A stretch of DNA of 64,000 bases from Halomarina litorea. GTDB lineage: Archaea; Halobacteriota; Halobacteria; Halobacteriales; Haloarculaceae. Position 1 is the stretch's first letter; every line of letters starts with the position of its first letter. Shown here one piece after another: positions 1 through 64,000 of this stretch. The stretch covers positions 1,633,655 to 1,697,654 of the forward strand of contig NZ_CP100448.1 in NCBI RefSeq assembly GCF_024227715.1, given 5' to 3'. Under the pieces are notes generated by a model that searched no databases, was not told where the DNA came from, and was given only the letters and a program-made list of their open reading frames with translations. The translations under genes were made by a program, and so were the position numbers.

Positions 1-251
1 ACGACGAGGAACTGCCGGAAGTGGACCAGTTGGCCGCCGAGGTCGCGCACCTCGCGGGCGAACCCCGAGGCGAGGTCGTTCAGGTCCCCCTCGACGGCCA
101 GCACCAGCACCGTCCCGTCGGTGACGAGACGGACCCACTCGGAGGGGCTGGTCTCCCCGTCGAGGACGCCGAGGACGACCCGCCCGTTCGCGTCCGACTG
201 GTCATCGATTTCTCGCTCGACCGACTGGAGGTCGAGATCGAACCCTGCCAT
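1..251 (-). CDS. Haloarchaeal small conserved protein, 3' part cut by window edge
   Basis: The reading frame opens at an ATG (complement of 249-251) and runs off the left edge, giving 83 visible residues that begin MAGFDLDLQSVEREI. The visible part has an acidic N-terminus, then a hydrophobic strand (VVLGVLDGE), then a V-L-V-L-A-V-E-G-D-L segment and a G-F-A-R-E-V helix, so it looks like a small alpha/beta fold. From memory it resembles the haloarchaeal DUF5779 family, which has no known function. That assignment is tentative. It lies downstream of ilvD on the same strand with an 81-bp gap. Confidence 0.6.
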   Translation of the reverse strand, partial: MAGFDLDLQSVEREIDDQSDANGRVVLGVLDGETSPSEWVRLVTDGTVLVLAVEGDLNDLASGFAREVRDLGGQLVHFRQFLV

Positions 252-332
252 ACCTCCCTCTTCTCGCAGGGGGACAAAAACACACGCGCAATAGACATTG
301 CAGGTCGGCCCGCGGGTGGCCCCCGAGACGCC

Positions 333-2087
333 TCAGTCTAGCCTGCGGACGCCGGGGTTCGTCACCGCGCCGTTGGCCGCCGAGTCGAACGCCTGCCCGT
401 ACTTCGCGAGGACGCCGCCCGAGTACGCCGGTTCCGGCTGTTCCCGGTCGGCGAGTCGCTCCTCGAGTTCCTCGTCGGTGAGGTCGACGTCGAGGCTCCG
501 GTCGGGGATGTCGATGGTGACGTGGTCGCCGTCCTCCAGTGCGGCGAGGGGGCCGCCGACGAACGCCTCGGGGGCGGCGTGACCGATCATCGGCCCGCGG
601 GTGGCCCCCGAGAAGCGTCCGTCGGTGACCATCGCCACGTCGTCCTCGTGGCCCTGCCCGACGACGGCGGCGGTGACGCCGAGCATCTCACGCATGCCGG
701 GACCGCCGCGCGGGCCCTCGTTGCGGATGACGATGACGTCGCCCGACTCGATGCGCCCCTCCTGGACGTACTTCATGGCCGCCTCCTCGTTCTCGAAGAC
801 GCGGGCCGGTCCCTCGTGGTGGAAGGCGTCCTCGCCCGTCACCTTCAGGATGGCACCGTCGGGCGCGAGGTTGCCCTTCAGCACCTTGATGGCTCCCTCC
901 TCGTGGAACGGGTCCGAGACGGGCCGGAGGAAGTCCACGTCGATGGACTCGTCGGCCGGCAGGTCGAGTTCGGCGAGTTCTTCGGAGACGGTGCGGCCCG
1001 TGACGGTCATCGCGTCGCCGTGGTAGAGGCCCGCCTCGACCAGTCGTCGGACGACGACGGGGACGCCGCCGACGTCGTGGAGGTCCTTCATGACGCGCGT
1101 GCCGCCGGGCTGGAGGTTGGCTATCTTGGGCGTGCGCCGCGAGATGTCGTCGAAGTCGTCGATGGAGAGGTCGATATCGGCCTCCGCCGCGAGCGCCAGC
1201 AGGTGGAGGACGGCGTTCGTCGACCCTCCCATCGCGACCTGCAGGGCGATGGCGTTCTCGAAGGACTCCCGCGTCAGGATGTCGGAGGGCTTTCGGTCGG
1301 CCTCGACGGCGTCGAGGACGAGTTCGCCCGCCCGGCGCGCCACCTCGTATCGCTCCTCGTCCTCGGCGGGCGGTGAGGCGCTGCCGAGGGGCGCGAGGCC
1401 GAGTGCCTCGCTGATGGACGCCATCGTGTTGGCGGTGAACATCCCGCCACAGGAGCCGGCGCCGGGACACGCGTGGCGTTCGAGTTCGTCCAGTTCCTCG
1501 CGGCTCATCTCGCCCTGCGCGTACGTGCCGACGCCCTCGAAGACGTTCTGGACCGTCACCTCCCGACCCCCGTGTTCGCCGGGGAGGATGGACCCGCCGT
1601 AGAGGAACACCGTCGGGAGGTCGGTCCGGATGGCGGCCATCATCATGCCGGGGAGGTTCTTGTCGCACCCGGCGACGGTGACGAGGGCGTCCATGCGTTC
1701 GCCGAAGGCGACGAGTTCGACGGAGTCGGCGATGACCTCCCGCGAGACGAGCGAGGCCTTCATCCCCTCGGTACCCATCGAGATGGCGTCCGAGATGGTG
1801 ATGGTGCCGAACTCGATGGGCATCCCGCCCGCGTCGTCGACGCCCTCGATGGCCGCGTCGGCCACGTCGTCGAGGTGGACGTTACAGGGCGTGATGTCGG
1901 CGGCGGGGTTGGCGACGCCGACCATCGGCGAGGCGAGGTCCTCGTCGTCGTAGCCCATCGCCCGGAACATCGACCGGTGCGGGGCGCGTTCGGGCCCCTC
2001 GGTGACCTCCCGGCTCCGGAGGCCCTCCGCCTTCTCCGGCTTCTCGACGTCCCCGTCGGCGTCGCGATCCGCGTGCTGTTGGTTCAT
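333..2087 (-). CDS. ilvD: Dihydroxy-acid dehydratase
   Basis: IlvD catalyses the third common step of Val/Ile synthesis, dehydrating 2,3-dihydroxy acids to 2-keto acids, using an Fe-S cluster and Mg2+. The 584-residue product is of normal family length. It has the conserved blocks [16 protein letters not shown] (Cys68), [14 protein letters not shown] (Cys141) and [17 protein letters not shown] (Cys207, Cys213). By comparison with the family, Cys68, Cys141 and Cys213 are the cluster ligands. The first ~40 residues are hydrophilic and less conserved, so a start further in is possible. A purine-rich GGAGGGAGAGGT precedes the chosen ATG. It is divergent from leuA and not part of the ilvB-leuB operon, but it acts in the same pathway. 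Confidence 0.97.
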
Positions 2088-2407
2088 ACCTCTCCCTCCG
2101 GGCGCGGGGACTTACCGCTACCGCCCGGGGAGAGCGTTGCGGCGGGGACGCCGGACGAACGGTCACATCGAGCGCGCGCCAGCGCATCGGGGTGGGCGTT
2201 CGTGGGGTTTCGAGGCAAAACTCTCGGTGAAAGACGACGAGTCACACACCCTTTCGTCCCGGCGTCTGGGGATGCGTATGAGGTCACCCGAACTGATATT
2301 AGGCGTTGGTGTCGGGCGGTTTTCGAGAAGCTACCGGCGGCGATGACTGTGCTAGTTTCGCCACCAGAGGTAGGTTTATTATCCTCCCCTCGTTGCGACC
2401 GAGTACA
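2088..2407. other. Divergent intergenic region between ilvD and leuA
   Basis: This 320-bp region has no convincing gene. It must carry promoters for ilvD (leftward) and leuA (rightward). The one clear element is an AT-rich box (TTTATTATC) near 2375-2383 for leuA. An ATG at 2343 is in frame with leuA, but it lies upstream of that TATA box, so it is unlikely to be the transcribed start. Confidence 0.6.
2371..2383 (+). promoter_or_regulatory. leuA promoter (TATA box)
   Basis: TAGGTTTATTATC is the only strongly AT-rich stretch in the ilvD-leuA spacer. Its centre is about 29 bp upstream of the ATG at 2408, the spacing expected for a leaderless haloarchaeal transcript that starts at or next to that ATG. 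Confidence 0.6.
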
Positions 2408-2479
2408 ATGTCCCAAGACATCGAGGGCACGTCGACTGAGTCGGCGGGTCGAGTTCTCGCAGGGCACGTTGCGTACTGA
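2408..2479 (+). other. Short ORF at the leuA 5' end (leader ORF or first segment of a frameshifted leuA)
   Basis: ATG 2408 opens a 23-codon ORF (beginning MSQDIEGTSTES) that stops at TGA 2477-2479. It lies at leaderless spacing from the TATA box. It is not enriched in Leu codons, so it does not look like a classical leu attenuator peptide. Joining its start to the downstream frame by removing one base near 2443-2452 gives MSQDIEGTSTES followed by RVEFSQGTL, which from memory resembles the N-terminus of haloarchaeal LeuA proteins. I therefore favour a 1-nt frame break, real or artefactual, over a separate leader peptide. Confidence 0.5.
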
Positions 2480-3641
2480 ATCCGAGTTTGACAAAGCTCG
2501 GATCTTCGACACCACCCTGCGGGACGGCGAGCAGTCACCGCGGACTTCGTTCTCGTACGACGACAAGCGCGAGATAGCCGCGCTGCTGGACGCGATGAAC
2601 GTCCACGTCATCGAGGCCGGGTTCCCCGTGAACTCGGACGCCGAGTTCGCCGCCGTCCGTGATATCGCTGAGAGTACCGAGACGACCGTCTGCGGGCTGG
2701 CACGCGTCGTCGAGGAGGACGTGGAGGCCGCGCTCGATTCGGGTGTGGAGATGGTCCACGTCTTCGCCTCGACGAGCGACGTCCAACTCGAAGACTCCAT
2801 GCACGCCACCCGCGAGGAGGTGGTCGAGCGGTCGGTCGAGAGCGTCCGCCGGGTCAACGAGGCCGGCGCGGAGGTCATGTTCTCGCCGATGGACGCCACG
2901 CGCACGGACGAGGACTTCCTCGTCGAAATCGTCGAAGCCGTCGACGAGGTGGGCGTGGACTGGATCAACATCCCCGACACCTGCGGGGTGGCCACCCCGA
3001 CGCGCTACATGAAGCTGACCGAACTCATCGCGTCGCACACCGACGGGCGGGTGGACGTCCACACGCACGACGACTTCGGGCTGGCGAGCGCGAACGCGCT
3101 GGCCGGCTTCGAGGCCGGTGCCTCGCAGGCGCAGGTCTCCGTCAACGGCATCGGCGAACGGGCCGGCAACGCCGCCTTCGAGGAGGTCGTCATGGCCGTC
3201 GAGAGCATCTACGGCGTCGACACCGGCATCGACACCACCCGCATCACCGAACTGGCGAAACTCGTCGAGGAGAAGAGCGGCATGCCCATCCCGGCGAACA
3301 AGCCGGTCGTGGGCGCGAACGCCTTCTCCCACGAGTCCGGCATCCACGCCGCGGGCGTCATCGAGAACGCCGCCACCTTCGAACCGGGCATCATGACCCC
3401 GGAGATGGTCGGTGCCACGCGCGAACTGGTGCTGGGCAAGCACACCGGCACCCACTCGGTCCGCCAGCGCCTGCGCGACGCGGGCTACGACCCGAGCGAG
3501 GAGGCCGTACGCGCGGTCACCCGCAAGGTCAAGGACCACGGCGCGGACAAACAGCAGGTCACCGACGACGTGCTGCACGAGTTCGCGGAGAGCGTGGGCC
3601 TGGAGGCCGAACGCGAGCGAGTCACGGAGGGACGGCACTGA
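2408..3641 (+). CDS. leuA: 2-isopropylmalate synthase family protein (5' frame unresolved)
   Basis: LeuA condenses acetyl-CoA with 2-oxoisovalerate, the committed step of leucine synthesis. The uninterrupted frame carries the HMGL-like TIM-barrel signature FDTTLRDGEQSPRTSFSY, then IEAGFPVNSDAEF, the metal-binding HTHDDFGLASANAL and NAFSHESGIHAAG. The product ends at about 390 residues (counting from TTG 2469), so it lacks the C-terminal LeuA allosteric dimer domain of ~500-residue bacterial enzymes. Feedback control by leucine through that domain is therefore not expected. A citramalate synthase role cannot be excluded, but the location next to the leuCDB operon favours leucine. The start is uncertain: TATA spacing points to ATG 2408, which is out of frame by one base; ATG 2343 (upstream of the TATA) and TTG 2469 are in frame. 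Confidence 0.9.
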
Positions 3642-3730
3642 TGGCAGTCCCCCCGCGTTCTCCACGCGACCAGCCCCTGCTGTGCGACGGACGACCCGGG
3701 GGGACCGGCGCGGGCGAAACTTGCCCGGCG

Positions 3731-3746
3731 GGTAACTCTTATACTC
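3731..3746 (+). promoter_or_regulatory. Promoter of the ilvB leader transcript (BRE/TATA)
   Basis: GGTAACTCTTATACTC holds a TATA element (TTATAC, 3739-3744) centred 26-27 bp upstream of the ATG at 3768. This is the canonical archaeal TATA-to-start distance, so the predicted mRNA begins at the leader ATG itself and leaves about 150 nt before ilvB. Confidence 0.65.
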
Positions 3747-3767
3747 GCGGCGGCGAACGGGCGAGTG

Positions 3768-3839
3768 ATGACGCTCACCGACGCTCCCGGCACGCCCGCC
3801 GCGAGCGTCGCGCTCGTGATTATTGTAGGGGCCGCCTAG
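3768..3839 (+). CDS. Candidate ilvB-operon leader peptide (23 aa, branched-chain-rich)
   Basis: ATG 3768 to TAG 3837-3839 encodes 23 residues. Residues 14-23 are VALVIIVGAA, six of ten being Val, Ile or Leu. The two Ile codons are ATT ATT followed by GTA, codons rarely used in the surrounding GC-rich genes where ATC and GTC/GTG dominate. The peptide sits between a promoter and ilvB, in a leaderless position, and its last codons form the 5' arm of a 9-bp hairpin. The layout recalls the enterobacterial ilvB leader peptide IvbL, which also ends in a Val-rich run followed by VGNAP. Function as a sensor of charged branched-chain tRNAs is inferred; nothing here proves translation. Confidence 0.55.
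   Translation: MTLTDAPGTPAASVALVIIVGAA
3801..3817 (+). promoter_or_regulatory. Leader RNA hairpin A
   Basis: GCGAGCG (3801-3807) can pair with CGCTCGT (3811-3817) across the 3-nt loop TCG, with one G-U pair. The stem ends at the first Val codon of the Val-Ile-Ile-Val run of the leader peptide. It may be a pause or competing structure next to hairpin B. Confidence 0.35.
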
Positions 3840-3847
3840 CCCCTACA
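3824..3847 (+). promoter_or_regulatory. Leader RNA hairpin B overlapping the regulatory codons and stop of the leader peptide
   Basis: TGTAGGGGC (3824-3832) pairs perfectly with GCCCCTACA (3839-3847), a 9-bp stem with a 6-nt loop. The 5' arm overlaps the end of the second Ile codon and the Val codon (GTA), and the stop codon lies in the loop/3' arm. A ribosome stalled on the Ile/Val codons would cover the 5' arm and stop the stem from forming. No U-run follows, so if it controls ilvB it may act by pausing, factor-dependent termination or translation rather than as a simple intrinsic terminator. Confidence 0.5.
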
Positions 3848-3918
3848 CCACCTCTCCTGCCGACGGCTTCTGTATCGCGGTTCGACCGACCAGTGACACC
3901 ACCAATGCGAGGAAACTC

Positions 3919-5763
3919 ATGAGCGAGCGCGCGAGCGCGACACGCCCCGACGCGGACGCCGACGCCGAAGACGGCGCGTCCACGTCGGGCGACGACCGAG
4001 GAGAACAGCACCCGACCGATTCCGAGGAGACGGCCCGGACGGCGAGCGGCCGGCCCGTCACCACCGGGGCGCAGGCCGTCGTGGCCGCCCTCGAAGCCGC
4101 GGGCGCGAGACACGTCTTCGGCGTGCAGGGCGGGGCCATCATGCCCGTCTACGACGCCCTGTACGACGCCGACCTGACCCACGTGACGATGGCCCACGAA
4201 CAGGGCGCGTCACACGCCGCGGACGCCTACGGGCAGGTCACGGGCGAGCCGGGCGTCTGCATGGCCACGTCGGGGCCGGGGGCGACCAACCTCGTCACCG
4301 GCATCGCCGACGCCAACATGGACTCGGACCCGCTCATCGCGCTGACCGGGCAGGTCCCCACGGACTTCGTCGGCAACGACGCCTTCCAGGAGACGGACAC
4401 CATCGGCGTCACCCGACCCATCACGAAGGCCAACTACTTCGCCAGCGAGTCCACCACCGTCGGCGACACCGTCGGCGAGGCGTTCGCGCTGGCGGGTGCG
4501 GGCCGGCCGGGACCGACGCTGGTCGACCTCCCGAAGGACGTGACGAACGCCGAGACCGACCGCGGCCCGGAGGAGGGGGCACTCCCCGAGTACTACGAGG
4601 TTCCCGAGGGGGCGAACGAGTCGGCCGTCGAGGCCGCCGCGACCGCCCTCGCGCGCGCCGAGAAGCCCCTCATCCTATCGGGCGGCGGCGTGACGAAGGG
4701 CGACGCGAGCGAGCAACTGCGCGCGTTCGCCATCGACCACGGCATCCCCGTCGTCACGACCATGCCCGGCATCGGGACGTTCCCCGAGGACCACGACCTG
4801 TCTCTGTCGTGGGCCGGGATGCACGGCACCGGCTACGCCAACATGGCCATCTCGCACACCGACTGCCTGCTGGCGGTCGGGACGCGGTTCGACGACCGAC
4901 TGACCGGCGGCATCGAGACGTTCGCACCCGACGCGGCGGTCATCCACGTGGACATCGACGCGGCGGAGATATCGAAGAACGTCCACGCGGACTACCCCCT
5001 CATCGGGGACGCGGGCACGATCCTCGACCAGTTGGCGGAGACGATGCCCGCCGCCTTCGAGGCCGTCGGCACCGGCAGCGACTCCTACGAGGAGTGGCGC
5101 GAGCAGTGCGCGTCCTGGAAGGAAGAGTACCCGATGGACTACGCGACGCCGGACGACCAGCCGGTGAAACCGCAGTTCGTCGTGGAGGCGCTGGACGAAC
5201 TGACGCCCGACGACACCATCGTCACCTCCGGCGTCGGCCAGCACCAGATGTGGGCCTCCCAGTACTGGACGTTCCGCCACCCGCGGACGTGGATTTCGAG
5301 CCACGGGCTGGGGACGATGGGCTACGGCCTGCCCGCCGCAATCGGCGCGAAGATGGCCGCCCCCGACAGGGACGTGGTCTGCTTCGACGGCGACGGCAGT
5401 TTCCTCATGACGCTGCAGGAACTCTCCGTCGCGGTCCGCGAGGACCTCGACGTCACCGTCGTCGTCCTGAACAACGAGGCCATCGGGATGGTCCGCCAGT
5501 GGCAGGACGCCTTCTTCGACGAGCGACGGATGGCGTCGATGTACGGGTGGATGCCTGACTTCGCCCAACTCGCCGAGGCGTTCGGCGCGCGCGGGTTCAC
5601 CCTGCGCGAGTACGACGACGTGGCCGACACCCTGCAGGCGGCCATCGACTACGACGGTCCCTCCGTGGTCGACGCCCACATCGACCCCGACGAGAACGTC
5701 TACCCGATGGTGCCCAGCGGCGGCGACAACAGCCAGTTCGCCCTCTCGGAGGACCAGCTATGA
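3919..5763 (+). CDS. ilvB: Acetolactate synthase large (catalytic) subunit
   Basis: IlvB is the TPP-, Mg2+- and FAD-dependent enzyme that condenses two pyruvates, or pyruvate plus 2-oxobutyrate, in Val/Leu and Ile synthesis. The 614-residue product has an acidic, low-complexity N-terminal extension of about 45 residues. The TPP-binding N domain follows, with the activating Glu in HEQGASHAADAYGQVTG (about residue 94), then the central FAD-type domain. The C-terminal TPP motif is GDGSFLMTLQELSVA to LNNEAIGMVRQWQ (about residues 488-520). A GAGG Shine-Dalgarno-like stretch at 3906-3911 precedes the ATG, as expected for an internal cistron behind the leader ORF. It overlaps ilvN by 4 bp. Confidence 0.97.
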   Translation: MSERASATRPDADADAEDGASTSGDDRGEQHPTDSEETARTASGRPVTTGAQAVVAALEAAGARHVFGVQGGAIMPVYDALYDADLTHVTMAHEQGASHAADAYGQVTGEPGVCMATSGPGATNLVTGIADANMDSDPLIALTGQVPTDFVGNDAFQETDTIGVTRPITKANYFASESTTVGDTVGEAFALAGAGRPGPTLVDLPKDVTNAETDRGPEEGALPEYYEVPEGANESAVEAAATALARAEKPLILSGGGVTKGDASEQLRAFAIDHGIPVVTTMPGIGTFPEDHDLSLSWAGMHGTGYANMAISHTDCLLAVGTRFDDRLTGGIETFAPDAAVIHVDIDAAEISKNVHADYPLIGDAGTILDQLAETMPAAFEAVGTGSDSYEEWREQCASWKEEYPMDYATPDDQPVKPQFVVEALDELTPDDTIVTSGVGQHQMWASQYWTFRHPRTWISSHGLGTMGYGLPAAIGAKMAAPDRDVVCFDGDGSFLMTLQELSVAVREDLDVTVVVLNNEAIGMVRQWQDAFFDERRMASMYGWMPDFAQLAEAFGARGFTLREYDDVADTLQAAIDYDGPSVVDAHIDPDENVYPMVPSGGDNSQFALSEDQL

Positions 5764-6473
5764 GTTCGGACTCCGAGGGCGACGGAGAGCGGAGTACGGA
5801 CCCCGACTCGGTCCCCCGCAAGGGACTGCAGGGTCCCCGTCCCGGGGAACGGACCCGCCCGCACGGGCGGCGGTCCGGACAGGGAATCCGCATCGACCCG
5901 CAGGCAGAGGCGACCCACCAGCCCCGGCGGACGGCCATCTCGGCGCTCGTGAAGAACGAACCCGGCGTGCTGGCGGAGGTGTCCGGCCTCGTCAGTCGGC
6001 GACAGTTCAACATCGAGTCGCTGACCGTCGGGCCGACGACCAACCCCGAGACGTCGCGCATCACGCTGGTCATCGAGGAACCCGACCCTGGCGTCCGGCA
6101 GGTCGAACGCCAGTTGGAGAAGCTCCTGCCGGTCATCTCGGTGCGCGAACTGGGGACCGACGCGGTGCGGCGCGAACTCGTCGTGTTGAAGGTCCACGGG
6201 GACCGACCCGACGAGGTCAACGCCATCACGCAGATGTACGACGGCCGGACGCTCGACGCCGGGCCTCGGACCATCACCGTCGAGATAACCGGCGACGAAC
6301 AGAAGATCGACGACGCCATCGACGCGTTCCGCCAGTTCGGCATCCGCGAACTCGCCCGGACGGGCCAGACGGCCCTCGCGCGCGGCGACGAGTGGACGAC
6401 CCACGCCGAGGAGGAACGCTACGAGCAGTTGCGCAGCGAGACCGACCCGACACCGACCACAGCGGACGACTGA
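5760..6473 (+). CDS. ilvN: Acetolactate synthase small (regulatory) subunit
   Basis: IlvN binds IlvB, stimulates it and confers valine feedback inhibition through an ACT domain. The 237-residue product starts at an ATG overlapping the ilvB stop (ATGA). A poorly conserved charged stretch of ~60 residues comes first. The ACT domain is at about residues 61-135 ([34 protein letters not shown]), followed by the C-terminal ALS_ss_C domain (residues ~140-215). The long N-terminal extension is larger than in bacterial IlvN (~160 residues) and rich in R, D and P. Translational coupling with ilvB is likely from the overlap. Confidence 0.95.
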
Positions 6474-6480
6474 GACTCAG

Positions 6481-7518
6481 ATGACAGACGCAACCATCTA
6501 CTACGACGACGACGCGGAGCACGGATACATCGCGGAGAAGACGGTAGCCGTCCTCGGCTACGGGAGCCAGGGCCACGCCCACGCCCAGAACCTCGCCGAC
6601 AGCGGGGTCGAGGTCATCGTGGGTCTGCGCGAGGACTCTTCCTCGCGCGAGGCCGCACAGGCCGACGGCCTGCGCGTGGCGACGGCCGCAGAGGCCGCCG
6701 CGGAAGCCGAGATTATCTCGGTACTGGTGCCCGACACCGTCCAGCCGGCGGTGTACGAGGAGATAGCGCCCCACCTCGACCCCGGCGACACCCTGCAGTT
6801 CGCCCACGGGTTCAACATCCACTACGGCCAGATCGAACCGCCAGAGGACGTGGACGTGACGATGGTCGCGCCCAAGTCGCCGGGCCACCTCGTCCGCCGG
6901 AACTTCGAGAACGACGAGGGGACGCCCGGCCTGCTCGCCATCTACCAGGACGCGACGGGCGAGGCGAAGAAAGAGGGTCTCGCGTACGCGAAGGCCATCG
7001 GCTGTACCCGCGCGGGCGTCGTCGAGACGTCGTTCCGCGAGGAGACCGAGACCGACCTGTTCGGCGAACAGGCCGTCCTCTGTGGCGGCGTCACCGAACT
7101 CATCAAGGCCGGATACGAGACGCTCGTGGACGCCGGCTACTCGCCGGAGATGGCCTACTTCGAGTGCCTCAACGAGATGAAGCTCATCGTCGACCTGATG
7201 TACGAGGGTGGGCTGGGCGGGATGTGGGACTCGGTGTCCGACACGGCCGAGTACGGCGGGCTGACCCGCGGCGAGCGAATCGTCGACGACCACGCCCGCG
7301 AGAACATGAAGGAGGTGCTGGAGGAGGTCCAGAACGGCGAGTTCGCCCGCGAGTGGATTCTGGAGAACCAGGCGGGACGCCCCGGCTACAACCAGCGCCA
7401 CGCCGCCGAGGCGAACCACGACATCGAGGCGGTCGGCGAGGACCTGCGCGCGCTGTTCGCGTGGGGCGACGACGACTCGGAGCGAGAACAGGAAGCGGAA
7501 GCACCAGCGGACGACTGA
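6481..7518 (+). CDS. ilvC: Ketol-acid reductoisomerase, class I
   Basis: IlvC isomerises and reduces acetolactate or acetohydroxybutyrate to the 2,3-dihydroxy acids used by IlvD. The N-terminal Rossmann domain has [13 protein letters not shown] (about residues 26-38), followed by the cofactor-specificity loop [12 protein letters not shown]. Its Arg and Ser residues favour NADPH by family knowledge. The knotted C-terminal domain has the two-Mg2+ site in [13 protein letters not shown] (Asp192, Glu196), plus [18 protein letters not shown]. An extra acidic tail follows residue ~330. The gene lies 7 bp after ilvN in the same operon. Confidence 0.97.
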
Positions 7519-7522
7519 ACCA

Positions 7523-7822
7523 ATGACAGACGACACACGGCGGAACGGACGCGACGATGAGTACCGACCGACGCTCGGCGAGATGAGCCACACCAACCCG
7601 CAGACCGGCGAGAGCTTCGGCGACGCGATGGTGTACCGCCGCGGGCCGACGGTGGCCGCGGACGGCGGCGAGGCGGAGGCCGTCCCCGCCGACGCCGAGG
7701 AGGCAGCCGAGAGTGACCAGTTGAAGGACGTCGACCACACCCCCGCCCGCGGCGACGTGGACGTGAACCGCGTCCACGAACGCGGCGGGGAGGCGACCAC
7801 CGGAGACGACGTAGAGGAATGA
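7523..7822 (+). CDS. Small acidic protein embedded between ilvC and leuC
   Basis: This 99-residue, D/E-rich product has no recognised domain. It begins 4 bp after the ilvC stop and overlaps the leuC start by 4 bp (ATGA), so it is embedded in the operon and probably translationally coupled. Its most ordered part is [27 protein letters not shown] (shown in pieces: residues ~15-41); the rest looks disordered. I do not know its function. The fixed place between KARI and isopropylmalate isomerase suggests a role tied to the pathway, but this is only inferred. Confidence 0.75.
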
Positions 7823-9294
7823 GCGAGGGGACGCTGTACGACAAGGTGTGGGAGCGCCACCGGGTGCGGACCCTGCCGAGCGGGCAGGACCAGCTGTTCG
7901 TGGGACTTCACCTCATCCACGAGGTGACCAGCCCGCAGGCGTTCGGGATGCTGCGCGAACGCCGACTGGAGGTGGCCCGCCCGGACCTGACGCACGCGAC
8001 GGTGGACCACATCGTCCCGACGTCGAGCAAGGAGCGGCCGTACTCGGACGACGCCGCCGAGGACATGATGGGCGAACTGGAGGAGAACGTCCGCGAGGCG
8101 GGCGTCGAGTTCGACTCGCCCGAGACGGGAAATCAGGGCATCGTCCACGTCATCGGGCCGGAACAGGGGCTGACGCAACCGGGCAAGACCATCGTCTGCG
8201 GGGACTCCCACACGGCGACCCACGGCGCGTTCGGGGCGCTCGCCTTCGGCATCGGCACCTCCCAGATTCGGGACGTGCTCGCCACCCAGACCATCGCGAT
8301 GGAGAAGAAGGCCGTCCGTCGCATCGAGGTCACCGGCGAACTCGGCGAGGGTGTCACCGCGAAGGACGTCATCCTGACCATCATCCGCGAACTGGGCACC
8401 GACGGCGGCGTCGGCTACGTCTACGAGTACGCGGGCGAGGCCATCGAGTCACTGGACATGGAGGGGCGGATGAGCATCTGCAACATGTCCATCGAGGGTG
8501 GGGCGCGCGCGGGCTACGTCAACCCCGACGAAACCACCTACGAGTGGCTCCGCGAGACGGACGAGTTCACGGACAGCGAGGAGCAGAGCTCCTCTGGCAG
8601 CCGGACGAAGTCCGGCGACGACCCGGAACGGTTCGAGGAACTGAAGGAGTACTGGGAGTCCATCCGGTCGGACGAGGACGCCGAGTACGACGACGTGGTC
8701 ACCATCGACGGGTCGGCCATCGAACCCGTCGTCACGTGGGGCACCACACCGGGACAGGGCATCGGCATCTCCGAGCCGATTCCGCACCCGGAGGACCTCG
8801 CCGAGGACAAACAGGACACCGCACGGCGCGCGCAGGAACACATGCGCGTCGAACCCGGCGAGACGATGGCGGGCTACCCCATCGACGTCGCCTTCCTCGG
8901 CTCGTGTACGAACGCGCGACTGTCCGACCTCCGCGCCGCGGCCGAAGTCGTCGAGGGACGACAGGTCCACGAGAGCGTGCGCGCGATGGTCGTCCCCGGA
9001 AGCCAGCGCGTGAAGGCCGCCGCCGAGGCGGAGGGCCTCGACGAGATATTCCGCGAGGCGGGCTTCGACTGGCGCGGTGCGGGCTGTTCGATGTGTCTCG
9101 GCATGAACGAGGACCAACTGGTCGGCGACGAGGCCTGCGCCTCCTCGTCGAACCGCAACTTCGTCGGTCGGCAGGGGAGCAAGGAGGGGAGAACCGTACT
9201 CATGAGCCCGAAGATGGTCGCCGCCGCCGCCGTCACCGGCGAGGTGACGGACGTGCGCGACCTGCCCGAGACGACGGAGGTGACCGGCCGATGA
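7819..9294 (+). CDS. leuC: 3-isopropylmalate dehydratase large subunit
   Basis: LeuC with LeuD isomerises 2- to 3-isopropylmalate using a [4Fe-4S] cluster. The 491-residue aconitase-fold product has [16 protein letters not shown] in place of the usual DH..PT, the [21 protein letters not shown] motif, and cluster Cys residues at about 363 ([12 protein letters not shown]), 423 and 426 (GCSMCLGMN). Relative to bacterial LeuC it carries a Ser-rich insertion near residues 252-270 ([16 protein letters not shown]) encoded by two adjacent palindromes. The start overlaps the upstream small ORF and the stop overlaps leuD by 4 bp. Confidence 0.96.
8578..8615. repeat. Twin inverted repeats inside leuC
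   Basis: GAGGAG (8578-8583) and CTCCTC (8589-8594) flank a 5-nt loop. CCGGAC (8601-8606) and GTCCGG (8610-8615) flank a 3-nt loop. The two palindromes are 6 bp apart and coincide with the Ser/Arg-rich insertion in LeuC. The arrangement resembles an in-frame insertion of a small palindromic element. Confidence 0.5.
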
Positions 9295-9911
9295 GCGAGA
9301 AGGAGGTCCCCCCAATCGAGGAGGTCAGCGGCACGGGCATCCCCGTCCGGGGCAACGACATCGACACGGACCAGATCGTCCCGGCGCGGTTCCTGAAGGT
9401 CCTCACCTTCGAGGGCCTCGGGAAGGCCGCGTTCTTCGACCAGCGCTTCGACGACGACGACGAACCGAAAGACCACCCGTTCAACGACGAACGCTACAGC
9501 GGCGCGAACGTCCTCGTCGTCAACGCCAACTTCGGCTGTGGTTCCTCGCGGGAACACGCCCCGCAGGCGCTCAAGCGCTGGGGCATCGACGCCATCGTCG
9601 GCGAGTCGTTCGCCGAAATCTTCGCGGGCAACTGCCTCGCACTCGGCGTCCCCACCGTCACCGCCTCGCCGGAGGCCGTCGGCGCGTTGCAGGCGCACAT
9701 CGAGTCGGAGCCCGCCACTGAGATTCACGTCGACGTCGAGGGCGAGACGGTCACCTACGACGGCAACGCCGTGGACGTCTCGGTCGACCCCGCCCAGCGC
9801 CAGTCGCTGGTCGACGGCGAGTGGGACACGACGGCGCTCCTCGGGGCGAATCCGGAGGAGGTACGGGCGACGGCCGAGAGCCTGCCGTACGTCGGGAGTG
9901 CGGACCGATGA
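9291..9911 (+). CDS. leuD: 3-isopropylmalate dehydratase small subunit
   Basis: LeuD provides the swivelling substrate-binding domain of isopropylmalate isomerase. The product is 206 residues, the usual length. It has [16 protein letters not shown] near the N-terminus and [19 protein letters not shown] at about residues 80-100, both family signatures. The ATG is inside the leuC stop overlap (ATGA), and the stop overlaps the leuB start in the same way, so the three leu genes are probably translated as a coupled block. Confidence 0.96.
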
Positions 9912-10891
9912 CCGGGGGCCACGACATCGCCGTCGTCCCCGGCGACGGCATCGGGCAGGAGGTCACGCCCGCCGCCGTCGAGGTCCTCGAGGCCCTCGAC
10001 CTCCCGCTCTCGTTCGTCGAACGGGCGGCGGGCGACCACGTCCTCGAATCGCGGGGGACGGCGCTCCCCGACGGCACCCGCGAGACGGTCGAGCGCGCGG
10101 ACGCGACGCTGTTCGGCGCGGCGGGCGAGACGGCCGCGGACGTCATCCTCCCGCTCCGGCGGGCGGTCGACAGTTTCGCGAACGTCCGCCCCGCCCGCGC
10201 GTACCCCGGCGTGGACGCCCTCAAACCCGAGACGGACCTCGTGTTCGTCCGAGAGAACACCGAGGGCGTCTACGCCGGCATCGAGAGCGAGATAGCGGAG
10301 GGCGTCACCACCTGCACGCGCGTCGTCACCGAGGCGGCCTCCCGCCGCATCGCGGAGTTCGGCTTCGACTACGCCGAGGAGCGCGGCTACGACGTGACCG
10401 TCGCCCACAAGTCGAACGTGATGCGCGTCACGGACGGCCAGTTCCTCGACGCGGTCCGCGCCGTGGGCGACGCCCGCGGCGCGGAGTACGACGAGGCGCT
10501 GATGGACGCCCTCGCGATGCACCTCGTCCTCCGTCCCGAGGAGTACGGCGTCGTCATCTGTCCGAACCTCGCCGGCGACATGCTCTCGGACCTCGCGGCC
10601 GGCCTCGTCGGCGGCCTCGGCCTCCTGCCGAGCGCCAACGTCGGTAGCGAGAACGCGCTGTTCGAGCCCGTCCACGGGTCGGCCCCCGACATCGCCGGGC
10701 AGGGCGTCGCCAACCCCAGCGCGATGGTTCTGAGCGCGGCGCTGCTGCTCGACCACCTCGACTACCCCGCCGAGGCCGACCGGGTGCGCGAGGCAGTCGA
10801 GGGCGTCCTCGCGGACGGCCCGCGGACGCCCGACCTGGGCGGTGAGGCGTCCACCGAGGACGTGACGAGCGCCGTCGTCGAGCGACTGTAA
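9908..10891 (+). CDS. leuB: 3-isopropylmalate dehydrogenase
   Basis: LeuB oxidatively decarboxylates 3-isopropylmalate to 2-oxoisocaproate with NAD+ and Mg2+. The 327-residue product starts [19 protein letters not shown] after a short N-terminus. It has the substrate-binding Arg block ([19 protein letters not shown]), [18 protein letters not shown], and [20 protein letters not shown] with the metal Asp residues. Then follow [17 protein letters not shown] and nucleotide-binding loops. The ATG overlaps the leuD stop. It is the last gene of the operon; the next genes are on the opposite strand. Confidence 0.95.
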
Positions 10892-10926
10892 TCACTTCCC
10901 GCCGGCTCGTTTCCCGTCCGGTCCGT

Positions 10927-11090
10927 TCACTCGACGAGCGTCCACGCCCCGTACGCCGCCGGGGCCGCGATTCCGACGACCATGAGGAGTCCGGCGGCGC
11001 CGCGTCGAGTGGGACGTCTCGACTGAGTACGGAGAACCCGCCGAATAGCACCAGCAGGATACCCGCGAGGAGAACGTCGGTCGTGTCCAT
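10927..11090 (-). pseudogene. Small two-helix membrane protein with an internal frame break
   Basis: From ATG 11090 the frame reads a hydrophobic helix (LLAGILLVLFGGFSVLSR) and then turns into an Arg/Ser-rich sequence with no character. Shifting by one base near 10990-11010 restores a second helix (GAAGLLMVVGIAAPAAYGAW, then TLVE and stop at 10927-10929). The total length of 164 nt is not a multiple of three. The intact product would be about 54 residues with two transmembrane segments. It follows two genes on the same strand (11304 and 11780) and probably belongs to the same operon. Confidence 0.6.
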
Positions 11091-11127
11091 GCGGCGACTG
11101 GTCCGCGTTCTTATTTCAACGTTCGCG

Positions 11128-11304
11128 TCAGTCCGACAGCTCCGGCTGGAGGCGGGCGGCGAGGTAGCCGCCCAGACCGACCGGAATCGCCCCGACGAGG
11201 AGGTAGCTCCCGACGTCGCTCGGCTCGCCGCTGCTCAGCACGGCGAGGAACCCACCGACGACGGCCAGCAGGAGGCCGACCAGCAACCAGTCGGTGGCGC
11301 TCAC
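11128..11304 (-). CDS. Small two-helix membrane protein
   Basis: A GTG start (complement of 11302-11304) overlaps the stop of the DUF5799 gene by 4 bp (GTGA). The 58-residue product has two hydrophobic segments: residues ~5-23 (WLLVGLLLAVVGGFLAVLS) and ~33-50 (SYLLVGAIPVGLGGYLAA). They are separated by SGEPSDVG, with a short polar tail. No family was recognised. The tight coupling supports it being a real gene in an operon with its upstream neighbour. Confidence 0.65.
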   Translation of the reverse strand: MSATDWLLVGLLLAVVGGFLAVLSSGEPSDVGSYLLVGAIPVGLGGYLAARLQPELSD

Positions 11305-11780
11305 TTCTCCAGGGGGTCGGCGTCGGCCCCTTCAGCCTCCTTCGACGTACGTGCCGCCTCGCATATCTCCGCCCACCGCCCGTTATCCTCCAGACGCGCC
11401 TGGAGCATGTCGGTGTACTCGGCGACGAGTGCCTCCGCGGCCTGTACCTTCGACTCGTCGAACTTCGAGTCGTCGCCGCCCATCCCGAGGGCGTTCTTGA
11501 GAGAGCCGAGGACGCCGCTCGACTGCTTCTTCGACCCGCCGCCCATCGGGTTCTCGTTGGCGATGCGCTCCAGTTCCGGGACGATCGCGGGGAGGTTCTC
11601 GGTGTCCCCGACGAGGCGGGCGCTCTCGGGGTCCTCGGGGTTCTCGATGTCGAACTCCACGGCGGTCATGACGAGACCCCACTCCTGTCGCTCGAACTCC
11701 GACTGCCCGAGTCGCTCCTCGAACTCGCGGTCGACCGCCATGCGCGTGCCCACGATGCGGTCGGTCCAGTTCCGTGACAT
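11301..11780 (-). CDS. DUF5799 family protein
   Basis: This 159-residue soluble protein begins MSRNWTDRIVGTRMAVDREF and contains SEFERQEWGLVMTAVEFDIE. I recognise that block from the haloarchaeal DUF5799 family. A Gly/Met-rich linker (around residues 78-105) separates the N-terminal helical part from a C-terminal helix (KVQAAEALVAEYTDMLQARL). No function is known for the family. It heads a minus-strand operon with two small membrane proteins, which suggests some link to the membrane. Confidence 0.75.
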   Translation of the reverse strand: MSRNWTDRIVGTRMAVDREFEERLGQSEFERQEWGLVMTAVEFDIENPEDPESARLVGDTENLPAIVPELERIANENPMGGGSKKQSSGVLGSLKNALGMGGDDSKFDESKVQAAEALVAEYTDMLQARLEDNGRWAEICEAARTSKEAEGADADPLEK

Positions 11781-12096
11781 GGGTGACGGTTCGGGTGGCT
11801 GGCCGTTAAACTACCCCTCGTCGGTCACGTCGTTCGGTGTTTCGCTCAGGCCCGCGCTACTCGCGACTTCGTCGCTCGGATTCCGCGGTTTTCGGGCCTC
11901 TGGCCCTCCGAACCGCGCTGCTCACGGCTCCCGCTGGTCACCGTTCGCGTTTGCGAGGTCCTCACTCCGTTCTGACCTCGCTGCTCCCGGCTTCGTCGCT
12001 CGTCTTCCGCGGTCGAGCGAAGCGAGACCGCGCCACTCGCGGGTCGCTGTCGCTCCCCGCTCGTCTCTTCGAGGTTCTCGCTCGCTCCGAACCTCG
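11781..12096. repeat. Gene-free spacer made of four stem-loop modules
   Basis: The 316-bp gap has no credible gene. It holds four inverted repeats at 53-67 bp spacing: GCGGTT 11885-11890 with AACCGC 11911-11916 (with GGGCC/GGCCC nested inside), GAGGTC 11955-11960 with GACCTC 11974-11979, GCGGTC 12009-12014 with GACCGC 12026-12031, and GAGGTTC 12071-12077 with GAACCTC 12089-12095. Each is followed by a variant of GCTGCTC/GCCACTC/GCTACTC. The fourth lies directly after the stop codon of the minus-strand gene at 12097 and may help end its transcript. Confidence 0.6.
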
Positions 12097-12579
12097 CTAC
12101 TCCTCGTCCGACTCGACGTGCTCCGAGAAGTTCGGCAGGTCCTCCGGCGGTTCGTACTCGGCCTCCCACGTGATGTACTCGCGTTTGAGCAGGTCCGAGA
12201 CGACCTGTCCGAGTTCGGTCAGGCCGGCGTTGATGGCCGACACCTTCCCCCAGGAGTCGAGGTCCGGGTGGATGTCGCGTTCGCGCCAGTCCTCGGGGAT
12301 GCCGGGGGCGTGATACCCCACGCGGTCGGCGAAGTCGTCCCAGAAGAAGTCGAACTGGCGGGTCAGGTCGAGGTCGGTGACGATGCCCCACTCGACCGGG
12401 CCGAGGTCGGTGTGTTCGGCCCACTCGCCGAACGCCTCCGCCCACGCGCCGTCGTTCAGGAATCGTTCGAGTTCCTCCCGTCGGTACTCGTCGCCCATCA
12501 CGTCCGCGTCGCCGTACTCGTCGGGGTCGAACGCGTGTTGCAGTTCCGGGGGCGCGGGTCGCTCCACGTCGAGACTCAT
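12097..12579 (-). CDS. Conserved haloarchaeal hypothetical protein
   Basis: The 160-residue acidic protein starts at ATG 12579 (MSLDVERPAPPELQHAFDPD). An upstream in-frame start exists, but it would cover a low-quality region. The body is rich in Trp, Asp and Glu (WAEAFGEWAEHTDLGPVEWG, FDFFWDDFADRVGYHAPG), with predicted helices and no transmembrane segment or zinc motif. I do not recognise the family. It lies downstream of flpA on the same strand with a 56-bp gap. Confidence 0.65.
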   Translation of the reverse strand: MSLDVERPAPPELQHAFDPDEYGDADVMGDEYRREELERFLNDGAWAEAFGEWAEHTDLGPVEWGIVTDLDLTRQFDFFWDDFADRVGYHAPGIPEDWRERDIHPDLDSWGKVSAINAGLTELGQVVSDLLKREYITWEAEYEPPEDLPNFSEHVESDEE

Positions 12580-12635
12580 ACCGTCGTGTACGGTTCCCGA
12601 GGATAAAACGGAGTGGTCGACGCCCCGCGTCCCCC

Positions 12636-13280
12636 TCACTCGCTCCGGGCGGGCCGGGCGACGACGGCGAGGTGGTCCTCGTGGTGTGGGTCCAGTCGGG
12701 CCGTCTCCAGCACCTCGTAGCCCGTCAGGTCGTCGAGGAAGGCGTCGAAGACGTCCTCCGGGGTTGCGGTCACGTCCTCCGAGCGGGCCTTCACGACGGC
12801 CAGCAGGCGGCCGTCGTCGCGCAGGAACTGTCGGTTGATCTCGGCGACGCGGGCCTGCCCGCGCGTCGCCACGTCCTGTACGACCACGTCGACGGGTTCG
12901 ACCACGTGGGCGTACGTCTCGGGCGCGCGGGCGTCCTTCAGGAGGGGAACGAGGTTCGGACGGGCCTCGGCGACCGGGAGGAGGTCACGGACCGGACGGG
13001 CGGCGAACTCGACGGCGTAGGTCGGCCCCGCGAAGTCGGCGACGTGGCTCACCGTCGTCCCGGAGGCCGCTCCGAGGTAGAGCACCGTCTCGCCGCCGAC
13101 GAGTCCCGTGTCCATCCCCGTCGTCAGCATCGCGCCGAGTTTCGAGCGCCCGGCGTCCCACAGGCGCAGGTCGCCGTCGGTCGGTTCGCCGTACACCGGT
13201 TCGCCGCGGGTGGCGAGGCGCTCTCGCCCGTCGAAGGTGTGGCGGACGACGCCCTCCGGGAGGTCGGGAGCGGGGGTCAC
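12636..13280 (-). CDS. flpA: Fibrillarin-like rRNA/tRNA 2'-O-methyltransferase
   Basis: FlpA is the catalytic subunit of the archaeal C/D-box RNP and methylates ribose 2'-OH groups guided by C/D RNAs. The 214-residue protein starts at GTG 13280, overlapping the nop5 stop by 4 bp. The short N-terminal domain (RLATRGEPVYGEPTDGDLRLWD) is followed by the SAM-binding VLYLGAASGTTVSHVADF (about residues 70-88), then VYAVEF-like and LLKDARAPETYAHVVEPVDV. VVQDVATRGQARVAEINRQF completes the fold. The pair flpA-nop5 is the normal archaeal arrangement. Confidence 0.95.
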   Translation of the reverse strand: MTPAPDLPEGVVRHTFDGRERLATRGEPVYGEPTDGDLRLWDAGRSKLGAMLTTGMDTGLVGGETVLYLGAASGTTVSHVADFAGPTYAVEFAARPVRDLLPVAEARPNLVPLLKDARAPETYAHVVEPVDVVVQDVATRGQARVAEINRQFLRDDGRLLAVVKARSEDVTATPEDVFDAFLDDLTGYEVLETARLDPHHEDHLAVVARPARSE

Positions 13281-14167
13281 TGGCCCGTCCCTCCGTCCCC
13301 GCCGCTCTCGCCGTCCCCGTCTCTCGTCCGTGCCCGGATTCGCTCGATGCGTTCGTCCAGTTCCGCCTGCAGTTCGGGCCGCAGGTCGCCCGAGTAGTGG
13401 TCGACCCGCGCGGCGATGGAGAGTTTCCCCGCGAGCGCACGTGCCGCCGACCCTCGCTCGGCGGGGTCGATGCCGGAGACGTACTCGTGGACGTAGATGA
13501 CGCCGTGTTTCGGCGAGGGGGCCCGCCCCCGGAGGTGGGCGAACAGGGCGTCCTCGGCTCCGAGGACCTGCACCGTCCCGCTCGGCTTCCGCGCCAGCGG
13601 CTTCAACCCTCCCGCGAGGGCGACGAGGCGGGCCGCGAGGACGGGTCCCGCGAGCATCGAGAGGTTCGGGGCCACCTCGGGGGCGGTGCGTTCGACGTAC
13701 GCCCTGAGCGACTGGCTCTCCTCGTCGAGGTCGGCGACGCGTTCGGCGAGGCCGCGGAGGGCGGCACCCGCCGGGTCGTCCGCCTCGCGGTCGGCGAGCG
13801 TCCGGGCGTACTCGACGCCGGTGCCCGCGTCGGCGTCCCGCGTCCCGCCCCACTCGGCGACGCGTTCGGCGAGTTCGTTGGCGACGCGTTCGACGTCGTC
13901 CATCGCGCGGACCGCGTGGACGAGTTGTCGGTCGTCCGCCCCCTCGCGTTCGCGGACCTCGCGTCGGGCGGCGTGGAGGGTGGCCTCGTGGAGCGCGTCG
14001 TAGTACGCCTCCTCCGATTCGGCGAAGCCGGATTCGACCGCGAGCGCCGGCCAGTCGCGCGGCGACTCGGCGTTCCCGTCGGTGATGGCGTCGGCCGCCG
14101 CCTCGACGTCCTCGGGGTCGACCCCGTCGAACCAGCCGGTCCCTGCCGGTGGGGTCCCGTCGTTCAT
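13277..14167 (-). CDS. nop5: Nop5/Nop56-58 C/D-box RNP scaffold protein
   Basis: Nop5 bridges fibrillarin and the L7Ae-bound guide RNA. The 296-residue protein has an N-terminal fibrillarin-binding part, a central coiled-coil (roughly residues 75-175) and the Nop domain signature APNLSMLAGPVLAARLVALA to KPSGTVQVLGAEDALFAHL. RAPSPKHGVIYVHEYVSG follows at about residues 218-236. The tail is Gly/Asp-rich rather than the Lys-rich tail of eukaryotic homologues, as expected in a halophile. The stop overlaps the flpA start. Confidence 0.95.
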   Translation of the reverse strand: MNDGTPPAGTGWFDGVDPEDVEAAADAITDGNAESPRDWPALAVESGFAESEEAYYDALHEATLHAARREVREREGADDRQLVHAVRAMDDVERVANELAERVAEWGGTRDADAGTGVEYARTLADREADDPAGAALRGLAERVADLDEESQSLRAYVERTAPEVAPNLSMLAGPVLAARLVALAGGLKPLARKPSGTVQVLGAEDALFAHLRGRAPSPKHGVIYVHEYVSGIDPAERGSAARALAGKLSIAARVDHYSGDLRPELQAELDERIERIRARTRDGDGESGGDGGTGQ

Positions 14168-14258
14168 ACCCCCACCTGTCCCCGACCCGGTTTATCGGTC
14201 CCGGTAAGCGCCAGCCGGACAGATACCGGCAATTGTTGCTCGCACAGTTGTTGACATA

Positions 14259-14272
14259 TTAGATATTACTAA
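14259..14272. promoter_or_regulatory. Inverted motif TTAG-N6-CTAA in the promoter of the 14283 membrane protein gene
   Basis: TTAGATATTACTAA lies 11-24 bp upstream of ATG 14283, overlapping the likely TATA region (GACATATTAG). The same motif, 12 of 14 bases identical on the opposite strand, lies in front of the permease gene at 18210. A shared repressor or metal-regulator site is possible. Confidence 0.45.
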
Positions 14273-14282
14273 TCCAGCATGT

Positions 14283-15041
14283 ATGTCAACTAGTACCGTT
14301 CGGGGTACGGTCGCGGGGATGGGCCAGCGGGCGAATCCGGCGTTCGCGGTGGCAGTCGTGGTCGTTCCGCTGGCCGCACTCGGCTACGCGGGCACCGTCG
14401 GGTCGGTCCAACAGCACACCTACGTCCACGTGATGGCGGGGGTCCTCTGGACGGGGTTCGACGTGTTGATGGGTGCCGTCTTCGGGCCGGTCATCGGCGG
14501 GCTGGACGACGAACAGAGCGCCGCGCTGTTCGGCCGGCTGACGCCCAAGACGTCGTTCCTCCTGCCGTCGCTCGCGACGGTCACCATCGCCGGGGGCATC
14601 ACGCTGGCCCAGCGCCTCGGGTTGCTGGAGGGCGCAGGGGCGTGGCTAGCGCTGTTCACCGCGGCGAACGTGATTCCCGTCCTCCTGTTGCTCGGCTGGC
14701 GGCTGAACGCCTGGAACGACTGGCGCTGGCAGGTCCCCTTCGCCGTCGGCACCGTCGGATCGCTCGCGTGGGTCGCGGTCACGGTCGGCGAGTTCCGGAT
14801 GATAGACCCCGCCCTCGCCGTCGCCTTCGGGATCGTGACGATACTCTCCGTGCAGGGCTTCGGCTTCCTGCTGCCCGGTGAGATACGGATGTACCGGGAG
14901 ATGCGTTCGGCTCGCTCCGACCCGTCGGTCATCGCGTCCATCGGCAAGCAGAACGCCATGCTCGGCGGCGTGCAAGGAGTGTTCCAGTTGGTCCTCATCC
15001 TCGACATGGTGTACCTCCGCTACGGCGGGTTCCCCCTCTGA
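14283..15041 (+). CDS. Multi-pass integral membrane protein
   Basis: The 252-residue protein has about seven hydrophobic segments: near residues 20-38 (PAFAVAVVVVPLAALGYAG), 46-70 (including HVMAGVLWTGFDVLMGAVFG), 92-110, 120-140, 150-170, 178-198 and 230-250. The motif His-x-x-x-G-x-x-W-x-G near residue 48 resembles membrane proteins of the DUF2269/CopD-like type, but this is weak. A second start at residue 13 is possible. Its promoter shares an inverted motif with the putative metal exporter at 18210, suggesting a shared regulator. Confidence 0.75.
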   Translation: MSTSTVRGTVAGMGQRANPAFAVAVVVVPLAALGYAGTVGSVQQHTYVHVMAGVLWTGFDVLMGAVFGPVIGGLDDEQSAALFGRLTPKTSFLLPSLATVTIAGGITLAQRLGLLEGAGAWLALFTAANVIPVLLLLGWRLNAWNDWRWQVPFAVGTVGSLAWVAVTVGEFRMIDPALAVAFGIVTILSVQGFGFLLPGEIRMYREMRSARSDPSVIASIGKQNAMLGGVQGVFQLVLILDMVYLRYGGFPL

Positions 15042-15048
15042 CCGGCCG

Positions 15049-15996
15049 TCAGACCAGTTCGACGACCCGCCGTGCGAACCGGGTGAGGTCCCGTTCCGGG
15101 TCCTCGCCCGTGGGCGAGACGAGGACGTGGTCGACGCCCATCGACTCCAGTTCGCGGAAGTACTCGACGAACCACTCGCTCCCGGCGCGAAAGCCCTGAT
15201 GGACGTGTTCGGGGCCCGCCTCGGGATCCTCGGCGAGTTCCGTCCGGACGGCCATCGCGTAGGGTTTTCCGCCCGAGACGGCCCACCAGTCGTCGAGGTA
15301 GGTCTCGAGGGTGTCCCGCGGCAGGTGGTAGAACAGCCAGCCGTCGCCGTGGTCGCCGAGCCACTCCATCGACTGTCGGGCGCGGCCCGTCGGAAGCAGC
15401 GGAACCGTCGCCGTGGTGGGCTTCGGCACGAGATCGAGGTCGCCGTCGAGTCGGCCCCACCGGGAGTCGACCTCGGGAAACTCACCGCGCCAGACGGTCC
15501 TGAGCAGGTCGACGCTCTCGCGGAACAGTTCTCCCCGCTCGTCGGGGTCCACGTCGAACGCCGGGAACTCCGGGTCGCGGTCGCCCGTCGCCACGCCGAG
15601 GACGAGTCGCCCGGCGGAGAGGCGGTCGAGCGAAGCGGCGCTCTTGGCGACGTGCAGCGGGTGGCGAAGCGGGAGGACGACGCTCGCCGTCCCCAGCGCC
15701 ACCTCGTCGGTGTGGGCGGCGGCGTAGCCCAGCCACGTCCACGGGTCGAAGGTCTGGCCGGCGTCGCCGAAGCGCGGCCAGTAGAGGGGGACGTCGCGCG
15801 CCCAGAGCGCGTCGTACCCGAGCGCCTCGGCGCGGGCCGCCAGTTCCATCTCCCGGGCGGGGTCGGGGCGGGACTCTCGGGTCCCCGTCAGCGGGAAGCC
15901 GGTCCCGAAGGTGAGGCTGTCGCCGCCGAACAGTCGCTCGTAGCCCGCGTTCTCGTGGTCGCTGCGCACGCCCCACGCTCGGGGTGGGGCGGACAT
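15049..15996 (-). CDS. Luciferase-like (LLM class) flavin-dependent oxidoreductase
   Basis: This 315-residue protein has the bacterial-luciferase TIM-barrel pattern. It includes LAARAEALGYDALWARDVPL near residue 55, a central block (VALGTASVVLPLRHPLHVAKSA, in parts, residues ~98-118), and RLSAGRLVLGVATGDRDPEF, the typical flavin-phosphate-binding GRL.LGV.G segment. Enzymes of this class use FMN or F420. Haloarchaea contain F420, so an F420-dependent activity is possible; the substrate is unknown. It is adjacent to, but convergent with, the upstream membrane protein gene. Confidence 0.85.
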   Translation of the reverse strand: MSAPPRAWGVRSDHENAGYERLFGGDSLTFGTGFPLTGTRESRPDPAREMELAARAEALGYDALWARDVPLYWPRFGDAGQTFDPWTWLGYAAAHTDEVALGTASVVLPLRHPLHVAKSAASLDRLSAGRLVLGVATGDRDPEFPAFDVDPDERGELFRESVDLLRTVWRGEFPEVDSRWGRLDGDLDLVPKPTTATVPLLPTGRARQSMEWLGDHGDGWLFYHLPRDTLETYLDDWWAVSGGKPYAMAVRTELAEDPEAGPEHVHQGFRAGSEWFVEYFRELESMGVDHVLVSPTGEDPERDLTRFARRVVELV

Positions 15997-16026
15997 GTGA
16001 CTGTGGGTCCGGCCTTCGGGGGGTGT

Positions 16027-16902
16027 TCACTTCCCGGGGGTGAGGAACTCCAGGACTGGCCGGTCGAACCGCGGCCCCTCGCAGACCACGGCCTCGTGGC
16101 CAAGACCGTCGAGACGGGCGAACGGGGCGTCGGCGACGTCGGCGGTCCGGCGGAACTCCTCGGCGGCGAAGAAGGGGTCCTCGGTCCCGCCGACGACGAG
16201 CGTCGGGACCTCGACACCGGCGAGTGCGTCGCTCGCGTCGTGGGAGAGACAGGCCCGCGCCGAGACGTCGAAGTCCACCGCTGCGGGCGGCATCGACACG
16301 AGGCGTTCGTAGGGGTACGTGGCGGCGCGCATCGCCCGACGGAGGGGTCCCACGGCGACGGCGTCTGCCCCCGCACGGTAGATGCGGCCCCACTCGCCCG
16401 CCGCGGCCCACTCGCGCCAGCGCTCGATGAGGTCCCGACCGCGGGGACTCAGGCGCGCGCCCGCCAGCCCGCAGACGAGGTGGTCGACCCTGTCGGGAGC
16501 GTCGGCCGCGAGGTGCTGGGCGACGAACCCACCCATCGAGACGCCGAGGAGGTCCACCGATGGTGCGGGGAGCGCCCTCGCGAGGGCCCGCGCCATGTCG
16601 CGCGTCGTGTGGTCCGCCGGGAGACCGACCGGTCTGCTGTAGACGTACACCGCACCGGGGTAGCCCCGTGCCCGGAGACGGACGCCGAGGGAGGCGACGG
16701 CGCCGGCGAACCAGAGCGCGTCGGTGACGCGAAGCAGCGGGTCGTTGAGGCCCGTGACGACGACGAGCGGCGTCTCGCCCGACTCCTCGGGGGGTGGACC
16801 GACGCGGACGTACGGGTGGTCGCGTCGCTGGCCGAGTTCGAACCACGGGGTCACCACGGCACCGTCATGGCGGGACCTCTCGCGATTGGGGGAAAAACGC
16901 AC
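16027..16902 (-). CDS. Alpha/beta-fold hydrolase
   Basis: The product (up to 291 residues) has an alpha/beta-hydrolase core: TPLVVVTGLNDPLLRVTDAL, the nucleophile elbow VDLLGVSMGGFVAQHLAAD (Ser near residue 124), a late acid loop (PTLVVGGTEDPFF) and a C-terminal His (LDGLGHEAVV). The N-terminal ~15 residues (RFSPNRERSR) are atypical, and the GTG start at residue 16 or 17 may be the real one. The substrate is not evident. It sits 39 bp downstream of the permease gene on the same strand. Confidence 0.8.
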   Translation of the reverse strand: MRFSPNRERSRHDGAVVTPWFELGQRRDHPYVRVGPPPEESGETPLVVVTGLNDPLLRVTDALWFAGAVASLGVRLRARGYPGAVYVYSRPVGLPADHTTRDMARALARALPAPSVDLLGVSMGGFVAQHLAADAPDRVDHLVCGLAGARLSPRGRDLIERWREWAAAGEWGRIYRAGADAVAVGPLRRAMRAATYPYERLVSMPPAAVDFDVSARACLSHDASDALAGVEVPTLVVGGTEDPFFAAEEFRRTADVADAPFARLDGLGHEAVVCEGPRFDRPVLEFLTPGK

Positions 16903-16941
16903 CCATCGGGTGGCACGGGGGCGAAACAGCGCGGCCCGCGT

Positions 16942-18210
16942 TCAGAGCACGCCGAAGCCGAACATCGGACCCATGACCGCGTGCATCGTGACGCCCACGA
17001 TGAGCGCCGGGATGGTCGTGTAGATGGACGCCACGATGGCGGCCGTCTTGTCGATGGCGATGAGGGGGAACAGCGCGTCGCCGTCCTGGCTGATGGCGTT
17101 GGCCGTCAGTGCCGAGAAGGGGATACCCCCCTCGGCGTACGCGGTCGCCAGTACGATCTGCGGGCCACAGCCCGGGATGAGACCGACGAGTGCGCCCGCG
17201 ACGGGCGCGAGGATGCCCGCCGCCGCCGCCACCGCGGCGATGTCGAGGCTGAAGAGGAACACCGGGAACTCGTAGGCGACGTAGGCCGCGAGGACCCACA
17301 CCGTGACGAACGACGTCTCCATCGCCGCGTGGGTGAACGTCTCGTAGACGTTCTCGAAGGTGTCCTGCCCGTGGCCGACGTGGCCGTGCCCGACGTAGTT
17401 CCGCCCGACGAAGTACAGGTAGAACGACAGCACGGTGCCCGCGATGCCGAAGACGGTGAACGTGCCGGCGTAGTCGAGGCCGAGTTCGAGGGGGACGTCC
17501 GGCGCGCCGCGCAGGAGGTAGAGCACCCCGGCGACGAGACCGACCGTCGCGGCGACCCACCAGAGCGCCAGCGCGCCCTGCGTCAGGCGGCGCATGACCG
17601 GCGCGTCGCGGGTCTCGCCGTGGTCGTGGACCTCACAGTCCGGCCCCTCGTCGTAGTGGTGGACCTGACTCCCGACAGCGGCGGCCCCGCCCCGGGCGAC
17701 TGCACCGCCGTCGGTCCGGGCCGCGCGGAGTTGGGCGACGGCGTCGTCGATGCGCCCGACGCCCAGCCCCACCGTGTCGATGGCGTAGCCGGTGACGATG
17801 GCCGCGACGAACGCGATGGCGTAGGCGTACAGCGCCGCCTCGGGGGCGAGCGCGAGGATGACGAACGCGCTGTCGCCGGCCGTGGCGATGAGCGTCGCCA
17901 CGACGGTGCCGAAGCTCACGGTGCCCCGGACGTACAGGGGCATCATGACGATGGCCCCACCACAGCCGGGGGTGAGGCCCATCAGCGCACCCACGAGGGG
18001 CTGTGCGTGCTCGTGTTCGTCGAGCGCGCGGATGAGCTTCCCGTCGGTCTTGTACTGGACGTAACTGAACACGAGGACGGTGACGGCGACGAACGCGCTC
18101 ACCTGGACGAACCCGTCGCGCACGAGCGAGACGAACAGCTCGCCGAGCGCGGGGAGCGGCTCCGGAAGGGCGACCCCCTGAAGCGGGAGGACGACCGCGT
18201 TACCGTCCAT
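16942..18210 (-). CDS. ArsP_2-type permease, putative manganese or heavy-metal exporter
   Basis: The 422-residue membrane protein has about ten transmembrane helices in two halves. Each half bears a matching loop: GALMGLTPGCGGAIVMMPLY (around residue 77) and ALVGLIPGCGPQIVLATAYA (around residue 365). This duplicated GxxPGCG arrangement matches the family called putative 10-TM heavy-metal exporter (PF11449), often annotated as a putative manganese transporter. The central cytoplasmic loop is rich in His, Asp and Cys (HHYDEGPDCEVHDHGE), and another His cluster is GHGHVGHGQ, both plausible metal-binding segments. Its promoter carries a TTAG-N6-CTAA inverted motif. Confidence 0.85.
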   Translation of the reverse strand: MDGNAVVLPLQGVALPEPLPALGELFVSLVRDGFVQVSAFVAVTVLVFSYVQYKTDGKLIRALDEHEHAQPLVGALMGLTPGCGGAIVMMPLYVRGTVSFGTVVATLIATAGDSAFVILALAPEAALYAYAIAFVAAIVTGYAIDTVGLGVGRIDDAVAQLRAARTDGGAVARGGAAAVGSQVHHYDEGPDCEVHDHGETRDAPVMRRLTQGALALWWVAATVGLVAGVLYLLRGAPDVPLELGLDYAGTFTVFGIAGTVLSFYLYFVGRNYVGHGHVGHGQDTFENVYETFTHAAMETSFVTVWVLAAYVAYEFPVFLFSLDIAAVAAAAGILAPVAGALVGLIPGCGPQIVLATAYAEGGIPFSALTANAISQDGDALFPLIAIDKTAAIVASIYTTIPALIVGVTMHAVMGPMFGFGVL

Positions 18211-18230
18211 GTTCCCCCTCAGACGAAGTT

Positions 18231-18244
18231 TTAGACATATCTAA
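18231..18244. promoter_or_regulatory. Inverted motif TTAG-N6-CTAA in the permease promoter
   Basis: TTAGACATATCTAA (arms TTAGA/TCTAA) is centred about 28 bp upstream of the permease start at 18210, where the TATA box of a leaderless transcript should lie. Its reverse complement differs from the site at 14259-14272 at only two bases. Confidence 0.5.
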
Positions 18245-18335
18245 TTATTGTTTTCGCACGTGGTAACTTATAGGTGCTGGTGTCACCGACCGTCGGCCCG
18301 CAAGGTTCAGGCGACGCGCGCCCGGAGCGGGAGGT

Positions 18336-19436
18336 ATGACCCCCGAGGAACTCCGCGCGGCGGTCCCGGCGTTCGACGACGGCATCTACCTCAACACGGG
18401 CGCGTCCGGCCCCTCGCCGGAGCCCGTCCTCGAGGCGACGACGGACTTCGTCCGCCACCACGAGGCCGACGCGCCGGTCGCGGAGGGCTGTTACCCGTCG
18501 GCGTTCGACACGTTCGACGAGACCAGAGGGCGGGTCGCGGAGTTCCTCGGGGCGGCCCCCCACGAGATAGCGCTCACCTCCAGCACCGCCGACGGCATCA
18601 GTCGCGTCGCCGCCAGCATCGACTGGGACTCGGGCGACGTCGTCGTCAGGACCGACTGCGAGCACTCGGCGGGCATCCTCCCGTGGTGGAACCTCCGCGA
18701 GCGGGGGGTGGAGGTGCGCGTCGTCCCCACCGAGGGCGGGCGCATCGACCGCGAGGCGTACCGAGAGGCCGTCGCGGACGCTCGCCTCGTCGTGTTCAAC
18801 TCCATCACGTGGAACTACGGGACGCGCCTGCCGGTCCGCGAACTGACCGCCGAGGCCCACGACGCGGGCGCGCGGGTCCTCGTCGACGCCGTCCAGTCGC
18901 CCGGCCAGACCGACGTGGACCTCGGAGAGTGGAACGCCGACTTCGTCGCGCTGGCGGGCCACAAGTGGCTCCTCGGGCCGTGGGGCGCGGGCGTCCTCTA
19001 CGTCCGGGAGGACGTCGCCGAGGGGATGCGTCCGGCGCAGGTGGGCTACCGGAGCGTCGAGGAACCCGACGCCGCCGACCCGCAACTGAAAGCGGGCGCG
19101 CCGCGCTTCGAGGTGGGGACGACGAATCCCGCGCCCTACGTCGGGTTGCAGGCGGCCATCGACACGCTGGAGTCGATCGGGATGGGGACGGTGGAGTCGC
19201 GCGTCGCGGAACTCGCGGGACGGCTGGTCGAGGGGCTCGGCGACCGGGCGCTCGGCCCCGCGGACCCCGAATCGGGGCTGGTCCCGTTCGCCGCCGAGGA
19301 CCCCGCGGGACTCGTCGAGCGACTCGCGGACGAGGGTATCGTCGTCCGGGACCTCCCGACCCCCGAGGCGGTGCGCGCGTCTGTCCACGTCTACAACACT
19401 CCCGAGGACGTCGACGCCCTGCTGGCGGCGCTCTGA
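18336..19436 (+). CDS. Class V aminotransferase, cysteine desulfurase-like
   Basis: The 366-residue PLP enzyme has the class V fold. IYLNTGASGPSPEPVLEAT is the N-terminal block. EIALTSSTADGISRVAASID follows around residue 78, then VLVDAVQSPGQTDVDLGEWN with the PLP-contacting Asp. LAGHKWLLGPWGAGVLYVRE contains the Schiff-base Lys210. It resembles selenocysteine lyase/isopenicillin N epimerase-type proteins more than IscS, since no mobile-loop active-site Cys is obvious. The substrate is unknown. GGGAGGT immediately before the ATG can serve as a ribosome-binding site. Confidence 0.85.
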   Translation: MTPEELRAAVPAFDDGIYLNTGASGPSPEPVLEATTDFVRHHEADAPVAEGCYPSAFDTFDETRGRVAEFLGAAPHEIALTSSTADGISRVAASIDWDSGDVVVRTDCEHSAGILPWWNLRERGVEVRVVPTEGGRIDREAYREAVADARLVVFNSITWNYGTRLPVRELTAEAHDAGARVLVDAVQSPGQTDVDLGEWNADFVALAGHKWLLGPWGAGVLYVREDVAEGMRPAQVGYRSVEEPDAADPQLKAGAPRFEVGTTNPAPYVGLQAAIDTLESIGMGTVESRVAELAGRLVEGLGDRALGPADPESGLVPFAAEDPAGLVERLADEGIVVRDLPTPEAVRASVHVYNTPEDVDALLAAL

Positions 19437-19601
19437 GCGGGTTACCCGGCGGTGAGCGTGCGGCTGAGCCACCGGCGGACAATCACACGTGGCGTCATGT
19501 CGAAGACACAAGCGGTACGGCCGCTCGGGCCGTCGCCGTTCACGGACTGACCGTTCTCCCGAGTCGGTGCGGTCTTGCCTCGCGGGGCTGTCTCTCGGCA
19601 C

Positions 19602-19886
19602 ATGGCAGCCGACCTCGCCGAGAAGACGGACCGCTACGAACGACTGCTCTCGGAGGCGCTCGCCGCCGCGAGCGTCGCCCCGCCCGCGGGGACGCCCCTC
19701 GCGGCGGCCGCCGCGGAGTTCGAGGAGATGGCGTCGTCGTACCTCGACGACGGCCGGCACTTCCGGGAACAGGACGACCTGGTGAACGCGCTGGCCGCCT
19801 TCTCCTACGGGCACGCGTGGCTCGACGCGGGGGCGCGGCTGGGCGTGTTCGCGGTCCCCGAGGAGGGGCACCTCTTCACCGTCTGA
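19602..19886 (+). CDS. DUF357 domain protein
   Basis: This 94-residue helical protein is recognisable by the DUF357 C-terminal block DLVNALAAFSYGHAWLDAGA followed by RLGVF. N-terminal helices (KTDRYERLLSEALAA, AAEFEEMASSYLDDGRHF) complete the small TPR-like bundle. The family is widespread in archaea with no established role. I chose the internal ATG at 19602 (MAADLAEK); the preceding nine in-frame residues look non-coding. Confidence 0.85.
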   Translation: MAADLAEKTDRYERLLSEALAAASVAPPAGTPLAAAAAEFEEMASSYLDDGRHFREQDDLVNALAAFSYGHAWLDAGARLGVFAVPEEGHLFTV

Positions 19887-19901
19887 ATCGGGTGTACAGA
19901 A

Positions 19902-20579
19902 TCAGTCGTCGACTTCCGCGCTCCGGCTCTCCTCGGGTGCCGGACCGAGCGCCGCCTCTGCGAGAATCTCGTTGGCCCGTCGGAGGCGTTCCGAGAGCGC
20001 CTGGTGGGAGATGCCGAGGTCGTCGGCGATGGACCCGAGGGTGGCGTCGCGCGGAATCTTGAAGTAGCCCTCCTCCAGTGCGGCCACCAGCGCCTCGCGT
20101 TGCTCGTCGGTCAGGTCGTACTCGCCGTGTTCGCCCGTGCCGCCGAGTTCGTAGATGCGCTCGATTCGCAGGTCGATGTCGTACTCCTCGAAGATGGTCG
20201 CGGCGATGGAGAGGGCGCTCCGCTGGGGGAAGAGGACGCGGAACGACCAGCTTCCCTTCTCGCCGGTCGCGCCGAGCATCGTCGCGTCCTCGAGGAGGAC
20301 GGCGATGGCGACGGCGACGGGGGTGGACCACTCGATGGAGTAGAGCCAGCGACCGTCGACGTCGCCGAGGTTCGACACCTCGCCGACGGTGTCGTCCCCG
20401 CTCAGCGCCTCGTCGGCGTCCTCGTGGTCGCTGGCTTCGAGCCAGACGAGGTTCGACAGACCGGGGCTGTTGTGTGCGACGCCCTGCAGGACGTCGATCT
20501 TCAGGTCGGGGCAGGCCGCGAAGGCCTCCTCCAGGGCGAACTCCTCGGCGGGAATCCTGAGTTCTGCGATTGTGGTCAT
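19902..20579 (-). CDS. HTH-10 (Bat-type) transcriptional regulator
   Basis: The 225-residue protein has an unclassified N-terminal sensor-like region (residues 1-155). The C-terminal HTH-10 domain is LTDEQREALVAALEEGYFKI, PRDATLGSIADDLGISHQAL and SERLRRANEIL (around residues 160-208), the hallmark of the Bat-like haloarchaeal regulators. No PAS or GAF motif is obvious in the N-terminal part, so the signal is unknown. It is convergent with the DUF357 gene (15-bp gap) and upstream of nothing obvious on its strand. Confidence 0.88.
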   Translation of the reverse strand: MTTIAELRIPAEEFALEEAFAACPDLKIDVLQGVAHNSPGLSNLVWLEASDHEDADEALSGDDTVGEVSNLGDVDGRWLYSIEWSTPVAVAIAVLLEDATMLGATGEKGSWSFRVLFPQRSALSIAATIFEEYDIDLRIERIYELGGTGEHGEYDLTDEQREALVAALEEGYFKIPRDATLGSIADDLGISHQALSERLRRANEILAEAALGPAPEESRSAEVDD

Positions 20580-20733
20580 AGTTGTGGGTCGGTGAACCGC
20601 GGACGGCCGTCCGACGGACCCACGAGCCGACGGATGGCGTCGTGATGCCGTTCCGCCGAGCGGCGAGGGTCCAGAGGCACGGACCGAGGGGGTACAGTAT
20701 TGTCTTCCGGTTCGTCACACGCACCTAAAAACG

Positions 20734-20853
20734 TTAGCTGTCTCCGGCAGACAGATCCCGCACGACGGTGGCGAGTTCGTAGACGAAGACGAACAGGACG
20801 ACGGCGAGCGACCCCCAGGCGAGGGCGGCGAAGGCCACCGGACCGAGCGTCAC
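20734..20853 (-). CDS. 39-aa single-helix membrane partner of the symporter
   Basis: A GTG start overlaps the symporter stop by 4 bp (GTGA), and the ORF ends at TAA 20734-20736. The 39 residues form one hydrophobic helix (VAFAALAWGSLAVVLFVFVY) followed by ELATVVRDLSAGDS. The coupling and size recall the small subunits that accompany some bacterial sodium/solute symporters. The partnership is inferred from position only. Confidence 0.65.
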   Translation of the reverse strand: MTLGPVAFAALAWGSLAVVLFVFVYELATVVRDLSAGDS

Positions 20854-22388
20854 TCGCGCTCACCTCCGTCCGCCGTCCCGTCGAGACGCGTGACCTCCCG
20901 GCGCAGTCGTCCGAGGTCGTACTCTGCAGGGAGGAGTGCCGCGAGGAGGACGGTCACACCCGACGAGACGCCCGCGGCCCCGACGAACGCCGCGAAGAAC
21001 GAGGGCGTGGGGGCCGAGAGCGGAACGACGGCCCGTGCAGGCGGGAAGAAGGCGGCTCCGACGAGGAGACCAGCGACGCTGGCCACGAGCGCACTCGACC
21101 CACGCACCCGGTGGGTGTAGAGCCCCGCGAGCAGGGGGACGAACGTCGCGGCCGCGAGCAGGTCTGCGGTCAGGAACACCGTGAGGACGCTGTAGCCCTG
21201 CGCCCCGACGACGATGGCCGCGAGGGCGACGACGACGGTGAGGAGGCGAGCGCCCGCCGTGAGCGCCCGGTCGCGCAGGTCGACGAGGCGGGGCAGGTCG
21301 GCCGTGACGACGCTGGCGATGGCGTTGAGCATGGTGTCGGCGCTGCTCGTCACCAGCAACACGGCGAGGACGACGACGCCGAGGACCACCCACTCGGGGA
21401 GGACGGCGTCGACGACGAGGAAGAAGGAGACGCTCGCGTTTCCCTCCACGAGTCCGCGCCCCTGCGCGACGAGGCCGAAGAGGCCGGCGAGGAATACCAT
21501 CGGGACGACGGTGAGGGCGGTCAGGAGGAACGACCGTCGGAGTTCCCGTTCGCCGCGGGCGGCGTAGACGCGCTGCCACCACGCCTGGTTGAGCATCTCG
21601 GCGGCGAGGATGGCGACGGCGACGTACGCGCCGAACTCGACGCCGACGAGGAAGCCGGGGTCGAGCAGGCGCGGGTCTGCGGCCACGATGTCGGCGTGGA
21701 CGGCGTCGGTCCCGCCGAGTGCGAGGAGTGCCCCGCCGAAGGTGACGGCGAGGAGGGGGAGGATGACGAGCGTCTGGACCACGTCCGTGGCGATGCTCGC
21801 CCGGAGGCCGCCGTAGGTGGTGTACGCGAGGACGGCGAACCCGACGACGGCCGCCGTCTGCCAGCGGGGGACGCCCGCGACGAGCGCCAGCGCACCCGTG
21901 ATGCCCGTCATCTCGGCGGCGAGGAAGGTGAACATGTACGTGACGGTGACGACGAGGACGTAGGCGTACATCGCGCCGCCGTAGCGAGCGTAGGCGTACT
22001 CCGTCAGCGAGTGGCCCCGGGGGATGAGCCGCCGGATGCGCGGCCCGAGGCCGGCGTAGACGACCATCGGGAGGGCGCTCCCGACGGCGTACCCGATGAC
22101 GGCGGCCACCCCACCGAAGGCCGCGCCCGCCTCGGCGGGCGAGAACAGTATCCACGCGCCCATGCTGGAGGCAACGAGCGTCGCCGTCAGCGCCCCGCCG
22201 CCGGTCGAGTCGCGGGCCGTGATGAACCCCTCGACGGACCCGATTCGACCCCGGGAGGCGAGGGTTCCGACCGCGGCGACGACGAGGACGACCGCGAGCG
22301 TCAGTCCCAGCGCAATCCCGCTGCTCACCACGTCCACCGACCCCGTTCGCACTGTATCATCACCGGATGGTATCGGTCGTTGGTACAA
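20850..22388 (-). CDS. Sodium/solute symporter (SSS family)
   Basis: This 512-residue protein has about 13 hydrophobic segments and SSS signatures: VGYAVGSALPMVVYAGLGPR (in essence, residues ~92-112), SLTEYAYARYGG, TYGGLRASIATDVVQTLVIL (around residue 190) and SSADTMLNAIASVVTADLPR (around residue 345). The last is the conserved Na+-site region with Ser/Ser/Asp. The substrate cannot be assigned; candidates include organic acids, amino acids and urea. A TATA-like element near 22415-22426 on this strand fits a start close to ATG 22388, though a GTG at residue 13 is also possible. It is followed by a coupled 39-aa membrane peptide. Confidence 0.88.
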   Translation of the reverse strand: MYQRPIPSGDDTVRTGSVDVVSSGIALGLTLAVVLVVAAVGTLASRGRIGSVEGFITARDSTGGGALTATLVASSMGAWILFSPAEAGAAFGGVAAVIGYAVGSALPMVVYAGLGPRIRRLIPRGHSLTEYAYARYGGAMYAYVLVVTVTYMFTFLAAEMTGITGALALVAGVPRWQTAAVVGFAVLAYTTYGGLRASIATDVVQTLVILPLLAVTFGGALLALGGTDAVHADIVAADPRLLDPGFLVGVEFGAYVAVAILAAEMLNQAWWQRVYAARGERELRRSFLLTALTVVPMVFLAGLFGLVAQGRGLVEGNASVSFFLVVDAVLPEWVVLGVVVLAVLLVTSSADTMLNAIASVVTADLPRLVDLRDRALTAGARLLTVVVALAAIVVGAQGYSVLTVFLTADLLAAATFVPLLAGLYTHRVRGSSALVASVAGLLVGAAFFPPARAVVPLSAPTPSFFAAFVGAAGVSSGVTVLLAALLPAEYDLGRLRREVTRLDGTADGGERE

Positions 22389-22414
22389 AGACGTGGCGAC
22401 CGACGTGCCTCCCG

Positions 22415-22426
22415 ATAAGTTTAATT
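22415..22426 (-). promoter_or_regulatory. Symporter promoter (TATA box)
   Basis: On the minus strand AATTAAACTTAT lies 27-38 bp upstream of the symporter ATG (22388), a fitting position for a leaderless or nearly leaderless mRNA. Confidence 0.45.
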
Positions 22427-22525
22427 GGGTATCGTGTAGATTTCGCTCGTCGAGGAGTCGTCGTCTTCGGCGGAATCGGGCGTCTCACGGCCAGTAAACG
22501 TCGTCTTCACTCTCGCTCTCGACGA

Positions 22526-22537
22526 AATACTTAAATA
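22526..22537 (+). promoter_or_regulatory. tfb promoter (BRE/TATA)
   Basis: ATACTTAAATAG is a near-consensus haloarchaeal TATA box. A TSS about 25 bp downstream would fall near 22557, giving a 5' UTR of about 60 nt before the tfb ATG at 22620, or a leaderless GTG start at 22557. Confidence 0.6.
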
Positions 22538-22619
22538 GTTTGCGGACTAACTGTGTGTGAAGACGCGTCGCCGAGAGCGCACTTTCTTTCCTCTCGCATC
22601 GACGTGGACATTCCCCATC

Positions 22620-23594
22620 ATGAGCGACACCACCATCCGAACCTACAGCGAGGAGATGTCCGAGTCGGAGCGTGACGAGGAGCGCCGCGAGGCCGAGGCG
22701 ACGACCTGCCCCGAGTGCGACGGTCGACTCGTCTCCGACAGCGAACACGGCGAGACGGTCTGTCGAGACTGCGGTCTCGTCGTCGAGGAGGACAGCATCG
22801 ACCACGGCCCCGAGTGGCGGGCGTTCGACTCGGCCGAGCGCGACAGCAAGTCTCGGGTCGGCGCACCCACCACGAAGATGATGCACGACAAGGGGCTCTC
22901 GACGAACATCGGCTGGCAGGACAAGGACGCCTACGGTCGGGCGCTCTCCAGTCGCCAGCGCGCGAAGATGCAACGGCTCCGCACGTGGAACGAGCGCTTC
23001 CGGACGCGCGACTCCAAGGAGCGCAACCTCAAGCAGGCGCTCGGTGAAATCGACCGCATGGCGAGTGCGCTCGGCCTGCCCGAGAACGTCCGCGAGACGG
23101 CCAGCGTCATCTACCGGCGGGCGCTCGCGGAGGACCTGCTTCCCGGCCGCTCCATCGAGGGGGTGGCGACGAGCGCACTGTACGCCGCCGCGCGACAGGC
23201 CGGCACCCCCCGAAGCCTCGACGAGGTGACGATGGTCTCGCGCATCGACAAGATGGAGCTGACCCGGACGTACCGCTACGTGGTCCGCCAGTTGAACCTC
23301 GAAATCAAGCCCGCCGACCCCGAGAGCTACGTCCCCCGGTTCGCCAGCGACCTCGGAATGTCCGACGAGGCCGAACGCCGTGCCCGCGACCTCATCGACG
23401 GGGCGCGGCAGGCGGGCCTCCTCTCCGGGAAGTCACCCGTCGGTCTCGCGGCGGCGGCCATCTACGCGGCCGCCCTCCTGTGCAACGAGAAGGTGACCCA
23501 GAGCCAAGTGAGCGACGTGGCCAGCATCTCGGAGGTCACCATCCGCAACCGCTACAAGGAACTGCTCGAAGCGAGCGAGATTCCCACCGCGTGA
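22620..23594 (+). CDS. tfb: Transcription initiation factor IIB
   Basis: TFB bridges TBP-bound promoter DNA and RNA polymerase. The 324-residue protein has an N-terminal zinc ribbon (CPEC at 30-33, CRDC at 48-51), the B-reader/linker (GPEWRAFDSAERDSKSRVGA) and two cyclin repeats. The repeats begin around residues 130 (LKQALGEIDRMASALGLPENV) and 225 (YVPRFASDLGMSDEAERRAR); the second ends with a helix-turn-helix (VTQSQVSDVASISEVTIRNR) that contacts BRE. Full-length architecture indicates a true TFB. Haloarchaea usually encode several TFBs, so the paralogue number is not assignable. I chose ATG 22620 by family N-terminus. Confidence 0.96.
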   Translation: MSDTTIRTYSEEMSESERDEERREAEATTCPECDGRLVSDSEHGETVCRDCGLVVEEDSIDHGPEWRAFDSAERDSKSRVGAPTTKMMHDKGLSTNIGWQDKDAYGRALSSRQRAKMQRLRTWNERFRTRDSKERNLKQALGEIDRMASALGLPENVRETASVIYRRALAEDLLPGRSIEGVATSALYAAARQAGTPRSLDEVTMVSRIDKMELTRTYRYVVRQLNLEIKPADPESYVPRFASDLGMSDEAERRARDLIDGARQAGLLSGKSPVGLAAAAIYAAALLCNEKVTQSQVSDVASISEVTIRNRYKELLEASEIPTA

Positions 23595-23654
23595 GCGGGC
23601 CTTGACCCCGACGCGGGTGAAGGCTTTTGTGACCGGGACGCACACGTACAGGTC

Positions 23655-23837
23655 ATGCCTACGGAGACGTACGTACGGCTGCTCTGTCCCGAGTGTGGCA
23701 AGCAGTGGGAGTCCGCGCCCCGCGACCTCCCCGACCACAACCGGATGTTTCACTGTCCCAACTGCCACGCGACCCGCCGGACCGCGGAGTTCGCCCGGAC
23801 GGAACAGGACCTCCAGACGCTGAAACAGCTCGGGTAA
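23655..23837 (+). CDS. Small zinc-ribbon protein
   Basis: This 60-residue protein has two CxxC pairs: LLCPECGKQWES at residues ~9-20 and FHCPNCHATRRTAEF at ~33-47. It forms a single zinc ribbon with an acidic/polar tail (TEQDLQTLKQLG). Such one-domain zinc proteins are common in haloarchaea and mostly unstudied. It sits 60 bp after tfb on the same strand and could be co-transcribed. Confidence 0.75.
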   Translation: MPTETYVRLLCPECGKQWESAPRDLPDHNRMFHCPNCHATRRTAEFARTEQDLQTLKQLG

Positions 23838-23956
23838 CCGACTCGATTCTCCCCTTCGATTGTCTGTCCCGACGAGATGACCGTTCAACTCAGAAATTCT
23901 TTCTACGACCGGTAGGAGCGCTCTCGAATGGGAACGTGCTAACGGTCCTCAGGGTA

Positions 23957-23966
23957 ATACTATATG
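23957..23966 (+). promoter_or_regulatory. Promoter of the UPF0058 gene (TATA box)
   Basis: ATACTATATG lies about 31 bp upstream of ATG 23993 and is the only strongly AT-rich block in this spacer. Confidence 0.5.
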
Positions 23967-23992
23967 CACCCAGTCGTTATCGGAGGCTGAGT

Positions 23993-24226
23993 ATGAAAAA
24001 GCAGGAGCTCATTCACCTTCATGGCCTGCTTGCACAGGTACGCAACCACTACGAACAGACCGAGGGGGAGACCGTCGACCACGAGTCCTACACGGAACTC
24101 GGCGTGCGACCGACATCTATCCACCGCTCGAAGACCGAACACAAGCGAGCCGTGTTCGCCCTCGCCCGAGGAATCACCGGCGAGATGACCGCGGACGAAC
24201 AGCCCGTCTCCGCCGCTGCGGACTGA
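23993..24226 (+). CDS. UPF0058 family protein
   Basis: This 77-residue protein (MKKQELIHLHGLLAQVRNHY, then E-T-V-D-H-E-S-Y) has the conserved His-rich N-terminal helix typical of archaeal UPF0058 proteins. The rest is GVRPTSIHRSKTEHKRAVFA and a short acidic tail. The family is described as possibly metal-binding, but its function is unknown. It has its own TATA box and appears monocistronic. Confidence 0.85.
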   Translation: MKKQELIHLHGLLAQVRNHYEQTEGETVDHESYTELGVRPTSIHRSKTEHKRAVFALARGITGEMTADEQPVSAAAD

Positions 24227-24293
24227 CGTTACCTCCTCGAGGTATCCTACACCGACATCACGCCCCGAGTGGCGACACGGTGCCCCGAGCGCG

Positions 24294-24740
24294 CTACTCG
24301 TCGATGAGTTCCTCGAACTCCGGAACCAGGTCCTCCTCGGCGTCTCGCTCGGCGTCGTCCCGGTCGTCGCTCTCGGTGGCCTCCGCTTCCGTCTCCTCGT
24401 CCTCCTCGACGACGTCGACGTGTTGTACGTCGAGGGGGATGTTGCGCATGCGCTGGCCGATCTCCTTGCGGGCGATGCGCGACGCGTGGCGTTCGTCCTC
24501 GACGTTGAACACCGTCATCTCCAGGTCGAGGGCGACTAGCCCCTCGTCGGCGGCGACGAACGCGGGGTCGAGATGTTCCTCGCAGTGGGGACACGGACGA
24601 CCGTTCATCGAGATCTCGACGTAGTTGAGGTCGGGGTTGAGCATGTCCCCCGTCTTCGAGATGGCGATGCGAACCGCCTCGTCCTCTGATTCGACATCGT
24701 AGACGGGCACCGCCGCCTCCACCACGACACGACAATCCAT
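24294..24740 (-). CDS. UPF0212 (DUF555) family protein
   Basis: The N-terminal 100 residues match the archaeal DUF555 family: VVVEAAVPVYDVESEDEAVR, ISKTGDMLNPDLNYVEISMN, a CPHCEEHLDPAFVAADEGLV zinc-like CxxC, and EMTVFNVEDERHASRIARKE. The start is ATG 24740 (MDCRVVVEA). A highly acidic tail of about 45 residues follows, which extends the usual ~105-residue length. The function is unknown. Confidence 0.88.
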   Translation of the reverse strand: MDCRVVVEAAVPVYDVESEDEAVRIAISKTGDMLNPDLNYVEISMNGRPCPHCEEHLDPAFVAADEGLVALDLEMTVFNVEDERHASRIARKEIGQRMRNIPLDVQHVDVVEEDEETEAEATESDDRDDAERDAEEDLVPEFEELIDE

Positions 24741-24820
24741 AACACACGCTTGCAACTCGGGTGTCATGAAGCTTCCCCGTATCGAAACCGCGATACGTTC
24801 GACGCCCCTCTCCCGACGCG

Positions 24821-25735
24821 ATGGAGAGGGGTTCGTTCGACGTCGCGTCGCTGCCCGGCGGGTTCGACCTGCAGGCCACCGTGGAGAGCGGCCAGACCTA
24901 CGTCTGGTCGCGCGAGGACGGCCGGATGTACGAGGACGACCTCGCCCACGGCGGGGACGCGTGGTACTACACGGTCCTCCCGGCGTCGATGACCGGCGGC
25001 GACCCCGCCGTCGTCCGTGCCCGTCAGCACGAGGGGACCGTCGAGTGGGAGTCGAGTGTCGACGCCCGCGATCACCTCGTCCGACTGCTCAGACTGGACG
25101 ACGACCTCGACGCCATCATGGCGTCGACGCCCGCCGACCCACTTCTGGAAGCGGCCTACGACGCCTACCGCGGGATGCGCCTCGTCCGCGACCCGCCGTT
25201 CGCCTCCCTCGTCTCATTTATCTGCTCGGCCCAGATGCGCGTCTCGCGCATCCACGGGATGCAGGAGCGTCTGGCCCGCGAGTACGGGGAACGGGTCGAG
25301 TTCGACGGGGGGACCTACCACGCCTTCCCCCGGCCCGAACAACTGGCCGAGGCGACGGAGGCGGACCTCAGAGACCTCTCGCTCGGCTACCGGGCCCCCT
25401 ACGTCGCCCGGACCGCCGAGATGGTCGCCACTGGCGAGGCCCGCCCCGAGGAGGCCGTCGGACTGGCGTACGAGGACGCCCGCGAGTACCTCACGCGGTT
25501 CGTCGGCGTCGGCGAGAAGGTGGCCGACTGCGTGCTGTTGTTCTCGCTCGACTACCTCGAAGCCGTCCCCCTCGACACGTGGATTCGGACGGCCATCGCG
25601 GAGTACTACCCCGAGTGCGACCGGGGGAACTACACCGACACCTCGCGGGCTATCCGCGAGGCGTTCGGCGGCGAGTACGCCGGCTACGCCCAGACGTACG
25701 TGTTCTTCTACCTGCGGACGGGCGGCGAGGCGTAG
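24821..25735 (+). CDS. 8-oxoguanine DNA glycosylase/lyase (Ogg1-like)
   Basis: This enzyme removes oxidised guanine from DNA in base-excision repair. The 304-residue protein has an OGG_N-like N-terminal domain (FDLQATVESGQTYVWSREDG). The HhH-GPD domain follows, with FICSAQMRVSRIHGMQERLA. The helix-hairpin-helix FVGVGEKVADCVLLFSLDYL carries the catalytic Lys233, and AVPLDTWI carries the conserved Asp252. The spacing matches eukaryotic/archaeal Ogg rather than MutY, as no Fe-S Cys cluster is present. It converges with the downstream dehydrogenase gene (stop codons abut). Confidence 0.92.
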   Translation: MERGSFDVASLPGGFDLQATVESGQTYVWSREDGRMYEDDLAHGGDAWYYTVLPASMTGGDPAVVRARQHEGTVEWESSVDARDHLVRLLRLDDDLDAIMASTPADPLLEAAYDAYRGMRLVRDPPFASLVSFICSAQMRVSRIHGMQERLAREYGERVEFDGGTYHAFPRPEQLAEATEADLRDLSLGYRAPYVARTAEMVATGEARPEEAVGLAYEDAREYLTRFVGVGEKVADCVLLFSLDYLEAVPLDTWIRTAIAEYYPECDRGNYTDTSRAIREAFGGEYAGYAQTYVFFYLRTGGEA

Positions 25736-26800
25736 TCACGGTTCGACCAGCACCTTCACCAGTTCACCCCGGGGGTCGAGCAGTGCCTCGAAGGCCTCCG
25801 GGGCCTCCTCGATGGGGACCCGGTCGGAGACGAGTGGGTCCGCCTGCAGTCGGCCGTCGGCGAGCATCCGGATGACGGCCCCGAACTCGCCAGTCCGCGC
25901 CTTCGGGCCCGCCTCGTAGCAGAACGCGCCCGTCAGCGTCCGCTCGGCCATCATCAGCAGGTTGGGCTGGAAGGAGACGCTCCCCTCGAAGACACTCACG
26001 ACGGTCACGTTGCCGCGCTTCTTCGTGGCCCTGACGGCGTCCACGAACGAGGGTTCGACGCCCGCCGCCTCGAAGGAGACGTCCACGCCGCCGCCCGTCG
26101 CCCCCTTCACTGCCCGGAGGACGCGTTCGCTCGACGGGTCGACGACTGTCGCCCCGAGGCTCTCCGCCACCTCTCGGCGGCCCGCCCGGGGTTCGGAGAC
26201 GAACACCTCGCTCGCGCCGCCCTCCAGGAGCACCTGCACCACACCCAGCCCGATGGGGCCGGCCCCGAAGACGGCGGCGCTGTCGCCCGGTTCGAACGCC
26301 GAGCGACGGACCGCGTGGAGCGAGACCGCGAGGGGTTCGACCAGCGCCGCGTCCGCGACCGGGAGGCCCTCGGGGAGGGGAACGACCGTCGACTTGGGGA
26401 CGACGACCGACTCGGCCATCCCACCCCGCGAGTGGAGGCCGAAGGCGACGAAGCGGTCACAGAGAGCGTACTGCCCGTCGGCGCAGTAGCGGCACTCCCC
26501 GCAGGCGGTGCCCGGGCAGACCGTGACGGGGTCGCCGGGGGCGAACTCCTCGACCGTCTCGCCCACCTCGCGCACCCGACCGGCGAACTCGTGGCCGACG
26601 ACGAGGGGTGCCCGCTCCCCGGAGGCGTGGTGCGGTTCGTCGGTCGGTATCGTGATGGGTCCCTCGGCGTACTCGTGGAGGTCCGACCCGCAGATGCCGC
26701 AGGCGGCGACGTCGACGCGGACGTCCCCCGGTCCGACCGAGCGTTCGGAGACATCCTCGACGCGGACGTCCCGCCTCCCGTGGTAGACAACGGCGCGCAT
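25736..26800 (-). CDS. Zinc-dependent medium-chain alcohol/polyol dehydrogenase
   Basis: This 354-residue MDR enzyme has catalytic zinc residues in ACGICGSDLHEY (Cys near 38) and VVGHEFAGRV (His-Glu near 72). The four-Cys structural zinc lobe CPGTACGECRYCADGQYALC (residues ~98-117) is present, as is the Rossmann motif VFGAGPIGLGVVQVLLEGGA. It resembles the 2,3-butanediol/sorbitol/threonine dehydrogenase branch. The acceptor in the cofactor loop (VFVSEPRAGRR) is Glu, favouring NAD. The substrate is not determined. The start is the ATG at 26800. Confidence 0.88.
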   Translation of the reverse strand: MRAVVYHGRRDVRVEDVSERSVGPGDVRVDVAACGICGSDLHEYAEGPITIPTDEPHHASGERAPLVVGHEFAGRVREVGETVEEFAPGDPVTVCPGTACGECRYCADGQYALCDRFVAFGLHSRGGMAESVVVPKSTVVPLPEGLPVADAALVEPLAVSLHAVRRSAFEPGDSAAVFGAGPIGLGVVQVLLEGGASEVFVSEPRAGRREVAESLGATVVDPSSERVLRAVKGATGGGVDVSFEAAGVEPSFVDAVRATKKRGNVTVVSVFEGSVSFQPNLLMMAERTLTGAFCYEAGPKARTGEFGAVIRMLADGRLQADPLVSDRVPIEEAPEAFEALLDPRGELVKVLVEP

Positions 26801-26893
26801 GGTCCGACCGGGCGGGCGGGTACCAAAGCAGTACCGCTCCCGGGCACCCTCGCCGGCCACCGTTTTTTGAGGCTGGTCACCCACACCGGTGGT

Positions 26894-27190
26894 ATGGACG
26901 ACTTCGAGTCGGACGGTGGTCGGGTCCGCGCGCACGTCTTCGTGGCCGGGCGGGTACAGGGCGTCTTCTTCCGGGACAGCACGCGGGAACAGGCCGAGTC
27001 CCGCGGTGTCGACGGCTGGATCCGAAACCTCGACGACGGGCGCGTCGAGGCGGCCTTCGAGGGGCACGAGAAGGACGTCGAGTCCCTCGTCGAGTGGTGC
27101 CACGAGGGGAGCGACCGGGCGAAGGTCCGCAACGTGAGCGTCGAGTACGAGGACCCCGAGGGCGAGGAGGGGTTCCGGGTGCGGCGGTGA
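26894..27190 (+). CDS. acyP: Acylphosphatase
   Basis: It hydrolyses carboxyl-phosphate bonds such as acetyl phosphate. The 98-residue protein shows both signatures: HVFVAGRVQGVFFRDSTREQ, with the phosphate-binding Arg27, and GWIRNLDDGRVEAAFEG, with Asn45. It starts at ATG 26894, with eight extra acidic N-terminal residues compared with the ~90-residue family. It overlaps the following IMPase-like gene by 4 bp, so the two are probably co-translated. Confidence 0.95.
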   Translation: MDDFESDGGRVRAHVFVAGRVQGVFFRDSTREQAESRGVDGWIRNLDDGRVEAAFEGHEKDVESLVEWCHEGSDRAKVRNVSVEYEDPEGEEGFRVRR

Positions 27191-28041
27191 GCGGGGGGCT
27201 CACGGTCCCGGACGGGGCAATCGCGGTGGCCCGCGACGCGGTCCGGGCGGCCGGGGACGAACTCGAACCCCTCCACGCCGCCCTCGCCGACGGGCGGGCC
27301 GAGTCGCCGGGGGCCGTCGCGAGCGAGGCGGCCGACGCCGCCGAGCAGCGTCTCCTCGAACACCTCGACGACCGTCTCCCCGCCCACGCCGTCCGCACCC
27401 GCGAGGACGTGGTCCGGGCGGGCGGGAGAGGGACCGACGGCCCTCGGTACGAGTGGCACCTCGACCCCCTCGACGGGGCCGACGGGTTCGCCGCCGGGAC
27501 CGACGGCTACGCCGTCTCCGCGGCGCTCTACGACCGGGAGACGCCCGTCCTCGGCGTCGTCTACCACCCGCCGACCGCGGCGCTCTACCGAGGGACGGAC
27601 GACGACGGGGCGTACCGGAACGGCGATCCCCTGTCCGGCCCGACGACGGAGCGACTCGCCGACGCGGCGGTCGTCGCGGGCTACGACCGGGGCGGGTCGT
27701 TCCTCCGGGGCCTCGCGGACGAGGTGGGCGAACGGCGGCGGTGTAGTTCCGCCGCCCTCAACCTCTGCCGACTGGCGGCGGGGGAGGTGGACGCCGTCTG
27801 GGAGTTCGACACCTACCCGTGGGACGTGGCCGCGGGCGTCGTCGTCGCCCGCGGCGCGGGGGCGACGGTGACCGACGAACACGGCGAGCGCTTCGACCCC
27901 GGCACGGAACCAGAGGGCGGGCGACCGATGCTCGCGGCGGGGCCCCTCCACGGGGACCTCCTCGCCCACGCGTGGGCGGCTACCCCGTCGAGCGACGACC
28001 GAAGACGAACACGAGGACCGCGGTCAGGAGGGCGCCCGTGA
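27187..28041 (+). CDS. Inositol monophosphatase family protein
   Basis: The 284-residue protein starts at GTG 27187, overlapping the acylphosphatase stop (GTGA). The metal-binding motif WHLDPLDGADGFAAGTDGYA is near residue 90, and the C-terminal YPWDVAAGVVVARGAGATVT is near residue 213. Both are typical of IMPase/FBPase/PAPase enzymes. The first metal-site Glu motif (GEE) is not obvious; TREDVVRAGG occupies that place, so the active site may be altered. Its last 62 bp overlap the 3' end of the antisense pentapeptide gene. Confidence 0.85.
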   Translation: MSGGLTVPDGAIAVARDAVRAAGDELEPLHAALADGRAESPGAVASEAADAAEQRLLEHLDDRLPAHAVRTREDVVRAGGRGTDGPRYEWHLDPLDGADGFAAGTDGYAVSAALYDRETPVLGVVYHPPTAALYRGTDDDGAYRNGDPLSGPTTERLADAAVVAGYDRGGSFLRGLADEVGERRRCSSAALNLCRLAAGEVDAVWEFDTYPWDVAAGVVVARGAGATVTDEHGERFDPGTEPEGGRPMLAAGPLHGDLLAHAWAATPSSDDRRRTRGPRSGGRP

Positions 28042-29338
28042 GCGCCTCCATCGCGGAGAGCCACCGGCCCGTCGTGCCGAGCGAGGGGTCCGGGAGCGGC
28101 GTGACGAACGACGCGAGGCTGGCGTAGGCCGCCTCCGACAGGGGACCGGGGTAGAGGAGCGCGGCCGCGAACACGACGGCGGCGGAGACGGCGACCACCC
28201 GGAGCGGTCGCTCGCCGTACCCCATCACCGCCCCGGCGACGGCGCTCCCCGCCCAGCGCGCGTAGTTGCCCTGTCGGCGGTGCTGGCGGCGGCGGAGGTC
28301 CTTCCGCCGGACGTAGGCGGTACGGGCCTGCTCCACGAGGGCGTTCTCCCGCGAGAGGCGCTCGATGGTCCGGTTCGTCCAGACGAGTTCGTCGAGCGGG
28401 TCGTCGTCTGCCCCCGTGGGTCGGGGGGCGTCGAGGACCGTCCCGCGGTTGACCTTCACGTCGGCGAAGACCCCGCCGTACAGCACCGCACGGGAGAGGT
28501 CGGCGTCGAACAGGTTCGTGCGGACGAACTCCGCCCGTTCGAGCGTCGCACCGCGCAGGTCGGCCCCTTCGAGGGTCGCGTCGGTCAGGTCGGCGTCCGA
28601 GAGGTCCGCCCCCGACAGGTGCGCGTGTCGGAGGTTCGCGCCGGAGAGGTCCGCCCCGCGCAGGTCGGCGTCCCGCAGGTCCGCCTCGTAGAGGTCCGCC
28701 CCCCGCACGTCGGCGCTCCCGAGGTCCGCGGCCACCGCGTCCGCCCGCCGCAGGTTCCCCCCGGAGAGGTCGGTCCGACGGAACGTCGCGGCCTCCAGTC
28801 GCGCGCTCAGGAGCGTCGCGTCCGAGAGGTCCGCGCCCGAGGCGTTCGCGTCGGTGAGGTCCGCCCGGACGAGACTCGGCGCGGACGCGGCGGCGAACCG
28901 CAGGTCCGCCCCCGAGAGGTCGGCGTGGCGCAGTCGTGCCGCCGAGAGGTCCGCGTGGAGGAGCGTCGCCCCCGCCAGCGTGGCGTCTCGGAGGTCGGCC
29001 CCGGACAGGTCGGCGTGGTCGAGCGTCGCGTCCGAGAGATCGGCCCCCCGGAGACACCCGCTCTCGACGGTCGTAGAGAGCGTCGCCCCGGCGAGGTCCG
29101 CACGCGCCAGCGAACATCCGTCGATGGGGAGCGAGTCGAGGTCCTCGCCGCGGAGGACGGCGTCGTCGAGTCGGTCGTCCGACTGGTCGAGCGCGCTCGC
29201 GTAGTCGTCGAGCGCCCCCGTCGCGTGCCAGCGACACCGCTCGCGGCCGGCCGCGACGGGCCGCCAGCAACACCACCCGCCGCGTCCGACGGGGAGTTCC
29301 GCCGTCCACACCACGTGCCCACAGACGTCCCCGGCCAT
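27980..29338 (-). CDS. Pentapeptide-repeat membrane protein with a degenerate ion-channel-like C-terminus
   Basis: The 452-residue protein starts with a Trp/Cys-rich segment (CGHVVWTAELPVGRGGWCCW). About 45 A(D/N)L-x-x pentapeptide repeats follow (roughly residues 55-310, such as ADLSGADLRDATLAGATLL), which should form a quadrilateral beta helix. A basic linker (VRRKDLRRRQHRRQGNYARW) precedes two hydrophobic helices, and the chain ends VTPLPDPSLGTTGRWLSAME and LLTAVLVFVFGRRS. The helix-loop-helix-RR layout resembles Ion_trans_2 pores, but no T-x-G-Y-G-like selectivity filter is present. Transport function is uncertain. Confidence 0.85.
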   Translation of the reverse strand: MAGDVCGHVVWTAELPVGRGGWCCWRPVAAGRERCRWHATGALDDYASALDQSDDRLDDAVLRGEDLDSLPIDGCSLARADLAGATLSTTVESGCLRGADLSDATLDHADLSGADLRDATLAGATLLHADLSAARLRHADLSGADLRFAAASAPSLVRADLTDANASGADLSDATLLSARLEAATFRRTDLSGGNLRRADAVAADLGSADVRGADLYEADLRDADLRGADLSGANLRHAHLSGADLSDADLTDATLEGADLRGATLERAEFVRTNLFDADLSRAVLYGGVFADVKVNRGTVLDAPRPTGADDDPLDELVWTNRTIERLSRENALVEQARTAYVRRKDLRRRQHRRQGNYARWAGSAVAGAVMGYGERPLRVVAVSAAVVFAAALLYPGPLSEAAYASLASFVTPLPDPSLGTTGRWLSAMEALTGALLTAVLVFVFGRRSTG

Positions 29339-29438
29339 GTGCCTCTCGTGGCGGCTTCGTTCATAAAACCCGACCTATCGCCGGGGCGCGGTGGAAGGGA
29401 ACCGTACTTGTCGCGCGCGCCCGCGCCTCCCCACGAAC

Positions 29439-30677
29439 GTGTCACGTCAGTCCGCCACGCCCGACGAGTCCCCTCGCCCCCCCACCGACGGCGTCCAGTA
29501 CGCGCTCCTCGCCCTCGGGAGTGCCGCCTACCTCTGTCTGACGTTCACGTGGTTCTCCCTGCCCGCCTTCCTCCCGACGGTCATCGAGGACCTCGGCATC
29601 TCCAGTACGGCGGCGGGCGTCCTCGCCGGGGCCGTCCCCCTCACGTACGTCCCCGTCGCCCTCGTCAGCGGTCTCGTCATCGACCGCGTCGGGTCGCGCC
29701 GCGCCATCGGCCTCGGTCTGTTCGGGGCGGGCGTCGCCCACGCGCTCCGGGGGGTCGCGTCGGGGTTCCCCTCGATGCTCGCGTTCACGCTCCTGTTCGG
29801 CGTCTTCGCGACGGGCCTCACCTTCGGCCTCCCCAAACTCGTCTCCGAACTGTTCCCCGCCGAACGCACCAGCGGGCTCTCCTCGGTGTACGTCGTCGGG
29901 TCGTACGTCGGGACGGCGAGCGCGTTCGCCGTCGGCCGCCCCGTTCTCGGTTCCCTCCTCGGCTGGCGCGACACCTTCCTCGTCGGCGGGGCGTTCGCGG
30001 CGGGCGTCGCCCTCTGCTGGCTCCTCGCGGTCCGCCTCGCGGACGGGGCGCGGTTCGACGGCGGTGACCCCCGCGAGTTCAGCCGGAGCGCCCTCCTCGC
30101 GGACGTGCGAGCCGTCGTCGCCAGCAGGCCCATGCGCCTGCTCGTCGTCGTCGGCACGATGTACCTCCTGCTCGTCCACGGCCTGCAGGGCTGGCTGACG
30201 GCGCTGCTGGAAGCCAGCGGGTTCGCCCCGGCGACGGCCGCCCGGACGACGAGCCTCCTCATCGTCGCCCAGATAGCGGGGGCGATGGTCGTTCCCGCCC
30301 TCGCCGACCGCTGGGACCGGCGGCGGGCCGCCGTCGTTCTCTCGGGTCTGCTCTGTCTCTCCGTGCTCGGCCTGCTGGAGAGTCGTTCGCTGGTCGTCAC
30401 GGGCGTCGTCGTGGTCACCGTCGGCGTCGGTCTCGGCGGGCTCTCGCCGCTGGTCCGGGCGCTCCCCGTGCGCTTCGACGACGTGGGACCGGGACTGGCG
30501 GCGACGGCCGTCGGCCTCGTCTTCGCCGTCGGCGAGGCGGGCGGGTTCCTCGGCCCGTTCCTCGTGGGCGCGCTGGAGGACGCCACCGGGTCGTTCGTCC
30601 CCGGCGTCGTCATGTTCGGGGGCGCGGGGCTGGTCATCGCGCTTGCGGGCCTCGGACTGGTCGAGGTGGACGGGTGA
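29439..30677 (+). CDS. Major facilitator superfamily transporter
   Basis: The protein has 12 hydrophobic segments (about 412 residues from GTG 29439; an in-frame GTG at 29391 would add 16 residues). The MFS loop motif between helices 2 and 3 reads SGLVIDRVGSRRAIGLGLFG, and the second-half counterpart is VVPALADRWDRRRAAVVLSG. The first helix contains LCLTFTWFSLPAFLPTVIED. It resembles nitrate/cyanate-type (NarK/CynX) MFS members, but the substrate is not clear. It is divergent from the pentapeptide gene, with AT-rich CATAAAAC near 29363 in the shared spacer. Confidence 0.85.
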   Translation: MSRQSATPDESPRPPTDGVQYALLALGSAAYLCLTFTWFSLPAFLPTVIEDLGISSTAAGVLAGAVPLTYVPVALVSGLVIDRVGSRRAIGLGLFGAGVAHALRGVASGFPSMLAFTLLFGVFATGLTFGLPKLVSELFPAERTSGLSSVYVVGSYVGTASAFAVGRPVLGSLLGWRDTFLVGGAFAAGVALCWLLAVRLADGARFDGGDPREFSRSALLADVRAVVASRPMRLLVVVGTMYLLLVHGLQGWLTALLEASGFAPATAARTTSLLIVAQIAGAMVVPALADRWDRRRAAVVLSGLLCLSVLGLLESRSLVVTGVVVVTVGVGLGGLSPLVRALPVRFDDVGPGLAATAVGLVFAVGEAGGFLGPFLVGALEDATGSFVPGVVMFGGAGLVIALAGLGLVEVDG

Positions 30678-30740
30678 CTTGCCGCCGTCCCACCCCCGAA
30701 CGTATCTCCGATGGGGGGCCAAGAGAGCGGTAGAGACCCC

Positions 30741-31229
30741 ATGTCCTCCACCACCGAGCGCTACTGCCGGGCCTGCGGTGAGTCCGTCGCCCCCGACACC
30801 GACGTCTGCCCGCACTGCGGCGTCGGCACCCGGACCACCGACGTCGGGACGCCGATGGCGTACTGTCGGGACTGCGGCGAGGAGATACGGAGCGCGGCCG
30901 AGATATGTCCGCACTGCGGCGTCCGCCAGCAACCGGCCCCCGCCTCCTTCGGGTCCGTCGAGTCGGACCTCGAGTCGCTGTTCCGTCGGAACCGTGGAGT
31001 GGTCGCCGCCGTGGCGTCGTTCTTCTTCCCCGGTCTCGGCCAACTGCTCAACCGCGAGGTGGTGAAGGGACTGCTCGTGTTCGTCGGCTTCGTCGCCGCC
31101 TCCTTCTCCATCGTGTTCGGGGTGGGGCTGATACTCGCGCCCGCGGTGTTCGTCTACGGCGTCTACGACGCCTACCGGACCGGCAAGCGCCTGGAGACGG
31201 CCGCCGAGGGCGGAAGGCCGCACGCTTAA
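30741..31229 (+). CDS. Double zinc-ribbon membrane protein
   Basis: The 162-residue protein has two tandem zinc ribbons, YCRACGESVAPDTDVCPHCG and YCRDCGEEIRSAAEICPHCG (residues ~9-60). A linker and two to three hydrophobic segments follow (VVAAVASFFFPGLGQLLNRE, LLVFVGFVAASFSIVFGVGL, ILAPAVFVYGVYDAYRTG). The PGLGQL block is typical of TM2-like membrane proteins attached to zinc ribbons in archaea. The start is the second Met (30741). The function is unknown. The gap to nnr is 25 bp. Confidence 0.8.
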   Translation: MSSTTERYCRACGESVAPDTDVCPHCGVGTRTTDVGTPMAYCRDCGEEIRSAAEICPHCGVRQQPAPASFGSVESDLESLFRRNRGVVAAVASFFFPGLGQLLNREVVKGLLVFVGFVAASFSIVFGVGLILAPAVFVYGVYDAYRTGKRLETAAEGGRPHA

Positions 31230-31254
31230 CGCACCTCCGACCGAACGCCCGCCC

Positions 31255-32697
31255 ATGATTACGAGCGAGGAGATGGCGGTGGTCGACGAGAACGCCGCCG
31301 CGCTGGGCGTACCGAGGAAACAGCTGATGGAGTCCAGCGGCAACGCCGTCGCACGGCAGGTCTGCGCGCTGGCCGAACCGGACGCGAGTGTCGCCGTCGT
31401 CGTCGGACGCGGGAACAACGGCGGGGACGGTCTCGTCGCCGCCCGCTTCCTCGACGAGTTCGACGTGACCGTCCACCTCCTCGGACGCGCCGAGTCCATC
31501 TCGACGGCCATCTCGCGCGAGAACTGGGCGGCGCTCCAGTCGGCAGAGTACGACGCCCGCGAGGTGCGCGACTCGCGTGACCTCGACCTCGGGTCGCCCG
31601 ACGTCGTCGTGGACGCCATGCTCGGGACGGGCGTGACGGGCGACCCCCGGGAACCCGAGCGAAGCGCCGTCGAGGCCGTCAACGAGAGCGGCGCGGTCGT
31701 CGTGGCCGTGGACGTCCCCTCCGGCGTGGACGCCGACACGGGCGAGGCGGCCGACCCCGCCGTGGACGCCGACCACGTCGTCACCTTCCACGACGCGAAA
31801 CCGGGCCTCTCGGACCTCGACTGCGAGGTGACCGTCGCGGACATCGGCATCCCGCAGTTCGCCGAACGGGTCGTCGAGCGTGGCGACCTCCTGCGGGTCA
31901 CCACCGATCCCGGCGCGACGAAAGGGGACTCGGGACGCGTCTTCGTCATCGGCGGCGGCCCCTACACCGGCGCGCCCGCCCTCGCCGGACAGGGGGCGCT
32001 CCGGGGCGGGGCGGACCTCTCGTTCGTCGCGGTGCCCGACTCGGTGAGCACGCCGATTCAGAGCTACGCCGAGGACCTCATCGTCCAGCCCTACGAGGGC
32101 GACGTGCTGACGCCCGACCGGGTCGACGACCTCGTCGAGACGGCCGAGAGCCACGACGACGTGGTCGTCCTCGGTCCCGGCCTCGGCACGGCCGACGAGA
32201 CGCTGGCGGCCGTCGGCGACTTCCTCGAATCGTTCACCGGGCGCGCGGTGGTGGACGCGGACGCCCTGCAGGTCGTCCCGGACGTGGAGACGGACGCGAC
32301 GCTGGTCTGTACGCCCAACCGGAAGGAACTCGTCGACCTCGGCGGGCCGGAGGTCGATGACCTGCGCGAGCACGCGGACGAGGTAGAGCACCTCGCCGCC
32401 GACCTCGGACAGGTCGTCCTCGCGAAGGGGCCGACCGACGTGATCTCGGACGGCGAGCGAACGCGCGTCAACCGGGCGGGCACGCCCGGGATGGCCGTCG
32501 GCGGGACCGGCGACACCCTCGCGGGCGTCACCGCCGCCTTCCTCGCGACCCAAGAACCGTTCGACGCGGCCTGCATCGCCCCGTTCGTCAACGGGCGCGC
32601 CGCGGAACTGCTGGACGACGACGTGGGCGACGGCCTCCTCGCCTCCGACCTCCTCGACACCATCCCGCGGGTCGTCTGGGGTGACGACGATGCGTGA
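31255..32697 (+). CDS. nnr: Bifunctional NAD(P)H-hydrate epimerase / ADP-dependent dehydratase
   Basis: Nnr repairs hydrated NAD(P)H. The 480-residue protein joins a YjeF_N epimerase domain (residues ~1-210; VVVGRGNNGGDGLVAARFLD, DAMLGTGVTGDPREP) to a ribokinase-like dehydratase domain (~225-480; GGGPYTGAPALAGQGALRGG, VVLGPGLGTADETL, TPGMAVGGTGDTLAGVTAAF). The last motif includes the catalytic Asp. Both halves look complete. Its stop overlaps moaC by 8 bp. Confidence 0.95.
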   Translation: MITSEEMAVVDENAAALGVPRKQLMESSGNAVARQVCALAEPDASVAVVVGRGNNGGDGLVAARFLDEFDVTVHLLGRAESISTAISRENWAALQSAEYDAREVRDSRDLDLGSPDVVVDAMLGTGVTGDPREPERSAVEAVNESGAVVVAVDVPSGVDADTGEAADPAVDADHVVTFHDAKPGLSDLDCEVTVADIGIPQFAERVVERGDLLRVTTDPGATKGDSGRVFVIGGGPYTGAPALAGQGALRGGADLSFVAVPDSVSTPIQSYAEDLIVQPYEGDVLTPDRVDDLVETAESHDDVVVLGPGLGTADETLAAVGDFLESFTGRAVVDADALQVVPDVETDATLVCTPNRKELVDLGGPEVDDLREHADEVEHLAADLGQVVLAKGPTDVISDGERTRVNRAGTPGMAVGGTGDTLAGVTAAFLATQEPFDAACIAPFVNGRAAELLDDDVGDGLLASDLLDTIPRVVWGDDDA

Positions 32698-33214
32698 GGG
32701 GGAGTCGGGCGAGGAGGCGGGAGCCGAGTCGGGCGGCCGCGAGGACCTCACCCACACCGACGAGACGGGCAACGTCCAGATGGTCGACGTGGGCGACAAG
32801 CCCGACACCGCCCGGAGGGCGGTCGCACGCGGCGAGATTCGCCTCCGGGAGTCGACCGTCGCGGCCATCCGCGACGACGAGGTGGCGAAGGGCGACGTCC
32901 TCGCCACGGCCCGCGTCGGGGCGGTACAGGCCGTCAAGCACACGTGGGAGACCATCCCGATGTGCCACCAGATACCCATCTCGAACGTCGATACGAGCTT
33001 CGACCTGCGCGAGGACCGGGTCGTCCTCGAAGTCGGCGTGGAGACGACGGGCAAGACCGGATGCGAGATGGAGGCGCTGGAGGGCGTGACGACGGGGCTG
33101 AACGTCGTCTGGGACATGGTGAAGGCCGTCGAGAAGGACGAGGACGGCCAGTACCCGGCGACCCGAATCGAGGACGTCCGCGTCGTCTCGAAGGAGAAAC
33201 GCGAACTGGACTGA
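32690..33214 (+). CDS. moaC: Cyclic pyranopterin monophosphate synthase
   Basis: MoaC forms the pyranopterin intermediate of molybdenum-cofactor synthesis. The 174-residue protein has an acidic N-terminal extension of ~25 residues. The conserved blocks are MVDVGDKPDTARRAVARGEI, KHTWETIPMCHQIPISNVDT with the catalytic His/Cys region, and GKTGCEMEALEGVTTGLNVV then WDMVKAVEKDE. The ATG overlaps the nnr stop, so the genes are probably coupled, although the pathways are unrelated. Confidence 0.96.
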   Translation: MREGESGEEAGAESGGREDLTHTDETGNVQMVDVGDKPDTARRAVARGEIRLRESTVAAIRDDEVAKGDVLATARVGAVQAVKHTWETIPMCHQIPISNVDTSFDLREDRVVLEVGVETTGKTGCEMEALEGVTTGLNVVWDMVKAVEKDEDGQYPATRIEDVRVVSKEKRELD

Positions 33215-33234
33215 CGAACCGACAGACGGACGAA

Positions 33235-33822
33235 CTACTCGAACGCCCGCGCTCCGGCCTCCTGTACCGCTTCGCGGGTCAACTCCACGAACGCCCCGAG
33301 GTCGTGGTCCCGTTGCAGTTCCTCGCCGAGATCTGCCCCGAGACGACCGAGTGTGCGGTCCTCCGGCAGGTCGTCGCGTTCGCCGAGTCCGTCCCGAACC
33401 TCCGTCCAGCGCCCCTCGGCGGCCCGTTCGTCCTCCCCTCGCCACGGCGTCGGCCCGTCGGGGTACACCTCCCGGGCGAACCGGTCGGCGAAGGCCGTCG
33501 CGAGCAACCGTTGCCAGCGGAACGCCACGTCCACGCGTTCCGTGAACCACGCCGTCCCGTACAGGCGGGCCGTCTCGGGGGCGAGGGCCTCGTCCCACCC
33601 CGTCACGTCGCTGTTGAACCCGAGTTCGACCTCGCCGCCGGGGTAACAGGTGCCGGAGACCCCCGACCCGTCCGCGAGGACCGGTTCGTTGTCGGTCCAT
33701 CCGAGGGCGACGCGCAGGGTGCCGTCGAGGGGGCGGGCGCGTTCGCAGGCGTCGAGGGCGACGCCGACGATGGCGCGGGCCTCGCTCAGTTCGGCTTCGG
33801 TTGGGCGAACGTCGTAGCTCAC
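33235..33822 (-). CDS. Conserved hypothetical protein, weakly DUF2268-like
   Basis: The 195-residue protein has LRVALGWTDNEPVLADGSGV, SGTCYPGGEVELGFNSDVTG and a helical region (FRWQRLLATAFADRFAREVY). The order strand, GxV-SGxxYxP-like loop, then helices recalls DUF2268-type predicted Zn-peptidases. However, the expected HExxH helix is replaced by ARLYGTAWFTER, so it should not be a metallopeptidase. I am not certain of the family. It converges with moaC (20-bp gap). Confidence 0.6.
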   Translation of the reverse strand: MSYDVRPTEAELSEARAIVGVALDACERARPLDGTLRVALGWTDNEPVLADGSGVSGTCYPGGEVELGFNSDVTGWDEALAPETARLYGTAWFTERVDVAFRWQRLLATAFADRFAREVYPDGPTPWRGEDERAAEGRWTEVRDGLGERDDLPEDRTLGRLGADLGEELQRDHDLGAFVELTREAVQEAGARAFE

Positions 33823-33864
33823 ACCGGGGCGACGGGCCTCCGGGGGAAAAGCCCCACCCCGGCG

Positions 33865-34971
33865 CTACTCGCTCGCCTCGGCGACGGCCTCGCGGTCGAG
33901 TTCGACGCCGAGTCCCGGCCCGTCGGGGGCGCGAATCGTCCCGTCGTCGTGGGTCAGCGTCTCCGTCAGGAGGAAATCACGCACCGAGGGCGTCCACGGC
34001 GGTTCGAGGGGGTACTCGCACCACGGACTGCCCGCCGCGGTGAGGACGTGGAGGTTCGCGGCGAAGCCCACTCCGTTGGTCCACGTGTGCGGGACGAACT
34101 CGACGTCCCGGCGGGCCGCCGCGGCCGCGACGTCGGTCGCTCCCCTGATGCCGGTCGCGAGGGCGGCGTCCGGCTGGATTACGTCCAGTGCGCCCCGGTC
34201 GAGGAACTCGTGGAGCTGCCACGCGCCGTCGTTGAACTCCCCGCCCGCGATGGGCACATCGGTCCGGTCCCGGAGGCGAGCGTAGGCGTCGAAGTTGTGG
34301 CGCGGGAGGGGTTCTTCGAGCCACGCGACGTCACCCACCGATTCGAGTTCGCGGGCGACGGCGAGCGCCTCTGCGAACGACCAGCGCTCCTCGTGGTCCA
34401 TCACGCGCACCGCCCACCCCTTGTTGGCGTCGACCATCAGCGTCAGGTCGGGGAACGCCTCGCGCACCTCGCGAACGACGTCGACGTGGTCGGGGGCGGT
34501 GACTCGCAGTTTCACCGCCTCGAATCCCTCCTCGACCCGGGCCTCGACGTACTCGATTCGGTCCTCGGCGGACTGCACCTCGCCCGTACTCGCGTACACG
34601 GGCACGTCGCGGGCGCTCGCGCCGAGCAGTTCGTACACCGGCTTGCCGGCGTCCTTCCCAACGATGTCCCAGAGGGCGAGTTCGACGTGCCACGGGCGCG
34701 GCCCGACGAGGTTGATACTGTCGAGTTTCGCCCGGATGCCCGCCACGTCGTGAGGGTCCTCGCCCACCAGGAAGTACGAAAGGGCGTCCTCGTAGTCCAC
34801 ACCGCCCGCGAAACTCGGGGAGGCGGCGACGCCGGTGATACCCGCGTCCGTCTCCAGTTCGAACAGTTCCACCTCGTGGCTCGCCTGCGGGTAGTCGGGA
34901 ATCCACGTCGGTCGGAACGACTCGCCGACCGGGTACGAGAGGTGCGTCTGCGTGACGTCGGTGATGCGCAT
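33865..34971 (-). CDS. Mandelate racemase/muconate lactonizing-type enolase superfamily enzyme
   Basis: The 368-residue protein has the N-terminal capping domain and the (beta/alpha)7-beta barrel. Metal ligands are seen in LMVDANKGWAVRVM (Asp), WLEEPLPRHNFDAY (Glu) and IAGGEFNDG (Glu). The Lys motif on strand two is KLR (KxK reduced to K-x-R), and the His side is in VPHTWTNGVGFAANLH. That pattern fits MR-subgroup acid-sugar dehydratases or racemases. I cannot name the substrate. The start used is the second Met (34971). Confidence 0.88.
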   Translation of the reverse strand: MRITDVTQTHLSYPVGESFRPTWIPDYPQASHEVELFELETDAGITGVAASPSFAGGVDYEDALSYFLVGEDPHDVAGIRAKLDSINLVGPRPWHVELALWDIVGKDAGKPVYELLGASARDVPVYASTGEVQSAEDRIEYVEARVEEGFEAVKLRVTAPDHVDVVREVREAFPDLTLMVDANKGWAVRVMDHEERWSFAEALAVARELESVGDVAWLEEPLPRHNFDAYARLRDRTDVPIAGGEFNDGAWQLHEFLDRGALDVIQPDAALATGIRGATDVAAAAARRDVEFVPHTWTNGVGFAANLHVLTAAGSPWCEYPLEPPWTPSVRDFLLTETLTHDDGTIRAPDGPGLGVELDREAVAEASE

Positions 34972-35112
34972 CGCCCGAGAGGCGGGCGGGTCGCACCTCA
35001 CGGTTGGGGCGTCTCCGCCCGGCCGTTGAAATCCGGGGTCCGTGACTCGGGTGATAAACTACCCCGTGACGCCGCCGGAACGTTCAGTAGTCGGCCGCGG
35101 GTGGACGGAGGC

Positions 35113-36180
35113 ATGCGAGCCGTCGTCTTCCAGGGAGTCGAGGAACCGCTGACCGTCGAGGAGGTCGACCGCCCCGACTGCGGGGCCGACGAGGTGGTCG
35201 TCGAGACCGAGGCCTGCGGGGTCTGTCGCTCCGACTGGCACGCCTGGAAGGGCGACTGGGGCTGGATCGGCATGATGCCGACGTCCGGCCTCGTCTTCGG
35301 ACACGAACCCGCCGGCACCGTCGTCGAGGTCGGCGAGGACGTCGAGCGACTCCGCGAGGGCGACCGGGTGACGAACCCGTTCAACCTCAGCGACGGCACC
35401 TGCCGACACTGCCGGGCGGGTCGGGCGAACATCTGCGAGCGCTCGGTCCCCATGGGCTTCCTGCAGATGCAACAGGGCGCGTTCGCCGAGGAGTACCCGG
35501 TGCGGGCGGCGGACCAGAACGTCGTGAAACTGCCGGACAGCGCGGACCCGGTGGACGTGGCGGGACTGGGCTGTCGGTTCGCCACCGCCTTCCACGGCCT
35601 CGTCCACCGCGTCGACGTCGGCGCGGGCGAGTGGGTGGCGGTCCACGGATGTGGGGGAGTGGGCCTCTCGGCGGTCCACATCGCCGACGCCCTCGGCGCG
35701 AACGTCGTCGCCGTCGACCTCGACGCCGACAAACTCGCCCGCGCGGAGGAACTGGGTGCCGACGAGACGGTGCGCGTCGGTGACGTGAAGGACGTCCCGC
35801 AGGCCGTCAAGAAGGCCACGCCGAACTCGCGGGGGACCGAGGTGAGCGTCGACGCCCTCGGCATCGCCGAGACGTGCCGGAACGCCGTCGACTCGCTCTG
35901 TAAGGGCGGTCGGCACCTCCAGATAGGGATGACCACCAGCGAGGAGGGCGGCGAAGTCTCGCTTCCGGTCGACACGATGGTCACCGACGAACGCGAGTTC
36001 TACGGCTCCTACGGCATGCCGCCTAACGAGTACGAGGAGATATTCTCGATGATGGAGCGCGGCACCATCCAGCCCGGGAAGGTCGTGAGCGAGACCATCT
36101 CGCTTGACGAGGTCCCCCGGACCATCGAGAACCTCGGGGAGTACGACACGGTCGGCATCCCCGTCTGCGACGAGTTCTGA
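35113..36180 (+). CDS. Zinc-binding alcohol dehydrogenase
   Basis: This is a second, distinct MDR enzyme of 355 residues. Catalytic zinc residues are in EACGVCRSDWHAWKGDW and VFGHEPAGTV. The structural lobe DGTCRHCRAGRANICERS has Asp where the first Cys is usual. The Rossmann motif is VHGCGGVGLSAVHIADALGA, followed by VVAVDLDADK, whose Asp points to NAD(H). The substrate is unknown. It is divergent from the enolase-superfamily gene, with 141 bp between. Confidence 0.88.
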   Translation: MRAVVFQGVEEPLTVEEVDRPDCGADEVVVETEACGVCRSDWHAWKGDWGWIGMMPTSGLVFGHEPAGTVVEVGEDVERLREGDRVTNPFNLSDGTCRHCRAGRANICERSVPMGFLQMQQGAFAEEYPVRAADQNVVKLPDSADPVDVAGLGCRFATAFHGLVHRVDVGAGEWVAVHGCGGVGLSAVHIADALGANVVAVDLDADKLARAEELGADETVRVGDVKDVPQAVKKATPNSRGTEVSVDALGIAETCRNAVDSLCKGGRHLQIGMTTSEEGGEVSLPVDTMVTDEREFYGSYGMPPNEYEEIFSMMERGTIQPGKVVSETISLDEVPRTIENLGEYDTVGIPVCDEF

Positions 36181-36248
36181 CGGGCCTGATAAACCACCGG
36201 CAGGGTCCGCTCCAAGCGCCAAGCCCACGGGCCGACCATCTGGCGGGT

Positions 36249-36680
36249 ATGGCACTCAAACTCCCGAGTGAGGCCGACGAGTGGATTTCGGTGTGGCGCG
36301 AGCACCTCAACGACTCCGAGGCGTACGCGGAGAAGGGCACGGGGTGGGGCGTGGGCTTCGACGGCGACTTCGTCTTCGTCATCGAACCCGACGACACGTA
36401 CCCCGGCGACCCCGTCTACCTCTTCGTCGGCCTCGAAGACGGCCGGTGTACCGACGCCTACGAGGTCGGCTCCCCCGACGAGGTCGACCACGGCTTCGTC
36501 TACCGCGGCCCCTACACGAACTGGAAGGGCCTCGTCGAGGGCGACGTCGGCGCGATGGACGGCCTGATGAGCGGGAAGTTCGACCTCGACGGCGACATGC
36601 AGAAGGTCCTCCAGTACAGCGACGCCGCGGTGGTCATGACCGAGAACGCGGCGGCCATCGACACCGAGTTCGAGTACTGA
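36249..36680 (+). CDS. SCP-2 sterol-transfer domain protein
   Basis: This 143-residue single-domain protein has the SCP2 pattern: GTGWGVGFDGDFVFVIEPDD, VYLFVGLEDGRCTDAYEVGS, then a hydrophobic tunnel segment and GLMSGKFDLDGDMQKVLQYS (the GKxKxxGD-like signature). Archaeal members may bind lipids or acyl-CoA, but the role here is unknown. It has an in-line start 68 bp after the dehydrogenase stop. Confidence 0.85.
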   Translation: MALKLPSEADEWISVWREHLNDSEAYAEKGTGWGVGFDGDFVFVIEPDDTYPGDPVYLFVGLEDGRCTDAYEVGSPDEVDHGFVYRGPYTNWKGLVEGDVGAMDGLMSGKFDLDGDMQKVLQYSDAAVVMTENAAAIDTEFEY

Positions 36681-36707
36681 CTCGCCGACGCCGACGAGTT
36701 CGGCAGA

Positions 36708-38024
36708 CTACGCGGACTCCGGCACCGGCAACTCGCCGACTTTCGCCCGTGCGCGCTCGACGATTTCGGGGCGGGCCTCGAAGTCGACGACCACCTGGTC
36801 GCCGTAGTCCACGTCGTTGACGCGCGTGTGGTCGTGAATCCACGAGACGAGCGACATCGTCTCGTCGGTCATCGGGAGGACGAGGCGTTCGCGCTCGTAC
36901 GGCGGGAGTTCGCGCTCGATGCGGGCTTCGAGCAGGTCGATGTCGATTCCCTCCTGGCCGCTGACCGCCACGGGGTCGGGCGCGAGGGCGGCCAGCGCCT
37001 CCATCTTGCGTTCGACCTCCTCTCGGGGCACCTTGTCCACCTTGTTCAGCACCGTGACGATGGGGGCCTCGTTTCGCTCGTAGAGGGTGTCGTGGCTCGT
37101 CACGAGTTTGTCGCGGATGTCCTCGACGGGTTCGCTCACGTCCACGACGAGGAGGACGAGGTCCGCGCGGTACACCGCGTCCAGCGTGGACTTGAACGAC
37201 TCCACGAGCCAGTGGGGCAGGTCCGAGATGAACCCGACCGTGTCCGTCACGAGGACGTCCCGTCGGTCCATCGCGGCCCGTCGGGTGGTCGTGCCGAGCG
37301 TCGTGAACAGTTTGTCCTGCGACTCGGCGGTCGTATCGAGGTCCGGATGCAGGTCCTCGTTCTCGTCGACGTCGAGGTCAGCGGCGAGTCGCCGGAGCAG
37401 GGTGGACTTCCCGGCGTTCGTGTAGCCCGCGAGGGCGACGAGGTCGAACCCCGACTCGCGGCGCGTCTCGCGGCGGTGTTCCTCGTCGTGTTCGATCTGT
37501 TCGAGTTCGTCCTTGATGCGCGAGATGCGCGACTTGATGTCGCGCTCGCGGGACTCGTCGTACTCCCCGAGGCCCATGAACCCCGGACGCTCGTCGCGTT
37601 TCGCGAGGCTGGTCTTGGCCTCCGCCCGCGGGAGTTCGTAGCGCAACTCGGCGAGTTCGACCTGAAGCTGTGCCTTCCGGGTCCGGGCGCGCTGCCCGAA
37701 GATGTCGAGGATGAGCCGGAAGCGGTCGATGACCTCACAGCCCTCCGGGAGTTCGTTCCCGAGGTTGAACGTCTGGTAGGGGCCAAGTCGGTTGTCGAAG
37801 ATGACGCTGCCGGCCCCCGTCTCGGCGACGAGGGCGGCGAGTTCACCGACCTTCCCCTCGCCGAGGCAGAGGGCGGCGTCCTCGGTGCGCGTCTGCGTCA
37901 CCTCGCCGGCCACGGTGTAGCCCGCGGCGCGCGCGAGTTCGCGTATCTCCCCGGTGTCGGCGGTCCCGGAGTCGACGCGTTTCGCGATGACCGCGCGCTC
38001 CGGGTCGCGGTGTGTCCCTGTCAC
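36708..38024 (-). CDS. hflX: GTPase HflX
   Basis: HflX is a ribosome-associated GTPase thought to rescue or split stalled ribosomes. The 438-residue protein has the HflX N-terminal domain (AGYTVAGEVTQTRTEDAALC, GEGKVGELAALVAETGAGSV, LGPYQTFNLGN). A coiled helical linker follows (around residues 150-195), then the G domain: G1 GYTNAGKSTLLRRL, G3 DTVGFISDLPHWLVESFKST, G4 LNKVDKVP. The tail includes a short KOW-like C-terminal segment. It lies upstream of the SBDS/proteasome cluster on the same strand, with two small plus-strand genes between. Confidence 0.95.
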   Translation of the reverse strand: MTGTHRDPERAVIAKRVDSGTADTGEIRELARAAGYTVAGEVTQTRTEDAALCLGEGKVGELAALVAETGAGSVIFDNRLGPYQTFNLGNELPEGCEVIDRFRLILDIFGQRARTRKAQLQVELAELRYELPRAEAKTSLAKRDERPGFMGLGEYDESRERDIKSRISRIKDELEQIEHDEEHRRETRRESGFDLVALAGYTNAGKSTLLRRLAADLDVDENEDLHPDLDTTAESQDKLFTTLGTTTRRAAMDRRDVLVTDTVGFISDLPHWLVESFKSTLDAVYRADLVLLVVDVSEPVEDIRDKLVTSHDTLYERNEAPIVTVLNKVDKVPREEVERKMEALAALAPDPVAVSGQEGIDIDLLEARIERELPPYERERLVLPMTDETMSLVSWIHDHTRVNDVDYGDQVVVDFEARPEIVERARAKVGELPVPESA

Positions 38025-38139
38025 TCACGGGAGGCTAAGTCGCGCTCGTATTTGAATCTCGGGGCGGCCCCCGACGGGTCGCCGGAGAGCTATACTGATA
38101 GTCGGAAGTGGGATAATGACCGGTTACGGTGAGTGTTCT

Positions 38140-38460
38140 ATGAGCATAGGTATCGACCCGACGCAGCTCGGTCTCGACCTCGGTACGGGCGGGGTCATCG
38201 GGGGCGTGATGGGCTTCGCGGCCAAGAAGATCGCAAAGGTCGTCGCCGTCCTCGTCGGCCTCCAACTCGCGGCGTTCAAGTTCCTCGAATCGCAGGGCAT
38301 CCTCGCCGTCGACTGGGAGAAACTCTCCGCGGGGATGCTGTCGGCGGGCGACACGGCCGCCAGCAGCCAGCCCCCGGACTTCCTCATGAGCGTCCTCTCG
38401 ACGCTCTCGGTCTCCGGCGGGTTCGCCGCCGGCTTCATGGCCGGGTTCAAACTCGGATAG
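38140..38460 (+). CDS. FUN14-family membrane protein
   Basis: This ~106-residue protein starts at MSIGIDPTQLGLDLG. It has the FUN14 pattern: a Gly-rich hydrophobic helix (GGVIGGVMGFAAKKIAKVVA), then VLVGLQLAAFKFLESQGILA and VDWEKLS, and a last Gly-rich helix (LSVSGGFAAGFMAGFKLG). An in-frame ATG at 38116 lies about 25 bp after a TATA-like CTATACTG (38090-38097), so a leaderless start adding 8 residues is possible. The function in archaea is unknown. Confidence 0.8.
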   Translation: MSIGIDPTQLGLDLGTGGVIGGVMGFAAKKIAKVVAVLVGLQLAAFKFLESQGILAVDWEKLSAGMLSAGDTAASSQPPDFLMSVLSTLSVSGGFAAGFMAGFKLG

Positions 38461-38531
38461 GGTCGCGACTGCTTCTCACCGGACACACGCTCACCGCGGA
38501 GCGAGGCGGCTCCCTCCGCCGACGCAGGCTT

Positions 38532-38741
38532 ATGCCGGCTCCCGTCCTATCACTCGGGACGAACACCACGCAACGCTTCGTCCTCGGGGCGCTCGTCGCG
38601 CTGGTCGGCCTCGCCCTCGAGGAGTACGCGATGTACCTCCTCGCCGTCCCGGCGGTGCTCATCGTCGCCGTGACCATCGGCTACTCGTACGTCCTGTACG
38701 AACGCCTCGAACCGCCGGCGGACGGGTCCGGGAGCGCCTGA
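38532..38741 (+). CDS. Small two-helix membrane protein
   Basis: The 69-residue protein has two hydrophobic segments (FVLGALVALVGLALEEYAMY and LLAVPAVLIVAVTIGYSYVL) followed by a polar tail (YERLEPPADGSGSA). No family was recognised. It is 71 bp after the FUN14 gene and ends 6 bp before the SBDS gene stop. Confidence 0.65.
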   Translation: MPAPVLSLGTNTTQRFVLGALVALVGLALEEYAMYLLAVPAVLIVAVTIGYSYVLYERLEPPADGSGSA

Positions 38742-38747
38742 TTCCGG

Positions 38748-39473
38748 CTACCGCATCCCGATGTCGTCTTCGTCCTTGACGATGCGCGTCTCCGCCTCGC
38801 CGGAGGACACCTCGTTGACGAGGTCGTAGAAGTCGTTCTGGAGGCCCGCCGGGTAGCGAACGACGCCGACCCACGAGCCGTCGTTCTGCCACTCCTCGCG
38901 TTCGAGTTCGCCGAACTCGCGGACCCGCGCCTGTCCCTTCCCGGCGAAGTTGGCGGGCAGACGGACGGCCATCACCACCTCGTCGAACCGGATGGGGATG
39001 ACCGGCCGGAGCATGTCGAGGGCGTCGTCGACCTGGTTCTCGACGGGTTCCATCGGGTCGACCTTGAACCCCGCCTCCTCCAGCGCGCGCTCGATGCGCT
39101 CCGGCGGGTGGGGGGCGTCGTCCATCTGCGGGTTGACCGCGTTCCGCGCGATGGTGTTGATGAGCTGTCGGCGCTTCTGCTCTTGCATCTCGCGGCGCTG
39201 CTCGGCGGTTATCTGTATCTCCCCCTTCCGGATGACCTGCGGGATGATCTCCATCGGGTCGGTCGTCCCGAAGGCCTTCTCCAGGTCGCTCTCGGCGGGC
39301 CGGTCCCCGCGGGAGGCGTCTTCGAAGACGTCCTCGGCGGCGATAACCTCCTCGAGGTCGCCGTCGAACTCGCCGCGTTTGATGGCGAGCGCCGCGTCCG
39401 GGTCGACGAGCACCTCGAAGCGGGCACCGTGTGACTCGAGACGGGCCGTCACCGCCTCGTCGAGTGAAATCAT
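38748..39473 (-). CDS. Ribosome maturation protein SBDS/Sdo1
   Basis: SBDS helps release the anti-association factor aIF6 from the 60S-equivalent subunit. The 241-residue protein has all three domains. The N-terminal FYSH domain contains [20 protein letters not shown]. The central helical part has [20 protein letters not shown] and [20 protein letters not shown], highly conserved in the family. The C-terminal ferredoxin-like domain has [20 protein letters not shown]. It is clustered with proteasome and RNase P genes, as in many archaea. Confidence 0.96.
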
Positions 39474-39564
39474 ATGGGTGCCACTACCTCACGGTGCCTA
39501 ATGGGTGTTTCCTCGGAACGAGAACCGTCACCCGTCACGGAACGGGCCGGGGGCCTCGGACCCG

Positions 39565-40332
39565 TTACTCGGCGTCGGAGGACTCGTCGTCGTCGTTCTC
39601 CTCCGCCAGCAGGTCGTGTTCGGTGAGGTGCGACTCGACTTCCTCCTCGGGGAGTTCGCGGTACTGCTCGGACTCGACGTCGACGGTGGCGACGCCGATA
39701 CCCGCCGGGCGGAGTCCCTCGTCGTTGACCGAGGCGAGCGCCGCGAGCGCGAGGCCGACCCCCGCCTCGAGGTCCATCGACTCGTCGTAGTGCTCCTTGA
39801 GGTAGTCCTCGATCTCCGAGCGGTTGCCGCCGACGGCGAGTGCCTTCCACTCGTAGGGCGTCCCCGACGGGTCCGTCTCGTAGAGGCGGGGTTCGCCGTC
39901 CTCGATGCCGCCGATGATGAGGGCGACGCCGAACGGTCGGGCACCGCCGACCTGCGTGTACTGCTGGATGTTGTCGACGACCATCTTCGTCAGCGCCTCG
40001 ACGCCGATGGGTTCGCCGTACCTGAGCTGATTGACCTGCGCCTGCCGGCGGGCGTAGTCGATGAGCTGTCGCGCGTCGGCGACGTGCCCGGCGCTGGCGA
40101 TGCCGATGTGGTCGTCGGCCTTGTGGAGTTTCTCGACGCTCGTCCCCTCGAGAAGGGGCGAGCGGATGCGCTTGTCGACGACGAGGACGACGCCGTCTTC
40201 CGTTCGGACGCCGATGCTCGCCGTCCCGCGTTTGACCGCCTCGCGGGCGTACTCGACCTGGTAGAGCCTGCCGTCCGGGGAGAAGATGGTTATCCCGCGG
40301 TCGTAGGCTTGCTGTTGGTTCTGACCCTGCAT
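39565..40332 (-). CDS. psmA: 20S proteasome alpha subunit
   Basis: PsmA forms the outer rings of the archaeal 20S proteasome and the gate for PAN/Cdc48. The 255-residue protein starts at ATG 40332. The alpha-type N-terminus is YDRGITIFSPDGRLYQVEYA then REAVKRGTASIGVRT, followed by HKADDHIGIASAGHVADARQ, GARPFGVALIIGGIEDGEPR and an acidic tail (EENDDDESSDAE). Alpha subunits lack the catalytic N-terminal Thr. The gene is 5 bp downstream of rnp2, consistent with the archaeal superoperon. Confidence 0.97.
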   Translation of the reverse strand: MQGQNQQQAYDRGITIFSPDGRLYQVEYAREAVKRGTASIGVRTEDGVVLVVDKRIRSPLLEGTSVEKLHKADDHIGIASAGHVADARQLIDYARRQAQVNQLRYGEPIGVEALTKMVVDNIQQYTQVGGARPFGVALIIGGIEDGEPRLYETDPSGTPYEWKALAVGGNRSEIEDYLKEHYDESMDLEAGVGLALAALASVNDEGLRPAGIGVATVDVESEQYRELPEEEVESHLTEHDLLAEENDDDESSDAE

Positions 40333-40337
40333 TGTAT

Positions 40338-40823
40338 TCAATCGTAGTCGTAGTCGTAGTCCGTCGCCCCCAGGAGGCCGTCGTCGGTCCGGACGTCCAC
40401 GCGCGAACCGCGGACGACGGCGGACCGGTCGGCGTTCCCGTGCACGACTGTCTTCTCGTCCGCTGATTCCAGCGGGCGTCCTAAATACCTTTCTTCGCAG
40501 GCTCGCACCGTCCCGCCGACGCCGCGGACGGTCACCCGAACGGGGTGACCCGACACGTCGTCCAGACAGGCGAGGACGGCCCGTGCCCGTTCGACCTCCC
40601 CGCGCCGGACCCGGACGACGCACTCGCCGTCCCCGTCGCGGAAGGAAAAGCCGTACACCGAACAGTCGACGTCCGCGCTCCCCGGGTCGCCGAGGAGGTT
40701 GCCCGCCGCGTACCAGAGGTCCCGCTGGAACGACCGTCGGTCCACGGCGGCGTCGGGGTGGGCCTCGATGCCGACCCCGAGGTAGCGCCAGCGCGGACGG
40801 AGGTACTTCGGCAGGTGCTTCAT
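40338..40823 (-). CDS. rnp2: Ribonuclease P protein component 2 (Pop5)
   Basis: Rnp2 (Pop5) is the core protein cofactor of archaeal RNase P, which matures tRNA 5' ends. The 161-residue protein starts MKHLPKYLRPRWRYLGVGIE, a characteristic Pop5 N-terminus. It continues with the small domain that contacts Rpp30 and VSGHPVRVTVRGVGGTVRAC. The C-terminal region is acidic and ends in repeated Asp-Tyr pairs (DYDYDYD). It is tightly linked to psmA. Rnp3 is encoded 2.6 kb upstream, beyond the inserted kinase gene. Confidence 0.93.
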   Translation of the reverse strand: MKHLPKYLRPRWRYLGVGIEAHPDAAVDRRSFQRDLWYAAGNLLGDPGSADVDCSVYGFSFRDGDGECVVRVRRGEVERARAVLACLDDVSGHPVRVTVRGVGGTVRACEERYLGRPLESADEKTVVHGNADRSAVVRGSRVDVRTDDGLLGATDYDYDYD

Positions 40824-40970
40824 GGGCGTACCGGGAGTAGTCCGGGAACCGTGGTGTCTGTTCCGGTCTGCTGGTCGGGGGGGCCACGACGCGCCCCGCC
40901 GGGGCGTCACGCGGGTGACACCTGCAGGCAACGCTTTCTCTCGTCGCGTGTCTATCTCCACTGATTGGAG

Positions 40971-42788
40971 ATGGCCACCGATACCCAGCACGAACCGCTG
41001 GAGAACGAGGACGGCCCCGGCGCCGCCACGATACGGGTCCTGCACGTCGACGACGACCCCGACCTGCTCGACGTGACACAGACCTGGCTGGAACGCGAGG
41101 ACGACCGGATTCGGGTCCGGTCGACAGTGGACGCCAGCGAAGCGCTCGACGTCCTCGCGACCGACCGCGTCGACTGCGTGGTGAGCGACTACGCGATGCC
41201 CCGGATGGACGGCCTCGCCTTCCTGCAGGCCGTCAGGGAGCGCGACGAGCACCTCCCGTTCGTCCTCTTCACCGGGAAGGGGACCGAGGAGGTCGCCGCC
41301 GAGGCCATCTCGCTGGGTGCGACCGACTACCTCCGGAAGGGCTCCTCGGACACGTACACGGTCCTCGCCAACCGCGTCGTCAACTACGTCGAGAAACACC
41401 GGGCCGAACTGGAGGTCGAGCGCCGCCTGAAGGCGCTGGAGACGGCCCGCGAGGGCATCAGCATCCTCGACGAGGACGGTCGGTTCGTCTACCTCAACCA
41501 GTCGTACGCCGACCTGTACGGCTACGCCGTCGAGGAACTCCTCGGTCGGCACTGGGAGGTGCTCTACCCCGAGTCCGACGTCTCGCTGGTGTACGACGAG
41601 ATACTGCCGGCCATCCCGGTGGAGGGGCGGTGGAGCGGCGAGACCAGACAGCTCAGGAAGGACGGGTCGCCCCTGCTGACGAGCCACGCGCTCTCGTACA
41701 CCGACTCCGGGGAGATGGTCTGCGTCGTCCGTGACCTCACCGAGGAACGCGAGACCGAACGCCTCCTCGGCGAGGAGCGCCGGCGGTTCGACCTGCTCGT
41801 GGACGCCGTCGTCGAGTACGCCATCTTCGAACTCGACGCGACCGGCCGGGTCACGAGTTGGAACGAGGGGGCCGAACGCACCACCGGCTACCCCGAGGCG
41901 ACGGGCCTGGGCGTCGACTGGGCCGCGTTCTACACCGACGAGGACCGCGCCCGGGGCCGGCCGGCCGAGCACCTGGACCGGGCGCTGGCCGAAGGGTCGG
42001 TCCACGGCGAGGGCTGGCGGGTCCGGGAGGACGGCTCCCGGTTCTGGGCCGAGACGACGCTCACCACGGTCGACGAGGCGGCAAACGGGGGTGGGTTCCT
42101 CTGTGTCATGCGCGACAGCACCGACCGCCTGTACCGCGAGCGACAGCTCCAGCGGCGAATCGAGCACCTCGACCAGTTCGCGAGCGTCCTCTCACACGAC
42201 CTGCAGACGCCGCTGGCGACGGCGCGGGCCAGCCTCGACCTCGCCCGCGAGGACCCCACCGACGCCGGCGACTCCCTCGACCGACTCGACCGGTCGCTCG
42301 CGCGCATCCGCCACCTCACCGAGTCGCTGCTCACGCTGGCCCGCGAGGGGGCGACGGTCAGTTCGTCCGAACCCGTCCCGCTCGACGCCGTCGCGAAGCG
42401 CGCGTGGGACCTCGTCGACGCCCCGGACGCCCGCCTCGTCGTCGAGGACGGTCTCGGATCGATGACGGGCGACCCCGAACGCGTCCAGACGCTGTTCGAG
42501 AACCTGTTCACCAACAGCGCCGAACACGGGGGAACGGACGTGACCGTCCGCGTCGGCCCCCTCGACGGCGGCTTCTACGTCGAGGACGACGGCCCCGGCA
42601 TCCCCCCGGAGGATCGCCTGCGCGTGTTCGAACACGGCCTCTCGACGGTCGAAGGGAGGACGGGGTTCGGCCTCAGTATCGTCGAGCGTATCTCCGACGC
42701 CCACCACTGGCGGGTCGTCGCGACCAAGGGGATCGACGGCGGCGCGCGCTTCGAGTTCACCCCGACGGACCTCTCGATCGTCGACTGA
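40971..42788 (+). CDS. Hybrid sensor histidine kinase (receiver-PAS-PAS-HisKA-HATPase)
   Basis: The 605-residue soluble kinase has an N-terminal receiver domain (VLHVDDDPDLLDV at about 23-35; phospho-acceptor Asp73 in CVVSDYAMPRMDG). Two PAS domains follow (around residues 165-270 and 290-390; ILDEDGRFVYLNQSYADLYG, FELDATGRVTSWNEGAERTT). HisKA has FASVLSHDLQTPLATARASL with the His, and HATPase_c has NLFTNSAEHGG, DDGPGIPPEDR and GFGLSIVERIS. No transmembrane segment is visible, so it should sense a cytoplasmic cue. It is antiparallel to, and inserted between, the RNase P/proteasome genes. Confidence 0.94.
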   Translation: MATDTQHEPLENEDGPGAATIRVLHVDDDPDLLDVTQTWLEREDDRIRVRSTVDASEALDVLATDRVDCVVSDYAMPRMDGLAFLQAVRERDEHLPFVLFTGKGTEEVAAEAISLGATDYLRKGSSDTYTVLANRVVNYVEKHRAELEVERRLKALETAREGISILDEDGRFVYLNQSYADLYGYAVEELLGRHWEVLYPESDVSLVYDEILPAIPVEGRWSGETRQLRKDGSPLLTSHALSYTDSGEMVCVVRDLTEERETERLLGEERRRFDLLVDAVVEYAIFELDATGRVTSWNEGAERTTGYPEATGLGVDWAAFYTDEDRARGRPAEHLDRALAEGSVHGEGWRVREDGSRFWAETTLTTVDEAANGGGFLCVMRDSTDRLYRERQLQRRIEHLDQFASVLSHDLQTPLATARASLDLAREDPTDAGDSLDRLDRSLARIRHLTESLLTLAREGATVSSSEPVPLDAVAKRAWDLVDAPDARLVVEDGLGSMTGDPERVQTLFENLFTNSAEHGGTDVTVRVGPLDGGFYVEDDGPGIPPEDRLRVFEHGLSTVEGRTGFGLSIVERISDAHHWRVVATKGIDGGARFEFTPTDLSIVD

Positions 42789-42800
42789 GCGCCGTCGCGA

Positions 42801-43427
42801 CTACTCCTCGACTTCCACTCTCCCCCCGGCACGCTCGGCGACGAGGACGCCCACCTGCTCGTGGACCTGCTCGACCGCGACGAGCGCGAACCCGGCGTCG
42901 GTGAGGGCGTCCGCGAGCGTCCCGACCGTCGCGGGGTCGTCCACCTCCGGCGAGTAGAACGGTTCGTCGGGGTCGGGCGCGCCGAAGAACATCACGTCGC
43001 CGAGCACGAACCGGCGCGGGCCGAGGTCGGCAATGGCGTGGATGGCCTCGCGTTTCTCCTCGTCCGAGAGGTGGTGCATGGCGAAGTTCGAGACGACGAC
43101 GTCCACCTCGCCGTCGTAGTCGGGGTCGCGGAACTCGCCGTAGCCGAACTCCACGTTGTCGAGGCCCTGTTCGGCGGCTTTCTCGCGGGCCTGCTCCATC
43201 ATCCCCTCGCTGATGTCCCGACCCACCACGCGTTTCGCCTTCGGGGCGAGGGCGAGGCCGATTGCGCCCGTCCCGCACCCGAGGTCGAGGACCACGTCGT
43301 CCGGGCCGGGGTCGGCGTGGTCGACCACGAGCGAGGCGCACGCGCGGTACTCCTCGCTCTGGTCGGTGTCGTACTCGGCGGCGTACTCGTCGAAGCGGGC
43401 GGCGTGTTCCTCAATCGTCTTCTTCAT
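42801..43427 (-). CDS. SAM-dependent methyltransferase
   Basis: The 208-residue class I methyltransferase has motif I VLDLGCGTGAIGLALAPKAK (near residue 40), motif II/III RVVGRDISEGMMEQAREKAA and a motif IV-like DVVVSNFAMHHLSDEEK. It overlaps the rnp3 gene by 17 bp. That location in the RNase P/exosome cluster suggests an RNA or protein substrate, but the HHLSDEEK loop is also typical of small-molecule methylases, so the substrate is open. Confidence 0.85.
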   Translation of the reverse strand: MKKTIEEHAARFDEYAAEYDTDQSEEYRACASLVVDHADPGPDDVVLDLGCGTGAIGLALAPKAKRVVGRDISEGMMEQAREKAAEQGLDNVEFGYGEFRDPDYDGEVDVVVSNFAMHHLSDEEKREAIHAIADLGPRRFVLGDVMFFGAPDPDEPFYSPEVDDPATVGTLADALTDAGFALVAVEQVHEQVGVLVAERAGGRVEVEE

Positions 43428-44118
43428 ACCGTCCCCTACGGACGCCGGGTTCAATGAAGGAATCGGACGCGCGCTCGCGGTTGCGCTCGGCGAGTCGCCC
43501 CCACTCCGCCAGCCCGGATTCGACCTGCTCGCGGGTGAAGCCGATTTGCTCGCCCACCGCGACCAGTTCGCGGGGGGCACGCAGGTGGAGGTGGCTCCGC
43601 GCGTCGGCGCTGACGACGTAGGGGGCGTCGCAGGCCGTCACGATTTCCCGGAGTTTGCGGAGGCCGCGGAGCGCCCTGACGCGTTCCCCGCCCGTTGTCC
43701 GGAGGACGGGACCGAAGTCGAACTCCAGTCTGACGCCGTTGTCGGCGGCGGCGTTCGCGAGGACGTGGTTCACGTCGCCGTCGGCCATCGGGTGGGCGAG
43801 GACGTCCACGCGGGGGTCCTCGCAGGCCAGTCGGTTGTGCTCGCCGCCGTGGACGCAGACGACGGTGCGCCGGTCGCGTTCGGTCCCGATGGCGCTGGCG
43901 ACGCGGCCCCGGTCGGCGGCGCGTATCTCGACGCCCGCCACGACGTCGAGGCCGTAGCGCTCCCCGATGGCCGTCGGGTCGTACGACTCCGCCTCGCCGT
44001 CGGCGTGGGTGCGGACGACGAGGCCGTCGTACCCCTGCTCGGCGGCGGTCAGCGCCAGGCGCGCGACCGTGCTGTCGCCGTCGGGGTGCGGGTGGGCAGT
44101 CTCGTACGCGCCGGACAT
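43411..44118 (-). CDS. rnp3: Ribonuclease P protein component 3 (Rpp30)
   Basis: Rnp3 is the TIM-barrel RNase P subunit that pairs with Rnp2. The 235-residue protein starts with the PHP-like strand pattern (YETAHPHPDGDSTVARLALT) and has YDGLVVRTHADGE, VVAGVEIRAADRGRVASAI, VDVLAHPMADGDVNHVLANA, AADNGVRLEFDFGPVLR and SADARSHLHLRAPRELVAVG. These are family blocks. Its 3' end overlaps the methyltransferase start. Confidence 0.94.
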   Translation of the reverse strand: MSGAYETAHPHPDGDSTVARLALTAAEQGYDGLVVRTHADGEAESYDPTAIGERYGLDVVAGVEIRAADRGRVASAIGTERDRRTVVCVHGGEHNRLACEDPRVDVLAHPMADGDVNHVLANAAADNGVRLEFDFGPVLRTTGGERVRALRGLRKLREIVTACDAPYVVSADARSHLHLRAPRELVAVGEQIGFTREQVESGLAEWGRLAERNRERASDSFIEPGVRRGRYEEDD

Positions 44119-44399
44119 ACCGACGCTTCGCTGGACGACGGTTTGACGGTTGTGGAGTCGCGGCCCGAGTGAGGGGTGTCGCCCGGAGCCCCAACGCGAC
44201 GGGGGCGCCGGGGGCCCGGAGCGACTGCGCAGTCTCGGAACCGGCGTGTCACGCCACGCCGGGACCGCCGATGGAATCCGAAGGAAACCGGACCGTCGAC
44301 GGTCGGGACAGCTGAGTGGCTGTGAATGATAGTTACACGCACGTTTCGAACCGCCGACGGCGCGAAGTCATCCCTTTCGCCGCGAAAGTATCTATTGTC
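44119..44399. other. Intergenic region upstream of rnp3
   Basis: This 281-bp GC-rich spacer holds no gene that I can support. The DUF54 gene lies upstream on the same strand. AT-richer patches at 44320-44345 and 44385-44400 could contain a leftward promoter for rnp3, but no clear TATA box is present. Confidence 0.4.
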
Positions 44400-44825
44400 T
44401 CACAGATCGGCGAACGCCTCGCGGACGTTCTCGATTGCGGTCTCCCTCTTCGCGGGGTAGGCTTCGACCTTCCCGCGCAGGGAGAGACCGGTCCCGAGCG
44501 CCACGTCCCCGGAGAAGGCGGCCTGTTTGTCGAGATAGAGGTACAGTTCGCAGTTGTCGGTCACGCGGCTGTCCAGTTCGTCGAGCACCCGGTCGATGTC
44601 GTCGAGGTCGGCGAGTAGCGAGAGGACGTGGCGCACGTCGTCCGCCTTCTCGACGCGCGCCGAGAAGACGACGATGCGGTCCCCGTGGTGGCCCGCGTTC
44701 TCGATGCGCTCCAGCGGGAACTCCTCGGGGAGGAACGTGCGCATCGCCTGCTCGACGCGCTTGTCGTCCTCGGTGGCGTAACAGAACGCCTGCAGGTCGA
44801 CGTAGTGGAACGGGACGCTCGACAT
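44400..44825 (-). CDS. DUF54 predicted RNA-binding/exosome-associated protein
   Basis: The 141-residue protein (VPFHYVDLQAFCYATEDDKR, VEQAMRTFLPEEFPLERIEN, HHGDRIVVFSARVEKADDVR) matches the archaeal COG1325 family. That family is predicted to be associated with the exosome and superoperon RNA processing. It has an alpha/beta fold without enzymatic motifs. It lies 10 bp downstream of a small KOW-like gene on the same strand, and upstream of rnp3. Confidence 0.88.
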   Translation of the reverse strand: MSSVPFHYVDLQAFCYATEDDKRVEQAMRTFLPEEFPLERIENAGHHGDRIVVFSARVEKADDVRHVLSLLADLDDIDRVLDELDSRVTDNCELYLYLDKQAAFSGDVALGTGLSLRGKVEAYPAKRETAIENVREAFADL

Positions 44826-44835
44826 TCGGGGACGG

Positions 44836-45039
44836 TTACTCCTCGTCGTCCTCGGCTTCGTCGGCGGCGGCTTCGAGCTGGTCCTCCGCGAGACCCTGCT
44901 CCTGGCCGTCCTCGAAGCTCACGGTGTACGTGGCGTCGCCGAACATGTTCTCCATGACCTGCGTGACCGTGCCGGTCTGGCCGTCGTACTCGCTGTGCTC
45001 GTCGTGCAGGATGACGCGGTCGTCCTCTTCGAATGCCAT
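44836..45039 (-). CDS. Small KOW/DUF1918-like protein
   Basis: The 67-residue acidic protein (MAFEEDDRVILHDEHSEYDG, QTGTVTQVMENMFGDATYTV, SFEDGQEQGLAEDQLEAA) has a compact SH3-like, KOW-type beta core, with an acidic tail. It heads the DUF54-rnp3 segment and begins at ATG 45039. A role in RNA or ribosome processing is only inferred from context. Confidence 0.75.
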   Translation of the reverse strand: MAFEEDDRVILHDEHSEYDGQTGTVTQVMENMFGDATYTVSFEDGQEQGLAEDQLEAAADEAEDDEE

Positions 45040-45158
45040 GCCCCTCGCTACCCGTCGCCCGGTCAAAAAGCCCGTGATTCGATGGCTCCGGGGGTTCGCC
45101 GGTCGTCTCCCGACGGGTCGACCGGTGGCGCTGTGGTGACAGTTCACGACGGGGGACC

Positions 45159-45731
45159 ATGCTCGCTCGCGGGGGGTCCCCTCGACGGCCGGGCGCGTCG
45201 CCGCCCTGTTCGTCCTCGGCACGATGCTCGTCCTCAACCCCTCTACATCGGTGCCCTGAACCTCGACCTCTCGGAGACCGAGCACGAGGTGCGAGAGGTG
45301 CGTGTCCTCGGAGACCGCATCGTCGTCGGCTCCGACGGTCGGACCGTCGCGCTGGACGGCGTGGCGTGTACCGGGTTCCTCCGCGATGCGGGGTGTGCGT
45401 ACGAGGCTCGCCTGCTCGAACGCGACGCCTTCCCCGTCGAACCCGCGCGCTTCCTCGTCGGCGCCGACCCCCGGTTCCCCCGTCAGTCCGGCGGGTACTA
45501 CCGCCGCACGCTGACCGACGCATCGACACGGACGGGCAACTCCCCGAGGCCAGACGGGTCGTCGACACGGGGGACGGCTACGTCACGTTCGTCTCGACGG
45601 GCAGTCGGTCGCTGTCCTCGGGCGACACCGTCGAAGCGGCCGTATCGGCCCTCGGCGTCCCCCTCGGTCTCGCACTCGTGGGCCGCGGGTACCGGCGTGT
45701 CCCGGGGGACGCTGACACCGACGACAGGTGA
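45159..45731 (+). pseudogene. Frameshifted haloarchaeal membrane-anchored protein gene
   Basis: Three frames must be joined to read one protein. AGRVAALFVLGTMLVLNP (a membrane anchor, 45188-45240) is in one frame, and LYIGALNLDLSETEHEVREV through GSDGRTVALDGVACTGFLRD to PRFPRQSGGYYRRTL (45241-45514) is in the next. IDTDGQLPEARRVVDTGDGY to LGLALVGRGYRRV (45523-45731) is in a third. The first break falls in a CCCC run near 45237, the second near 45515-45525, and a further break at GGGGGG 45171-45176 would link an ATG at 45159. The intact protein would be about 190 residues: one helix and a soluble domain. The function is unknown. Confidence 0.65.
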
Positions 45732-45810
45732 GACGGGCCAACCTTCTTGCCCGGGTCCGGTGTACGGTGACAGATGAACCCGACCGCCGACACGCCCACC
45801 CGACCCGACC

Positions 45811-46365
45811 ATGACGCTGGATGACCTCTGGTTCCTCGCGGACGAGGCACGACAGGAGGCCGAGTGCGCCTACCACCGCCTGACGGCGCACCACGAGGGC
45901 TACCTCGAGTTCGAGCGCACCCGCTCGGTCTCCCGCGGCCGCTTCCGGACGCTCGCAGAGCGCATCAGGACCTCGGGAACGCCGTACGGCGCGCACACGG
46001 TCGTCCACCGCGAGTCCGGGGACCTCCTGCTGGTCAGACACGACGACGTCGACCTGTGGGTCCTCCCCGGCGGGTGCGTGGACGGGGCGGAGTCCTGCCG
46101 GGAAGCCGCGCGCCGCGAACTCGCCGAGGAAGCGGGGGTCGAGGCCGCCTACGACGGACTGGCGATGCTCACGCGCGTCACGGTCCGCCACGGCGACCAG
46201 CGGACGTGGGGCGTCCTCCCCGTCTTCGAGGCGCGTGCGGAAACGACGACGCCCGCCGTGGACGACCCGGACGGCGAGATATCCGACGCGCGCTGGTTCG
46301 ACGAGCTACCCCCGGACACCCGCGACCGGGAGGACCTGCTGGCGTGGCGGGCAGAGGTGCGCTGA
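45811..46365 (+). CDS. Nudix hydrolase
   Basis: The 184-residue protein has the Nudix box GGCVDGAESCREAARRELAE-EAGV (about residues 89-112), fitting GX5EX7REUXEEXGU. An N-terminal helical extension (residues 1-45, LDDLWFLADEARQEAECAYH) is typical of a haloarchaeal subgroup. The C-terminus has an FDELP-like strand. The substrate is unknown. It overlaps the downstream zinc-ribbon gene by one base (TGATG). Confidence 0.92.
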   Translation: MTLDDLWFLADEARQEAECAYHRLTAHHEGYLEFERTRSVSRGRFRTLAERIRTSGTPYGAHTVVHRESGDLLLVRHDDVDLWVLPGGCVDGAESCREAARRELAEEAGVEAAYDGLAMLTRVTVRHGDQRTWGVLPVFEARAETTTPAVDDPDGEISDARWFDELPPDTRDREDLLAWRAEVR

Positions 46366-46544
46366 TGGGCCTCGTCAGCGCGACCTGTCCGGCCTGCGGG
46401 CAGGCGACGTACGTCTCGCTCCCGCAGGGTCGGTCGTTCGTCGGGACCGAGCGCGACGCCTCGAAGCGCCCCGGACTGGACGAGGAGACGACCGAGTGTT
46501 CACACTGCGGGACCGAGTTCCCGTTCGTCCACGGCCCGGCCTGA
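46365..46544 (+). CDS. Small zinc-ribbon protein
   Basis: This 59-residue protein contains CPACGQATYVSLPQGRSF and ECSHCGTEFPFVHGPA, a single zinc ribbon with a long loop. Its ATG shares a base with the Nudix stop, so the two are translationally coupled. No further function can be assigned. Confidence 0.72.
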   Translation: MGLVSATCPACGQATYVSLPQGRSFVGTERDASKRPGLDEETTECSHCGTEFPFVHGPA

Positions 46545-46555
46545 CTCCCGCCCGC

Positions 46556-47020
46556 TCACCGGAGTTCGAACTCGTGGACCGGCCAGCCCTCCTCGTAGGA
46601 GAGCGCCGCCTTCTGCTCTTCCGCGCTCGGTTCGCGAACGACGAGTTCGACGGGCGCGTCGATGCTCACCGACTCGTAGTCGGCGTCCACCCGCCCCGTC
46701 AGTCGCGCGCCCGACGCCAGTTCGACGACGGCGACGGTGTAGGGCGCTCGCTCGGCGAACGCGGGCGGCGCGGTCCTGACCTCGGTGTAGGAGACGACGC
46801 GGCCCTCGCGGGGTTGCTCCTCGGCCACGACCGACCGGGAGCCACAGCCGTAACAGGCGGGTCGCGGCGGGACCATCGCGTTCCCGCAGTCCTCGCAGAC
46901 GGCGCCGTACAGCGTCCCCTCCGCGAGCGCGTCGAAGAACCCCGGCAGGGTGAACGGGCTGTCGCTGGTCACGTCCTCCGGGGCGAGCGGGCCGCGGAGG
47001 GAGGGGGTATCGTCGCTCAT
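46556..47020 (-). CDS. DUF35 OB-fold zinc protein (thiolase partner)
   Basis: The 154-residue protein has an N-terminal zinc ribbon (YGAVCEDCGNAMVPPRPACY, GCGSRS) followed by an OB-fold (GRVVSYTEVRTAPPAFAERA, YTVAVVELASGARLTGRVDA). DUF35 proteins partner with thiolases or HMG-CoA synthase to channel acyl-CoA. Its start overlaps the stop of the upstream thiolase gene by 4 bp, exactly the expected pairing. Confidence 0.92.
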   Translation of the reverse strand: MSDDTPSLRGPLAPEDVTSDSPFTLPGFFDALAEGTLYGAVCEDCGNAMVPPRPACYGCGSRSVVAEEQPREGRVVSYTEVRTAPPAFAERAPYTVAVVELASGARLTGRVDADYESVSIDAPVELVVREPSAEEQKAALSYEEGWPVHEFELR

Positions 47021-48186
47021 GCCGCCCTCCGCAGGACGTGCGCGACGGTGACGGCGTCGGCCACCCCGCCCTCGTTCAGGAGGAACGCGGTGTCCGCGCC
47101 CTCGACCTGTCGGTCGCCCGCGCGTCCCGTCAACTGTTCGTACGCCTCGACGGCCTGCGCGATGCCCGTCGCGCCGATGGGGTGGCCGCGGGCCTTCAGG
47201 CCGCCGCTGGTCGAGAGTTCGACGTCCGTCCACCCCTCGCTTCGCTCCTCCGGGGGCAGGGCCGACTCGATTCCCTTCCCGCGCGGGGCGAACCCGACGG
47301 ACTCCGCGAGCAGTGCCTCACAGACGGTGAAGGCGTCGTGGACCTCTGCGACGTCCACGTCCGCCGCCTCGACGCCGGCCTGTCCGTAGGCGGTCTCCGC
47401 GGCGTGGTTCGCCCCCTCGACGAACGTCAGGTCGCGCTCCGCGACTGAGATGTTGTTCGCGGCCGCGCCGGACCCGGCGGCGACCAACTGGTCCTCGGCG
47501 TCGCCCAGTTCGTCCGCGAGTTCGGGCGTCGTCACGAGGACGGCGGCCGCCCCGTCGCTGACGGGCGCGCAGTCGAACAGTTTCAGGGGTGGGGCGATGT
47601 AGTCCGAGTCGAGGACCGTATCGAGGTCTATCTCCCGCTGGAACTGCGCCCGCGGGTTCTGGGCGGCGTTCCGGTGGTTCTTGACGGCGATTCGGGCGAG
47701 GTCCTCTTCAGTGCACCCGTGTTCGTGGAGGTATCGCTGGGCGAGGAGGGCGTACTGGCTCGGGGCGGTGATGCCCGAGCGCTGTTCGAGCGCCCGGTCG
47801 AACGCCGCCGAGAGGGCGTCCGTCGCGCCTGCCGTCCCCCCGGCGGTCATCTTCTCGACGCCGCAGGCGAGGACGGCGTCGTGTGTCCCCTGCCGGACGT
47901 CCTCGACGGCGTGGCGCAGGGCGAGTGCGCCCGCGGCGGCGCACCCCTCGACGCGTTCGGCGGGGACGTTCGTCAGGCCCGCCCACTCCGCGAGGAGCGT
48001 GCCGTACATGATCTGGTGTTCGTACGTCTCGGACTGGTTGCCGACGTAGAGGGCGTCCACGAGTTCGGCGGGGTCCGGGAGGCCGGAGAAGGCCTCCGCG
48101 AGGGCCGCCGAGAACAGGTCTCTGCCCGTCAGGTCGGTCCGGCCCACCTCTGAGAGGCCGACCGAGACGATGCGCGGTTGTGGCAT
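47017..48186 (-). CDS. Thiolase/acetyl-CoA acetyltransferase (SCP-x-like)
   Basis: The 389-residue thiolase-superfamily enzyme has the nucleophile region VEGCAAAGALALRHAVEDVR (Cys near 83), HDAFTVCEALLAESVGFAPR with the conserved His, and STSGGLKARGHPIGATGIAQ. The SCP-x/archaeal thiolase class lacks the usual second Cys loop; here the C-terminus is LNEGGVADAVTVAHVLRRA. It is operonic with a DUF35 partner. It could feed acetoacetyl-CoA into mevalonate synthesis or serve fatty-acid metabolism. Confidence 0.92.
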   Translation of the reverse strand: MPQPRIVSVGLSEVGRTDLTGRDLFSAALAEAFSGLPDPAELVDALYVGNQSETYEHQIMYGTLLAEWAGLTNVPAERVEGCAAAGALALRHAVEDVRQGTHDAVLACGVEKMTAGGTAGATDALSAAFDRALEQRSGITAPSQYALLAQRYLHEHGCTEEDLARIAVKNHRNAAQNPRAQFQREIDLDTVLDSDYIAPPLKLFDCAPVSDGAAAVLVTTPELADELGDAEDQLVAAGSGAAANNISVAERDLTFVEGANHAAETAYGQAGVEAADVDVAEVHDAFTVCEALLAESVGFAPRGKGIESALPPEERSEGWTDVELSTSGGLKARGHPIGATGIAQAVEAYEQLTGRAGDRQVEGADTAFLLNEGGVADAVTVAHVLRRAA

Positions 48187-48252
48187 ACGGTGGCGTTCGT
48201 CACTCCGGTCGCTTAGGTGTTCCTGCCGACTCCCGGACTATTTCGGCCCGAA

Positions 48253-49080
48253 CTACTCCGGCCCGAAGGACTTCCCCTCGCGCGAGTCGGCGTCCATCCG
48301 CCGGAGGGTGGCCCGCGCGTTCGAGGCGTCGTAGCCGAACAGGACGTCCTTCGCGTACGCCTCGGCGACCTCCGTGGCCTTCGCCAGTCGGTCGATGTCG
48401 ACGTCGACGGCGTACAGTTCGATGGAGAAGGGCGTCACCAGTTCGTCGACGAACCCGGTGGCGAGAATCTCCAGCCAGTAGGTCGTCGAGTACGCCATGT
48501 CGTAGATGGGGACGACGAACTCGTCGACGTACTCGTCGAGGGCCCGCGGGTCGACGCCGGTCCGCTCTCGAATGTGCCCGGGGTAGGGGTCGGGATAGAG
48601 GGTGAGGTAGAGGCGGCCGGGAACTCGCTCTCTCGCCTCGGCGACGAACTCCTCGATGACGCTCGCGCGCCAGTCGAAGCGGTCCTCGTACTCGCTCTCG
48701 CGGAACTGGTCGGCACAGCGCTCACAGCGGCAGTACTCCTGTCGGGGGAAGCCCACGTCGTCCAGTCGGACGTCGCCGTTGACGGCGGCGCAGTCGGCGA
48801 TGGTCTCGAGCAAGCCCTCGCGGTACTCGGGGTGGGTCGGGCAGACGTACGACCAGTCGAAGTACGGCCGGTCGCGGGTGGCGGGTTCCCCCTCGTCGTC
48901 GACGGGCAGGAGGTCGGGGTTCGCCTGCGTGGCGGCGTTGTCGGCGAAACAGGAGACCATGTTCACCGCGTGTGGTTGCGGGTCGGCGGCCCGGCCGGAG
49001 ACGGACTTCGCCTCAAAGAAGGTGCGGTCGAACTCCGACCAGTCGAGTTCGGGTTCGTTGCGGGTGACGACGCCGTACAT
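48253..49080 (-). CDS. Conserved hypothetical TIM-barrel-like protein
   Basis: The 275-residue protein resembles glycoside-hydrolase-like TIM barrels: FDWSYVCPTHPEYREGLLET, VRLDDVGFPRQEYCRCERCA, VPGRLYLTLYPDPYPGHIRE and EFVVPIYDMAYSTTYWLEIL. Cys pairs (CRCERC) may bind metal or be structural. I cannot name a substrate or family with certainty. It stands alone, downstream of nothing on its strand. Confidence 0.65.
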   Translation of the reverse strand: MYGVVTRNEPELDWSEFDRTFFEAKSVSGRAADPQPHAVNMVSCFADNAATQANPDLLPVDDEGEPATRDRPYFDWSYVCPTHPEYREGLLETIADCAAVNGDVRLDDVGFPRQEYCRCERCADQFRESEYEDRFDWRASVIEEFVAEARERVPGRLYLTLYPDPYPGHIRERTGVDPRALDEYVDEFVVPIYDMAYSTTYWLEILATGFVDELVTPFSIELYAVDVDIDRLAKATEVAEAYAKDVLFGYDASNARATLRRMDADSREGKSFGPE

Positions 49081-49194
49081 GGTCGGAGAACGCGGCCGCT
49101 CGGGGTAAGGGTTCGGAAGGCGGCCCCGCGATGGGCCGCCGTTCGGGTGGTTCGCGTTCGGGTCGTCGAGTGGTCGGTCGTCGAGTGGTCGAGT

Positions 49195-49263
49195 CTACCG
49201 TCGGGCGAGGAAGAGGACGGCGATTGCGACCAGTGCGACGAGTGCGATGAGTTTGCGGGACAT
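49195..49263 (-). CDS. 22-aa single-helix membrane peptide
   Basis: The minus-strand ATG at 49263 opens MSRKLIALVALVAIAVLFLA followed by RR and TAG. This is 22 residues with one hydrophobic core, a basic N-terminus and an RR end. A TATA box (GGAATATAATCC on the minus strand, 49285-49296) sits about 29 bp upstream, the spacing of a leaderless transcript, supporting expression. No known family. Confidence 0.5.
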   Translation of the reverse strand: MSRKLIALVALVAIAVLFLARR

Positions 49264-49284
49264 CACTCGCTACCTACTCGGGAC

Positions 49285-49296
49285 GGATTATATTCC
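49285..49296 (-). promoter_or_regulatory. Promoter of the 22-aa membrane peptide (TATA box)
   Basis: The minus-strand sequence GGAATATAATCC is an excellent TATA/BRE-like element. It is centred about 28 bp upstream of the ATG at 49263 and overlaps the end of the preceding 49-aa ORF. Confidence 0.5.
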
Positions 49297-49437
49297 TTCC
49301 CCTCGCTTCGCGCGTCGTCCGAGGGAGTTCAGGAGGACGGCGACGCCCAGACCGACGAGGAGTTCGCCGGTGAGGGCCACGAAGGCGGTCAGGAGGGCGA
49401 CGACAGTCAGGTCGCGGGCGGGCGGGAGACGGGACAC
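49288..49437 (-). CDS. 49-aa single-helix membrane protein
   Basis: A GTG start (complement of 49435-49437) encodes 49 residues. An N-terminal polar segment (SRLPPARDL) precedes one or two hydrophobic stretches (TVVALLTAFVALTGELLVGL, GVAVLLNSL) and a basic tail (RRAKRGEGI). It lies 30 bp downstream of pyrI on the same strand. Its start is uncertain and it might not be translated. Confidence 0.45.
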   Translation of the reverse strand: MSRLPPARDLTVVALLTAFVALTGELLVGLGVAVLLNSLGRRAKRGEGI

Positions 49438-49467
49438 ACGACGACTCGTCCCCGCACCGACATAGCG

Positions 49468-49932
49468 CTACCCGACGTGGGCGGCGATGTCCTCGCGGAC
49501 GATGGTGTCGCAGTAGGCACACCGGACGCCCTCGTCGAGGACGTCGAAGACGCTCTCGACGGGTTCCCCCGCCGTGCTGATGCAGTTGGCGTTCGGGCAG
49601 GTGAACACGCCCGTCACCCGGTCGGGGCGGTCCACTCGGTGTTTCTCTTCGACCTCGAAGTCCCGGACGATGTTGATGGTCGCCATCGGTGCGATGAGCG
49701 AGATGACGTCCACCTCGTCCTGACTCAGTTCCCGACCCTCGACTTTCACGATGTCCTTCTTCCCGAGTTCGCCCGACGGGACGTTCATCCCGATGGACAC
49801 CGTCTCGCCGCCCGACCCGTCGATGCCGAGGATGGACAGCACTTTCAGCGCGTTGCCGCCGGGGACGTGGTCGATGACCGTCCCGTCGCGAATCTTGCTG
49901 ACGCGGAGTTCCCGGTCGGCGTCCTCACTCAT
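49468..49932 (-). CDS. pyrI: Aspartate carbamoyltransferase regulatory chain
   Basis: PyrI binds nucleotides and holds the catalytic trimers of ATCase. The 154-residue protein has the allosteric domain ([40 protein letters not shown]) and the zinc domain with four Cys ([20 protein letters not shown] and VRCAYCDTI). The N-terminus overlaps the pyrB stop by 8 bp, so the two chains are produced together. Confidence 0.96.
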
Positions 49933-50845
49933 CGCCCTCACCCCCGCTTTTCAGGAGGAGGTCGAGCAGCGCCATCCGCACGGGAACGCCGTTGTGGGCC
50001 TGCTCGAAGTACTTCGCGTGTGTGGTGGCGTCCACCTCAGGGGCGATTTCGTCTACCCGGGGCAGCGGGTGCATCACGACGAGGTCCTCGCGGGCCGCCT
50101 CAAGCGTCTCCGCGTCGATGCGGTACTCGCCGGCGACTTGCCGGTACTCGTTCTCGTCGGGGAAGCGTTCGCGCTGGATGCGCGTCACGTAGAGGACGTC
50201 GAGTTCCGGGAGAATCGCGTCGAGGTCGGTGTGTTCGCGGACCTGCGCGCCCGCCTCGTGCAGGTCGTACCGGACGCTCCGGGGCAGTCGCAGGCTCTCT
50301 GGGCTGACGAAGTGCTGGCGCGCGTCGAAGTTGGTGAGGGCGCTCGCCAGCGAGTGGACCGTCCGCCCGTACTTCAGGTCGCCCATGATGCCCACGGTGA
50401 GGTCGTCGAGCCCCGCGTTCTCGCGCATCGTATAGAGGTCGAGCAGGGTCTGGGTGGGGTGCTGGCCCGCCCCGTCGCCCGCGTTGATCAGCGGGACGTC
50501 CACGAACTCGCTGGCGAGTTTCGCCGCCCCCTCGCTCGGGTGGCGCAGGACGAGGGCGTCCGCGTACCCCGAGACGACGCGCACCGTGTCCGCGAGCGTC
50601 TCGCCTTTCTTGACCGAGGAGGACTCGACGCTCCCCATGTCCACCGTGTTCCCGCCGAGGCGCTTCATCGCCGCGTCGAAGCTCATCTTCGTCCGGGTGC
50701 TGGGTTCGAAGAAGAGGAGGCCGAGCACCCCGTCGGTTTCGGGCGTCACCTCACCGCCGTCGATGGCCGCGGCACGGTCGAGCACCGTCTCGATGTCGTC
50801 CCGCGAGAGCTGTTTCGCGCTTATCAGGTGGTCGTGCCGCATCAC
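49925..50845 (-). CDS. pyrB: Aspartate carbamoyltransferase catalytic chain
   Basis: PyrB transfers carbamoyl phosphate to aspartate, the committed step of pyrimidine synthesis. The 306-residue protein has the carbamoyl-phosphate loop [20 protein letters not shown] and the active-site segments [16 protein letters not shown] and [20 protein letters not shown]. The aspartate domain follows, with [20 protein letters not shown] and [10 protein letters not shown]. The start is ATG 50845. pyrI follows directly. Confidence 0.97.
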
Positions 50846-50938
50846 CTGAACCCGGTCGGGGAGGCGGCTTCAATCCCCCGGAAGACCGCCTCTCCCCCGC
50901 GACGAACCTTCAAGTAGGAAGGCGGGGCCAGTCGGCGT

Positions 50939-51610
50939 ATGCTCGCCGTCGTCGGGGGGAAAGGTGGGGTCGGCAAGACCACGACCACGCTCGGCGTCGC
51001 CCGCGCACTCGGACGGGCCGGACGCCGGGCGGTCGCTGTCGACGCCGACCGCGACGCCCCGAACCTCGCGCGGGTCGCCGACGTCGACAGCGGGGACGGA
51101 CCGGGTCGGTCGCGGGAGCACGTCGAGTCAGCGGCGTCCGCGGTCGACGCCCTCGCGGCGGGGGCGTCGGTCGGGGCAGTGGCGACGCCGGGTCCCGACC
51201 ACCCCGAGGTGCTGGTCGTCCCCGGCGGTCCCGCCCCGTCGTCGGCGTACCGGGACGCGCTCTGCCGGGTGCGGGCCCACGACGGACCGGTGGTCGTCGA
51301 CTGTCCGGCGGGCGCGGGCCGGGACGTGGCGCTCCCGCTTGGGCTGGCGGACCGTGCGCTGGTCGTCTCGACGTCCCGCCCGGCGGCCCTCCGCGACGCG
51401 GCGAAGACGGCGGCGATGGCCGACGCCCTCGACACCCCCCTCGTCGGGGCGGTCCTCACCCGGTGTCGGGCGGTCCCCGACGGCGTCGGTGCGCTCCTCG
51501 GAGGCGTCCCCGTCACGGCGATTCCCCCTGTCGCGGACCCGCTCGGGTCACGGGCCGTCGCCGCGACGTATCGGCGGGTGACACATCGTTTCAGCAGGCA
51601 CAAGGGTTAA
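50939..51610 (+). CDS. MinD/ParA-like ATPase
   Basis: The 223-residue P-loop ATPase has the deviant Walker A VVGGKGGVGKTTTTLGVARA, a Walker B-like VVVDCPAGAGRDVALPLGLA and RRAVAVDADRDAPNLARV. Its length and lack of a C-terminal amphipathic MTS suggest a MinD-like or septum/flagellum-related regulator rather than a membrane-bound MinD. The function is open. It precedes the RecA-like gene by 27 bp and could be co-transcribed with it. Confidence 0.85.
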   Translation: MLAVVGGKGGVGKTTTTLGVARALGRAGRRAVAVDADRDAPNLARVADVDSGDGPGRSREHVESAASAVDALAAGASVGAVATPGPDHPEVLVVPGGPAPSSAYRDALCRVRAHDGPVVVDCPAGAGRDVALPLGLADRALVVSTSRPAALRDAAKTAAMADALDTPLVGAVLTRCRAVPDGVGALLGGVPVTAIPPVADPLGSRAVAATYRRVTHRFSRHKG

Positions 51611-51637
51611 CTATATTCACGAGAATGTCTCGTGTAG

Positions 51638-52264
51638 ATGAGAGACCGGCTACCGACTGGAGTCGACGTGCTCGACCGGAAGCTCGACGGGGGCATCCCC
51701 GCGGGCAGCACTGTCGCGCTCTGTGCGGAGCCGGCGAGTCAGGCGGAACTCCTGCTCCACGAACTCACCGCCACGCGCGGAACGCTCTACATCACGCTCG
51801 GTCGGACCGAGGAGGCCGTCGCCGACAGCATCGCCAACTCCTCGACGCGCACCGGCGAACCGACCATCCGGCACGTCTCCGGGGACGCGCCCATCGACAA
51901 CGCGGCGAAACTCGTCAGCGCGCTCCCGGAGGCGTCGAACCTCATCGTCGACCCGGTGGACGTCCTCGAACGCGAGTCACACGACCGGTACCGGAACTTT
52001 CTCAACGAACTCCAGAACCACATCCACAACACGCAGGGGCTCGCCATCCTCCACTGTCTGGCCGGCAACCACCTCCCGCAGGGCCGCGACACGACGCGCC
52101 ACATGGCCGACGTGGTGTTCGACCTGGAGACGCGCGTCGGGAGCGACAGCATCGAGAACCGACTCACCGTGCCCAAGTTCCGCGGGGGCCGGGCGCTCAC
52201 CGACGTGGTGAAACTCGAACTGGCCGACTCGGTGGCAATCGACACGAGCCGCGACATCGCGTAG
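51638..52264 (+). CDS. RecA-superfamily (KaiC/GvpD-like) protein with degenerate Walker A
   Basis: The 208-residue protein begins MRDRLPTGVDVLDRKLDGGI, the typical KaiC/RadA-like entry (TGVDVLDRxLDGGI). The P-loop is replaced by CAEPASQAELLLHELTATRG, without the GxxGxGK(T/S) lysine. It continues with NLIVDPVDVLERESHDRYRN and GLAILHCLAGNHLPQGRDTT. ATP binding is therefore doubtful. It may be a pseudo-ATPase partner of the MinD-like protein. The AT-rich TAACTATATTC at 51608-51618 upstream could be a promoter. Confidence 0.75.
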   Translation: MRDRLPTGVDVLDRKLDGGIPAGSTVALCAEPASQAELLLHELTATRGTLYITLGRTEEAVADSIANSSTRTGEPTIRHVSGDAPIDNAAKLVSALPEASNLIVDPVDVLERESHDRYRNFLNELQNHIHNTQGLAILHCLAGNHLPQGRDTTRHMADVVFDLETRVGSDSIENRLTVPKFRGGRALTDVVKLELADSVAIDTSRDIA

Positions 52265-52380
52265 CCGTCGGCCGCGACCCTCACGAACGTCGAACTGTTT
52301 CGCGGCGAGCGGCGCAAAAGTGCAGCATTACGAGAGAGTCATCCCCACCGACGGTTTCGCGAAAATCGACGGACGGTGCG

Positions 52381-52420
52381 GGTGTGAAACAGTGTGCAAC
52401 GGTGTGCAACCACTCACAAC
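52381..52420. repeat. Four tandem 10-bp repeats (helically phased)
   Basis: Consecutive 10-mers read GGTGTGAAAC, AGTGTGCAAC, GGTGTGCAAC and CACTCACAAC. All end in AAC, and the first three share GTGTG. They recur every 10 bp, one helical turn, on one DNA face. The array lies 44-83 bp upstream of the winged-helix gene at 52464, so it could be an operator for it. Confidence 0.6.
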
Positions 52421-52463
52421 GCTCTACAGGGGTTTTGCCCTCCGGGCCACCACCTGTAGGCAG

Positions 52464-52814
52464 ATGGCCACGAGACAACCCCCTGCACACACCGACGCTC
52501 GCGGTGCTGCGTACGACCTGATGGCGAACCGGCGGCGGCGGCACGTGCTCGCGTACCTCCGTGGACACCCGCACGAGGACATCGCGATAGACGACCTCAC
52601 GAGTCGGGTCATCGCCCGCGAACTCATGGACGGCGACGGGCCGGTCGACCCGGAGAGCGTCAGCGCGACGCTCCACCACGTCCACCTCCCGAAACTGGCG
52701 GACGCGGGACTCATCGAGTACGACGCCGACGCACACGTCGTCTACACGCCGCCGCTCGACGACGCCACCCCCGACGCCGACCCCGGCGTGTTCTTCGAGG
52801 GCCACTCGGCGTAG
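52464..52814 (+). CDS. Winged-helix regulator (DUF7344-type)
   Basis: The 116-residue protein has a winged-helix core, GAAYDLMANRRRRHVLAYLR and SVSATLHHVHLPKLADAGLI plus EYDADAHVVYTPP, close to the haloarchaeal DUF7344 HTH. The basic patch (RRRRHVLAYL) is the recognition-helix region. The start is ATG 52464, supported by the conserved domain and the repeat array upstream. Autoregulation is possible. Confidence 0.8.
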   Translation: MATRQPPAHTDARGAAYDLMANRRRRHVLAYLRGHPHEDIAIDDLTSRVIARELMDGDGPVDPESVSATLHHVHLPKLADAGLIEYDADAHVVYTPPLDDATPDADPGVFFEGHSA

Positions 52815-52838
52815 TCCGACGGCCCGCCTCGCTTTCTC

Positions 52839-53810
52839 TTACTCCTCGTCGAGTTCGTCGAGGATCTCGTCGGTGTCGACGTCGGCGTCCTCGAGAGCCT
52901 CCTCGATGTCCTCGCCGCCGGCACCGCCCATGCCGCCCATCATACCGCCCATGCCGCCCATCATGCCCATCCCGGAGCCGTCGATGGTCTCCTGGATGAT
53001 GACGCGGTCGAGGTCGACACGGTCCATGACCTGCTGGGCGATCTGCTGCTTCTGGAACATCCACTGCTGGTTCATCGTCAGCTGCGGCGTCGCCTCGATG
53101 TAGAGCGTCTCCTTCTCGACGGTGACGGTCTCCGTCTCGGGTTCGCCCTCGTCGTCCTCGTCGTCGCTCTCGACGACCTGCTCTTCCTCGACCTCGTCGG
53201 TCTGGATGTGCATGTCGAGGTCGATGTCGAGGAACATGCCGAGCAGGCCCTGTGCGCGCTCGAGTTTGTCGTCGACGACGTCGAGAATCTCGTACTCGTA
53301 CTCGATGTTCTCGCCGGCCAGCGGGTGGTTGAAGTCGACGCGGGCGCGCCCGCCGACGATGGTCTCGAGGTAGCCCTGCTCGCCGTCGATCTGGACCTGC
53401 GCGCCGGGGTAGCGGTCGTCGTCGGGAATCTTGTCGGCGGTGATGGTCCTGACCTGCTCGCGGTCGTACTCGCCGAAGGCCTCCTCTGCGGAGACGGTGA
53501 CGCTGCCGGAGTCGCCGACCTCCTTGCCCTTGATGTCCTCCTCGACGGAGCCGAAGATGTGGCCCGCCCCGAGGACGATGACGCGGGGTTCGAACTCGCC
53601 CTGGTCGCCGACGTCTTCCTCGTCTGCGACCTCCTGGTCGGTCGTGTCGACGAGCTGGTCGTCCTCGACGGTGCGCGCCGTATAGGCGATACGGACGAAG
53701 TCGCCGTCCTGCAGTCCCGTCTCCTCGGTCTCTTCGGCTTCGGCCGCCGCTGCCTCCTCGGCCGCGTCGGCCTCGGATTCGTTCTCGGCCGCCTCGGATT
53801 CGTCACTCAT
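52839..53810 (-). CDS. FKBP-type peptidyl-prolyl isomerase (SlyD-like) with Gly/Met-rich tail
   Basis: The 323-residue protein has a long acidic N-terminal extension, an FKBP domain (GDFVRIAYTARTVEDDQLVD, VLGAGHIFGSVEEDIKGKEV, PLAGENIEYEYEILDVVDDK) with an insert-in-flap domain as in SlyD, and a C-terminal domain. The chain ends with a repeat of G, M: GMGMMGGMGGMMGGMGGAGG, then an acidic tail. Such GGM-rich tails are known from chaperonins. A prolyl-isomerase/chaperone role is supported by the fold. Confidence 0.92.
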   Translation of the reverse strand: MSDESEAAENESEADAAEEAAAAEAEETEETGLQDGDFVRIAYTARTVEDDQLVDTTDQEVADEEDVGDQGEFEPRVIVLGAGHIFGSVEEDIKGKEVGDSGSVTVSAEEAFGEYDREQVRTITADKIPDDDRYPGAQVQIDGEQGYLETIVGGRARVDFNHPLAGENIEYEYEILDVVDDKLERAQGLLGMFLDIDLDMHIQTDEVEEEQVVESDDEDDEGEPETETVTVEKETLYIEATPQLTMNQQWMFQKQQIAQQVMDRVDLDRVIIQETIDGSGMGMMGGMGGMMGGMGGAGGEDIEEALEDADVDTDEILDELDEE

Positions 53811-54030
53811 ACCAGACACCTCCTCCCGACGCACCCTTAATTACCACGCTTCCGCCCTCACGTTGGATGGGCGACCCATGCGAACACCTGACAGTCGGTC
53901 CCGCCGAGCGCTTCCGACCCGCGTGGACGAGGCGCGTCTCGGGTGGGCGGGTACCGTTCGCCGGTGGAGAACGGCCGGAAAAGCAGTCAAACGGGTCGGC
54001 GGTCTCACCGCGTCGACCCGGTCGGGCGGG

Positions 54031-54429
54031 TTACCGCCCGGTGTCGTCGTCGCCCGGCGTCATCTTCTCGAGTCGCTGGGCGATGCCCCGCCCGCGGAGG
54101 TAGCTCGCGAAGGCGAGGATGGTCGGCGGCCAGAGGCCGACGAACAGGCCGTGTTCGCGCCTGCCCCGTCCGTAGAACAGGAACCACGCCAGGAGGACCG
54201 ACCCGGCGGCCCCGAGGAGGGCGATGTCGGCCCCGTACTCTTCCGACTCGCGCATCCCGGTCTTCCGACCGAACTTCCGCACGGACTCGGTCATCCCCGA
54301 CGTCCGGCCGGACCGCTTGGTCGACCCGGCGGTTCCGGACTTCGAACTCGACTGCCCGCTCGTCCCGGTGGTGCCCGTCTCGCCCTCGGAGTCCCGGTCA
54401 CGCTTCTCATACGACGTACGACCTGTCAT
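54031..54429 (-). CDS. Hypothetical protein with a hydrophobic C-terminus
   Basis: The 132-residue protein has a Ser/Thr/Gly-rich, low-complexity N-terminal half (around SEGETGTTGTSGQSSSKSGT). The C-terminal part has two predicted helices (DIALLGAAGSVLLAWFLFYG, GLFVGLWPPTILAFASYLRG). The start (ATG 54429) lies after a TATA-like ATATAA (54441-54446). No family was recognised. Confidence 0.6.
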   Translation of the reverse strand: MTGRTSYEKRDRDSEGETGTTGTSGQSSSKSGTAGSTKRSGRTSGMTESVRKFGRKTGMRESEEYGADIALLGAAGSVLLAWFLFYGRGRREHGLFVGLWPPTILAFASYLRGRGIAQRLEKMTPGDDDTGR

Positions 54430-54580
54430 CGTCGCTCCGTTATATGGGCGGACGGGAGGATAAACTGGAGGCGTGCAGGTGGCCCCCGCCGGCCCCGTAC
54501 GTCCGGGAGTCGAGACGGTCGCGGTGGCCTGACCGCTCGGTGCGTGTGTCTCAGACGGGGTCCGTCGTCGGGACGAACGG

Positions 54581-54724
54581 TCAGAGGGCGAACTCGTCGA
54601 ATGACTCGCCGCCGCACGGACACCGGTTGTCCGCGACCGGAAGGATGATGCTTCCGTTGTCACGGACCCGTGCGGTGTACGGGCGGCTGCAGTCACGACA
54701 GGTAACTATCGCGTGGTCGGGCAT
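54581..54724 (-). CDS. Small zinc-finger protein
   Basis: The 47-residue protein (MPDHAIVTCRDCSRPYTARV, RDNGSIILPVADNRCPCGGE, SFDEFAL) contains CxxC and CPC motifs forming one zinc ribbon, typical of haloarchaeal micro-proteins. The function is unknown. It starts at ATG 54724. Confidence 0.7.
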   Translation of the reverse strand: MPDHAIVTCRDCSRPYTARVRDNGSIILPVADNRCPCGGESFDEFAL

Positions 54725-54891
54725 GGGAGTATCGAGTCCCCCCGCGGTGCGTCGTCGGTGAGCGGCGTGGCGGTGGGCGACTCTGCCCAACCCACAGCAC
54801 CCGGTGGTATCGTTCCATTCCTTTCGTCCGCAAGCAACTGTCGGAGCGCCGACCGGGTAGGTTTTTGCCGCCCGCCCTCGCGCGTGTCGGT

Positions 54892-55440
54892 ATGTACGAG
54901 GTCGAGGTGAAGGTGCGAGCGACCCACGACCCGGTCCGCGACCGCCTCGGGTCGCTCGGTGCGACTCACGAACGGACCGTCGAGCAGGTCGACACCTACT
55001 ACGACGCGCCCGACCGCGACTTCGCCGCGACCGACGAGGCGCTACGCATCCGCCGGGAGACGGTCGTGTCCGACGACGGCGAGCGGCGCGCCCTCGTCAC
55101 GTACAAGGGACCGCTCGTTGACGAGGCCTCGAAGACCCGCGAGGAACACGAGACGGCCGTCGCGGACGACGAGGAACTCGCCGGGGTGCTCGACGGACTG
55201 GGCTACGCGCCGGCGGCGACCGTCGAGAAGCGCCGCGAACAGTACGCCCTCGACGGCCTCACCGTCGTCCTCGACCGCGTGACCGACCTCGGGGAGTTCG
55301 TGGAGGTCGAAGTCGAGAGCGAGGACGTGGATGCGGCCCGCGAGGCGGTGTTCGCCTGTCTCGACCGACTCGGACTGGACCCCGACGAGCAGATTCGCAC
55401 CTCCTACCTCGGGATGCTGCTCGCTGATTCCCCACAGTAA
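54892..55440 (+). CDS. CYTH-family (class IV adenylate cyclase/CyaB-type) protein
   Basis: The 182-residue protein begins MYEVEVKVRATHDPVRDRL, the CYTH ExExK motif, followed by VDTYYDAPDRDFAATDEALR, LVTYKGPLVDEASKTREEHE, VEKRREQYALDGLTVVLDRV and a final FVEVEVE strand. CYTH proteins act on triphosphates (adenylate cyclase IV or thiamine triphosphatase). Which substrate this protein uses cannot be read from sequence. An upstream in-frame start was rejected in favour of MYEVEVK. Confidence 0.88.
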   Translation: MYEVEVKVRATHDPVRDRLGSLGATHERTVEQVDTYYDAPDRDFAATDEALRIRRETVVSDDGERRALVTYKGPLVDEASKTREEHETAVADDEELAGVLDGLGYAPAATVEKRREQYALDGLTVVLDRVTDLGEFVEVEVESEDVDAAREAVFACLDRLGLDPDEQIRTSYLGMLLADSPQ

Positions 55441-55465
55441 TCAATCTCGGGGCGAAAGTTTCCGT

Positions 55466-55476
55466 AAGTTATACCC
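55466..55476 (+). promoter_or_regulatory. SAM synthetase promoter (TATA box)
   Basis: AAGTTATACCC is centred about 29 bp before ATG 55500, as expected for a leaderless transcript. Confidence 0.5.
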
Positions 55477-55499
55477 CCGGTCGGGGTGAACCGGGGTCA

Positions 55500-56705
55500 A
55501 TGACCGACCGGAACATCCGCGTGGAGCCGATGGCGGGCCTCGCCGTCGAGGACCAGGAGGTAGAGATCGTCGAACGAAAGGGGCTGGGCCATCCCGACTC
55601 CATCTGCGACGGCATCGCCGAACACGTCTCGCAGGCGCTCGCCCGCGCGTACCTCGACCGCGTGGGGCAGGTGCTGCACTACAACACCGACGAGACGCAA
55701 CTCGTCGCCGGGTCGTCCGCCCCGGCGTTCGGCGGTGGCGAGACGACCGAACCCGTCTACCTCCTCATCGTCGGCCGCGCCACGAAGGAGTACGAGGGGA
55801 CGCGCATCCCCACGGAGACCATCGCGCTCCGGGCGGCCCGCGAGTACTTCGGCGAGCACTTCCCCGAACTCGACTTCGGGACGGACATCGTCGTGGACGT
55901 CCGCCTCGGCGAGGGCAGCGGCGACCTGAAGGGCGTCTTCGGCGAGGGCGGCGCGCGCGTCCCCATGGCCAACGACACCTCCTTCGGCGTCGGCCACGCC
56001 CCCCTCACGGAAACCGAAGAGATCGTCCTCAACACCGAGCGCAGCCTCAACGGCGAGTACGCCGCTGACCACCCCGAACTCGGGCAGGACATCAAGGTGA
56101 TGGGCAAGCGCGAGGGCGACCACATCGACGTGACCGTCGCGGCCGCCATGGTGGACTCGTACGTCGCCGACCTCGCGGAGTACCGCGAGGCCGTCGAGTC
56201 CGTCCGCGAGTACGTCGCCGGCCTCGCGACGGACTACACCGACCGGGACGTCGCCGTCCACGTCAACACCGCCGACGACTACGACGAGGGGGCCATCTAC
56301 CTGACCACGACCGGCACGTCCGCCGAACAGGGCGACGACGGCTCGGTCGGGCGCGGGAACCGCGCCAACGGTCTCATCACGCCCAACCGCTCGATGAGCA
56401 TGGAGGCAACCAGCGGGAAGAACCCCGTCAACCACATCGGGAAGATCTACAACCTGCTCTCGACGCACATCGCCGAGGCCGTCGTGAGCGAGGTGACGGG
56501 CATCCGCGAGATTCGCATCCGCCTCCTGAGTCAGATCGGCCAGCCCATCGACGACCCGCACGTCGCGGACGCCACCCTCGTCACCGAGGAGGGCGTCACC
56601 GTCGCCGACATCGAGGACGAGGTGTCCGCCATCATCGACCGCGAACTCGCGGACGTGACGGGCATCACCGAGCGCGTCATCGAGGGCGAACTCACGACCT
56701 TCTGA
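55500..56705 (+). CDS. mat: S-adenosylmethionine synthetase, archaeal type
   Basis: It makes SAM from methionine and ATP. The 401-residue protein matches the archaeal MAT family (AdoMet_Synthase): [20 protein letters not shown] near residue 26, [60 protein letters not shown] and [20 protein letters not shown]. These are its signature blocks and distinct from bacterial MetK. Its own TATA box suggests it is monocistronic. Confidence 0.96.
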
Positions 56706-56792
56706 ACTGCCGGCCGACCCCTCCGAGACCGCCCCGCGATCGCCGGCCGGTCGAACGAAACCGCTTTGCCTCGCCCTCGTCCACCCTCTGCC

Positions 56793-57320
56793 ATGACGCG
56801 GGTCTGTCTCGTCGGCACCGAGGACTGCGACCTCAGATACGAGTTGCTCTCCCGGGAGACGGCCCGCGACGCGCTGGCGACGTACACGCTCGACCGACCC
56901 TTCGAGAACAGCGTCTGCGTCGACACCATCAGCCTCGGGGCGGCCGTCGCCCTGCTCAACGACCTCAACTGGTACCTCGTGCGGTTCGTCGAGACGGCGC
57001 TGGTCCTCGAACCGTCCGTCAGCGAGGGCGAGTGGCTCTCCCGCAGACTCGCGACGGCCGTCCGCGAGGGGGAGGTGTCCCCGGCGGAGTCCGACCGCTA
57101 CCTGACGGTGTACGGCGTCGAGCGAGTCGACGACCCCGGGGACGCCGATGACGGCGGGGACGCCGACTCGGAGCCGCCCCCGACTGGTCGGACCGCGACG
57201 CGGCGACTCGTCGAACCGATGTACGTCGCCCGAACGGGGCGACAGCTCCCGGAGTACGACCTGCGAGACGTCGAGGAGACGCTGGTGGTGCGCGTCACGG
57301 AAGACGAGTTCGGCGGCTGA
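56793..57320 (+). CDS. DUF5804 family protein
   Basis: The 175-residue protein begins MTRVCLVGTEDCDLRYELLS and contains RPFENSVCVDTISLGAAVAL, LNDLNWYLVRFVETALVLEP and MYVARTGRQLPEYDLRDVEE, which I recognise as the haloarchaeal DUF5804. An acidic, low-complexity insert (DDPGDADDGGDADSEPPPTG) lies near residue 115. The function is unknown. The start is the Met at 56793. Confidence 0.8.
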   Translation: MTRVCLVGTEDCDLRYELLSRETARDALATYTLDRPFENSVCVDTISLGAAVALLNDLNWYLVRFVETALVLEPSVSEGEWLSRRLATAVREGEVSPAESDRYLTVYGVERVDDPGDADDGGDADSEPPPTGRTATRRLVEPMYVARTGRQLPEYDLRDVEETLVVRVTEDEFGG

Positions 57321-57338
57321 CGCTGACGGTCCTCACCG

Positions 57339-57530
57339 TCAAACGAGTCTGCGGTGGGCCACCGACCCCGCGAGCGCGACCACCGCGAACGCGAACGTGA
57401 CCATCGCGAGGCGCGTCGTCGTCAGCGCCCCCTGCGCGCCGAGGACGCCTAGCGCGACGCCGAGGAGGACGACGCCCGTGGCGGCGATGACCGTTCGGGG
57501 TCCGGTCCACCGTGAGCGACTGTAGTCCAT
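57339..57530 (-). CDS. Small two-helix membrane protein
   Basis: The 63-residue protein has two hydrophobic segments: VIAATGVVLLGVALGVLGAQ and LAMVTFAFAVVALAGSVAHR. It starts at ATG 57530 (MDYSRSRWTGPRT) and ends 18 bp from the convergent DUF5804 gene. No family was recognised. Confidence 0.62.
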   Translation of the reverse strand: MDYSRSRWTGPRTVIAATGVVLLGVALGVLGAQGALTTTRLAMVTFAFAVVALAGSVAHRRLV

Positions 57531-57619
57531 GACCGACGGTTCGACTCCACACGTAGGTGTCTTTCCCACCGGGCGGACGTTGCCGCAGTCTTCATCTCGG
57601 GACCCACCGTCTCCGGTGT

Positions 57620-58498
57620 ATGTCCGCGACCCCCGCCGTCGACCGCCGGTCCGTCGTCCTCGGCAACGGCATCGACTGCCGCCTGCACTACCGCGTGGCG
57701 ACGCCCCGCGAGGATACCGAGGGCACGCCGGTCGTCCTCCTGCACGGCGGCGGCATCGACGAGGCGTCCCTCTCGTGGCGAGACGTCCTGCGCCCGCTGG
57801 CCGCCGAAACGGGCCGGCGAGTCTACGCCCTCGACTGGCCCGGCTACGGCGGGAGCGACCCGCCCACCGACGACCCGACGACCGAGTACTACATCGGCGT
57901 CCTCGACGCGTTCCTCGACTCGGTGGGCGTCGACCGCTGTGCGCTGGTCGGCATCTCGATGGGCGGCGGCGTGGCCATCGGGTCCGCGCTGGCGACCCCC
58001 GGCCGGGTGACGCGCCTCGTCGCCGTCGACAGCTACGGGCTGGGCGGGACGGTCCCGGGCGGTCCGCTGGGTGCGCTGTTCACTCGCCTCCCGTTCGCCG
58101 CACTCGCCTGGCGCGCCCTCCGCCGGAGTCGGCTGGCGGCTTCCCTCGCCGTCCGGGGAATCGTCGGCCCGGGCAACGCGACGCCCGAACTCGTCGCGGA
58201 CCTGCGGCGGGCGCTCGACAGGCCCGACGCGGGGCGGGCGTTCGAGGGGTTCCAGCGCAGCGAGGTGGGGATCGGCGGACTGCGGACGAACTACCTCGAC
58301 CGCCTCCCAGCGCTCTCGACGCCGACGCTGTTCGTCCACGGCGAGCACGACCCGCTGGTCCCCGTCTCGTGGGCGGTGCGCGCGACGGTGCTGGCTCCCG
58401 ACGCCACCCTCCGCGTCCTCGGGGGGTGCGGCCACTGGCCGCCGCGGGAGGCACCCGACCGGTTCCTCGGGTGTGTCGTCCCCTTCCTCGGCGAGTGA
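57620..58498 (+). CDS. Alpha/beta-fold hydrolase
   Basis: The 292-residue protein has the canonical catalytic triad elements: GTPVVLLHGGGIDEASLSWR (oxyanion), DRCALVGISMGGGVAIGSAL (Ser nucleophile near residue 118), TLFVHGEHDPLVPVSWAVRA (Asp) and GGCGHWPPREAPDRFLGCVV (His). The structure resembles epoxide/haloalkane hydrolase or esterase-like enzymes. The substrate is unknown. The start used is ATG 57620. Confidence 0.85.
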   Translation: MSATPAVDRRSVVLGNGIDCRLHYRVATPREDTEGTPVVLLHGGGIDEASLSWRDVLRPLAAETGRRVYALDWPGYGGSDPPTDDPTTEYYIGVLDAFLDSVGVDRCALVGISMGGGVAIGSALATPGRVTRLVAVDSYGLGGTVPGGPLGALFTRLPFAALAWRALRRSRLAASLAVRGIVGPGNATPELVADLRRALDRPDAGRAFEGFQRSEVGIGGLRTNYLDRLPALSTPTLFVHGEHDPLVPVSWAVRATVLAPDATLRVLGGCGHWPPREAPDRFLGCVVPFLGE

Positions 58499-58555
58499 GC
58501 GGAGCGCCGACGCCAGAGGGGAAGTGTTTACTCAGAGCGCCGGGCACTCAGGTGT

Positions 58556-59647
58556 ATGGAACTGGGGTCCGCCGACGCGTTCGACCGGATGGGGACGCTC
58601 GGCATCGAGGAGGAGTTCTTCGTCGTCGACGGGGAGGGTCGCCCCACCGCCGGTACGGACGAACTCGTGTACGGGTCGGACCCCCCCGACCTGCTGGTCG
58701 ACCGGTTGGACCACGAACTGTTCAAGTTCGTCGTCGAGACGCAGACGCCCCTCATCGAGCGACCCGGCGACGCCCGCGACGCGTTGCTGGACGTGCGGGC
58801 GGCGCTGGTCGACCACGCGGCGGACCACGGCCTCGGCATCGCCGCCGCGGGCCTCCACCCCGCGGCGAAGTGGCGCGAACTCGACCACGCCGAGAAGCCC
58901 CGCTACCGGACCCAACTGGAGCGCATCCAGTACCCCCAGCACCGCAACACGACCGCGGGCCTCCACGTCCACGTCGGCGTGGACGACGCCGAGAAGGCGA
59001 CGTGGGTGGCGAACGAACTCCGGTGGCACCTGCCGGTCGTGCTCGCGCTGTCGGCGAACTCGCCGTTCTGGAACGGCTTCGACACGGGGCTGGCGTCGGC
59101 GCGCGCCAAGATATTCGAGGCGCTCCCGAACACCGGGATGCCGACGACGTTCACCTCCTTCGCGGACTACCAGCGCCTCGAACGCCTGATGGTGGAGACG
59201 GAGTCCATCAGCGACCGGGGTGAACTCTGGTACGACGTGCGCCCGCACACCGGCCACGGAACCGTCGAGGTGCGCACGCCGGACGCCCAGACCGACCCCG
59301 ACCGGGTGCTCGCGTTCGTCGAGTACGTCCACGCGCTGGTCGTCGACTACGCCGAACGCTACGAGGACTGTTCGGACCCGTGGGCCGACCGGAACACCGA
59401 CGGCCACCGGCGCGAGACGCTCGACGAGAACAAGTGGCGGGCGACCCGGTGGGGCCGGGAGGCGTCGTTCATCGACCGCGAGTGCGAGTCGACGGTCGAC
59501 CTCGCTACCGTCGTCGACCGGGAGGCCGACCGCCTCGGCGTCACCGGAATCCGCGAGGTGTACGACGCGGAGAGCGGCACCGCGATACAGCGCCGTCTGC
59601 GCGAGGAGGTAGGTCTCGACGCGCTCTGTTCGCACCTGCGACTCTGA
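58556..59647 (+). CDS. gshA: Gamma-glutamylcysteine ligase (GCS2-type)
   Basis: It ligates glutamate and cysteine to give gamma-glutamylcysteine, the main low-molecular-weight thiol of many haloarchaea. The 363-residue protein has the GCS2/YbdK signature [20 protein letters not shown]. Also present are [80 protein letters not shown] and [20 protein letters not shown]. It appears to be monocistronic. Confidence 0.92.
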
Positions 59648-59659
59648 CCGTCCCCCGCA

Positions 59660-60046
59660 CTACGCCTCGTCGCCGTCCCCGTCTCCACGTCCGTCTGCTC
59701 CGACGTCGGGGACCTGCGAGGTGACCGCGTCGAGGTCGGCGGGGTCGACCGTCGCCTCCGCGACCGACGCCTCGGCGTCGAAGCGCACGAGTGACGCGGT
59801 TTCGAGTGCCGGCAGGTGGCAGTGGAGGACCGTGGCGGCCGCGGCCGTCTCGGGGTCGTCCGGCCCGCTGGCCCGCGAGGAGGCATCGTGGTCGACGAGG
59901 ACCTCGGCGAGGTCCGTGACGTCGACCGGTCCGTCGGCCGCACAGAGGTGTTCGAGGACGCCCCGGCGGTCCTCGTCTGCAATCGCCCGCAGGAGGCGGT
60001 CAGTCTCGGCGGACGAATCGGTGATGTCTGTGTCACTGAGTCTCAT
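59660..60046 (-). CDS. DUF7344-type winged-helix regulator
   Basis: The 128-residue protein has a helix-turn-helix core: ETDRLLRAIADEDRRGVLEH, VDVTDLAEVLVDHDASSRAS and ATVLHCHLPALETASLVRFD. This is the same arrangement as the protein at 52464. It is flanked by acidic, low-complexity segments. It converges with gshA (12-bp gap). The target is unknown. Confidence 0.78.
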   Translation of the reverse strand: MRLSDTDITDSSAETDRLLRAIADEDRRGVLEHLCAADGPVDVTDLAEVLVDHDASSRASGPDDPETAAAATVLHCHLPALETASLVRFDAEASVAEATVDPADLDAVTSQVPDVGADGRGDGDGDEA

Positions 60047-60220
60047 GTCGTGTCTCCCCCGTGGCCGCCGCTCCATCGGCCCGCGTCGGTCGCCACGGGC
60101 GGTTCGGCGGCGGTAGGAAATCGCCGCCCACCGACGAGATATTTACTACGACAGGGCACTAGTAATTATATGTTTCGGCGGCGTGCGGCGCCGAGGGCCG
60201 TTCTCCACGAGCGGATGTCC

Positions 60221-60230
60221 ATAAATTTAA
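60221..60230 (+). promoter_or_regulatory. HalOD1 gene promoter (TATA box)
   Basis: ATAAATTTAA is centred 31 bp before ATG 60257. It fits a leaderless HalOD1 mRNA and is the best TATA box in this region. Confidence 0.55.
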
Positions 60231-60256
60231 CTCGGGGTGCTTCATCCTCCTACAGG

Positions 60257-60565
60257 ATGGGTTTGAACGACGACGGAGTGCCGTCGGAGACGGACGGCCG
60301 TTCGCCGATTCGGTCGGAGGAGTTCCGGCCGGGAGCGACGGACCCGCTACACGTCGTCACCGACCTCCTCGCGAGCGAACTCGAGTCGTCGCCGCTCGAG
60401 TTGAACCCGCCGCTCGGTCGGGTGGTCGACTGGGACGCCGTCGTCACGCTGCTCGGCCGGTCGGGCGAGACCGGCACCGTCGAGTTCGTCCGGTTCACCT
60501 ACGGCGACTACGAGGTGGAGATTCGCGGGTCCGGGTCGGTCTTCCTGTTCCAGAACTCGGAGTGA
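60257..60565 (+). CDS. HalOD1 output-domain protein
   Basis: The 102-residue protein has the haloarchaeal HalOD1 domain: GATDPLHVVTDLLASELESS, PLELNPPLGRVVDWDAVVTL and TGTVEFVRFTYGDYEVEIRG. HalOD1 modules occur alone or at the ends of signalling proteins. The role is unknown but presumably in signal output. The start is ATG 60257, placed by the TATA box. Confidence 0.85.
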   Translation: MGLNDDGVPSETDGRSPIRSEEFRPGATDPLHVVTDLLASELESSPLELNPPLGRVVDWDAVVTLLGRSGETGTVEFVRFTYGDYEVEIRGSGSVFLFQNSE

Positions 60566-60703
60566 CGGCCCCGTGACGGTCGGTGCCGGGACGAAAGCTG
60601 TGTTTCTCTGCACCCACACAGGTCGGACCCCGTGATCCGTCGATATCGCCGTCAGCACTCCTGTCCCGGTCTGTCCGTACCGCTCAGCACGCCGCGAAGC
60701 AAG

Positions 60704-60715
60704 GGTTTTTATTTG
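60704..60715 (+). promoter_or_regulatory. Promoter of the 60745 regulator gene (TATA box)
   Basis: GGTTTTTATTTG is the only strongly AT-rich block upstream of ATG 60745 (about 35 bp away). Confidence 0.45.
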
Positions 60716-60744
60716 ACAAATCCTTGGCTCCGGCTACGATTAGC

Positions 60745-61257
60745 ATGTCCACGGACGAAACACCCGACGACCTCGGTGAGGACACCGAGAGCCCAGACCA
60801 GCGGTCGGTCCGTGACCGACTCGAAGCCGAGACCGACCGGGCGGTCGAGAGCCTCGACGACGGTCTCGTCGACCTGCTCGCGTGGGTCCTCGACACCGAG
60901 ACCCGTGCTCGCATCTACATCTACCTCCGTGAGAATCCCGCCGCGACGAGCAACGAGATCGCCGAGGGGACCGGCCTCTACCCGAGTACGGTCCGGGAAG
61001 CGCTCGCCGAACTGAACGGCGAGGGGAAAGTCACCCGGAGCAAGCGCGAGTCCAGCGGTGCTGGGAACAACCCCTACGAGTACGTCGCCATCCCGCCGGG
61101 CGACCTCGTCGCGGACATCGTCGGGGAGATTCAAGAGGAACTGAACACGGTGTTCAACCTCGACGACCGCCTCGCCGACCGGACGAGCGAGGAGCGCCCG
61201 GTCAGAATCACGGTCGAACGCCCCGTCGAGAACGCGGCGGAGTCGGACGACGACTGA
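60745..61257 (+). CDS. Winged-helix transcriptional regulator
   Basis: The 170-residue protein has an acidic N-terminal segment and a winged-helix domain: LLAWVLDTETRARIYIYLRE, NPAATSNEIAEGTGLYPSTV and REALAELNGEGKVTRSKRES. A wing/GNN-P-Y segment follows (AGNNPYEYVAIPPGDLVADI) and a long helix (GEIQEELNTVFNLDDRLADR) that may dimerise. It precedes coaD by 52 bp on the same strand. The regulon is unknown. Confidence 0.83.
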   Translation: MSTDETPDDLGEDTESPDQRSVRDRLEAETDRAVESLDDGLVDLLAWVLDTETRARIYIYLRENPAATSNEIAEGTGLYPSTVREALAELNGEGKVTRSKRESSGAGNNPYEYVAIPPGDLVADIVGEIQEELNTVFNLDDRLADRTSEERPVRITVERPVENAAESDDD

Positions 61258-61309
61258 CCTGCAGACGGAGAGCCGAAGGCATAAGCCACGGGACGCCGTG
61301 TCCCGAGGT

Positions 61310-61804
61310 ATGCAAGTCGCGCTCGGGGGGACGTTCGACCCGGTGCACGACGGTCATCGGGCACTGTTCGAGCGAGCGTTCGAACTCGGAGACGTCACGG
61401 TCGGACTGACGAGCGACGACCTCGCGCCGAAGACGCGCAACGAGGCGCGTGCGGTCGTTCCCTTCGAGCGACGCAAGGAACGCCTCGAGTCCGAACTCCG
61501 GCCCATCGCGGAGCGACACGGCCGCGAGTTCGAGGTCCGTCGACTGGACGAACCGACCGGCATCGCCACGGAACCCCAGTTCGACTACCTCATCGTCTCG
61601 CCCGAAACCGTCGAGGGAGCACAGCGAGTGAACGACATCCGCGAGGAGAGCGGGGCCGACCCTCTCGAAATCGTCGTCGTCAATCACGTCCCCGCCGAGG
61701 ACGGGGACCGCATCTCCTCGACGCGCATCGTCCGCGGCGAGATAGACGAACACGGCAATCTCACGCCCGAGGCCACCGGCCGCCCCTCGCCCGGCGGGAA
61801 CTGA
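61310..61804 (+). CDS. coaD: Phosphopantetheine adenylyltransferase, archaeal type
   Basis: It transfers AMP to 4'-phosphopantetheine in CoA synthesis. The 164-residue nucleotidyltransferase starts MQVALGGTFDPVHDGHRALF, with the HxGH-like VHDGH. It has VTVGLTSDDLAPKTRNEARA, FDYLIVSPETVEGAQRVNDI and the ISSTRI catalytic loop (EDGDRISSTRIVRGEID). The start is ATG 61310 rather than the upstream in-frame Met. It converges with the SnoaL-like gene. Confidence 0.93.
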   Translation: MQVALGGTFDPVHDGHRALFERAFELGDVTVGLTSDDLAPKTRNEARAVVPFERRKERLESELRPIAERHGREFEVRRLDEPTGIATEPQFDYLIVSPETVEGAQRVNDIREESGADPLEIVVVNHVPAEDGDRISSTRIVRGEIDEHGNLTPEATGRPSPGGN

Positions 61805-61817
61805 GCGCTTCGCGGCG

Positions 61818-62327
61818 TCACCCGAACAGGCGGGCGCGGACGGTTCGAAGCGTCCACCGGGCGATACTCGGGACCTGTCGGAGGAACCCCAGCCCCGTCA
61901 CGCCCAGTTGCTTCCTGAAGTCGGCCGTGTCGTAGTAGAGGTGTTCCTCGCGCATCTTCCCGTCCTCGTAGCGAATCACCGCGGTGCCGTCTACGGCGAC
62001 GCGGCGACCGGTCGGCGAGAGCGGGCCGTACGCACCGTCGAAGGTGCCCGTCGTCGTGTAGTACGTCATCACCGTCTCCCCCTCGCCCAGACCGAGGCGG
62101 GGTTCGACGTGGAGGTCCGGGAACGCTCGGACCGAGTCACGGATGTGCCGTTCCAGCGCGTCACGGCCGCGAATCGGGTCCGGGGCCGCCGGGTCGTGGA
62201 GGACGTAGTCGCGGTGGACCAGTTCGGGGATGGCGGTGTACTCGCGCCCGTTCCACACCTCCTCGGCGAACCGGCGGGCGATATCGACTGCGGCGTCGGT
62301 GCTGGTGGGTGAGTGTCGCGAACTCAT
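61818..62327 (-). CDS. SnoaL-like protein
   Basis: The 169-residue protein has the NTF2-like SnoaL fold: ARRFAEEVWNGREYTAIPEL, HRDYVLHDPAAPDPIRGRDA, RDSVRAFPDLHVEPRLGLGE, VMTYYTTTGTFDGAYGPLSP and GRRVAVDGTAVIRYEDGKMR. Polyketide cyclase/ester hydrolase-like proteins share this shape; the substrate is not evident. Confidence 0.85.
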   Translation of the reverse strand: MSSRHSPTSTDAAVDIARRFAEEVWNGREYTAIPELVHRDYVLHDPAAPDPIRGRDALERHIRDSVRAFPDLHVEPRLGLGEGETVMTYYTTTGTFDGAYGPLSPTGRRVAVDGTAVIRYEDGKMREEHLYYDTADFRKQLGVTGLGFLRQVPSIARWTLRTVRARLFG

Positions 62328-62377
62328 CCGTCCCGGTAGGCCATGTCAAAAGATAACCCTGTCTGGTGGACGGGTCG

Positions 62378-62686
62378 CTACCAGCCGGGTCGTTTCAGCC
62401 CCGCCTCCTCGATGAGGCCCTTCCAGCGTTGCTGGACAGAGAGTCTGGAGACGCCGACGGCGTCGGCCACGTCGCCCTGCGAGCGTCGGTCGCCCTCGAT
62501 GAGCGCGCCGACGTAGAGGCTGGCCGCGAGGGAGGGTTTCTTCGAGCGTTCGGATTCGGGGACCGTCGAGAGGAACAGGTCGACCGCTCGCGAGCGAGCC
62601 GAAGACGCCAGTTCGAGGCGGTCGGCCGCCCGGTCGAGGTCGGCGAGCCACTGCTCGTTCTCGACCTGGTCACGGGCGCGGTACAT
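62378..62686 (-). CDS. TFB-like protein with a single cyclin fold
   Basis: The 102-residue protein resembles one TFIIB/cyclin repeat: WLADLDRAADRLELASSARS, RAVDLFLSTVPESERSKKPS, LAASLYVGALIEGDRRSQGD and VADAVGVSRLSVQQRWKGLI. The terminal helix-turn-helix matches the BRE-contacting part of TFB. There is no zinc ribbon or second cyclin domain. The ATG at 62686 fits a TATA-like CTTATGTA about 29 bp upstream (near 62713). It may compete with TFBs or act as a regulator; this is inferred. Confidence 0.75.
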   Translation of the reverse strand: MYRARDQVENEQWLADLDRAADRLELASSARSRAVDLFLSTVPESERSKKPSLAASLYVGALIEGDRRSQGDVADAVGVSRLSVQQRWKGLIEEAGLKRPGW

Positions 62687-62789
62687 GGCTCTCCGTTCCC
62701 GGGGAGCGTACATAAGCCCTCGCCGTGGGCCGAAAGTCGTCGGGCGGTAACGACAGGTTCTTCTGCCGGTTCACGGTACGTGTGGGTGC

Positions 62790-62873
62790 GCGTGGGTAGC
62801 CAAGCCAGGAAACGGCGCAGCGCTTAGGACGCTGTCTCTCAGGAGTCCGCCGGTTCAAATCCGGTCCCACGCA
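62790..62873 (+). tRNA. tRNA-Leu(UAG)
   Basis: Acceptor GCGTGGG (62790-62796) pairs with CCCACGC (62866-62872) with discriminator A at 62873. The D-arm GCC...GGC, anticodon stem CAGCG/CGCTG around the loop CTTAGGA (anticodon TAG), and a long variable arm (TCTCTCAGGAGTCC) are typical of class II tRNA-Leu. The T-arm is CCGGTTCAAATCCGG. CCA is not encoded. The two partial copies of the 3' half follow downstream. Confidence 0.95.
62852..62870 (+). repeat. 3' tRNA-Leu segment, copy 1 (within the tRNA gene)
   Basis: GGTTCAAATCCGGTCCCAC is the T-arm and 3' acceptor strand of the intact tRNA-Leu. It is the reference copy for the two partial copies downstream. Confidence 0.9.
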
Positions 62874-62951
62874 CTTCCTTCGCGAACGACAGTGAGCGAG
62901 GAGTGCAACGGCCGGATTTGGAGCAGGGAGGTCCCGACAGGGTTCGACCGA

Positions 62952-62970
62952 GGTTCAAATCCGGTCCCAC
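62952..62970 (+). repeat. 3' tRNA-Leu segment, partial copy 2
   Basis: GGTTCAAATCCGGTCCCAC recurs exactly, 100 bp after copy 1, and is followed by CCA instead of GCA. The remaining tRNA body is missing. It looks like an attachment-site remnant left by an integrated element. Confidence 0.8.
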
Positions 62971-63055
62971 CCATGTTCTGTCCGAGCGAAGCGGGGACGA
63001 ACAGCGGGCGGGGCGATTTGAGCCAGACGAGACGAGCGCCAGCGAGTCTCGGCGA

Positions 63056-63075
63056 GGTTCAAATTCCGGTCCCAC
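63056..63075 (+). repeat. 3' tRNA-Leu segment, partial copy 3
   Basis: GGTTCAAATTCCGGTCCCAC differs from the tRNA by one extra T (AAATTCC) and is followed by GCAC as in the tRNA. It begins 104 bp after copy 2. Both intervening segments contain GATTTG upstream of the CGAGGTTC, suggesting partially related spacer DNA. Confidence 0.8.
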
Positions 63076-63125
63076 GCACTCTGCGACGCGACTCACCACG
63101 AGAGCGTAGAGAGTGCCGAACTGCT

Positions 63126-63580
63126 TCAGGGTGCTTCCCAGTCCTCTTGGAGGTGTTCGTCCGCGACGACCCTGTCCCGGAACATGTCGATGATGTCCAT
63201 GAACTCCCGCAGTTCCCGTTCGGGGACGCCGACCTGATACAGCGTGGTCTTGATTTCGGTGCGCACCACGTCGAACTCCAATTCGGTGACCTCCAGTTCC
63301 TCATGTGCCTCCTTCATGCCGCGGCCGGGGTAGACCGCCGGGTCGCCGGGCCGCCAGAGTACTCGATGGCCCACGCCGTCACGAGGTACTTGAACCCGGG
63401 GTTGGGGAACTCCTCGTGGAAGTCGCGGACCGCGGGGTTCTGGTTGGCGGTGTCGTTCTCGTACAGTCGGTCGACGAGGTCGTCGACCGCGCCCGCGATG
63501 CCGTAGACGCCGCCGAAGCGTTCGTACAGCGACTCGCCTTCGTACTCGACGATGCGGTCTTCGTCGCCCGCCTCCCCCAT
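63126..63580 (-). pseudogene. Frameshifted group I truncated haemoglobin
   Basis: The 5' part, from ATG 63580, reads MGEAGDEDRIVEYEGESLYE then RFGGVYGIAGAVDDLVDRLY to HEEFPNPGFKYLVTAWAIEY, the globin N-terminal half. After GGP the frame breaks. The 3' frame gives AVYPGRGMKEAHEELEVTEL and TEIKTTLYQVGVPERELREF MDII. The sequence AHEEL carries the expected proximal (F8) His. Adding one base near 63350 joins them. The total length of 455 nt is not a multiple of three. The TATA-like TTAATAGT (63595-63605, minus strand) lies upstream. Confidence 0.7.
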
Positions 63581-63858
63581 GCTGTACGTTATCCTTTTAC
63601 TATTAATCATTTGACACAATTCTGAACGCTCGCTAACAGTAGTGCGTGAACGTGCAAACGAGACGATAGGGAGGTCGCTGGGGGAGCGAGCGCTCAATGA
63701 AGTCTACGGGTGCGGAGACGTTCGGCGGGGAGTGGGTACCGTCTCCGACGAGGGGGACTGGCGGTCGGGGCCGGCCCGTCGCTGTGCGGGGAACGACGTG
63801 GGAGAGGAGAGACGAGCGGGGTGGGGGAACACGGTGGAGCGGTCGGGTCGGGGTGAAG
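63581..63858. other. Intergenic region upstream of the haemoglobin gene
   Basis: It holds the leftward promoter of the haemoglobin gene (AT-rich 63588-63610). The remaining ~240 bp are purine-rich and carry no supportable gene; ORFs here lack codon bias and conserved motifs. Confidence 0.5.
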
Positions 63859-64000
63859 CTACTCCCAGGCGGGTCGGTCGAGCGCCTTGCCGCACGCCCG
63901 TCGGACGCGCTCTGCGCGCATGCCGTCGGTGGTGAGGACGAGTGCGCCGGTCGGCGAGTACTCGACGAGTCCTGCCTCGGCCATCGCCGGGAGGTGGTTC
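63859..64000 (-). CDS. Winged-helix (DUF7344-type) regulator, N-terminus cut off by window edge
   Basis: Only the C-terminal ~46 residues are visible: NHLPAMAEAGLVEYSPTGAL then VLTTDGMRAERVRRACGKAL and DRPAWE, ending at TAG 63859-63861. The HLPAMAEAGLVEY segment matches the recognition-helix/wing region seen in the other DUF7344-like proteins of this window. The function is unknown. Confidence 0.7.
   Translation of the reverse strand, partial: NHLPAMAEAGLVEYSPTGALVLTTDGMRAERVRRACGKALDRPAWE

Follow-up and report, generated by a model that had tools for sequence, protein, structure and literature searches.

Attenuation through leader peptides is a classical mechanism of bacteria. The enterobacterial ilvBN attenuator combines a leader peptide, IvbL, that carries a long Val run, with competing antiterminator and terminator helices. 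Ribosome-occluded terminators are found in E. coli pyrBI and tnaC, where the signals are UTP and free tryptophan and termination is intrinsic or Rho-dependent. In the actinobacteria Corynebacterium, Mycobacterium and Streptomyces, ilvB(N/H)C is directly preceded by an Ile/Val/Leu short ORF that overlaps a hairpin (PMC1262725, PMC11857589). For archaea, our search of the open-access full-text literature found no leader-peptide attenuator, in agreement with a first-pass annotation of the DNA studied here, to which no described archaeal ilvB attenuator was known. On the basis of dRNA-seq in H. volcanii it has been argued that haloarchaea do not typically control translation through structured leaders (PMC4983044), and the authors of the FttA structure pose it as an open question whether transcription and translation are functionally coupled in archaea and whether lapses lead to termination (PMC11616081).

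The window analysed here, a stretch of 64,000 nucleotides from Halomarina litorea, contains a short ORF upstream of ilvB that the same annotation had proposed to be an attenuation leader. The TATA box, the ATG at leaderless distance (3768) and the length of 23 codons were reproduced from the sequence, as were the distance of 79 nt from the leader stop to the ilvB ATG at 3919 and the separate GAGG of that gene, whose identity was assigned by the profile TIGR00118. The peptide ends in ...SVALVIIVGAA*, and its conserved codon pair ATT-GTA occupies 3822-3827. The operon that follows encodes the ilvBNC and leuCDB products, and the true start of the leuB-like dehydrogenase is probably located after 9911. 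Mutants of ilvB1 and ilvC in H. volcanii are auxotrophs for Val, Leu and Ile (PMC4300041).

Table 1 Features of the ilvB leader region and operon in the H. litorea window, with the corresponding loci of a second archaeal family (f15).
Feature	Position	Strand	Basis
TATA-like promoter element CTTATAC	3738..3744	+	sequence; 30 nt from hexamer start to leader ATG
Leader peptide ORF MTLTDAPGTPAASVALVIIVGAA, 23 codons and TAG (3837-3839)	3768..3839	+	sequence, frame conservation
Presumed control codons GTG ATT ATT GTA (Val-Ile-Ile-Val)	3816..3827	+	codon statistics in 154 loci
9-bp RNA hairpin UGUAGGGGC-CGCCUA-GCCCCUACA	3824..3847	+	-16.8 kcal/mol, z -3.2; class-wide conservation
G-free pyrimidine-rich tract directly 3' of the hairpin	3848..3858	+	base composition in 133 loci
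Degenerate copy TGTATCG of second motif CGNAYCG, one mismatch	3871..3877	+	motif comparison
SD-like GAGG of ilvB	3909..3912	+	sequence; SD-like motif in 76/109 loci
ilvB, acetolactate synthase large subunit	3919..5763	+	TIGR00118, E 1.2e-211
ilvN, acetolactate synthase small subunit	5760..6473	+	TIGR00119
ilvC, ketol-acid reductoisomerase	6481..7518	+	TIGR00465
leuC	7819..9294	+	TIGR00170
leuD	9291..9911	+	TIGR00171
leuB-like dehydrogenase	9821..10891	+	TIGR02088, match below curated cut-off
f15 loci: L217, L224, L231, L234, L235, L242-L254			

An RNA hairpin, absent from the first-pass annotation, overlaps the last codons of the leader. Its 5' end is the last base of an Ile codon, its 5' arm is made of the Val GTA and Gly GGG codons, and in the window the stop codon TAG straddles the border between the loop and the 3' arm. 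No Rfam covariance model scored above its gathering score, and the two sub-threshold matches in 3500-4100 were chance matches.

We searched haloarchaeal genomes with the pattern ATYGTAGGGGYN{1,9}CCCC, whose core is ATYGTAGGGG-n-CCCC, using the reversed pattern as a control. The element was found in 373 of 391 genomes, usually once, and the control gave counts near zero; confirmation of the position 5' of ilvB covers the 171 instances inspected (154 distinct), not each of the 373 genomes. ilvB itself is present in 390 of the 391. Without the Ile codon, GTAGGGG-n-CCCC yielded 5-30 matches per strand per genome, with equal or higher numbers for its control. Since this shorter pattern alone is unspecific, the ATY codon belongs to the specificity of the element. 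At nearly all of the ilvB loci read, the 80 closest from named genomes and those of 8 genomes of the same genus, GTAGGGG, a short spacer and CCCC close a short ORF, which mostly terminates in IVGA or IVGV. GTAGGGG is located at most 700 nt 5' of ilvB in 166 of 179 loci, most of which were found by protein similarity, and the element is present in 15 of 15 genomes of one genus (g34). A search of related haloarchaea for Val/Ile/Leu short ORFs 5' of ilvB, as suggested along with the first annotation, was strongly positive throughout the class.

Genomes without the pattern were examined through their ilvB loci. Most carry variants. A compensated stem accompanies IVGP in L100, and a different one accompanies IVRAR in L146; further variants are VRAA (L153, L154), LV (L157), VV (L147, L148, L156) and others (L150, L151, L155). 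G131 truly lacks the element, as do four deep-branching genomes (G028, G223, G290, G386), in which ilvB seems to be located directly behind another gene. In G192 a contig end truncates the locus, and G347 lacks both ilvB and the element.

Some genomes hold more than one leader. In G225, ilvB is present twice, and a separate leader precedes each copy (L145, L163); one leader ends in GIIGIIGIIGAPQ, with six Ile codons, and the other in SGMVGA. Two genomes of one genus, G130 and G330, include a second complete leader with its hairpin, and the 1.5 kb downstream of it contain no ilvB (L115, around 1500 on the minus strand; L116, around 1500). These extra leaders, ending in ..GARLIVGV* and ..GTILIVGV*, are candidates for a solitary leader, a relic or a trans-acting RNA.

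Evidence that the ORF is a coding sequence comes from the 154 distinct loci. ATGs located 24-110 nt 5' of the hairpin are distributed over the three frames as 198:12:13, and frame 0 is free of stops in every locus. The stop codon lies 3 or 4 codons past the start of the GTA codon in 147 loci, and a few codons later in the other seven, which have lost the loop stop. An open in-frame ATG was found at 45-130 nt in 149 loci and the remaining ones start with GTG. In nearly all loci the first base of a TATA-like hexamer precedes the start codon by 29-36 nt, the spacing of a leaderless transcript; such transcripts are the main mode in H. volcanii, comprising 72% of protein-coding transcripts (PMC4983044). 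The leader ORF and its setting are thus far from chance. Loss of the loop stop with retention of the stem was observed in some Natrialbaceae (L021, L031, L042, L043, L044, L046, L078), whose leaders end a few codons later, e.g. in IVGALSPLI*.

Codon usage at the leader end is distinct from that of ilvB. The codon before GTA (codon -1) encodes Ile in 146 of the 154 loci (ATT in 113, ATC in 33), and codon 0 is GTA in all of them, partly by the definition of an instance. Within ilvB itself, at these loci, ATT accounts for 5.7% of the Ile codons and GTA for 0.5% of the Val codons. Val, Ile or Leu is encoded at codon -3 in 64% of the loci and at codons -8 to -14 in 7-21%, compared with 18% in ilvB. 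Of the Val-rich run at the leader end, the part conserved across the class is only the near-invariant Ile-Val pair (ATT/ATC GTA) at the hairpin base. Lineages in which this pair has changed mostly kept branched-chain residues, such as LV, VV or, in L145 (one of the two G225 ilvB copies), GIIGIIGIIGA.

The remainder of the leader drifts. At its N-terminus the synonymous fraction is 0.353, compared with 0.303 by random placement (42 of 1000), so that purifying selection is marginal only, and a functional microprotein was rejected. The N-terminal drift argues that the act of translation, and not a small-protein product, is the function. The resemblance of the peptide end (VGAA) to the enterobacterial VGNAP does not indicate homology, because Gly-Ala is dictated by the hairpin arm.

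That same constraint bears on whether IVGA could be an arrest peptide responding to a free amino acid within the ribosomal tunnel, rather than to tRNA charging. TnaC senses tryptophan, and the near invariance of IVGA/IVGV while other leader residues drift would fit such a peptide. We nevertheless regard an arrest peptide as very improbable: Gly-Ala follows from the GGGGC stem, lineages with a changed stem have IVGP, IVRAR or VRAA, in some Natrialbaceae the ORF continues past IVGA where the loop stop is absent, and residues further upstream, the expected tunnel contacts, are not conserved.

Comparison of the hairpins across haloarchaeal loci revealed several compensatory changes in the stem, with C-G replacing G-C at position 7 (L014) and at position 4 (L146), and a further double change of T-A for C-G at the stem top in L061 and L183. 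Covariation is sparse because the stem is nearly invariant. Total arm pairing did not exceed that of shuffled arms (892 vs a mean of 889), and variant 5' arms taken alone paired above shuffled ones (171 vs 160; 4 of 1000). Neither the alignment nor the pairing tests revealed a conserved alternative (antiterminator) helix. Such a helix would not be required, as a ribosome could mask the hairpin directly.

GTAGGGG/CCCCTAC is also a palindrome near a promoter, and so might be a DNA operator for a transcription regulator, with the ORF incidental. The chance of this seems very small. The palindrome is located 57 nt inside the presumed transcript, and its half-site spacing varies by several nucleotides; loops of varying length, mostly 3-7 nt, fit an RNA and not a DNA operator. 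Furthermore, there is about one site per genome and no regulon, and an operator leaves the in-frame ATGs, the in-frame stop and the rare Ile-Val codons unexplained.

Directly 3' of the hairpin, comparison of 133 loci shows a tract of C and U in which a uniform U-run is absent. G is mostly at 0-4% over most of the first ~14 positions past the 3' arm, T is raised at positions 8-12, and the first 40 nt past the hairpin are T-richer than the remaining untranslated region. TTTTC is present in 32 of the 133 loci, with 3 expected. A second motif, CGNAYCG, was found in 91 of the 133 loci, mostly 18-33 nt past the hairpin, compared with 3 of 133 in shuffled sequence; it is often followed by TTTTC. Further on, the sequence is A/C-rich and weakly conserved, and the gap between hairpin and ilvB is 79-361 nt in haloarchaea. 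Masking of the ilvB SD through base pairing with the pyrimidine tract was rejected, as the two pair no better than shuffled partners do.

Beyond the haloarchaea, 51 ilvB upstream regions were examined from other families of the phylum. An ATG ORF 13-33 codons long, in which five or more of the last ten residues are V/I/L, precedes ilvB in 18 of 18 genomes of family f15, which we take to be Archaeoglobaceae. Such ORFs were found in 0 of 33 genomes of the other families and in 8% of shuffled regions. The f15 ORFs have a TATA-like element 5' of them and end 16-46 nt before ilvB, and their V/I/L runs are longer than the haloarchaeal ones, as in MQTMLNLPVVVVC, ...FSVIIVVVQ and ...GVVILVGIIVVLL. In some f15 loci a hairpin and a T-run are located between leader and ilvB. 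No convincing His or Trp leaders were found before hisG or trpE in 25 genomes of haloarchaea and f15, and the ilvB leaders are therefore not a by-product of looking. Published H. volcanii uORFs of 26 and 23 amino acids precede HVO_2948 (pheS) and HVO_A0127 (tryptophan-tRNA ligase), respectively (PMC4983044, Table 2), and could be further archaeal leader peptides.

A strong conserved hairpin followed by a conserved single-stranded tract and the CGNAYCG motif would also suit an element at the mRNA 5' end that serves protein binding, processing or stability and that the leader ORF only protects or unwinds constitutively. This is quite improbable in our judgement, since such an element leaves unexplained the choice of the Ile-Val codons, their rarity, and the choice of the same gene in f15.

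Control at the level of translation, in which a stalled ribosome alters access to the ilvB start or leader and ilvB are translationally coupled, is unlikely in haloarchaea, although several observations are compatible with it. By position, leader and ilvB are on one transcript, SD-like motifs occur in 76 of 109 loci, and in the window a helix is predicted between the leader codons just 5' of the Ile codons and the ilvB start. Coupling is plausible in f15 because the leader stop is only 16-46 nt before ilvB, but the haloarchaeal gap is the longer one given above. Over about 107 loci, the duplex energy of leader and ilvB start equals that of shuffled partners (-20.23 vs -20.17) and accessibility of the ilvB start is unaffected by occlusion of the leader (0.456 vs 0.461); complementarity between tail and SD likewise equals that of shuffled sequence (5.39 vs 5.47). 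The helix between leader codons and ilvB start that is predicted from the window by itself is not conserved across loci and was rejected.

We conclude from sequence comparison that this element probably controls the haloarchaeal ilvBNC(-leuCDB) operon by ribosome-mediated attenuation. A short ORF is located between promoter and operon, codons for end products of the pathway occupy the critical position, and a conserved hairpin is within reach of a ribosome stalled at Ile-Val. We observe the ORF in its phase, together with conserved control codons, hairpin and tract, and infer from them translation, stalling, tRNA sensing and a transcriptional step. The transcript would begin at or near the leader ATG and be translated as a leaderless message. 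When Ile- or Val-tRNA is short, the ribosome would halt at the rare ATT-GTA codons, and its footprint would cover the 5' arm, so that no hairpin forms and the operon is expressed; that a ribosome with ATT or GTA in its A site covers this arm is deduced from ribosome size. When the tRNAs are charged, the ribosome would reach the stop codon at the loop and leave, the hairpin would form and expression would be cut. Most likely, transcription would terminate prematurely at the hairpin and the U/C-rich tract that follows, and the ribosome itself would act as the antiterminator. The attenuation leader first proposed for this locus is supported to this extent, while stalling control and the step affected are parts of the model.

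Published data bear on this model in both directions. In an H. volcanii reporter in vivo, an inserted hairpin ended 59% of transcripts and T5C 95% (PMC7237163), which makes termination at a hairpin and pyrimidine tract plausible, with or without FttA. On the other hand, FttA prefers U-rich RNA (PMC11616081), and the C/U tract counts against termination because it is not a clean U-run. In S. coelicolor, a similar-looking ilvB leader acts independently of its control codons, whose replacement had no effect (reported in PMC1262725); anatomy alone is therefore no proof of attenuation. The H. volcanii dRNA-seq study lists 16 uORFs in 5'-UTRs of 150-250 nt, none of them at ilvB1 (PMC4983044). All 16 have a low pI, and the haloarchaeal ilvB leaders mostly contain Arg.

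We put at about even odds the broader proposal that true ribosome-mediated attenuation operates both in Halobacteria and, arranged differently, in Archaeoglobaceae as a second class. In both, a leaderless leader peptide would read the charging of Ile- and Val-tRNA and decide on early termination before ilvB, and the stalled ribosome would mask the termination signal, possibly excluding FttA. A class-wide element at a genetically tractable gene would offer a direct test of transcription-translation coupling in archaea and of termination upon its lapses. For most haloarchaeal genomes it also means one more conserved small ORF, so far unannotated.

Compared with known systems, the element is a candidate archaeal ribosome-mediated attenuator that would work like the bacterial kind, with no clear poly-U terminator and no conserved antiterminator helix seen. 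The uORFs in long 5'-UTRs of H. volcanii (PMC4983044, Table 2) are likewise short ORFs on the transcript of a downstream gene; unlike the ilvB leaders they all have a low pI, no mechanism was proposed for them and ilvB1 is not among them. The nearest layout is that of the actinobacterial ilvB leaders (PMC1262725, PMC11857589). However, the bacterial terminators are followed by poly-U, whereas the haloarchaeal hairpin is followed by a C/U tract on a leaderless transcript made by an archaeal RNA polymerase, and the haloarchaeal control codons are reduced to a rare Ile-Val pair with the stop at the loop.

The enterobacterial IvbL is likewise a Val-containing leader before ilvB with its control codons near the end, but no conserved antiterminator was seen in the haloarchaeal loci. 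The mode of action that we propose resembles that of E. coli pyrBI and tnaC, where the end of the leader runs into or borders on the termination signal; in haloarchaea, too, the ribosome itself would block that signal.
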